Part shown: positions 1-32,255 of the stretch, one piece after another
How the letters are laid out: each line of letters begins with the position of its first letter
Numbering within the stretch: the first letter of the stretch is position 1
Source of the DNA: an uncultured Cellvibrionales bacterium
GTDB lineage: Bacteria; Pseudomonadota; Gammaproteobacteria; Pseudomonadales; Cellvibrionaceae
Reading direction: 5' to 3'
Length of the DNA stretch: 32,255 bases
NCBI GenBank assembly: GCA_913050115.1
Contig: CAJWZU010000032.1
Coordinates: 1-32,255 of the forward strand
Made by a program: the position numbers and the translations under genes
Notes under the pieces: model-generated
Databases searched by the model: none
The model's input: only the letters and a program-made list of their open reading frames with translations
Told to the model about the DNA's origin: nothing

Positions 1-35
1 AAAAAGCCCCAACGCTAACGCGTCGGGGCTTTTTT
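1..35 (+). terminator. Rho-independent terminator of a gene left of the window
   Basis: The arms AAAAAGCCCCAACGC (1-15) and GCGTCGGGGCTTTTT (20-34) pair with a single A-C mismatch around the loop TAAC. The 3' arm runs into a T tract. The flanking A and T tracts would let it work in both directions. It most likely ends a gene outside the left edge and insulates the GST gene that follows. Confidence 0.85.
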
Positions 36-240
36 GTTGGTCTAGAGTTTAATAATATATTATATAAATAGTGCCGCAAGAATGTGTCTCCACCTGTCGT
101 AACTGATCGGCTAAAGAACCCCATAGGGTCGTACAGCGATGTCCCAGTGCAGGCAGACTAATTCGTCTGGTGATCAAGTTCATTGCCGTAGATTCACGAT
201 CGTTAGCTCAACAAACAGCTCAAATAATGAAGCTAACCCT

Positions 241-909
241 ATGCCAAATACTCAACTGCCGATTCTCTATACTTTCCGACGCTGCCCCTACGCCATGCGC
301 GCTCGCATGGCGATTTACTATAGCGGTATAAAGGTAGAAATCAGAGAAATACTGTTGAAGGACAAGCCAAAGCAGATGCTCGAAGTATCTTCAAAGGGCA
401 CTGTTCCAGTATTGCTAAAGAGCAATGGCGAGGTAGTTGCGGAGAGTCGTGAGGTTATCATGTGGGCTCTAAAGCAATACGACCCAGACAACTGGTATGC
501 GGGGCTATGCCAAGATCAACAGGGTGAAATACAGTTTTTGATCAACCGTAATGACAATGATTTTAAGCCCTGGTTAGACAGATATAAATATTCGGTGGGT
601 TACCCTGAGCATAGCCAAGAACATTACCGAAAAAATGCAGAGGTATATTTATTTGATTTAAACAGTCGGCTTTCGCGATCAAAATACTTGATAGGGGATG
701 CCATGAGCGTGGCCGATATCGCTATATTTCCCTTTATACGTCAATTCGCATTTGTGGATAAAGCTTGGTTCGATCAAGCGCCCTATACTTATCTGGGTGA
801 TTGGCTAAATAAGCTGCTGAAGTCCGAGCTATTTAGCGCAATTATGGACAAGTATGACTGCTGGCATCAAGGTGATGTTATTACAGTATTTCCTATAGAT
901 ACGGGTTAA
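241..909 (+). CDS. Glutathione S-transferase family protein
   Basis: A 222-residue thioredoxin-fold GST. The N-terminal domain opens with the strand LPILYTFRRCPYAMRAR, in which CPYA holds the likely catalytic cysteine. GTVPVLL then gives the cis-proline, and an ES pair follows in VVAESREV, where glutathione's gamma-glutamyl group is normally held. From about residue 90 the protein is an all-helical C-terminal domain with MSVADIAIFPFIRQ, the conserved N-capping motif of GST helix 6. The reading frame stays open upstream to 139, but those 34 codons look like no GST leader. I therefore place the start at 241, without a clear ribosome binding site. The substrate cannot be told; conjugation, reductase or deglutathionylation roles are all possible. 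Its last 17 bp overlap the convergent hemH end. Confidence 0.85.
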   Translation: MPNTQLPILYTFRRCPYAMRARMAIYYSGIKVEIREILLKDKPKQMLEVSSKGTVPVLLKSNGEVVAESREVIMWALKQYDPDNWYAGLCQDQQGEIQFLINRNDNDFKPWLDRYKYSVGYPEHSQEHYRKNAEVYLFDLNSRLSRSKYLIGDAMSVADIAIFPFIRQFAFVDKAWFDQAPYTYLGDWLNKLLKSELFSAIMDKYDCWHQGDVITVFPIDTG

Positions 910-1927
910 TTAGCTCTGCCATTGCGGCAATATGATCATCGCGATCATTAAGGGCAGAAATATATTGATAGGTCTCACCGCCAGCCTCTATAAATATATC
1001 TCTATTTTCTACTGCTATTTCTTCTAACGTTTCCAAGCAGTCAACGCTAAAAGCGGGGCATGCAATAGCAATATTTTTTACACCGGATTTAGCCAAGTCC
1101 TCTAGCGTTACGTCTGTGTAGGGTTTTAACCACTCGGCCTTACCAAAGCGTGATTGGAATGTAGTGATAATCTGATCATCAGAAAAATCAAACATCTCCT
1201 GCAATTTTTCTTTTAATAACGATGTGGTCTTCATGCTGTGGCAATAATAAGGGTCACCGTTTTTTAAGAACAACCTGGGCATACCGTGGTATGAGAGTAT
1301 TAATTTTTCAGGCAACGCCTCGGGATTAAGGGCTTCAGTGATGCTATTGGCTAGTGATTGAATATAGGCTTCGGTACGATAGTAATGATTGATAAAATGA
1401 AACTCAGGGACATAGCGCCAACGATTGATCTCCTTGGTCACTCCATCGAAAGTAGAGCCTGTGGTAGGCCCTCCATACTGTGGGTATAAAGGGAGTACAA
1501 CTATGCGCGTAATGCCTTGCTGTTGAAACTCACGTAGTTTTTCGGCTATAGAGGGCGTTCCGTAGCGCATACCGAGCTTAACAACAGCTTTATCGCCAAG
1601 TTTATGTTGTAGCTTTTGCTCTTGTGCACGACTGATGGCTAGCAGTGGTGAGCCCTGCTCGGTCCAAACACTTTTGTACAGTGCCGCTGATTTCTTTGGC
1701 CGCAGAGGCAGTATGATGCCATATAGAATACAGAACCAAAGTAGTCGCGGTATTTCAACCACGCGAGTATCAGATAAAAATTCGCGTAAATAGCTGCGCA
1801 AGGCAGCTGTGGTCGGCGCGTTTGGTGTACCCAGATTAGTGATTAAGACGCCGGTCGTGCCTCGGCGTTTCTTGAATTCGCTGTGGTAATCATCGGTGTT
1901 AGAGTTTTTGGCACTAAAGCGTGACAT
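893..1927 (-). CDS. hemH: Ferrochelatase
   Basis: Inserts Fe2+ into protoporphyrin IX, the last step of protoheme synthesis; normally a cytoplasmic, membrane-associated enzyme. The 344-residue length is normal for the family. Visible signatures are VLITNLGTP (27-35), the glycine-rich LYPQYGGPTTGSTFD stretch (147-161), SYHGMP with the metal-binding His214, FQSRFGKAEWL (257-267) and CPAFSVDCLETLEE with Glu299. The first 25 residues are variable. The gene stands alone, divergent from the deacetylase-like gene across 120 bp and convergent with the GST. No cysteine cluster for a [2Fe-2S] centre is evident at the C-terminus. Confidence 0.97.
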   Translation of the reverse strand: MSRFSAKNSNTDDYHSEFKKRRGTTGVLITNLGTPNAPTTAALRSYLREFLSDTRVVEIPRLLWFCILYGIILPLRPKKSAALYKSVWTEQGSPLLAISRAQEQKLQHKLGDKAVVKLGMRYGTPSIAEKLREFQQQGITRIVVLPLYPQYGGPTTGSTFDGVTKEINRWRYVPEFHFINHYYRTEAYIQSLANSITEALNPEALPEKLILSYHGMPRLFLKNGDPYYCHSMKTTSLLKEKLQEMFDFSDDQIITTFQSRFGKAEWLKPYTDVTLEDLAKSGVKNIAIACPAFSVDCLETLEEIAVENRDIFIEAGGETYQYISALNDRDDHIAAMAELINPYL

Positions 1928-2047
1928 AAAATATTATCCAAGAAGTTACAGGCTATATTGTATAGTGATTTCGCGTGCTTGCGAGTGTCGTCATTTGTTA
2001 CTATTAAACGCGCTATTAGAGCATCATAAACTAAGAATAAAAATAGT

Positions 2048-2986
2048 ATGACTGTATGTATTATTAGCCATCCTGATTGCCATCTGCATGTAATGCCTGA
2101 GATTGCTGGTGACGAGCACCCTGAAAATTCAGCGCGTATCGATGCTATATCTAACCAGCTAGTATCTTCCGGGCTCGATTATGTACTTATGTATCGCGAT
2201 GGTCCGCAGGTTACTCGCGAGCAACTTGAGCGAGTTCACGATAGCGACTATTTAGATGCCCTTGCTGCCAAAGCTCCTCTGGACGGTTTTGTTGAAATCG
2301 GTGAGGATGCCTTTTTATCGCCGCAGACACTTATTGCCGCCAGCCGTGCGGCGGGAAGTGTAGTGCTTGGCGTCGATATTGTAATGCAGAGATTAACCAA
2401 GGCCGTATTTGCCAACGTACGACCTCCTGGGCATCATGCCGAACGGAAGCGGGCTATGGGTTTTTGCTTCTATAACAACATTGCGGTCGGGGCTGCTTAT
2501 GCCTTGGCAGAGTATGCGCTGCAGCGAGTGGCGATTGTTGATTTTGATGTTCACCATGGTAACGGCACTGAAGATGTCTTTATCGATGATCCTCGTGTTC
2601 TATTTTGCTCCAGTTTTCAGGATAGGCTTTTTCCGCAGACTGAAATAACAAGTCATCGCACTAATTTTGTTGCCACACCGCTGCCTGCGGTCACTAAAGG
2701 TGCCCAGTTTCGGCAAGCCATTACTGACCAATGGTTACCTGCATTGGCGGATTTTAATCCCCAATTGATATTTATATCAGCCGGCTTTGATGCTCATCTA
2801 CTAGACGATATGTCTCAGGTGTCATTGACTGAAGTTGATTATCAGTGGGTGTCAGAACAGTTGCGCAGCTATATGGACAGCAGTGATGACTGCTTAGGCA
2901 TAGTTTCGGCTTTAGAGGGTGGCTACGAAAGCGGCGCCTTAGCGCGTTCGGCTGTGGCGCACATTAAAGCACTGGGTAAGCTTTAG
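2048..2986 (+). CDS. Histone deacetylase-like amidohydrolase (class II/AcuC-type)
   Basis: A zinc-dependent deacetylase fold of 312 residues. The paired catalytic histidines lie in RPPGHHAE (His129, His130). The metal ligands Asp167 and His169 lie in DFDVHHGNGT, and Asp248 in SAGFDAH. GFCFYNN and the C-terminal LEGGYE motif, which supplies the transition-state tyrosine, are intact, so the enzyme should be active. Bacterial relatives deacetylate acetyl-lysine on proteins (AcuC) or acetylpolyamines. The gene ends 9 bp from the convergent Pat-type acetyltransferase, which favours a protein-deacetylase role here. That is an inference from context, since sequence alone does not separate the two substrate classes. 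Confidence 0.93.
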   Translation: MTVCIISHPDCHLHVMPEIAGDEHPENSARIDAISNQLVSSGLDYVLMYRDGPQVTREQLERVHDSDYLDALAAKAPLDGFVEIGEDAFLSPQTLIAASRAAGSVVLGVDIVMQRLTKAVFANVRPPGHHAERKRAMGFCFYNNIAVGAAYALAEYALQRVAIVDFDVHHGNGTEDVFIDDPRVLFCSSFQDRLFPQTEITSHRTNFVATPLPAVTKGAQFRQAITDQWLPALADFNPQLIFISAGFDAHLLDDMSQVSLTEVDYQWVSEQLRSYMDSSDDCLGIVSALEGGYESGALARSAVAHIKALGKL

Positions 2987-2995
2987 ACTTTAAGC

Positions 2996-5692
2996 CTACT
3001 GTTTAAGCTCTAGACGCATCTCAATCATGCCCTCTTCCATATCAGTTTTGACATCGAAGCCGAGCTTTCGCGCCAGAGTAGCCATACCACGATTTTGTAG
3101 CATAGTGATGCCGCTTAAAACCTCGGTGCCATGAGCGCGGCAGTGCTCAATCACTTTTTCTAGTAGCCGCTTGCCCAGCCCTTCGCCTTTCATATCTGAA
3201 CGTATAATGATGGCAAATTCGGCTTCATAATTGTCGGGGTCCATCTGCGCACGAACCACTCCTAAGGTTTCAGGTTTACCGTCGACATCGATCGCTGTAG
3301 CGATAAAGGCCATTTCTCGATCGTAATCGATCTGTGTTAAACGAGCCATTTGTTCGTGGGAAAAAGATGCTACTTCACCAAAGTAGCGTTTGTAGCGATC
3401 TTCTTTAGACAGCGATTGGTCGAAAGCTTGGTGAGTGGCTTCGTCTTCGGGGCGTATTGGCCGAAGGGTAACTTGGCGCTGACTGCGCAGGGTAAACATT
3501 TCCTCTAAATGTTTTGGATAGGGGCGAATGGCCAGTTGCCGAGAGTCAGTATCGGCTGACAATAACATGCTGACTTCAAGCACCTGCATAAGTTTGGGAG
3601 CGGTGAGCAGTGTCATGTCGACTTCACAGATTTCAGGATTGTCGACAATCATCTGACTGACTCGAGTCAGTGTTAAGCTCAGCGCTTGGCGGTCAATTGG
3701 AATAGGTAAGTGGCGATCGCGAAGTTTCCCCTCGGCCAACGCCTGAATTATTAAATAGCGCGATAGGGCCATATTGAGCGGTGGTAGGGCAGCGACAGAA
3801 TCACGCTGAATGTTGCGACTTGATCCTCCCTCACCGAGAAACAGAATTGGTCCAAATACCGGATTGTTGCGCACCGTTAAGCGAAGCTGATGACTGCCCG
3901 CTCGGCGAGCCATACTCTGCAGTAAAAATCCTTCAATGTCTGCCTCGGGATATGCGTCATAAGCTCTGCTCAGCATACCCTCGCAGGCATTGTGAACATC
4001 TTCCTGGGTGGCAAGGTTGAGCATTACGCCCATTACATCTGATTTTTTGCGTATATCATTACTGATCAATTTTACTGCCAGTGGGTAACCTAGGCTTTCT
4101 GCTAACTGAGCTGCTTGAGCGGCGGTATAAGCCATGCGAGCCGGAATGGAATCTAGTTTGTAGGCGGCTAGTAGTTCTTTAGCGTGATATGTATCGAACT
4201 GCTCTAAACCGTCGCTTAGCGCTTGTTGGATAAGTTTAGCGGCCAGCTCAGATTGTTGTTCACTATCGTCAGACACTGACTCAGGTGTTTCCTGCAACAA
4301 TTTTTGATTACGGCGATATTGAACCATGTGCATAAAAGCACCGACGGCTCCCTCGGGGGTACGAAAAGAAGGAATACCCGCGCGAGCAAAGTGTTTGCGT
4401 GCTGTTTGAGAGGCTTGCTCTCCCATCCAATTGACCAAAATATTCGGTATCTTACCGGTGTGTCGCTTAATCGTGTGAATCACTTTGTCGGCATAGGCGC
4501 TGCTGTTGGTCAGCGCTGACGGTGAGTGCATTACCAGAACATTATCGACACCGCCGGCGTCTAGTAAAATATCCAGTGCCTGCTGATAGAGCTCTGGTTG
4601 CGCATCACCGAGTAAATTGACTGGGTTGGTAACACTGCCGCCATTGGGGATAATGGCTTGTAGCTTCTCTGTCGTTACCTCGTCAAGGCTCGCCAAGCGG
4701 CCACCGGTTTCAATTAGGGTGTCGAGCGCCATCATGCTTGGACCTATGCCATTGGTCAGCATTACCAAGCGCTCGCCAATAACGGGTTTGCCATAGGCGA
4801 GTGTTTCTACCGCGGCAAAGAGCTCGCGTAAATCATCTACACGCAGCATACCTGCGCGTTTAAACGCGGCGTCATAGACATTGTCGTTGTTGGATGCATC
4901 ATCGGTTAAGTGCATGGCACCGGTGACGCCCTCGCGATTGCGACCGGCCTTAATGACCAGTATTGGTTTGGTAATCGAGGTAGCGCGAGCGGCTGACATG
5001 AACTGACGGCCTTGTTCTATAGATTCTATGTACAACAAAATTGCGCGAGTTTTAACATCGCGACCGAGGTAATCGATCAGTTCGCCAAAGTCGATATCGG
5101 CGGAGTCACCTAGGGCGACAACAGTTGAAAAGCCAATACCGCGCGGATTGGCCCAGTCCAGAATAGTTGCGCAGACTGCCGATGACTGTGACACGAAGGC
5201 GATCTTGCCGGGTAGTGCATCTACATGTGCATAACTGGCGTTAAGACCTAAACCCGGCACCATCAAACCTATGCTGTTTGGGCCTAAAATTCGCATACCG
5301 TAGGGCTTGGCGATGGTAAGGATTCGATCTTGGAGAGTTTCGAAGGCTTCGGTATCACTGGTCTCAGCGGGAGTAACACCTAGCCCCGAGGCAATAACAA
5401 TAACGTTTTGGCAACCTTTGTCGCCGAGTGCGGTAAGTATCTCAGGCACCCTTTGGGCACGAGTGCACACAATAGCCAGGTCGGGCACAATCGGTAAGTC
5501 GGCAATGGTTTTATAAGCTAATACACCATTTACCGCTGTGTATTTAAAGGTGACCGGCATGATTGGGCCGGCAAAGTCGCCCTGCAGTAAATTTTTCATT
5601 ACCACATTACCGGGGCGGTTAGCTTTGTTGGATGCCCCCACCACGGCCACGGAGCTAGGTTTGAAAAGTTTATCGAGGTGCTTGATACTCAT
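2996..5692 (-). CDS. Pat/PatZ-type protein lysine acetyltransferase (acyl-CoA synthetase-like + GNAT fusion)
   Basis: An 898-residue fusion. Residues about 8-145 form a CoA-binding Rossmann domain (VAVVGASNKANRPG, ILGPNSIGL). About 150-460 is two succinyl-CoA-ligase-like flavodoxin domains, and about 490-710 is an ATP-grasp domain. About 735-895 is a GNAT domain with the acetyl-CoA loop RSDMKGEGLGKRLLEK. E. coli PatZ (YfiQ) and Salmonella Pat have this order and acetylate lysines of metabolic enzymes such as acetyl-CoA synthetase. The HTGxLAG-type phosphohistidine loop of true ADP-forming synthetases is not visible. At the matching place the protein reads AMHLTDDAS, so ligase activity is doubtful, as in Pat. 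It is the last gene of a leftward run after the Gfo/Idh oxidoreductase (83-bp gap). Confidence 0.9.
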   Translation of the reverse strand: MSIKHLDKLFKPSSVAVVGASNKANRPGNVVMKNLLQGDFAGPIMPVTFKYTAVNGVLAYKTIADLPIVPDLAIVCTRAQRVPEILTALGDKGCQNVIVIASGLGVTPAETSDTEAFETLQDRILTIAKPYGMRILGPNSIGLMVPGLGLNASYAHVDALPGKIAFVSQSSAVCATILDWANPRGIGFSTVVALGDSADIDFGELIDYLGRDVKTRAILLYIESIEQGRQFMSAARATSITKPILVIKAGRNREGVTGAMHLTDDASNNDNVYDAAFKRAGMLRVDDLRELFAAVETLAYGKPVIGERLVMLTNGIGPSMMALDTLIETGGRLASLDEVTTEKLQAIIPNGGSVTNPVNLLGDAQPELYQQALDILLDAGGVDNVLVMHSPSALTNSSAYADKVIHTIKRHTGKIPNILVNWMGEQASQTARKHFARAGIPSFRTPEGAVGAFMHMVQYRRNQKLLQETPESVSDDSEQQSELAAKLIQQALSDGLEQFDTYHAKELLAAYKLDSIPARMAYTAAQAAQLAESLGYPLAVKLISNDIRKKSDVMGVMLNLATQEDVHNACEGMLSRAYDAYPEADIEGFLLQSMARRAGSHQLRLTVRNNPVFGPILFLGEGGSSRNIQRDSVAALPPLNMALSRYLIIQALAEGKLRDRHLPIPIDRQALSLTLTRVSQMIVDNPEICEVDMTLLTAPKLMQVLEVSMLLSADTDSRQLAIRPYPKHLEEMFTLRSQRQVTLRPIRPEDEATHQAFDQSLSKEDRYKRYFGEVASFSHEQMARLTQIDYDREMAFIATAIDVDGKPETLGVVRAQMDPDNYEAEFAIIIRSDMKGEGLGKRLLEKVIEHCRAHGTEVLSGITMLQNRGMATLARKLGFDVKTDMEEGMIEMRLELKQ

Positions 5693-5775
5693 TGAGTCAC
5701 TCGTTCAGCAGGATGTTGTTAATCATAGCGAATCTAACACTATGTCACATGTATGGGTGCAGACAACTGGGTGAG

Positions 5776-6756
5776 TTATTGTCTGAGTATCTGCGCCATT
5801 AGCCAGCTGGTCTTAGCCGCGCTGTAACCGGTACTAGGATGTTGGCCTTGGCCGTTTAAATGCGCCAGCATATTGGCGACATGGTACTGCTGAATATGAG
5901 TTGGGTTGTCGATAAACAGTGATTTTTCACCATGATTATTAAATAGCTGTATCGGTTGCTCCTGAAATACCGAAAATTCAATACGGCCAGCGCTACCGAT
6001 AATTTCTATGCGGTCGCGCCTATCGCTGGCGCCAAAATTCCAGTTGCCGCTGCCCATCACCCCATCTTGATGTTGCCAGCAGGCGCTTATCGCGTCGGCT
6101 GAGCTATATAGCTGTTGCTGATTATTGTGCAGACCGCTGACGTTTTTGATATCGCCAAGCAAGTGTTGTATTAAGTCTAAGCCATGACTGGCAAGATCAT
6201 CGAAGTAACCTCCAGGGGCAATACTGATATCGGTGCGCCAATTGTATTGGCCCGAACGGTCGATCTCGTTGGCAGGTTTACAAAATTGCCAGTGCACTTG
6301 TCGTACCTTCCCTATAGCGCCACTTTCTAGCCACCGCTGTACCTGTATAAAGCGCGGCAATGAGCGACGGTAATAAGACACAAACAAGGCTTGCTCGGTT
6401 TTTTCAAATGCTGCAATCATTCGCTGGCAATCGAGATAGCTGTTAGCCATGGGTTTTTCTACACAACAGGGCTTGCCCGCAGTGGCGACTTGCAGAGCTA
6501 GTTCACAGTGGCTATTGGGTGGTGTGGCTATATAAACTGCGTCGACATACGCGCTGTTAATTAAGGCCTTGGCACTGGTAAAAACATGTTCAATATTATG
6601 GCGTGAGGCGTAATCGTGGGCTTTATGAATGTTGCGACGGAAAACACCGCTAACGCAAGAACCCTCGGCTTGGTATAACGCAGGGCCGCTCTTCACTTCA
6701 GTAACAGCGCCGCAGCCGATAATGCCCCAATGGATAGTGGGCTTTTTTGTGCCCAT
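5776..6756 (-). CDS. Gfo/Idh/MocA family NAD(P)-dependent oxidoreductase
   Basis: 326 residues. The N-terminal Rossmann fold starts HWGIIGCGAVTEVKSGPALY. The family hallmark EKP appears in CCVEKPMANSYLDC near residue 100, with the lysine expected to be catalytic. The C-terminal half has the substrate-domain pattern GGYFDDLASHGLDLIQHLLG, whose histidine usually completes the active site. Members oxidise or reduce sugars, inositols or related polyols, and the substrate here cannot be read. Its neighbours (TraB-like upstream by 58 bp, Pat downstream) give no sugar pathway, so it is probably a stand-alone enzyme. Confidence 0.9.
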   Translation of the reverse strand: MGTKKPTIHWGIIGCGAVTEVKSGPALYQAEGSCVSGVFRRNIHKAHDYASRHNIEHVFTSAKALINSAYVDAVYIATPPNSHCELALQVATAGKPCCVEKPMANSYLDCQRMIAAFEKTEQALFVSYYRRSLPRFIQVQRWLESGAIGKVRQVHWQFCKPANEIDRSGQYNWRTDISIAPGGYFDDLASHGLDLIQHLLGDIKNVSGLHNNQQQLYSSADAISACWQHQDGVMGSGNWNFGASDRRDRIEIIGSAGRIEFSVFQEQPIQLFNNHGEKSLFIDNPTHIQQYHVANMLAHLNGQGQHPSTGYSAAKTSWLMAQILRQ

Positions 6757-6814
6757 AGTGACAAAACCCAGTTATTTCATGAGCTTACAGTATGATTGAT
6801 TCAGGTCGTATTGA

Positions 6815-7669
6815 CTATAATTGCTCCACTCGGTAGCCGCTTTTTTGTAGTCGTTCAATAATGCCATCGGGACCGACCAGATGCAGGGTGCCGACTAAAA
6901 TAAATTCGGTTGCTGGCGTTTTAAACATGGCTTCAATTTGCGGTAGCCAGCTGTTATTACGCGATACCAATAGGTTTTGATACAGTTCTGGATAATCACT
7001 GCTTATCGGCATAATGGCCGTCTCCAACAGTTTATTGCTGTCGCCACTGCGCCAAGCTGATTTCAGTGTTGCCATCATTTTAGCCAAGCTGTCCATATCA
7101 TCTAAGGTGCTCAAGATTAGCTGATCTTCTTGACCCTCGCCCATAGACGTTAAAAACTGCAATTGCTGCTCGGTGGTTTCAAGTTTCAGTAAGGTTTTGC
7201 CGTCTTTAGTACCCTGCTTATAAAAGTGCTCATCGACCCCTGCGCTGGAAATTCCCATACGCTGTAGTTCTATCATCGTTAAAGTGATCGTTAGTAGAGC
7301 CGGTTTAAATTTGAGGAAGTTATCCAGCGGTAAATCGCGCGCTTGGCAATAAGTATTTAAGCGTTGGTAGGTATCCTCTTCAAGTACCGATTTTAAATTT
7401 TTACCGTCGGGGTAGGTAAGGGCTGTCAGCATCTGCAGCTGAAACTCGGGCGAGGACAAAGCAGACAGGTCTGTTTCAAATACCAACGTTTGCGCCTGTT
7501 GGTAGGACGTTGAAAAACTGTCGGGTAGGGGGTAATCCGACGGTGCTAATATATGTAAGGTACCGCCAATAAACAGGCTTTGCTCGCCTTTACTGACCTT
7601 CCATACCGAGGTGTCGGCAAGTACCAGCGTTTGCCAAAGTAGCAGTGTTAGAGCTAAACATAAGCGCAT
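6815..7669 (-). CDS. TraB/GumN family protein, secreted
   Basis: 284 residues with a typical Sec signal peptide (MRLCLALTLLLWQTLVLA), so the mature protein is periplasmic or surface-associated. The two family-defining GTLH motifs are present: FIGGTLHIL near residue 35 and FILVGTLHLVG near residue 260, with LVFETDLS between. The TraB/GumN (Tiki-like) fold contains metal-dependent proteases in animals, but the bacterial proteins remain functionally obscure. The protein is full length. It lies 58 bp upstream of the Gfo/Idh gene on the same strand and may be cotranscribed with it. Confidence 0.9.
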   Translation of the reverse strand: MRLCLALTLLLWQTLVLADTSVWKVSKGEQSLFIGGTLHILAPSDYPLPDSFSTSYQQAQTLVFETDLSALSSPEFQLQMLTALTYPDGKNLKSVLEEDTYQRLNTYCQARDLPLDNFLKFKPALLTITLTMIELQRMGISSAGVDEHFYKQGTKDGKTLLKLETTEQQLQFLTSMGEGQEDQLILSTLDDMDSLAKMMATLKSAWRSGDSNKLLETAIMPISSDYPELYQNLLVSRNNSWLPQIEAMFKTPATEFILVGTLHLVGPDGIIERLQKSGYRVEQL

Positions 7670-7728
7670 AAAGAGTCCATTCCTGAATAGAGCATTTGAG
7701 TATTATTCTAGTCGAAAAACAGTATTCT

Positions 7729-7906
7729 GTTATCGCCGGCACGGCTTAAATCGAAAGCCGCTGGCAATATGATCATTCACCATGCCATGGTTGCTGGTAC
7801 ATAAAGCCGTTGCCGCTGTTATCGCTGACACGGTTTGAATCGAAAGCGGCTGGCAGCATGTTCATTCACCATGCCATAGTTGCTGGTGCATAAAACCGGT
7901 GCCGCT
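7729..7906 (-). repeat. Two degenerate tandem copies (89 bp each) of the tag 3' end
   Basis: Copy A (7729-7817) and copy B (7818-7906) have the same length and continue in register into copy C (7907 to about 7995), which is the genuine tag C-terminus. All three begin GTTATCGC on the plus strand. Read on the minus strand, each outer copy still encodes a tag-like tail and stop: MVNEHAASRFRFKPCQR (B) and MVNDHIASGFRFKPCRR (A), against MVNDHVVSCFRFKQCQR in tag. The outer copies have lost the zinc-ligand cysteine (Arg and Gly in its place), and B has 4 extra bases ahead of MVN, which breaks the frame. They look like relics of tandem duplication. Confidence 0.9.
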
Positions 7907-7907
7907 G

Positions 7908-8480
7908 TTATCGCTGACACTGTTTAAATCGAAAGCAGCTTACAACATGGTCATTAACCATACCCGTGGCCTGCATGAAGGCATAGCAGATTGTGCTGCC
8001 AACAAAGTTGAAGCCCTTTATCTTTAGCGCCTTACTCATGGCATCGGATTCGGGAGTGGTGGCGGGTATATCACTTATTTTCTTGAACTGATTAATGCGT
8101 GGCTGGCCGCCAACGAAATTCCATATAAATTCAACGAAGCTTTCGCCGCTTTTCTGCATAGCCACAAATGCGCGGGCATTTTTAATGGCGCTGTTCACTT
8201 TAAGGTTATTGCGAACAATATTAGGGTTTAGCAGTAGTTCGGCAATTTTACCCCGATCATAGGCAGCAATTTTAACGGCATCAAAGTTGTCAAAGGCTTG
8301 GCGATAGCCCTCGCGTTTTTTTAAAATAGTAATCCACGACAGCCCTGCCTGTGCCCCTTCAAGCAGTAAAAATTCGAACAGCTGTTGTTCGTCATACAGT
8401 GGCAGGCCCCACTCGGTATCGTGATATTGCTGATAAATGTCACTATCGCCGCACCATTGGCATCGGCTAACCGTGCTCAT
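7908..8480 (-). CDS. tag: DNA-3-methyladenine glycosylase I
   Basis: Removes 3-methyladenine from alkylated DNA as the first step of base excision repair. The 190-residue length is normal. The structural zinc site known from E. coli Tag (Cys4, His17, His175, Cys179) is conserved with a constant +3 offset: Cys7 in RCQWC, His20 in YHDTEWG, and His178 and Cys182 in VNDHVVSC. EGAQAGLSWITILKKRE is the family core motif. The stop codon lies one base inside the third unit of an 89-bp tandem repeat, so the last 25 or so codons are the parent of the two decayed copies downstream. The gene is divergent from pip. Confidence 0.96.
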   Translation of the reverse strand: MSTVSRCQWCGDSDIYQQYHDTEWGLPLYDEQQLFEFLLLEGAQAGLSWITILKKREGYRQAFDNFDAVKIAAYDRGKIAELLLNPNIVRNNLKVNSAIKNARAFVAMQKSGESFVEFIWNFVGGQPRINQFKKISDIPATTPESDAMSKALKIKGFNFVGSTICYAFMQATGMVNDHVVSCFRFKQCQR

Positions 8481-8648
8481 AGCTTCATTTCCATTAAATC
8501 ACGCCGCTTATCAGGCTGTTGTTCCGGTAGTGTGAAATGATCTCTACTTTTTATTTTATGATTGTTGAAGTTAGTGTGGCTCAGTGTCTGTGTGTTACCG
8601 CTGAGCATGAGTTTATCTCCCTATCAATTAAGTAAACAGCATAGTTTA

Positions 8649-8688
8649 AACACATTCTACTGACAGCATAGTGTCAGTAGAATGTGTT
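8649..8688. repeat. Perfect 17-bp inverted repeat, 6-nt spacer
   Basis: AACACATTCTACTGACA (8649-8665) and TGTCAGTAGAATGTGTT (8672-8688) pair perfectly around GCATAG. No T tract follows on either strand, so it is not an ordinary terminator. It lies between the divergent tag and pip genes, 70 bp before the pip start codon. It could be a 5' leader hairpin of the pip transcript, a large operator, or a mobile palindromic element. Confidence 0.9.
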
Positions 8689-8744
8689 GGGTATTAAATA
8701 TGGCACTTGTTTTGTTATCAGTGACTACACTTATCAAGTGGTTA

Positions 8745-8751
8745 TTGAGGT
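8745..8751 (+). promoter_or_regulatory. Ribosome binding site that fixes the pip start
   Basis: TTGAGGT, with GAGG eight bases before ATG at 8759. It supports that start over the longer reading frame from 8684, whose first 25 codons run through the 3' arm of the inverted repeat. Confidence 0.65.
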
Positions 8752-8758
8752 ACCTATC

Positions 8759-9730
8759 ATGTTGATTCTCTACCCAGAAATTAAGCCCTTTGATACGCGT
8801 GAAATAGAGGTAGAGTCTCCGCATCGGCTCTACGTTGAACAGTGCGGCAATCCCGAGGGAATCCCCGTTCTGTTTGTGCACGGCGGGCCAGGGGCGGGCT
8901 GTGGAAATTTAGATCGGCGTTTCTTTGATCCAGAGCGCTATCGTATCGTGTTGTTTGATCAGCGCGGTGCCGGCCGCTCCAAGCCGCATGCCGAATTAGA
9001 GAATAATAGTACTCAACAGTTAGTTGCCGATATAGAGGTCATTCGTCAGCAGTTAGAGATTGATCGGTGGGTATTATTTGGCGGCTCTTGGGGCTCTACA
9101 CTCAGCCTAATCTACGCCGAGACCTACCCTGAAAAGGTGATGGGGTTAATTTTACGTGGAATTTTTCTGTGTCGGCAAAAGGATCTATATTGGTTTTATC
9201 AGCTTGGTGCTAGTCATGTGTTTCCGGACTACTGGGAGGAATACTTACAGCCGATTCCCCATTATGAGCGCGCTGATATGATCGGTGCTTACTATGAGCG
9301 TTTAACGGGTGATAATGAGCTGGCCAAGATGGCGGCAGCCAAGGCTTGGTCGCTCTGGGAAGGGCGCTGCGCAACACTTCGACCCAATGCCGATGTTATC
9401 GAGGCTTTTTCTAATCCGCATTTAGCCATGTCATTGGCGCGTATCGAGGCACATTTTTTCGTCAATAATGCGTTTTTAGAAGACAATCAGATTCTACGTA
9501 ACGCTAAAAAGCTAGAGGGCATACCCGGAATCATAGTGCACGGCCGCTATGATATGGTTTGCCCGCTCGACAATGCTTTTGCCCTGCATCAAGTGTGGCA
9601 TGACTCTGAACTGCACATAGTGCGCGATGCTGGCCATACCTCGCGCGAACCCAGTATTACCGACGCATTGATACGCGCGACGCGCGATATGTCGAGGCGC
9701 TTTGCTGATGAGTTTTTGCCCTCGGCTTAA
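8759..9730 (+). CDS. pip: Proline iminopeptidase (prolyl aminopeptidase)
   Basis: An alpha/beta hydrolase of the S33 peptidase family that removes N-terminal proline from peptides; probably cytoplasmic, with no signal peptide. From the ATG at 8759 it is 323 residues, near the family norm. The oxyanion-hole motif HGGPG is at 41-45. The nucleophile Ser110 sits in GGSWGS, followed by Asp265 in RYDMVCP and His293 in DAGHTSREP. LFDQRGAGRS (65-74) is a further family signature. The dtd gene follows on the same strand after 159 bp, an order I also know from Pseudomonas. Confidence 0.95.
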   Translation: MLILYPEIKPFDTREIEVESPHRLYVEQCGNPEGIPVLFVHGGPGAGCGNLDRRFFDPERYRIVLFDQRGAGRSKPHAELENNSTQQLVADIEVIRQQLEIDRWVLFGGSWGSTLSLIYAETYPEKVMGLILRGIFLCRQKDLYWFYQLGASHVFPDYWEEYLQPIPHYERADMIGAYYERLTGDNELAKMAAAKAWSLWEGRCATLRPNADVIEAFSNPHLAMSLARIEAHFFVNNAFLEDNQILRNAKKLEGIPGIIVHGRYDMVCPLDNAFALHQVWHDSELHIVRDAGHTSREPSITDALIRATRDMSRRFADEFLPSA

Positions 9731-9889
9731 AGTCGTGCCTTGTACTTAGTTGCGCTAAGAAACACTCGTCTTTAAACGCGCGTTCAGCGCATGAGTCTAT
9801 TACCTCCAACAGCGGGTTGGGTGATATTAGATCCATATTGTATTCGAGCTGAATGCTAAACTGCGTTTTTGGGATTACGAGAGAGAGTC

Positions 9890-10327
9890 ATGCGCGGTCT
9901 AATTCAACGAGTGAGTGTAGCTAGCGTGGTGGTGGAAGACGAAACAGTCGGCGCTATCGACGGAGGTATATTGTTGTTACTGGGGGTGCAAAAAGGCGAT
10001 GACAAAGCGCAAGCCGATAAGCTGCTGCACAAACTATTGAATTACCGTATTTTCTCCGATGTTGACGGCAAGATGAACCTGAATGTGCAGCAGGTAGACG
10101 GCGGTATTCTGGTGATCTCGCAGTTCACATTAGTCGCGGACACCCAAAAGGGTTTGCGTCCAGGCTTTAGCAATGCCGGTGATCCTGCCGTGGCCGAGGG
10201 TTTATACCATTATTTTGTCGAGCAGCTACGCCTGCAATACAGAAAAGTTGCCACAGGTATATTTGCAGCAGATATGAAAGTGTCCCTTACTAACGATGGA
10301 CCTGTGACCTTTTTGTTGGAAACATGA
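9890..10327 (+). CDS. dtd: D-aminoacyl-tRNA deacylase
   Basis: Hydrolyses D-aminoacyl-tRNAs and glycyl-tRNA(Ala), protecting translation from mischarged tRNA. Starting at ATG 9890, behind a purine-rich GAGAGAG site, the protein is 145 residues, exactly the usual length. It begins [13 protein letters not shown] as expected. The active-site motif SQFTLVAD (77-84) and the cross-subunit Gly-cisPro motif in TNDGPVTF (GPV at 137-139) are both intact. The reading frame extends back to 9869, but those codons are not family-like. No terminator is evident after it. Confidence 0.97.
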
Positions 10328-10665
10328 CTCTCTTTGATGCCTCCTCTTTTGCATGATAAGTATCATCCGGCTTATTCTTCAATTAAGTAGGATGAAATCT
10401 TTGAGCAGACAGTATTCGAGCACACCGCATAGTTGGAGCAAGCGCAATTAAAGTTCATTGAGCGCCTGCGCAAGACGGCAGAGTTGCGCGCCAACCAATC
10501 CGCCCAGCATGTGATTTGTATGAGCCAGATGTCGAATTGCGGCGCAAGGCTCGGAGAGTCCGTGGGCTGGGGTCAAAAACCACGCTAAGGTCGGCGCCGA
10601 GGATTTGTAAAGCGACCACATTGAATCAATGTCAGTGGCCGCCAACATAGCCCGCTGGCTATACT
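10328..10665. other. 338-bp gap between convergent dtd and tatC
   Basis: Holds only a doubtful 66-codon frame on the minus strand (separate entry). An imperfect inverted repeat, CATCCGGCTTA with TAAGTAGGATG, lies near 10365-10395. It has no T tract and is too weak to call a terminator. Confidence 0.5.
10448..10648 (-). CDS. Possible small hypothetical protein downstream of tatC
   Basis: A 66-codon frame from ATG, starting 17 bp after the tatC stop and so positioned as a possible last gene of the leftward unit. The product (MLAATDIDSMWSLYKSS at its start, LCRLAQALNEL at its end) matches nothing I recognise. It has no signal peptide or membrane segment and a His/Cys-containing middle part. It could equally be a chance frame in 3' untranslated sequence. 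Confidence 0.25.
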   Translation of the reverse strand: MLAATDIDSMWSLYKSSAPTLAWFLTPAHGLSEPCAAIRHLAHTNHMLGGLVGAQLCRLAQALNEL

Positions 10666-11451
10666 TTAAATATCAGTTTGGTCACCGTCTGCGCTCGGGC
10701 GCTGCTTGGCCTTAATCATGCGCCCACAGATAATGCCAATTTCAAATAGCAGCCACATAGGAATGGCGAGCATTAGTTGTGAGATCACATCCGGTGGTGT
10801 TAACAACATACCCACAAAAAAACAGCCGACTATAATATAGGGTCGCTTGGTGGCGAGTTTGTCGGGCGTAGTGATACCTGACCAAATCAAAAGCACCGTG
10901 GCGATTGGGATTTCAAATGCCACACCAAACGCAAAAAATAATTTCAGTGATAAATTCAAATACAGGCTGATATCAGGCATTACCTGAATGTCGGTGGGTG
11001 CCGTCATAGTGAGAAATTTAAATATTACTGGCAGTACTGCATAATAAGCAACGGCAATGCCAGCGTAAAAAAGTAATACGCTAGACACCATCAGAGGTGC
11101 CAGTAGATTCTTTTCGCTGCGGTAGAGCCCTGGGGCAATAAAAGACCAGAACTGGTACAAAATATAAGGAATAGCGGCAAATACCGAGACAAAAAATGTC
11201 AGCTTAAACGGGGCTAAAAAAGTGGCAGTAATATCCGTTGCAATCATCGTGCTGCCCGTAGGCAGTTGGTCGCGAATCGGCTCAGACACGAACGCGTAAA
11301 TATCATTGGCGAAATAAAATAATCCACCGAAAATCAGTGTTACCAGAAAGAGAATTTGTAGCAAGCAATTGCGCAGCTCAATGAGGTGCTGCACCAAAGA
11401 CTGAGATTTAGTGTGTGAGGAATTCTGTGGAGAGTTCGACTCGGTGTTCAT
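10666..11451 (-). CDS. tatC: Sec-independent protein translocase subunit TatC
   Basis: The polytopic core of the twin-arginine translocase; binds the RR signal peptide together with TatB in the inner membrane. 261 residues with six hydrophobic segments. LVQHLIELRNCLL, just before the first helix, is the conserved cytoplasmic signature, and FWSFIAPGLYRSEK is the conserved loop after helix 2. FGVAFEIPIATVLLIW follows in helix 4. The start codon overlaps the tatB stop by 4 bp (ATGA), a translational coupling. A polar N-terminal extension of about 18 residues precedes the signature. Confidence 0.97.
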   Translation of the reverse strand: MNTESNSPQNSSHTKSQSLVQHLIELRNCLLQILFLVTLIFGGLFYFANDIYAFVSEPIRDQLPTGSTMIATDITATFLAPFKLTFFVSVFAAIPYILYQFWSFIAPGLYRSEKNLLAPLMVSSVLLFYAGIAVAYYAVLPVIFKFLTMTAPTDIQVMPDISLYLNLSLKLFFAFGVAFEIPIATVLLIWSGITTPDKLATKRPYIIVGCFFVGMLLTPPDVISQLMLAIPMWLLFEIGIICGRMIKAKQRPSADGDQTDI

Positions 11452-11804
11452 GAGGATTTTTTTTCTGCAGAGTTGTTGAGGTTGTTTAGCTCGGGGTCCG
11501 ATTCAGCTGCCTCGTCAATGCTGGATTCGCTGTCAGTATCGAAGGGCTTTTCACTGAGGGTGCGTTTTATTTCTTCGGCAGATGCCGCCATAGAACGCAT
11601 AACGTTTTCGTTGTGAAGCTGACGGCGAATATCATCGACACCGACCTGCTCTTCAAGGGAAGTACGAGTTTCGCGCAACACTCGTTTCATGCGGCCGATC
11701 CAGAGTCCGCATGAGCGCACAGCGCCGGGAAAACGTTCTGGGCCAATAACCAACAAGCCAACGACGGCTATCACTAGGAGTTCAAAAAAACCCATATCGA
11801 ACAT
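11448..11804 (-). CDS. tatB: Sec-independent protein translocase subunit TatB
   Basis: A 118-residue single-span protein that receives Tat substrates with TatC. The N-terminal membrane helix MFDMGFFELLVIAVVGLLVI is followed by the hallmark GPERFPG hinge (usually GPERLP) and an amphipathic helix. The tail is acidic and presumably disordered. It is the middle gene of tatA-tatB-tatC, 15 bp after tatA and overlapping tatC by 4 bp. Confidence 0.95.
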   Translation of the reverse strand: MFDMGFFELLVIAVVGLLVIGPERFPGAVRSCGLWIGRMKRVLRETRTSLEEQVGVDDIRRQLHNENVMRSMAASAEEIKRTLSEKPFDTDSESSIDEAAESDPELNNLNNSAEKKSS

Positions 11805-11819
11805 AATCGGTGCTCGGCT

Positions 11820-12056
11820 TTATTTTGAATCGAGCTTGGAGTCAGGTTTTTCGTCAGACTGATCGTCGCCCTGAGATTTTTCTAGGCTTTTATTGTCCTC
11901 TTTATCGTCCTCTTTTGTGTCTTCGGACATGGCTTTTTTGAAGCCCTTAATGGCAGTGCCGACGTCGCCACCCAAACCACGCAGGCGTTTGCCACCAAAA
12001 ATAAGTAGCACAATAACAAGAATAATGAGCAGTTGACCGGGGCTGATACCAAACAT
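11820..12056 (-). CDS. tatA: Sec-independent protein translocase subunit TatA
   Basis: The 78-residue pore-forming subunit. It has a short membrane helix ([20 protein letters not shown]), the FGG hinge followed by basic residues, and the amphipathic helix [13 protein letters not shown]. The tail is highly charged, rich in Asp, Lys and Ser. First of the three tat genes and 96 bp downstream of hisE, so it may be read from the his/ubi transcript or its own promoter. Confidence 0.96.
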
Positions 12057-12152
12057 AATATTTTTCCGTTTTAATGTTGTGATGCGTGCACCACAGCGGC
12101 TGTTGGTCCGCGTTAGACGCGATTGATTATGGATATCAACCGTGCCTGTAAA

Positions 12153-12485
12153 TTAAGAGTTTCTATTGGCTTTTTCAGTAAGGCCGGACATGTTAAAGCG
12201 ACGCGCCAATTCATCGATTACGGCTTCCGGACGCTCGCCCAAATTCGACAGCGCCACCAGAGTATGAAACCACAAATCAGCGGTCTCGTAAATCACATCG
12301 CTGTTGTCGCCCGAGGTCTGGGCGTCTTTGGCGGCAATGATCGTTTCCACCGCCTCTTCGCCAATTTTTTCCAGAATCTTGTTCAGACCCTTGGCGTGCA
12401 GGCTAGCAACGTAGGAACTTTCACCTTCTGCAGTATTTTTACGGGACTCTAAAATATCGCCCAGCTGGCTTAAAATATCGCTCAT
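12153..12485 (-). CDS. hisE: Phosphoribosyl-ATP pyrophosphatase
   Basis: The second step of histidine synthesis: PR-ATP to PR-AMP plus pyrophosphate. From the ATG at 12485 the protein is 110 residues, a normal length for a stand-alone HisE, starting [16 protein letters not shown]. The MazG-like helical core includes the metal-binding [13 protein letters not shown] and [13 protein letters not shown]. The frame is open for 19 more codons upstream, but those overlap hisI and are not family-like. Only one base separates the hisI stop from this start, so the two are translationally coupled. HisI and HisE are separate here, not fused as in E. coli. Confidence 0.95.
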
Positions 12486-12486
12486 G

Positions 12487-12918
12487 TTAGTAAATCTCGG
12501 AAGGGTCTTTGATAACTTTGTCGACAGTCTGCCATTCGCCATCTTTCAGTACGCGATAAAAGCAGGACTCGCGGCCGGTGTGGCAGGCCATGCCGCCTAT
12601 TTGCTCGACTTGTAATACCAGTACGTCGGCGTCGCAGTCTAGGCGGATTTCGTGCAGCTTTTGCACATGGCCAGAGCTCTCGCCCTTGCGCCACAATTTG
12701 CCGCGCGAGCGCGAAAAGTAGACTGCGCGATCTTCAGCCACAGTTAGCTGCAGTGACTCGCGATTCATCCAAGCCATCATTAGGATACGACCACTTTTAT
12801 GGTCTTGAGCGATGGCTGCTACTAAGCCGTCATCGGTCCACTTCACCTGCTCGATAAACTTCTCATTTAAAGTTTGATCAATAGGTTGAGCCTTGGTTTG
12901 CAGTACGGTTTGATTCAT
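12487..12918 (-). CDS. hisI: Phosphoribosyl-AMP cyclohydrolase
   Basis: The third step of histidine synthesis, opening the adenine ring of PR-AMP. 143 residues from the ATG at 12918; a GTG at 12927 is the alternative. Conserved stretches are [36 protein letters not shown] and the zinc-binding DCDAD and [11 protein letters not shown] motifs. It sits between ubiB and hisE, an arrangement known from Pseudomonas. The 15 or so residues before FIEQVKW are a variable leader. Confidence 0.96.
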
Positions 12919-12982
12919 AACAATCACGATATCGGACTTAAAAGTTGGGTTGAGAGTTTAATTTTACTTCTTTTGTGGCGCA

Positions 12983-14635
12983 TTAGCGAAATACTAGTAT
13001 CAAGATACCTGTGGCGGCGAGTAGCCAAGTACTAACCGGCAGCGCTTTTACTTGTGCACTCAATTCCGGTGAGGCGCTCAGCGCGGCGGCTACAATAGCG
13101 GCTAAACCGATAAAGGTCATGCGCTTGTAGCGGTTCACCTGTTGTTTGCGCTGACTAAAACCGCGCACCACCTGATGCAGTTCCGGTGCTATTTCGCCCA
13201 GACTCTTAGCTTGTTGCAGAGCGTTGTTAATCAGTTGTGGAATTTGCGGCACTTGTTCCATCCAGTCCGGGCCACTGCGCTTAAGCTGTTCGAGAAGTGT
13301 GCAGGGGCTAAAGCGGTTTTTAATCCAGCGCTCCAGATACGGATGCGCGGTGCTCCACAGGTCTAATTGCGGGTATAGCTGGCGGCCTAACCCCTCGATG
13401 TTGAGTAGGGTTTTTTGCAGTAGTACTAGTTGTGGTTGTACTTCCATATTGAAACGGTGCGCGGTGCGAAAAAGGTTCATCAAGACCAACGCAAAAGAGA
13501 TTTCACCCAGTGGCTTTTCAAAAATCGGCTCACAAACGCTGCGAATAGCGGCTTCAAAGTCATTGACGCGGGTGTCTTTAGGTACCCAGCCGCTTTGCAC
13601 GTGTAACTCGGCCACTTGGCGATAATCGCGGCGGAACATCGCGAGTAAGTTACGTGCCAAGTAGAACTGATCTTCAGTGGTAAGCGAGCCGACGATCGCT
13701 GTGTCTATGGCAATGTATTGTGGTTGCTGGGGATTGTTACGCGAGACAAAGATATTGCCGGGATGCATGTCGGCGTGAAAGAAGTTGTGATCGAAAACTT
13801 GAGTGAAAAATATCTCTACACCGCGCTCTGCCAACACTTTCATATTGGTGTTTTGCGCCTCTAATTCGGCCATGTTGGTTACTGGAATACCGTAAATGCG
13901 CTCCATGGTCATTAAATTAGGACGACAGTAATCCCAATAGACTTCGGGTACATAGAGCATCTCGGCTTTGTCTGTGCCGACAAAGTTACGCCTTAGTTGT
14001 GAGGCATTGGCAGCTTCGCGTTGTAAATCCAACTCATCGAAAATAGTGATTTTGTAGTCTTGCACCACATCCACAGGCCGCAGGCGGCGTCCGTCGGCGC
14101 TGACCTTTTCGATAATAGCGGCCAGCATAAACAGCAGTTCGACATCGCGTTCGATGGTCTTTTCGATGCCGGGGCGAATAATCTTAACCACCACATCAAG
14201 TCCATTGTGTAGCTTGGCGGCATGTACTTGCGCCACCGAGGCTGAAGCCAGTGGTGTGCGCTGGAATTCAGCAAACACCTCGTCCACCGGTGCACCCAGT
14301 GAAGCTTCGACCATGCTGGTGAATTGCTCGCCGTCAAACGGCGGCACATTGTCCTGTAGGTGATCAAGTTCGGCCACCATATCGGCGGGCACAACATCGG
14401 GGCGGGTCGAGAGCAATTGGCCAAACTTAATAAAAATTGGTCCTAAGTCTTCGCAGGCTCGGCGCAAGCGTTCGCCGCGACTCAATTTAGATGCCGGCAG
14501 CAGGTACAGCGGTGCTAGTAGCAGAGTTAGCCACAGAGGTTGATGCTGGCTGGGAACCAAACTATGAAGGCGGTAGCGAATAACCACGCGCAGTATTTGT
14601 AAAATTCGGACCAGTGACAAGAAGAGGGAGCGCAT
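12983..14635 (-). CDS. ubiB: Ubiquinone biosynthesis accessory ATPase/kinase-like protein UbiB
   Basis: A 550-residue atypical kinase (ADCK/ABC1 family) needed for ubiquinone synthesis, thought to use ATP hydrolysis to mobilise hydrophobic intermediates at the membrane. The diagnostic KxGQ motif appears as [16 protein letters not shown] near residue 70. The A-rich loop that replaces the kinase P-loop is seen in [11 protein letters not shown]. The catalytic [10 protein letters not shown] and IAIDTAIVG (metal-binding Asp) motifs are intact. Two hydrophobic segments at the C-terminus (about 500-550) anchor it in the inner membrane. It lies 9 bp after ubiJ in the leftward ubiE-ubiJ-ubiB unit. Confidence 0.97.
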
Positions 14636-14644
14636 GAGTTGGCC

Positions 14645-15289
14645 CTAGGGTTGGGACGTGTTGGAGGGGGGCGTATTAATGCGGGCCAGCAGTGCCTGCA
14701 ATTTGGCCTCGGCCCGATCTGTGCTTGTGCGTAGGGTATCGACCTGCTGATAAAAAAATTCCAATTCGGCATGGGCAGGTAGGCTGCGATTTTCCTCAGT
14801 TAAAAACTCGCTGCCTAGGCGCAGGCCTGTTTTTAAGCGTGCCTGAATATAGCCGCAGCGCCAGCGAATATATTCGGCACTTTGATGGCCAAGTAGGTCG
14901 CCAAACAGTTGTATCAGCGGTTCTTCCCAGTCGATGTCAATATTGCGGGCAATTGTTTGCAGTTTGGCTAACAAAGCGGTGCTACCAAAAACCTCGACCC
15001 CGCTACTAGCCAGGCTAGTGTTATTACCGCGTATTAGCGCCGCAAGATTAAACGCCTTGCCGCGTAAGCGAGTATTCACATTGCCTTCGAAGTTGCCGAG
15101 TAGCTGCAGTCCGTCGCGATTAAACGCTAGATATAGAGTGAGAGCGGGGCCGCTAACATCAATAGCCAATATCTGACCTTCGAGTTGAGCCAGTGCCAGC
15201 CGAGTACCTGGATCGTACAGCAGGGTCTGATTAATGGCCGTTTCCGCTGCGGTTAATGCCGCAGTAGAGAGCGTCGGATCGATAGCCAT
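14645..15289 (-). CDS. ubiJ: Ubiquinone biosynthesis accessory factor UbiJ
   Basis: 214 residues. The N-terminal part (about 20-125) is an SCP2-like lipid-binding domain (GPALTLYLAFNRDGLQLLG) that holds ubiquinone intermediates for the soluble Ubi complex. The C-terminal part is helical and coiled-coil-like (ELEFFYQQVDTLRTSTDRAE), as in UbiJ partners of UbiK. Its ATG overlaps the ubiE stop by one base, showing translational coupling. The position between ubiE and ubiB is the classical one. Divergent family, but context makes the name secure. Confidence 0.93.
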   Translation of the reverse strand: MAIDPTLSTAALTAAETAINQTLLYDPGTRLALAQLEGQILAIDVSGPALTLYLAFNRDGLQLLGNFEGNVNTRLRGKAFNLAALIRGNNTSLASSGVEVFGSTALLAKLQTIARNIDIDWEEPLIQLFGDLLGHQSAEYIRWRCGYIQARLKTGLRLGSEFLTEENRSLPAHAELEFFYQQVDTLRTSTDRAEAKLQALLARINTPPSNTSQP

Positions 15290-16086
15290 TAAGGTTTAGT
15301 GCCCGAGTGCAGGGCAACTATGCCACCGGTCATATTGCTGTACTCAGGGTTGGCAAAGCCAGCATCAACCATCATGCTCTTGAGTGTTTCTTGGTCGGGA
15401 TGCATGCGAATAGACTCCGCTAAGTAGCGGTAACTATCGGCATCGCCGGTGACTAGCTTACCGATCAACGGCAAGGCTTTGAATGAATAAGTATCGTAGA
15501 CCTTTTCCAGTAGCGTATTGCTAGGCTTGGAAAATTCCAATACTAGCAAGCGTCCGCCGGGCTTGAGCACACGCAGCATCGAGCACAGCGCCATATTTTT
15601 GTCGGTCACATTGCGCAGGCCAAAAGCGATAGTAATCACGTCAAAGCTGTTGTCTGGGAAGGGCAGATATTGGGCGTCAAGTTGAGCGTATTGAGTATTG
15701 CCCGCGACTCCCCGATCTAGCAGGCGGTCGCGACCCACTTTGAGCATTGAATCGTTGATATCTGACAGCACTACTAAGCCTTCGCAGCCCACCAAGCGTG
15801 AGAATTTAAAGCTTAAATCACCGGTTCCACCAGCAATGTCAAGCACTTTATGACCTGGACGCACGGCGGCTTTTTCAATGGTGAAGCGCTTCCAGAGTCG
15901 ATGAATGCCAGCCGACATCAAGTCGTTCATGACATCATATTTGGCGGCTACCGAATGGAAAACTTCGGCCACACGACCGGCTTTGTCAGAGCTGTTGACC
16001 TGCTCGAAACCAAAGTGAGTTTCACTTTGTTGCTGGTCAATACAGTGGTCAGCCTGCTTGTCGACTATAGATTGCTTCTCGGTCAT
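15289..16086 (-). CDS. ubiE: Demethylmenaquinone/ubiquinone C-methyltransferase
   Basis: SAM-dependent C-methylation in ubiquinone (and, where present, menaquinone) synthesis. Landmarks are [20 protein letters not shown] near the start, the SAM-binding [27 protein letters not shown] and the family signature [13 protein letters not shown]. From the ATG at 16086 it is 265 residues; a GTG three codons upstream (16095) is an equally possible start. The N-terminal 25 residues ([15 protein letters not shown]...) are a polar extension. First gene of the leftward ubi-his-tat block, with its promoter in the 138-bp divergent gap shared with the PLA2-like gene. Confidence 0.97.
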
Positions 16087-16224
16087 CGCCTGCACGCTCT
16101 AAACATCTAAAAAGGATAACTATTGTACCTGCTTTAACGGTCATGGTTTAGCGAGTTTTAGCCGTATTAAGGCAAAAGTATACATAGTGGGCTTCCGAAC
16201 AGAGCAGCCGTGTAAAATACGTTG

Positions 16225-16641
16225 ATGCTTAAAATACTTTTTACATTATTACTTTTTGTCTTGCCTTGGACAGTGCTTGCAGATAGCGCGCTGCGAGCCT
16301 TTAGTTCCGACGGATGCAGTTCGTTTCCCGACGGTACCTTAAGCCAGAAGACTCTGTGGCGAGACTGTTGTGTGAATCACGACTTAGCCTACTGGCTGGG
16401 CGGTAGTTATAGAGCCCGAATGCAGGCCGATGCAGAGTTACAGCAGTGCGTTAAGGCTTTGGGGCAACCGACTCTGGCTACGATAATGTTGGCCGGAGTC
16501 CGTGCTGGCGGTTCGCCATTTTGGTCGACAGATTATCGCTGGGGTTATGGCTGGCCTTATTGGCAAGATGGTTGGCCGCGTGGTTACCGCGAGTTAACGC
16601 CGGCAGAGGCCGTCCATGCAAAAAATTTATTGGCCGACTAA
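16225..16641 (+). CDS. Small secreted phospholipase-A2-like protein
   Basis: 138 residues with a Sec signal peptide (MLKILFTLLLFVLPWTVLAD). The mature part starts with SSDGCSSFPDGT and contains DCCVNHDLAYWLGG, i.e. the CCxxHD active-site signature of secreted phospholipase A2 (Cys48, Cys49, His52, Asp53). Four cysteines in the mature part could form disulfides. The end is rich in Trp, Tyr and Gly (WGYGWPYWQDGWPRGY). I know similar short proteins from many Pseudomonas-like bacteria, usually left as hypothetical. Lipase activity is not shown by the sequence alone because the calcium loop is not obvious. It is divergent from ubiE. A TTG at 16222 is an alternative start. Confidence 0.75.
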   Translation: MLKILFTLLLFVLPWTVLADSALRAFSSDGCSSFPDGTLSQKTLWRDCCVNHDLAYWLGGSYRARMQADAELQQCVKALGQPTLATIMLAGVRAGGSPFWSTDYRWGYGWPYWQDGWPRGYRELTPAEAVHAKNLLAD

Positions 16642-16714
16642 AAAGCGGAGCCTAAATACATAAGCTGCCGAAAGCTGTATCTAGATATTAAAAAAACTAA
16701 GGTGTTATTCGTTA

Positions 16715-17497
16715 ATGGTAGTTAATAGCAATCAGTTAGATCACCAATATAAAGAGCATGGATACTTTGTGCTTAGAAACTATTTCAATGCGGCTGAAAT
16801 ATTAGCGCTTAAATTGGTAGTGTTAAAATTTCATGAGTTGTGGAAAAAGGCTAACGAAAAGTTTTATAAAGAGGAGGCATTCAATTCTTCTTTGATTACC
16901 GGCAGTCATCACTTATCTCGATACGATAGAATTAAACTATTTAATTTTATAAGTTCAAAGAAAATAATGGATGTAATCGAATCAGTTATATCAGTTAATC
17001 CAGCTTTCATGAATACTCAATTATTCTTTAATCCGGTTAATCCACAACAAAAAGACTTCTGGCATCGCGATTGTCAATACGACCATGATGTTGATGTGCA
17101 AAAGCAAGTCATTCTTGAGACACAGGTGTTGCACCTTCGAGTCCCTTTATTTGATGAACTAGGGATGGAGTTAGTGCCTGGAACTCACAAGCGATGGGAC
17201 ACCGAAGAAGAGTTCAATGTGCGACAAGAAGAAAGTGGCAAAGTGAGCAGTGATAATCTTTCTAGTGGTAAAAAAATTAACTTATCAGCAGGAGACCTAT
17301 TGGTCTTTTCAGCAGATATGATTCACCGCGGTATATATGGAATGGATCGACTGGCGCTAGATATTTTAGTGTTTGATTCGACCTCAAATTTCGCTGATTA
17401 TGTCGATGACGATTGTTTGCCCAGTAGTTCAATGCTAACTAAAATTGATGATCCTAGGCTGTTTATTAATACTATTCGCCTAAAATCGATGGATTGA
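16715..17497 (+). CDS. Phytanoyl-CoA dioxygenase (PhyH) family protein
   Basis: A 260-residue Fe(II)/2-oxoglutarate-dependent dioxygenase-type protein. The iron triad is visible: His117 and Asp119 in FWHRDCQYDHD, and His204 in SADMIHRGIYG. Arg212 (MDRLALDILVF) is placed to bind 2-oxoglutarate. ELVPGTHKRWD is the usual PhyH loop before the final strands. The start ATG follows an AAGGTG site with 10-bp spacing. The substrate is unknown: PhyH members hydroxylate lipids, osmolytes such as ectoine, or secondary metabolites. The gene is clearly AT-richer than the ubi-his-tat block to its left and stands alone, suggesting an acquired gene. It is convergent with the broken DUF2293 gene. Confidence 0.88.
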   Translation: MVVNSNQLDHQYKEHGYFVLRNYFNAAEILALKLVVLKFHELWKKANEKFYKEEAFNSSLITGSHHLSRYDRIKLFNFISSKKIMDVIESVISVNPAFMNTQLFFNPVNPQQKDFWHRDCQYDHDVDVQKQVILETQVLHLRVPLFDELGMELVPGTHKRWDTEEEFNVRQEESGKVSSDNLSSGKKINLSAGDLLVFSADMIHRGIYGMDRLALDILVFDSTSNFADYVDDDCLPSSSMLTKIDDPRLFINTIRLKSMD

Positions 17498-17499
17498 CT

Positions 17500-18182
17500 T
17501 TATTTGTTTGTCCTTTGCAATGCGTTGTAAAGCGGGCAAGTATTAACATCGATATCACTTTCAATACGATACTTCGCTAAAATACATTCTGATTGCTGGG
17601 CTATTTTTCGCCGTAGCAGACGTCTTGCACCTTTAATGCGCGCAACAGGTATTTAATCATAGTGACTTGTTTGATGCCGCATCCATGCCATCACGGCTAG
17701 TGAGGCCTTATCGACCATTTTTACAGAAGTGCTGCGCGCGACGGTACCACTACCGACCGGAGTCACGTGTTGTTTTACTAACGCAGCAACTTTATCCTCC
17801 ATAGATTGAAATTTGGGATCGAAATTAAGCAATTGTACAATTGCCTGTAGAAAATCTTCGCCGAAAACTAGTTCTTTTTTATCACGGAGAATTTTAGCCT
17901 GAGCCAGTTTCTTAAGATGGACAGGATCTGCACGCTTTGATGCAACTAGCACTTTGGCAGCCTGAATATATTCTGTTGCTGCCCAGACACCATGTGAAAA
18001 TATCTTGCTACCTTTTTTCTGAACGGTCCAGGTGGGTGCTAGCGACTTTAATTTTTGAGACACTGAAGCATCGCCAGCGGGTAAATTTCCCAACCTTAAG
18101 GTACTGAAAAAATAATACCGTCTTTGTTTTTAAGACGCAGATCAAGTTTAGTGATTAAAAAGTGACGTGTTTGTGTCGGCAT
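17500..18182 (-). pseudogene. Broken DUF2293 family gene (premature stops and a frameshift)
   Basis: The central open part (17653-18093) carries LPAGDASVSQK, WTVQKKGSKIFSHGVWA, HVTPVGSGTVARS and AVMAWMRHQTSHYD, which I recognise as DUF2293. The reading does not end naturally. After HYD a TAA (17653-17655) interrupts the frame, yet the same frame stays open for 50 more codons (VARIKGARRLLRRKIAQQS onward) to a TAA at 17500, a basic tail like that of intact relatives as I remember them. At the 5' end a frame from ATG 18182 encodes 28 residues ending KNKDGIIFSVP, then hits TAA at 18096-18098. GWE follows in that frame, and the main domain continues only after a one-base shift. The only start for the central part alone is TTG 18093, with AAGG directly against it. 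Best read as decay, though a sequencing error could explain part of it. Confidence 0.65.
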
Positions 18183-18447
18183 ACACAACATCCATTGCTT
18201 TATTGCCTTGTTAAAACAAAGGTTAGTTATGGCATTTTGATATTCAAGTTTGATTGTGTGTAGGTGTAACGTGGGGCTGAATATAGACTAATACGGTAAA
18301 TAAAATCTAACTTATTGACAAAATAATAAAAGGAATGGGTTAACTACATAGTTTAAAATCACACAAAAAATGAACAATTTTAAACTATTGCAGGGCTAGG
18401 TATACCAAGAATATTAGCCAATATATATACTAACTAGATTAATATGA

Positions 18448-19182
18448 TCACCAAGGTATGGATTTGTCGTCCCAATCAAGGTAACTGAGTGTGCCGTCCA
18501 CGTTTGAGGTGTCCATGATATTTAATAGACGTTTGGCAACAAAGTCTGGAGTGAACAGCTTATTGGCTGGAACGCGAGCTTGAAAAGGTTTAGACAGCTG
18601 TGTATCGGTGGTACCCGGATGAAAGGAGATTAACTTAGTGTTAGGAGCACGACGAGCTAGCTCTATAGCTGCTGTTTTTAGTGCCATATTCAACGCTGTT
18701 TTACTGGCTCTATAACTATACCAACCACCAATGCTGTTATCACCGATACTGCCCACGCGTGCACTCAAGGTAGCGATACTAACTTTAGGTTCGGCACGAT
18801 GCCAAGCCTTACTTAACATAGGTGCAAGTTTAGATAACCACATAAGTGGAATCTCAACATTTACATGAAATATCTTTCGGCTCTGATCGAAATTCCAATC
18901 TTCCAACTTTTTTTCAGGCATAAAATCATCATTATGCAGTAAACCTAAAAAAATACCTACACGACATAATGGGCGCATCGAATTAGCGATATTATTACAG
19001 ATTGAGGAAATACTTTGATCACTATAATCAGAAACAAACCATTCTAGATTTGGATGAGAGATATCGGCAGTGGTACGGCTTACAGCGATTACAAACTCAC
19101 CATTAGCAAGAAGATTATCTCGTACACTTTTAGCAATGGCACTGGACGCACCGATTAAAAGTGTAACCTTTATATTTTGCAT
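18448..19182 (-). CDS. Short-chain dehydrogenase/reductase (CsgA-like)
   Basis: 244 residues from the ATG at 19182, which follows a GGGTGAG site and begins one base after the DUF393 stop. A GTG at 19191 would overlap. The N-terminal Rossmann motif is degenerate, LLIGASSAIAKSV instead of TGxxxGIG. The catalytic Tyr and Lys are in WYSYRASKTALN with an upstream serine in ATLSARVGS. ISFHPGTTDTQLSKPF is the cofactor loop of the group related to Myxococcus CsgA. Last gene of the unit DUF3429-DUF393-SDR. I know such SDRs beside photolyase genes in marine gammaproteobacteria; the substrate is unknown. Confidence 0.88.
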   Translation of the reverse strand: MQNIKVTLLIGASSAIAKSVRDNLLANGEFVIAVSRTTADISHPNLEWFVSDYSDQSISSICNNIANSMRPLCRVGIFLGLLHNDDFMPEKKLEDWNFDQSRKIFHVNVEIPLMWLSKLAPMLSKAWHRAEPKVSIATLSARVGSIGDNSIGGWYSYRASKTALNMALKTAAIELARRAPNTKLISFHPGTTDTQLSKPFQARVPANKLFTPDFVAKRLLNIMDTSNVDGTLSYLDWDDKSIPW

Positions 19183-19183
19183 T

Positions 19184-19606
19184 TTACTCACCCAATTTAT
19201 TACAACGTTGGCAGTCGCTCATGCGCGATTTGCCGGTTAGAATTTTAGAAATAAAATCACGATGGCTGGCAAAATACAAATACAGTCTGTCGGCAATCGG
19301 CTTGACGAGCGGCCATCTTAAAAAACTTGTCCGCCAACCTTGGCCAACTAAAGTCCAGGCTTTATGGGTGACGTCAAGGCCAGATATCCAAGTACCATCA
19401 GCTAGCTCTCCATGTAAAACCTTCATCGCAGTCTCAGCATTAATCTGAGGATAACGCAAAATGAAATCATCACTGAGAATGTCGACAGTTTCTATTAAGT
19501 TTTTAGTATCTTTACGTCTCAGCTGACGCATCTCCATAACACAAAGAGGACAACCTCCATCAATTAATATAGTAAGCTCTGGCTTTTTTAAAGAAGCATC
19601 AAACAT
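19184..19606 (-). CDS. DUF393 (DCC family) thiol-disulfide oxidoreductase-like protein
   Basis: 140 residues. LTILIDGGCPLCVMEMRQLRR near the start is the DUF393 signature: a thioredoxin-like CxxC (CPLC) after an Asp-Gly, standing for the usual DxxCxxC. GTWISGLDVTHKAW and the later WPLVKPIADRLYLYFASHRD follow the family pattern, and a second pair, CQRC, lies near the C-terminus. Start ATG 19606 has an AAGGAG site at ideal distance. The 3' end of the DUF3429 gene lies 13 bp upstream, and the SDR is coupled downstream. Catalytic redox activity is plausible but unproven for the family. Confidence 0.88.
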   Translation of the reverse strand: MFDASLKKPELTILIDGGCPLCVMEMRQLRRKDTKNLIETVDILSDDFILRYPQINAETAMKVLHGELADGTWISGLDVTHKAWTLVGQGWRTSFLRWPLVKPIADRLYLYFASHRDFISKILTGKSRMSDCQRCNKLGE

Positions 19607-19619
19607 AAATAAAGCTCCT

Positions 19620-20081
19620 TCAAGCTTTTGATGTTAGAGATAAAATGGTGACAATATGTGCACTAACGACTATAAAGGTAAGATTTCCTCTAAGTCTCCA
19701 GTAGTGATGTAAACGATCTAATAGTTCAAATTCAAGTACCTTCCATAAAAGATGCTTTTCGACCATCCATAAAACTACGTTGATAATAAGTAAAAGGCAG
19801 ACCCCCAAAACAGTATGATTCAAGAGTATTAGTAACACACTGAACCAAGCGGCAAGGGATAGAAAATTGCTAAGTATGAATAGCGCTGAGCGATTAACAG
19901 AATTTATATGTAATGCCTGACCCCAGAGTGTACCGGCAATAAAAGAAGATATAAGAGCGCTGTAACTTGAAAAAAATAGAATGCTGATACCCGTGCTGCT
20001 ATAAAAAGCGATATAAACGGATAAAACAATGAAAGGAATTAAACCAGCATAACCTAAGATATCTCGTGTTGGACGCCGCAT
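19620..20081 (-). CDS. DUF3429 membrane protein
   Basis: 153 residues starting MRRPTRDILGYAGLIPFIVL, the typical opening of DUF3429. Four hydrophobic segments can be placed at about 10-30, 38-55, 65-105 and 130-150. The conserved SALISSFIAGTLWGQ lies between the second and third. Probably an inner-membrane protein of unknown function. First gene of the DUF3429-DUF393-SDR unit. An inverted TATACA/TGTATA repeat lies directly upstream (separate entry). The charged stretch VEKHLLWKVLEFE lies between the last helices. Confidence 0.85.
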   Translation of the reverse strand: MRRPTRDILGYAGLIPFIVLSVYIAFYSSTGISILFFSSYSALISSFIAGTLWGQALHINSVNRSALFILSNFLSLAAWFSVLLILLNHTVLGVCLLLIINVVLWMVEKHLLWKVLEFELLDRLHHYWRLRGNLTFIVVSAHIVTILSLTSKA

Positions 20082-20090
20082 TCTGATACC

Positions 20091-20112
20091 TATACATGTG
20101 ATTTTATGTATA
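20091..20112. promoter_or_regulatory. Candidate operator: TATACA-N10-TGTATA inverted repeat upstream of the DUF3429 unit
   Basis: TATACAT (20091-20097) and ATGTATA (20106-20112) form a perfect 7-bp inverted repeat with an 8-bp centre, 10 to 31 bp ahead of the DUF3429 start. On the minus strand a possible promoter, TTAACA-N16-TAAAAT, overlaps it. From memory, the light-responsive MerR-family regulators of Pseudomonas putida (PplR, LitR/CarH class) use TRTACA-N12-TGTAYA. The half-sites match here, but the spacing is two bases shorter. No such regulator gene is in the window. Confidence 0.45.
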
Positions 20113-20727
20113 CGGCTGATGTTGTTAATTGGATCTTCATGAGTCTATTAAACACTCGATATTTCAAATATTACATTGCCTATGTTTAAAAGTGTAGTCT
20201 TTACAGCAGTTGTGTAACAGTCACGATACTTATAGAGTAAGCGTGATTTACGTTCGAAAGGTTGGTCGTACAAATTTATAAAGTGCAAGTAAATACTGTT
20301 TAAAGCGTCTTTTTTTATCGTTGATTCCGACAATTTAATGGCATTTATGAAGAATCTGGATTGCCAGCATTCACTTACTTTTTATTAATTCTTGATATAG
20401 ATAAAAGTATTATGAGAACTTATCGGTAACTATTACAGGCATAGTTTTATCGATGAATATCTAATTGAAATTAGATTGGAGCAAAATTTAGACTTTAGGC
20501 AATGAAATTTTTAAAGAGATTATTTTTTAGTAGTGATTCTAAACACGCTGAGGCTGTTATTTTTTAATCCATGCTTAGTCAGAAGACATTAGCTTCCATC
20601 TAATTACACGTTTACTTGGCACGTATTACACCATACATAACTGTATAGATAAGACGTTGATATCGGCAATGAATAAAATTTATTGGGCCCAGATGTTATT
20701 TCCTGGGCTTTGGTTATTGCAGGCTCA
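20113..20727. other. AT-rich gap between folM and the DUF3429 unit
   Basis: Over 600 bp with no gene I can support apart from the operator and terminator entries. A 61-codon minus-strand frame at 20148-20333 begins with TTG, resembles nothing known and lies in low-complexity sequence, so it is not called. Confidence 0.5.
20687..20708 (-). terminator. Possible terminator of the folX-folE-folM unit
   Basis: On the minus strand GCCCAG and CTGGGC form a perfect 6-bp stem around a 10-base loop, 20 bp after the folM stop. CCAATAAATTTT follows, a T-containing but interrupted tail. A moderate candidate. Confidence 0.45.
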
Positions 20728-21435
20728 TTATTTAGTGACTAAGTGCCGACCGCCATCCAATGGCAGTACTCTGCCAGTAATATAATTACTCTGTAATAAG
20801 AAATTAACGCTTACTTCAACTTCTTTATACCCACCTTCGCGAGGTAATAGTGACTTTTTTAGAGTCTTGGCTCGATAAGCATCGCTGTCGCCTGGGTTAA
20901 ATTTAATTAGAGCGGGCGCAATGGCATTTACCTTGATGTTGGGCGCCCAAGTAGACGCCATTGACAGCGTTAGATTTTCAAGGGCTGCTTTACTGGCTGC
21001 ATACGCAGAGTGTTTGGCGCTACCGGTTGAAGCCACATAGTCACTGAAGTGAATGATGTCTGTAGCATCGCCTTGGTCATTGATCAACATCGGCGCAAGG
21101 GCTCGATTAATATGATAGGGCGCGTAAACATGCACTTGCATCATTTTCTGCAATATATCAGGTTCGACTCCGGTGTCAGTTAACCAGTCGGAGGCATTAT
21201 GGATAATGGCCCGAAGTTTTGTATAGTTTGAATTTATCTGTTCTAGCAACTGATGAACGGCTTCTGGCTGATAGAAATCGCATGGGTATAACATTGCTCC
21301 GCGCTTTCTGAGGTCGGCTAGCGCAGGCCGATCTTTTCGAAAAGTGCCAATAATATGATAGCCACGATCAAGGAGTGCATTGGCCAAATGAAGACCTATA
21401 CGTTGACCAACACCAGTTATTAAAATTGTTTCCAT
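20728..21435 (-). CDS. folM: Dihydromonapterin reductase
   Basis: An SDR-fold pteridine reductase that makes tetrahydromonapterin from dihydromonapterin and also has dihydrofolate reductase activity in E. coli. 235 residues. The nucleotide-binding ILITGVGQRIGLHLA carries the TGxxxRIG variant typical of FolM, and GTFRKDRPAL positions NADPH. YAASKAALENLTLSMA holds the catalytic Tyr and Lys. INRALAPML and the C-terminal ITGRVLPLDGGRHL are as in the family. It follows folE by 13 bp; with folX and folE next to it the assignment is strong. Confidence 0.92.
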   Translation of the reverse strand: METILITGVGQRIGLHLANALLDRGYHIIGTFRKDRPALADLRKRGAMLYPCDFYQPEAVHQLLEQINSNYTKLRAIIHNASDWLTDTGVEPDILQKMMQVHVYAPYHINRALAPMLINDQGDATDIIHFSDYVASTGSAKHSAYAASKAALENLTLSMASTWAPNIKVNAIAPALIKFNPGDSDAYRAKTLKKSLLPREGGYKEVEVSVNFLLQSNYITGRVLPLDGGRHLVTK

Positions 21436-21448
21436 AATCTATCCAGTT

Positions 21449-22102
21449 TTAATGACTTAGAAATTCAGCTCTGGTGTGGATGTTGTCGCGAAAACACCCA
21501 CCAAGAGCTGTGGTGCTGGTTTGTGAGTTACTGTCTCGAACACCCCTGGCTTTTACGCAGTAGTGTTTAGCATCGATACTAACGGCGACATTCTCCGTTT
21601 GTAGTAGAGCCTGCAGGGCAATTAATATCTGCCTAGTTAATCTCTCTTGCACTTGCGGTCTTTGGGCAAAAAATTGCACTATACGGTTAATTTTTGATAA
21701 GCCGATGATTTTTTTAGAGGGAATGTAAGCCACCTTCGCCAACCCATCAATAACCACAAAGTGATGCTCACAAGTACTGGTAAGGTCGATATCTCTGACC
21801 TTGACCATTTCGTCGGCACCCATTTTGTTATCAATTAACGAGAGCTTAGGAAACTGTTTATAGTCAAGACCAGAAAAAATTTCTTTGACATACATTTTTG
21901 CTATGCGATGAGGTGTCTCAGCTAGACTGTCGTCATTTAAATCTAGGCCTAAGGTATTAATAACCTCCGTCATTAAACCTTTAATCCGTTCATACTTTTC
22001 ATCACTTGATAAGTTGTTATCAATCAGCGGTGTTTCAAGATTTTGCTCTATCAGTGCAGATTGAACTAATTGAGCATCGATGGTTAATTCATCAGTTGTC
22101 AT
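21449..22102 (-). CDS. folE: GTP cyclohydrolase I
   Basis: Converts GTP to 7,8-dihydroneopterin triphosphate, the entry step for folate and pterins. 217 residues. The zinc ligands known from the E. coli enzyme are matched by Cys111 and His114 in TSTCEHHF and by Cys182 in [29 protein letters not shown] and [12 protein letters not shown] are also conserved. The first 35 residues are a variable extension. It lies 22 bp after folX. Whether it is the only folE of this genome cannot be seen; its placement suggests a paralogue dedicated to monapterin. Confidence 0.97.
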
Positions 22103-22124
22103 TAATTTTACTCATTTTATTCAA

Positions 22125-22496
22125 TTAAGTGTCTGAACGATGCTCTAAAGTTAGCGATACCGAATCAGCAAATCGTAGTGCATGAGGTTTATCTATAGAC
22201 ACACGAGCGTAGGCTACACTAGGGTGGTCGCAACAAATATTAAGGACGTCAGCGACTAGTTTTTCAAGTAATAAGAAATGTCCTTGCTCAACATGTTCAA
22301 TTACTTTTTTGGTAATAGTTTTATAATTTAGCGCCGCGTCCACGCTGTCATTAAACACATCAGCGCTCACTGGGTAATGAATCTCTAAGTTAACTACTAC
22401 ATCTTGTTGCTTCTCTCGTTCTTCCTGGTTAAAGCCAATAAAAGTTCTCAGGCGAAGTTTTTTTACTTCAATAATGGCATTAGATATAGGCATCAA
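22125..22496 (-). CDS. folX: Dihydroneopterin triphosphate 2'-epimerase
   Basis: Epimerises dihydroneopterin triphosphate to the monapterin form, the branch point to tetrahydromonapterin. The 123-residue protein tracks E. coli FolX closely: IEVKKLRLRTFIGFNQEE, ALNYKTITKKVIEHVE, FLLLEKLVADVL and KPHALRFADSVSLTLE. These residues separate it from the FolB aldolase, which lacks the RLRTFIGF opening. First gene of folX-folE-folM. Its promoter lies in the 139-bp gap shared with the divergent DUF6435 gene. That gap contains TTGTA-N15-TACAA (22578-22602), a possible regulator site of low certainty. Confidence 0.93.
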   Translation of the reverse strand: MMPISNAIIEVKKLRLRTFIGFNQEEREKQQDVVVNLEIHYPVSADVFNDSVDAALNYKTITKKVIEHVEQGHFLLLEKLVADVLNICCDHPSVAYARVSIDKPHALRFADSVSLTLEHRSDT

Positions 22497-22635
22497 GAAT
22501 CCTTTTTCTTGCGTACGTTATTAACCAGCATATAGATCACTACTAAATCAATAAGTCTGGGGTATTTTAATATAATATTGTAATCTAGTTAAAAATCTAC
22601 AACGTATAAATTAATCATCAATATTGGATTTACAT

Positions 22636-22803
22636 ATGTTTTCATTCTTTAAGAAAGACCCAGTAGAAAAATTGAATAAACAATACTATCAAAAATTGGA
22701 ATCTGCGATGTTAGCCCAAAGAGCGGGTGATATTAAAAGTTACTCAAGCATAACCGCTGAGGCTGAGGCTATAAAGTTGGAAATCGATAAAATCTCAAAA
22801 TAA
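22636..22803 (+). CDS. DUF6435 family microprotein
   Basis: A 55-codon gene starting MFSFFKKDPVEKLNKQYYQK, followed by LESAMLAQRAGDIKSYSSIT and a helical end AEAEAIKLEIDKISK. I recognise the MFSFFKKDPVxKL opening and the AQRxGDIxxYxxxTAEAE core as DUF6435, a family of short, charged, probably cytoplasmic helical proteins of unknown role. A GGA precedes the ATG by about 8 bp. It is divergent from folX and ends ahead of a good terminator. Confidence 0.82.
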   Translation: MFSFFKKDPVEKLNKQYYQKLESAMLAQRAGDIKSYSSITAEAEAIKLEIDKISK

Positions 22804-22879
22804 TATTAGCTACTTGCATCTAAGTACATTGAAGTTAACACTGGCTACACAGTTATGGTTAAAACAGTATTAATGCTCC

Positions 22880-22915
22880 AATGCCTATTTTAATCTTAAT
22901 ACGCATTAGTTTTTT
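22880..22915 (+). terminator. Rho-independent terminator after the DUF6435 gene
   Basis: AATGCCTATT (22880-22889) and AATACGCATT (22898-22907) pair with one C-C mismatch around an 8-base loop, followed by AG and six T. AT-rich but with the right layout. It protects the convergent DUF2860 gene from read-through. Confidence 0.7.
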
Positions 22916-22947
22916 GTGCTAAATATTCTGGTATATGATGCCATGCA

Positions 22948-23940
22948 TTAAAAACTCCAATTGAGGCCTGTAGCCAAAGTAGAGCTATTAGTTTCATAAA
23001 AATCTATATTACCTTGCATATCATGGTAGTTACCAATGATTGTAAATGTAGTATTTTCCCAACCAAATGGATTTTGGTAAAAATATCCGATAAACGCGCT
23101 TATTTTTCTTTCATCGCGTTGCTTGTCAAACACAGGGTTCACAACATCGTAGCTATAATTGGCAGCGCGTACGTTGGCGCTGTAGCGATGTCGCCCAACA
23201 ACTGCAAATATACCTAGCTCAATACCAGCGGCCTGATATGAATAAGCATCACCTTCGGCAGCTCGATCAATGCCATAAATACTGGGGGATAAAAAAATTC
23301 CTTTAGCGAGTGGTACTAGCATTTCTACACTGGCATAGCCATAACGAGCCCTCCGGTTAAGTAAATCGGCCTGTGTCTGTGACAAATCTAGATAAGCGCC
23401 GCTTTGTTCTTTGTCAATATCAAGTTCTCCATAGGCTAGCTCAACACTTATGCCGGTATTGACCATAGAATGCCATTTAGCACGAACAGCTGATAAGGAT
23501 TGTTCTGTTTCGTCACGTTCATTGTTTAATACAAAGGGGTCTGAATAAGTGTTTGTCCTTATTAAACTCGGAATGTAGGCCAATGTGAATGATGACCTTC
23601 CCTCAAGTAACTTGCGATAGCCTATCTCTGGGCTTAATTGGCCCTCGGTGACTTTAGTACGGCTAACACCCACATATAATTGGTCTACTAAAGAGTCAAA
23701 AGTATAATAAGCATTGCCCAACAGGCCTGGCAGTATTCGTTGATCTGAGTCTGCGCTGTCGCTAAAACTGGATAACACTTGATTTTTTTTGCCGGCACTC
23801 ATTAAGGAAGCGTTGTTGAGATAAACAGCCCCTATTAACACGTCTCCTGAAAACCCTGATTCTGTTGGTCTCTGTAACTCGCTATATGTGTTAAAGCTAA
23901 GGCCCAATAGTAGGCACAAGCTCAAAGTAGTCTTTATCAT
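22948..23940 (-). CDS. DUF2860 outer-membrane beta-barrel protein
   Basis: 330 residues with a Sec signal peptide (MIKTTLSLCLLLGLSFNTYS). Alternating amphipathic strands run along the whole length. The sequence ends in an aromatic residue (GLNWSF), as BAM-recognised barrels do. ESGFSGDVLIGAVYL at the start, SPEIGYRKLLEGRSSFTLAYIPSL (quoted in parts: SPEIGYRKL, FTLAYIPSL) and NPVFDKQRDERKISAFIGYF (NPVFDKQRDERK) match DUF2860 as I remember it from Vibrio and relatives. No transport or binding role is known to me. It stands alone, divergent from the 151-residue hypothetical gene across 298 bp. Confidence 0.82.
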   Translation of the reverse strand: MIKTTLSLCLLLGLSFNTYSELQRPTESGFSGDVLIGAVYLNNASLMSAGKKNQVLSSFSDSADSDQRILPGLLGNAYYTFDSLVDQLYVGVSRTKVTEGQLSPEIGYRKLLEGRSSFTLAYIPSLIRTNTYSDPFVLNNERDETEQSLSAVRAKWHSMVNTGISVELAYGELDIDKEQSGAYLDLSQTQADLLNRRARYGYASVEMLVPLAKGIFLSPSIYGIDRAAEGDAYSYQAAGIELGIFAVVGRHRYSANVRAANYSYDVVNPVFDKQRDERKISAFIGYFYQNPFGWENTTFTIIGNYHDMQGNIDFYETNSSTLATGLNWSF

Positions 23941-24238
23941 AGTAAATTCTCAAACCAAAAAAATAATCCTCGAGCTTGTATATTAGCTCGAATTAACTAT
24001 ACGTTATTTTTAGCGCACTGGATCATTCTGTATGTTCAGCTACCTATAGATAGATATGTTATATCATAACTCATTTATTTTAGTGATCCCAATGCTCTTT
24101 TGATGCGTAGTACACATAGGATACATAAATATAATTTTAATATACCCAGCGAAAGATGCTTTTCATATGCAGTTACTCTTTATTAACTGTTCCTTTCGTT
24201 CGGTATTTGCGGGTGTAAGTCCTTAAAAGGTAGTTGCT

Positions 24239-24694
24239 ATGATTACAAATAAAGAACAAAAAATAACACCTGTACTTGGTCGATGGGATTTAATTCCAAG
24301 TGAAATACTTGACCTTCTTTTTGAATCGGGTATACCTCGAAGCATGAGCTGCGACCTGATTGACTCACTTCCAGATGATTTGTGGCCTCAAATTCAGCTT
24401 ATTACCGTGAATTTAAATCCTAGCGAAGCTAAGGTTTGCACATCTATTACGTTAATCCTGGCTTATCTAATGCAGCATGACTTCAAACTTCCTGAAGATG
24501 TCGACTTGCAAATGAGCTCAGCGTTTCATTTCTTGCAAGGAAAAATGGCTGAGTTACGTATTAAGGGTCATGCCCAAGATGTTGATATAGTTAAGTCCCG
24601 TTTGGATGATGTTGTTATTCATTTTTTAGGTCAGTTTTATCAGAAGGATTATATTGAAAGCATTTACTGTGCAGCTAATGAGCCAATGCACTAG
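24239..24694 (+). CDS. Hypothetical protein, soluble, mostly helical
   Basis: A 151-residue frame from ATG with an AAAGGT site 7-12 bp upstream. The product is acidic and without signal peptide or membrane segments. Visible stretches are RWDLIPSEILDLLFESGIPR, LWPQIQLITVNLNPSEAKVC and the helical FHFLQGKMAELRIKGHAQDV. I recognise no family or catalytic motif. Its place between the DUF2860 barrel gene and the photolyase suggests it belongs to the stress-related island, but nothing in the sequence gives a function. Confidence 0.7.
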   Translation: MITNKEQKITPVLGRWDLIPSEILDLLFESGIPRSMSCDLIDSLPDDLWPQIQLITVNLNPSEAKVCTSITLILAYLMQHDFKLPEDVDLQMSSAFHFLQGKMAELRIKGHAQDVDIVKSRLDDVVIHFLGQFYQKDYIESIYCAANEPMH

Positions 24695-25663
24695 CTCTGA
24701 CTGTGCTCATGTAGCGCATCTATAGATCGTTTATGGTCATTCATTGTGTCTAATGCTTTTTATACTGGCCTAGTAACGTTTTTGTTGATTTAAAATTATG
24801 ATTTTGAGGGGCTCTGTTACTCACGATTTTCTGGAAGTGAGTTTGTTTGAAAAGTTACCAGTAAGCCTTAATAGGTGTTTTATTAAAGCACAAGTTATTG
24901 TAGCTGGCGGTTTTAAGCGTGTAATTTATGATCTTAATACGCCCGCTAAATACATTTGTTTGATGAGTTTTTCCTCTAGTTGACTGCCCGTTCAGTTGCG
25001 CCTAGGGGGAATATTACTCTCTTTATTGTTAAGCAATTAATTCCAATATTTGTCTATTGTCGCCACCAACAATAATAGTACCAATGTCGTCAGTTCTACT
25101 GATCCACCTTCTGACGTAAAGGTAACCAAGGTTTTTAACGGTCTGTGTGAATATGCAGTGATGAAAGCGTCTCCTAAATCCGATATAGGGCTCAAAAAAG
25201 TATACAAGACAAATGTCTATATTTTGCATAGCAGTTATAGGGCTATACGCAAAAATCTTTATGTACAATAATTTATGGTTAGCAGTAGTGGCGGGTGACC
25301 GCTTCAATAATCCGTTGTTAGGTGATGCTTGATAACTGATACGTTTGTTTTTTTGTATTCTAAGGCTGGTCTCGAAGGTCTGCCTAAGTACAATGATCGA
25401 TTGAATATTTATACTGTTTGTAAATCTATAGTGGTAATTCCTTCAATCAAGAGCTACGACGATATTGACTGTTACCTAGTTAGGGTTCTATTTTTACCCA
25501 TTGATGGTGTTATGAGGTCACTTGGTGATTTATTCTCTAAAGTATTACTGGCTTTGCCTCAGATGGTGTTAAAACGGCCATCCATTGATGTAAATCCTGT
25601 TAATTTAAAGTTACAGCGGTACTGTAAACCATTTTCTAATGAATCGTGTCTGGGAAATTATTG
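24695..25663. other. 969-bp gap upstream of the photolyase gene
   Basis: Contains several short open frames on both strands (24798-24983 +, 25050-25271 +, 25029-25307 -, 25329-25664 +), none resembling a known family. The longest (25329-25664) starts with TTG, lacks a ribosome binding site and would overlap the photolyase start. Base composition is that of its neighbours. It may be decayed coding sequence or a long control region. Confidence 0.5.
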
Positions 25664-27139
25664 ATGTCACATAGTACGCATACCAATATTGTATGGCTTA
25701 GGAATGATCTGCGGCTCGACGATAACCCGGCGTTATCAGCAGCTCAGTCGCTTGGGCATCCAGTCCAGCTTGTGTACTATGTTCATAATCAACTGTGGAA
25801 AAGGCATTCTTGGGGTCCTACAAAAATTGATTTTGTCAAACGTACTATTCAGGCACTGTCTGCCCGAGCATTAGAATATAACCTACCCTTAGCCATCATC
25901 TCTGTCGACTCTACTAAAGATTTAGCTGACGATTTAGCCGAGCGTTGTAATAATCTGCACACTAAATCTGTGTATTTTAATCGTGAATATCCATTAGATG
26001 AGCGTACAAGAGATGCTTATATAACTAATCATCTAAAGAAATTTGGCATATCTTCTGAATCTTTCGATGATCGTATGTGTATAGCACCGGAAAAAATAAA
26101 AACTGGCTCAGACGGTGTTTATAAAGTGTTTACCCCCTTTAAGCGCTGTTGGTATCGCCACCTAGCTGAATCTGGAGGTGTAGCTAAATCTCGTTGCGTT
26201 ACTCAACCTAGTACGATTAGTTCATCGGCTATTGTTACCCCCATACATGACATAGAGGATCATTTCTCTATTTTTAAACAACAGGACCTATCAAAACTAT
26301 GGCCCGCCGGTGAAAAGGAAGCAAAACATCGTTTGAATGATTTTTGCCAAGATAACTTGTTGAAGTATGATCAAATGCGAGATATTCCATCAGAGTCTGC
26401 GACTTCTGGTTTATCACCTTACTTAGCGGTAGGTAGTTTGTCTGCAAGGCAATGTTTGTTAGCAGTATTAGCTTCATTAGGTCATTCAGCAGAAGATCAG
26501 TTAATGCAAGGCGGGCTTAGTCAGCCCGGAGCTAGTTGCTGGGTAAGTGAGTTAATTTGGCGCGAGTACTATCAATATTTGATGTTTCACTTCAGTGATT
26601 TGTCTAAATCTAGGCCGTTCAAGTTAGACACACAGTGGTTACCCTGGCGCACTGGAGAGGCTGCTGATCGTGATTTTGAAGCTTGGTGTTCCGGGAACAC
26701 AGGTTTTCCCATCATTGATGCTGCTATGCGGCAACTGCATGATACTGGTTGGATGCACAATCGTTTGCGTATGGTAACGGCAATGTTTTTAACTAAGCAT
26801 TTGCTGATAAATTGGCGTCGAGGTGAAGCCTATTTTTCAGAGAAGCTTATCGATTTAGATTTTTCATCGAACAATGGCGGTTGGCAGTGGAGTGCTTCAA
26901 CAGGTTGTGATGCGGTACCTTACTTTCGAATATTTAATCCTGTGGCACAAGGCCAGAGATTTGACACTGAGGGGAAATTTATCATTCGGTATTTTCCGGA
27001 GCTGTTAAAACTTTCTAAGAAGCAGCGTCACGATCCGCAGTCTCAGGCCGGTTATCCTGCGCCTATTGTTAATCTTAAAGCTGGTCGAGAAAGAGCATTG
27101 GCTGCTTTTAAAGAACTTAATAACAATCCGGTGGCATAA
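25664..27139 (+). CDS. phrB: Deoxyribodipyrimidine photolyase (class I CPD photolyase)
   Basis: Repairs cyclobutane pyrimidine dimers with blue light. 491 residues from ATG 25664. The N-terminal antenna domain opens IVWLRNDLRLDDNPAL. The FAD domain starts around residue 220, with TSGLSPYLAVGSLSARQCL, ELIWREYYQYLMFHF and DTGWMHNRLRMVTAMFLTKH. The signature SNNGGWQWSASTGCDAVPYF contains the dimer- and flavin-contacting residues, including the Trp of the electron-transfer chain. FDTEGKFIIRYFPEL completes the domain. The class I architecture of E. coli PhrB predicts a methenyltetrahydrofolate antenna, but that cannot be confirmed from sequence alone. The frame extends to GTG 25646 but is not family-like there. 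Confidence 0.95.
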   Translation: MSHSTHTNIVWLRNDLRLDDNPALSAAQSLGHPVQLVYYVHNQLWKRHSWGPTKIDFVKRTIQALSARALEYNLPLAIISVDSTKDLADDLAERCNNLHTKSVYFNREYPLDERTRDAYITNHLKKFGISSESFDDRMCIAPEKIKTGSDGVYKVFTPFKRCWYRHLAESGGVAKSRCVTQPSTISSSAIVTPIHDIEDHFSIFKQQDLSKLWPAGEKEAKHRLNDFCQDNLLKYDQMRDIPSESATSGLSPYLAVGSLSARQCLLAVLASLGHSAEDQLMQGGLSQPGASCWVSELIWREYYQYLMFHFSDLSKSRPFKLDTQWLPWRTGEAADRDFEAWCSGNTGFPIIDAAMRQLHDTGWMHNRLRMVTAMFLTKHLLINWRRGEAYFSEKLIDLDFSSNNGGWQWSASTGCDAVPYFRIFNPVAQGQRFDTEGKFIIRYFPELLKLSKKQRHDPQSQAGYPAPIVNLKAGRERALAAFKELNNNPVA

Positions 27140-27284
27140 CTAGGTTGTCGGTTTTAACATTAATGCATTCTTCGAATATTTGACAAACATAATATTTACC
27201 GGATCCTTTTTTTATAAAAATGATAATGTATCAATTAAGTGCTGTGATAAAATTAACCAATTAATTTGCAAGGATATTTTTTCA

Positions 27285-27827
27285 ATGTTAAAAAAAACAC
27301 TGTTGTTAATGACATCACTGCTTGTGTCTAGTTACGGACAAGCCGATGGTTGTGCTGACTGGACTAATCATGAGCTACGAAAATTACGCTCGAGCGAATC
27401 TATTAACTTCTGTGAATTTGAGGGTAAGCCCCTGTTGATTGTCAATACCGCCAGCAATTGTGGATTTACCCCGCAGTTTAAGTCGCTAGAGGCCGTGCAT
27501 CAAAAATATAAAGATCAAGGTTTGGTGGTTTTAGGTTTTCCTTCCAATGACTTCTTCCAAGAGGAAGGTGACGAGAAGGATACTGCAAAAATGTGTTATT
27601 TGAATTATGGTGTAACCTTTACCATGTTATCGCCGATTCCAGTGCGCGGTTCTGACGCCCATCCACTGTTTAAATATCTTGGCGATAATGCCGGATCACC
27701 AAAGTGGAATTTTAATAAATATCTTGTTAGTGCCGATAGAAAAACTATCACTAAATATGGCAGTTTAACCAAACCTGATGGCGAAAAGTTTCAGCAGGCT
27801 TTGTTGGGATTACTTGACAATAAATAG
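27285..27827 (+). CDS. Secreted glutathione peroxidase family protein
   Basis: 180 residues from ATG 27285 (AAGGA site about 10 bp upstream), with a signal peptide MLKKTLLLMTSLLVSSYGQA, so it is likely periplasmic. The thioredoxin-fold core shows VNTASNCGFTPQ, with the peroxidatic Cys59 (Cys, not Sec), and PKWNFNKYLVS with the catalytic Trp/Asn. The second canonical motif, normally FPCNQFGxQE, reads FPSNDFFQEE, so the usual Cys and Gln are replaced. NYGVTFTML is typical. Such forms usually use thioredoxin-like partners. The gene lies 145 bp after the photolyase on the same strand. Confidence 0.92.
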   Translation: MLKKTLLLMTSLLVSSYGQADGCADWTNHELRKLRSSESINFCEFEGKPLLIVNTASNCGFTPQFKSLEAVHQKYKDQGLVVLGFPSNDFFQEEGDEKDTAKMCYLNYGVTFTMLSPIPVRGSDAHPLFKYLGDNAGSPKWNFNKYLVSADRKTITKYGSLTKPDGEKFQQALLGLLDNK

Positions 27828-28146
27828 CTTATTCAAGTTAGATATTTAGCATAATCAATTATTATCTGTAATTGCAGATAGCTTTAGTGCAAGCTTTAAT
27901 TATAGTTCTGCGTTATCAAAGAACACAATTTGTACGGCTTGCATTAATACAAGTGAGCTTATAACAGGATTAACTTCAGCACCTGGGATGCAGTATCGCG
28001 TTGGAACATTTACTTAAATATATAATTGAAGGAATAATTAATAATTTCGATCAGCGAAACCAAACCCAAAGCCTAGTAAAAAACTGTTCTACGTTGACTA
28101 TGAGACTTTCTAAAGAACAGGTTTTAAGGTTGCAAATATTGATACG
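27828..28146. other. 319-bp convergent gap after the glutathione peroxidase gene
   Basis: Contains a near-perfect palindrome, TATCTGTAATTGCAGATA (27863-27880), 36 bp after the stop. It could fold into a short 3' hairpin but has no clean T tract. A plus-strand frame beginning TTG at 28001 runs into the opposite gene and is not convincing. Confidence 0.5.
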
Positions 28147-29139
28147 TTACGCATTGTCAACAGGTAATATTCCGGCCAGAGGTGAATGTTGCTCTAGTTG
28201 TTGCCTCAATCGGTCACTGTACAGGCTGTTATCTAAAACCGGTGCGCGCGTTAAGTCGGTGTCATAATTGTTTTGTTTAAATCTCGTATTAAACTCAGAG
28301 TCCAAATGCTGTTTCCGCAAACTTGTCGATAATGAAGCGATGGCTTCGATATTGTGGTCTCGGTTAAATCTAGAAAATCCGTTATAGCAAAAATTCTCTT
28401 CAACATGGCGATTGCTGAGTTCTAGACAAGTATCCATTAGCTGATGGTAAAGATGATTACTATCATGCTGATGTAATAATATGGAAATTGGCTTGTTGGG
28501 TCGATCAATCAGTTCCTGTAATCTTGTCTTTTCTGATGTATGTAATCTAATGTCCATCAACCACAAATCTTCTTTCAGTGATGTAATGGCTACTAATTCG
28601 AAGTGGCAGTGGTCGTAGTGGAGTTTAGCCAATGTGCTCCTGATGTCATCAATAGATTCATAGCTCTGAATCTGTGATCGTTCAAGAAGTTGCTGATGTT
28701 GTGCCATTAACGGCAAGTCGTGATGATTATTAAAAGGTGTGGACGTGAAGCCCTTCTCCTCTAAGCGAAACATCTCACGGACTTCGTGCTCACGTGCTTT
28801 TTGTAGTGCCAGAAAAGCGGTTTGAATAATTTCCGACGTGGGCAGTTGCGGCTCAATCCGCCATTTTCGACCATATACGATTTTATCGCAATCGGCCCCA
28901 TGAGTCTGATAATTGTCAGCACCTATAATACCCACTTGAATGTACAAACCGCTGTCGTCTTCGCATACAAAGAGTGGGTAGCGATCACTGTAAACAATAG
29001 CGGTAATTATATTTTTAACGGTATTGGCATTATGATTAAACACCAAATAATGCTGTGGAATACATTTCTTTCCATTACTGAGACGAGTGGATGGTGCATT
29101 TTCTAGAATTGATTCGCCGGGTAGCAGTAGATATTCCAT
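28147..29139 (-). CDS. Conserved-looking hypothetical protein, 330 residues
   Basis: A long clean frame from ATG 29139. The first 60 residues (MEYLLLPGESILENAP, HYLVFNHNANTVKNIITAIV) are followed by LFVCEDDSGLYIQVGIIG and KIVYGRKWRIEPQLPTSEII. These strongly conserved-looking stretches give the impression of a structured domain. Then comes QTAFLALQKAREHEVREMF, a charged helix, and a His-rich C-terminal half (ILLHQHDSNHLYHQLMD). No signal peptide or membrane segment. I do not recognise a named domain; I have the impression of relatives in Pseudomonas-like genomes but cannot confirm it. It is transcribed away from the 779-bp gap. Confidence 0.75.
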   Translation of the reverse strand: MEYLLLPGESILENAPSTRLSNGKKCIPQHYLVFNHNANTVKNIITAIVYSDRYPLFVCEDDSGLYIQVGIIGADNYQTHGADCDKIVYGRKWRIEPQLPTSEIIQTAFLALQKAREHEVREMFRLEEKGFTSTPFNNHHDLPLMAQHQQLLERSQIQSYESIDDIRSTLAKLHYDHCHFELVAITSLKEDLWLMDIRLHTSEKTRLQELIDRPNKPISILLHQHDSNHLYHQLMDTCLELSNRHVEENFCYNGFSRFNRDHNIEAIASLSTSLRKQHLDSEFNTRFKQNNYDTDLTRAPVLDNSLYSDRLRQQLEQHSPLAGILPVDNA

Positions 29140-29918
29140 TGTAATATTAATCCTGTACCAAAAAAAACGCCATAGACACAGCGTATGTGACTATAGCGAA
29201 AGCACTTGAATGGTAGTGCCATCAAGTGTAAAAAGCATATACATATATGCGTAAGGGACACTATTTTATACGCGCGCATCCGCTATTAGGATCATAGTTT
29301 TATTCAAAATAATGCAAATTACCTTTGTGGCCCTCAACTATCCCCGTTGAGGCTAAAAAAACGTTTAATCCCACCTTGTTCAATAGTTTCAATGAGGACA
29401 GTAGCGAGTAAAGTTATGAATAGAGTAAAAAATAGCCTTAAACAGCTGTTTTGGCTCAAGTCTTAAAATATTTGAAAGTTTCAGTATGCTTAGGCGTCAA
29501 TATTGCAAAATCAACCCAACATGGATCGGGTCAACGCACAGAGCGTTATTCTGCTGTAAATGACTAGGTAGTCTGCCTATTAATAATAGTGCTAGCTTTA
29601 CTGAATCTTTTGTTCATCGGCTATCTCATCCTCACCCTCTTCAAAGCGTCAATAGTCGAATGTTTTGCTCTATAAATGTTACGGGCTAAGACCTTCATAT
29701 GAGCGATCTATGTTTACGTGTAGCCTACCGGCAGACCACATAGCTACTGGTATTAGTCCTTAAATAGGTATCATTGTATTCAATCTCATTCCTCCCTATA
29801 GAATCAATACACTTACCTATGCCTTCCTTATATAAAAATTTGGTATTAGAGAGACAAATCTAATTGAACAGCTGGCTCGTACAAATCTTTAGTATCATGC
29901 GATGTAGAGGTAGTTGTT
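29140..29918. other. 779-bp gene-free gap with hairpins
   Basis: No family-like frame on either strand. Visible structures are a hairpin CACTTGAATGG/CCATCAAGTG (29203-29228, one bulge), a palindrome GCATATACATATATGC (29235-29250), and a hairpin CCTCAAC-N7-GTTGAGG (29332-29352) followed by an A tract. A 24-codon frame at 29392-29466 would encode a cationic amphipathic peptide but lacks a ribosome binding site. Confidence 0.6.
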
Positions 29919-30425
29919 ATGAACAGATTATTTTTTGTTGTATCGTCACTAGAGAGCGTCGAAAGTGTAGAAAATGACCTGATAGGGGGCGGGATAAATG
30001 AGTCTCATATCCATCTTTTGAGCAGTCAGCCCAATGAAGCTGATAAGCGTAATCTACATGAGGTCTCATCCTTGGCCAAAAGTGACGTCTATCAATCTAC
30101 TTTGAAAGGCATACCTATAGGCGTATTACTAGCTTCGGCGGTGGTAGCATTAACCCATTATTACAGTTGGTATACCCAATTTACTTGGGTACCTTTTATA
30201 TTTCTTGCCATACTAGTCATGGGCTTCAGTTGTTGGGAGTTCGGTCTGTGGGGAATACAACATAGAAATAGTGAATTGTCACAATTTGATAACACTATAG
30301 ATAAAGGTAGGCATGTGCTGCTAATCGATAGTGATAGCAATGATCGTGAAAAAATTAAGTCTATCTGCTTAAATGTAGGTGATGTTTTTTATGCGGGTGC
30401 GCGAAATATTCATACTCCCATATAA
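29919..30425 (+). CDS. Small two-helix membrane protein of unknown function
   Basis: 168 residues. A soluble N-terminal part (about 1-60) with RLFFVVSSLESVESVENDLI and ESHIHLLSSQ is followed by two hydrophobic segments, about 68-84 and 90-110. A C-terminal soluble part (HVLLIDSDSNDREKIKSIC) ends the protein. The layout of a ferredoxin-like N-terminal lobe, a central membrane hairpin and a C-terminal VDVP-like strand is shared by a widespread group of small gammaproteobacterial membrane proteins. They have no established function and are sometimes linked to stress responses. I place it there by pattern only. Confidence 0.7.
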   Translation: MNRLFFVVSSLESVESVENDLIGGGINESHIHLLSSQPNEADKRNLHEVSSLAKSDVYQSTLKGIPIGVLLASAVVALTHYYSWYTQFTWVPFIFLAILVMGFSCWEFGLWGIQHRNSELSQFDNTIDKGRHVLLIDSDSNDREKIKSICLNVGDVFYAGARNIHTPI

Positions 30426-30629
30426 ATCCTTAATAACTGGCCTTAACTATTTATTTATACGTTAGTGAAATTTCAGAATCATGTATTCTCGTATTGTATA
30501 TTAATTGTTTTATTGGGTGAAATTTTTGGTATTACTTTGCTACTTCATTGTTCCGATTAGTTAACGTAATGATCCATATATAAGGTGCGCGCGTATACTG
30601 GTAATAACTTAATAAAAATGGGTGCTAAT

Positions 30630-30911
30630 ATGAACTTTTTTAGAAAATCTAACACTGGAACGGCTGAAATTCTTAGTTATGCAGACAGCAGTCATTACTT
30701 AGTGTCCATATGTAAAAAACTTGAAACTAATAGTGTTTTTATTAAGTCTAAAAATAACAAAATACGTAAATTTAACAGCCTTTTTGAAGCAGAGTATTAC
30801 TTACATCATAGAGGGTTTGACAAAGCTGTGTTGAGAATGCAGTCGGCTTATGAAGAGGTTGTAAGTGGCACCTGCGAAGATTCTTTACTGACTATTCCTC
30901 TTGCGCACTGA
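30630..30911 (+). CDS. DUF6482-like small protein
   Basis: 93 residues from ATG 30630, with GGGTG seven bases upstream; longer in-frame starts exist at 30618 and 30585. HYLVSICKKLETNSVFIKSK, IRKFNSLFEAEYYLHHRG and the ending MQSAYEEV...LLTIPLAH follow the pattern I associate with DUF6482 (strand pair, short helix, then a SAYDEM-like motif and RVPL end). Cytoplasmic, unknown function. It lies 43 bp before the SOUL gene on the same strand. Confidence 0.6.
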   Translation: MNFFRKSNTGTAEILSYADSSHYLVSICKKLETNSVFIKSKNNKIRKFNSLFEAEYYLHHRGFDKAVLRMQSAYEEVVSGTCEDSLLTIPLAH

Positions 30912-30939
30912 TCTTTCATTTAGTACCTGATGTGTACTC

Positions 30940-30945
30940 TTGAGG
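30940..30945 (+). promoter_or_regulatory. Ribosome binding site that decides the SOUL start
   Basis: TTGAGG, 9 bp before GTG 30955. The frame is open from TTG 30940, but that codon is itself part of this site, so GTG is the better start. Confidence 0.55.
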
Positions 30946-30954
30946 CTTTATTCC

Positions 30955-31590
30955 GTGTCTAAATTAATAAGTTTTATTGGTGTATTAATTGCTGTTCTTG
31001 TATTGAGTGTCGATTCAGTGTCTGCCGAAGAGGCGAAATATACGGTAGTTCATACTGATGATATTTTCGAAGTAAGGTCTTATGATTCTCACATTCTCGC
31101 CGAAGTGACGGTGCAAAGTGATTTTGAAGATGCCGGCGGAGATGCTTTTAGACCATTATTTAACTACATTTCAGGTAATAATATTAACAGCCAGAAAGTA
31201 TCGATGACAGCACCAGTATCTCAACAAGGGGCCGGACAAAAGATATCGATGACTTCTCCTGTCAGCCAAACGGGTAATGATGATTTTTGGGTTGTAAGTT
31301 TTATGATGCCCTCTGAATATTCGTTAGACACATTACCAACGCCATTAAACCCTAATGTTTCATTAAGGCTGGTGCCTGCTCGATATATTGCTTCAGTGAA
31401 ATATTCTGGTTTTTGGAGCCAAGATCGATACCAAAATCATTATAGTAAACTCATAGAATGGGTAGTAGATAAGAATCTCATGGCTGTAGGTGAACCTGTT
31501 TGGGCTAGGTATAACGCTCCATATACTCCATGGTTTCTACGCAGGAATGAAATTTTGTTACCTATTGAAGGTATTAATTCGTATAGATAA
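30955..31590 (+). CDS. SOUL-type heme-binding family protein, secreted
   Basis: 211 residues from GTG 30955. The N-terminal signal peptide (KLISFIGVLIAVLVLSVDSVSA) predicts a periplasmic protein. The SOUL/HBP fold is seen in YTVVHTDDIFEVRSYDSHI, AFRPLFNYISGNN, the twin KVSMTAPVSQQ and KISMTSPVSQT stretches, and VSFMMPSEYSLDTLPTPLNP. It ends with AGARYNAPYTPWFLRRNEIL-like residues (read WARYNAPYTPWFLRRNEI), the conserved C-terminal motif. SOUL proteins bind heme or tetrapyrroles; the exact role of bacterial members is unsettled. It fits an oxidative or light-stress neighbourhood. Confidence 0.92.
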   Translation: MSKLISFIGVLIAVLVLSVDSVSAEEAKYTVVHTDDIFEVRSYDSHILAEVTVQSDFEDAGGDAFRPLFNYISGNNINSQKVSMTAPVSQQGAGQKISMTSPVSQTGNDDFWVVSFMMPSEYSLDTLPTPLNPNVSLRLVPARYIASVKYSGFWSQDRYQNHYSKLIEWVVDKNLMAVGEPVWARYNAPYTPWFLRRNEILLPIEGINSYR

Positions 31591-31759
31591 GTATAATTAC
31601 TTCTATTCTCATAAACGATAATTTATTCACTTATACTATTCACTGGTGTTAAATTTTTAATTTGGGGTCTAAGGCTGTTATGCCTTCGGCAGCATTTATT
31701 TTATGTTGGTGATGTTATTTTTCTTTGAACCAAGGTAATACCTACTGCGTAGATTTTTT

Positions 31760-32032
31760 ATGTCACATAGAGCATTGGACTTCCATAAAATACTATTAGC
31801 CAGTGAGAATATTCGTTTGCATGGGGAAAGATCATCCGAACTTTATGTCCTTGATGGTGTGTCTTTAAGTACAGGTTATGATGGTTACTCAATTACCCTT
31901 AGTAACAATAAAGTTTCTTTGGCTTTGCACTTTCATAATACCTTTAATCTAGATTCACCTAGCCGCTCAGACACAGAGGATTTCTTTAAACAACTGGATG
32001 GCATTAATAACCGCAAGTTCAATGATTGTTGA
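31760..32032 (+). CDS. DUF3081 family protein
   Basis: 90 residues. ILLASENIRLHGERSSELYV, LDGVSLSTGYDGYSITLSNN and VSLALHFHNTFNLDSP follow the pattern I know for DUF3081 (short helix with NHGE-like turn, then YDGYTVYLSD and IFFHNKFQLD). A small soluble protein of unknown function found in marine gammaproteobacteria. There is no good ribosome binding site directly before ATG 31760; AAGG lies about 25 bp upstream. It stands alone. Confidence 0.8.
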   Translation: MSHRALDFHKILLASENIRLHGERSSELYVLDGVSLSTGYDGYSITLSNNKVSLALHFHNTFNLDSPSRSDTEDFFKQLDGINNRKFNDC

Positions 32033-32161
32033 GTTAGTATATGCTTCATTGATGCGTATGTTAATTGCGCATATTGCTAGCTTAAATTTGGTTACTGTCG
32101 AAAAAATTGTTCGGTAACACCACTGTCGAGATGCAGTCTTTATTTTGCCCTAGGGTTAGAT

Positions 32162-32255
32162 TTATTTGTTGACGACATTTTCTAAATTTTCAGTATGCTT
32201 ACCCTGCTTACCCTGCTTACCCTGCTTACCCTGCTTACCCTGCTTACCCTGCTTA
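32162..32255 (-). CDS. Possible 3' end of a gene entering from the right edge (Lys-Gln-Gly repeats)
   Basis: Read on the minus strand from the right edge, the frame is open for 30 complete codons: repeated Lys-Gln-Gly triplets encoded by the 9-bp repeat, then KHTENLENVVNK and a TAA at 32162-32164. Non-repetitive codons after the repeat make a real C-terminus conceivable. The opposite strand is also open from ATG 32195 (Leu-Thr-Leu repeats), so the coding strand is uncertain and the gene is truncated by the window. Confidence 0.25.
   Translation of the reverse strand, partial: KQGKQGKQGKQGKQGKQGKHTENLENVVNK
32196..32255. repeat. 9-bp tandem repeat (TGCTTACCC), at least 6.6 perfect copies, cut by window end
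   Basis: The unit TGCTTACCC repeats without error from 32196 to the last base, so the true length is unknown. As the unit is a multiple of three, copy-number change keeps any reading frame open: Lys-Gln-Gly on the minus strand, Leu-Thr-Leu on the plus strand. Confidence 0.97.

Follow-up and report, generated by a model that had tools for sequence, protein, structure and literature searches.

The last part of tag, the gene for 3-methyladenine DNA glycosylase I, occurs here as three head-to-tail units of 89 bp, and the same genome carries a set of similar arrays, most of them at gene ends. The tag array is best explained as the product of an old tandem duplication across the 3' end of the gene, a reading to which we assign a probability of about 75%. 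The array is ordinary in kind, and by itself it is a textbook relic. The part worth specialist attention is the genome-wide set rather than the tag array alone.

The source genome assembly comprises 2.72 Mb in 100 contigs and is 97.85% complete. The following features lie around the array in the window, which is the whole stretch of 32,255 nucleotides that was analysed.

6815..7669, minus strand: gene for a TraB/PrgY/GumN-family protein (Pfam TraB_PrgY_gumN, E 2.5e-70)
7727..7815, minus strand: unit U1, the outermost, with a tail copy at 7727-7783 (encoding MVNDHIASGFRFKPCRR and a stop) and a gene-ward spacer at 7784-7815
7816..7904, minus strand: unit U2, with a tail copy at 7816-7872 (encoding MVNEHAASRFRFKPCQR and a stop) and a gene-ward spacer of frameshifted tag codons at 7873-7904
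7905..7993, minus strand: unit U3, the last part of tag itself with its stop and 3 nt more; its 57-nt tail part is 7905-7961
7908..8480, minus strand: tag, an intact open reading frame of 190 aa
8759..9730, plus strand: alpha/beta-hydrolase-like gene, an open reading frame and the divergent neighbour of tag

The tag product contains an Adenine_glyco domain (Pfam, E 7e-80), and the solved structures closest to it are those of TAG proteins, among them 2ofi, 2ofk and 1lmz. The next gene downstream is that of the TraB/PrgY/GumN-family protein, separated from the array by 57 bp. The hydrolase-like gene we take, from its look alone, to encode a proline iminopeptidase. Between it and tag, positions 8649-8688 form an inverted repeat, perfect over 17 nt, that encloses a 6-nt loop.

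The register of the array was set by two repeat finders, one of which, Tandem Repeats Finder, reports positions 7727-7961 with a period of 89, 2.6 copies, 86% matches, no indels and a score of 344. Together with an alignment of the units, they bear out the triplication of the tag end in 89-bp steps that an earlier note had described; its unit starts at 7729, 7818 and 7907 give the same register displaced by 2 bp. Also as that note had it, only U3 is part of tag, and U2 and U1 are outer copies downstream. Because 89 is not a multiple of three and tag stops at its own TAA (7908-7910), translation does not read through into the outer copies.

The tail of 57 nt, stop codon included, is 82-86% identical between units (tag and U2, 49/57; tag and U1, 47/57; U1 and U2, 49/57). 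When the tag tail is compared with its own downstream 1 kb, the score is 69, and 50 shuffles give no more than 29, which leaves a negligible probability of coincidence. The gene-ward 32 nt are identical between U1 and U2 at 28 of 32 positions. The gap-free 89-bp register thus holds for U1 against U2, and against tag for its last 57 nt, whereas the adjoining 32 nt align to tag only with indels (net 4 nt).

The outer copies have decayed. The tag tail reads MVNDHVVSCFRFKQCQR before its stop, and the outer tails likewise end in an in-frame stop; as had been noticed, neither retains the zinc-ligand cysteine. The codon at that position is TGC (Cys) in tag, CGC (Arg) in U2 and GGC (Gly) in U1. This Cys, which we take to be one of the zinc ligands in keeping with the alignment to solved TAG proteins, sits four residues after a conserved His, and both residues are present in 111 of 111 tag proteins, this one included. 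A frameshift and the loss of the Cys, altered differently in each copy, are marks of relaxed constraint. The differences between tag and the two copies at first, second and third codon positions (1, 3, 4 and 2, 3, 5) show no clear bias. Derivation from tag, the frameshift and the missing Cys all support the duplication relic that was one of the two readings proposed in the earlier note. They do not support its suggestion that the copies serve tag as spare C-termini for swapping the enzyme's tail, since both lack the Cys.

The gene-ward part of the outer units aligns, by way of indels, to the tag codons for ICYAFMQATG. Against this tag's own sequence the similarity is not significant (p 0.04 for U1, 0.15 for U2), nor is the resemblance of this part to the flanks of tag, which 20/60 and 23/60 shuffles equal. 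Its origin becomes apparent when other tag genes are used. Of the 8979 32-mers drawn from the rest of the window, only 2 (U1) and 24 (U2) reach as high a mean score when set against the corresponding region in 95 other tags, and against 96 tags, with this one included, the score is reached by 0/1000 (U1) and 1/1000 (U2) shuffles. The outer units therefore look tag-derived from end to end, with the gene-ward third frameshifted. Their own tag is no closer to this part than others are, as 52 (U1) and 58 (U2) of the 95 tags score higher. Either the gene-ward part has drifted far, or the outer copies would stem from another tag allele that arrived by transfer.

Outside this locus the array has no counterpart in the sequences compared. 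Within the source genome, the region has no match apart from itself and the tag tail. Among 96 other relatives the sole match is the tag gene of one of them (G085), and among 143 other genomes of the family, a set that overlaps the first, it is a stretch of 25 bp inside the tag of another (G012). Comparing the locus and counting units in relatives, as had been proposed, gives no tail copy downstream of any of 108 other tags, none of which comes from the same genus; the best score is 25, against 69 here. That score occurs at two loci (L080 and L095), where shuffles reach 24. The comparison uses the downstream 1 kb, or less where the sequence is shorter, and applies to 108 of 110 other loci: two (L066 and L111) have too little downstream sequence and were left out, and the result for one (L085) is doubtful because its reading frame extends past the tag end.

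Recent relocation of tag was considered and rejected, as the hydrolase gene lies near tag in 11 of 29 relatives. A homologue of that gene lies close to tag in 13 of 110 loci overall, and in two genomes (G004 and G019) tag, the hydrolase-like reading frame, dtd and hemH all fall within 12 kb. Its retention near tag in the relatives indicates that the tag locus itself was not recently inserted. The GumN gene adjoins tag in none of the 110 other loci within the flanks available, and in G004 it lies about 3 kb from tag.

Scans of the region for regulatory signals gave results close to chance, with 4 promoters found where 2.6 are expected and 2 terminators where 1.5 are expected. The window has no Rfam match that would point to an RNA element. 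Folding of the intergenic strand is only marginally better than that of shuffled sequences (z -1.73, 10/200 shuffles as good).

The tandem duplication that we infer would have begun with slippage or unequal crossing over that copied, head to tail, some 85-89 bp between a point within the ICYAFMQATG codons and 3 nt past the stop. A second head-to-tail duplication would have supplied the third unit. Such events would have been tolerated, since a complete gene is still present after a tandem duplication across its end. The outer copies would then have drifted, acquiring the frameshifting indel and losing the zinc Cys, and the gene tail and the copies probably traded sequence by recombination from time to time. 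Occasional exchange of this kind would keep the last 57 nt similar while the gene-ward part drifts.

Some signs of exchange are found in tag itself. Between tag and U2 there are 14 differences in 29 columns, followed by 8 in 57 (nominal p 0.009, among about 30 pairs compared), and between tag and U1 the patchiness is not significant (p 0.17). The earlier proposal that the array is a substrate for recombination is accordingly plausible, favoured by the uneven divergence from U2 and not by that from U1. A crossover downstream of the Cys codon could exchange the last 8 residues of the enzyme.

The array at tag is one of 18 in a sample of 1,192,255 bases, 44% of the genome, that consists of 58 stretches of 20 kb and the window. 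All have a period of at least 50 and a score of at least 120 in Tandem Repeats Finder. Three lie inside open reading frames and 15, tag included, outside them. The arrays other than that of tag are as follows, named by stretch and position.

L171:3564-3899, L164:17120-17242 and L168:11572-11750: inside reading frames, periods 57, 63 and 78
L175:8200-8674: radC array
L152:5096-5429 and L187:18399-18785: arrays at SLT (lytic transglycosylase) genes
L152:6560-6833: purK array
L161:12959-13286: array with its start in the 3' part of a tRNA-Met gene (12903-12979), in which the final 21 nt of that gene recur together with a terminator-like stretch
L158:19238-19473, L167:18925-19155, L168:4521-4722, L169:7133-7399, L169:10361-10886, L174:2647-3038, L183:10260-10465, L217:1388-1536 and L220:9567-9933: further arrays outside reading frames

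The 14 outside reading frames in this list have periods of 51-170 and 2.0-3.6 copies, and most are at a gene end. Counting tag, seven of the 15 hold a stop codon, four hold a start codon (as judged from the longest reading frame), one begins in tRNA-Met and three are intergenic, such that 12 straddle an end of a gene. Pfam assignments for ten of the genes concerned are SLT transglycosylase (two), PurK, DUF2780, TerB, YidD, RadC, RapZ, RNase HII and FAD-binding oxidoreductase. The period is divisible by three in all three arrays inside reading frames, as selection for the reading frame would leave it, compared with 4 of the 15 outside. The set thus shows which tandem duplications persist when genes are densely packed: those that cross gene boundaries and, within genes, those with a period that is a multiple of three.

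Twelve relatives, 11 of the same family and one of the order, yield 7 arrays in 1.2 Mb, one of them in a reading frame and three at a single locus. The excess here is modest (one-sided p 0.021 for 18 versus 7 arrays, 0.038 for 15 versus 6, and 0.009 for 15 versus 4 loci), and the comparison is rough because the relatives were sampled thinly, at 80-200 kb each, and are mostly complete chromosomes. Loss of mismatch repair was rejected as the cause of the many arrays, given that a MutS family match is present; MutS is the one component that this covers.

When the arrays are laid out in rows of one period, they share the form flank - T - S - T - S - T - flank, where T is a gene end or start and S is the stretch between copies. 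In 7 of 13 arrays tested, the first S is a continuation of the flanking host sequence, a fit that none of 60 shuffles equals, and this is what tandem duplication predicts. The fit is not significant in the tag, radC, L152:5096 and L167 arrays.

Several arrays carry more than a single simple duplication would produce. In radC and both lytic transglycosylase arrays, the outermost copy ends differently and in frame (in radC, R-G-L-L-stop rather than C-G-L-L-stop, with other codons), so that two alleles have met in one array. The radC gene and its next copy are identical over 105 nt and differ at 6 of the following 30 positions (nominal p 0.002, among about 30 pairs); this patchiness and that of tag are of the kind that exchange would leave. 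In purK, patchiness is significant between the two outer copies only. That seen in L158, L168, both L169 arrays, L174 and L183 was not counted, as their ungapped rows show register shifts or lost homology.

In the SLT array at L152:5096-5429, most differences between the gene tail and the two middle copies fall at third codon positions (2, 0, 8 and 2, 1, 7 at the three positions), and the gene copy is a mosaic, the first part resembling the outermost copy and the last part the middle copies. These copies look as though they once served as working gene ends. From such observations one might imagine that the lineage keeps dozens of arrays of spare gene ends that recombine with intact genes, and that the genes of housekeeping enzymes have their heads and tails rewritten again and again, in part with alleles of other strains, but we regard this generalization as unlikely.

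A rival reading, in which the downstream copies are a store of alternative ends for exchange into the gene by recombination in the manner of silent cassettes, is rather improbable. The third-position bias and mosaic gene copy at L152:5096 speak for it, as does the patchy divergence in radC and tag. At tag, however, both spare tails lack the invariant Cys, and the codon-position counts show no clear bias there or in radC (2, 2, 2 and 2, 3, 4). Moreover, these are housekeeping genes with no known antigenic or toxic variation, and the arrays also involve gene starts and a tRNA.

Still less probable is that the arrays are scars left by an element that inserts itself at the ends of genes, where it would supply a tail of its own and displace the original one downstream. 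The 3' end of a tRNA gene is a classic integration site, and one array starts in that of tRNA-Met; in the radC and both SLT arrays the outermost tail is a different in-frame allele followed by unique flank, as such an element would leave it. Against this, only 32 nt separate the tag tail copies, with no foreign sequence or integrase found in them. Four arrays are at gene starts, and S is not foreign in the 7 of 13 arrays where it continues host flanks. The outer units match none of 50,697 phage and 72,556 plasmid records, and a phage or plasmid origin of the tag array was rejected on this account.

A dispersed intergenic repeat of the REP, MITE or MIRU-like kind that happens to lie behind tag, an alternative the earlier note had raised and one that a short, intergenic, tandem array might recall, has almost no probability left and was rejected, because the array occupies a single place in the genome, its unit is tag sequence itself, Rfam gives no match in the window, the matches in relatives (including that in G012) are their own tag genes rather than the same units at unrelated loci, and the other arrays seen repeat their own neighbouring genes with no common unit.

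Tandem duplication across gene ends has close parallels. Bacterial chromosomes contain close direct repeats and tandem duplications of parts of genes, and like the arrays here these are decaying head-to-tail copies of short chromosomal segments among which concerted exchange is possible. What differs is their occurrence as a set in one genome, with 12 of 15 arrays outside reading frames straddling a gene end. Bacterial VNTR or minisatellite loci, including the mycobacterial MIRU, have units of about 50-170 bp in 2-4 mostly intergenic copies. The arrays here are similar in unit size, copy number and mostly intergenic location, but they have no unit in common among the loci seen, and each displayed array repeats its adjacent gene. 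Rhs/CDI toxin and pilin loci carry silent C-terminal cassettes and displaced tips, which resemble the present arrays in that spare gene ends lie downstream of an intact gene. Unlike those systems, the spare tails of tag have lost an invariant zinc ligand, and tag has no sign of diversifying selection.

Intergenic TAACTGA tandem repeats, some of which overlap the stop codon of the gene before them, are described for Beggiatoaceae and cyanobacteria in PMC4679880. Those repeats are of 7 nt with one fixed sequence, whereas the ones here are of 51-170 bp and specific to each locus. In the literature searched, no paper was recognised that deals with comparable arrays of gene ends. Given sister strains or long reads, the arrays would be a natural setting in which to follow gene conversion between an intact gene and its decayed copies.

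Arrays of much shorter period also occur. Those of 5-12 bp number 12 here and 8 in equal samples from relatives, and are not special to this genome. The window ends, at positions 32196-32255 where its contig ends, in a perfect 9-bp array (TGCTTACCC, 6.7 copies), and another contig starts with a perfect 8-bp array (L159:1-63, 7.9 copies). Since such arrays reach the contig ends, the assembly probably broke within them.
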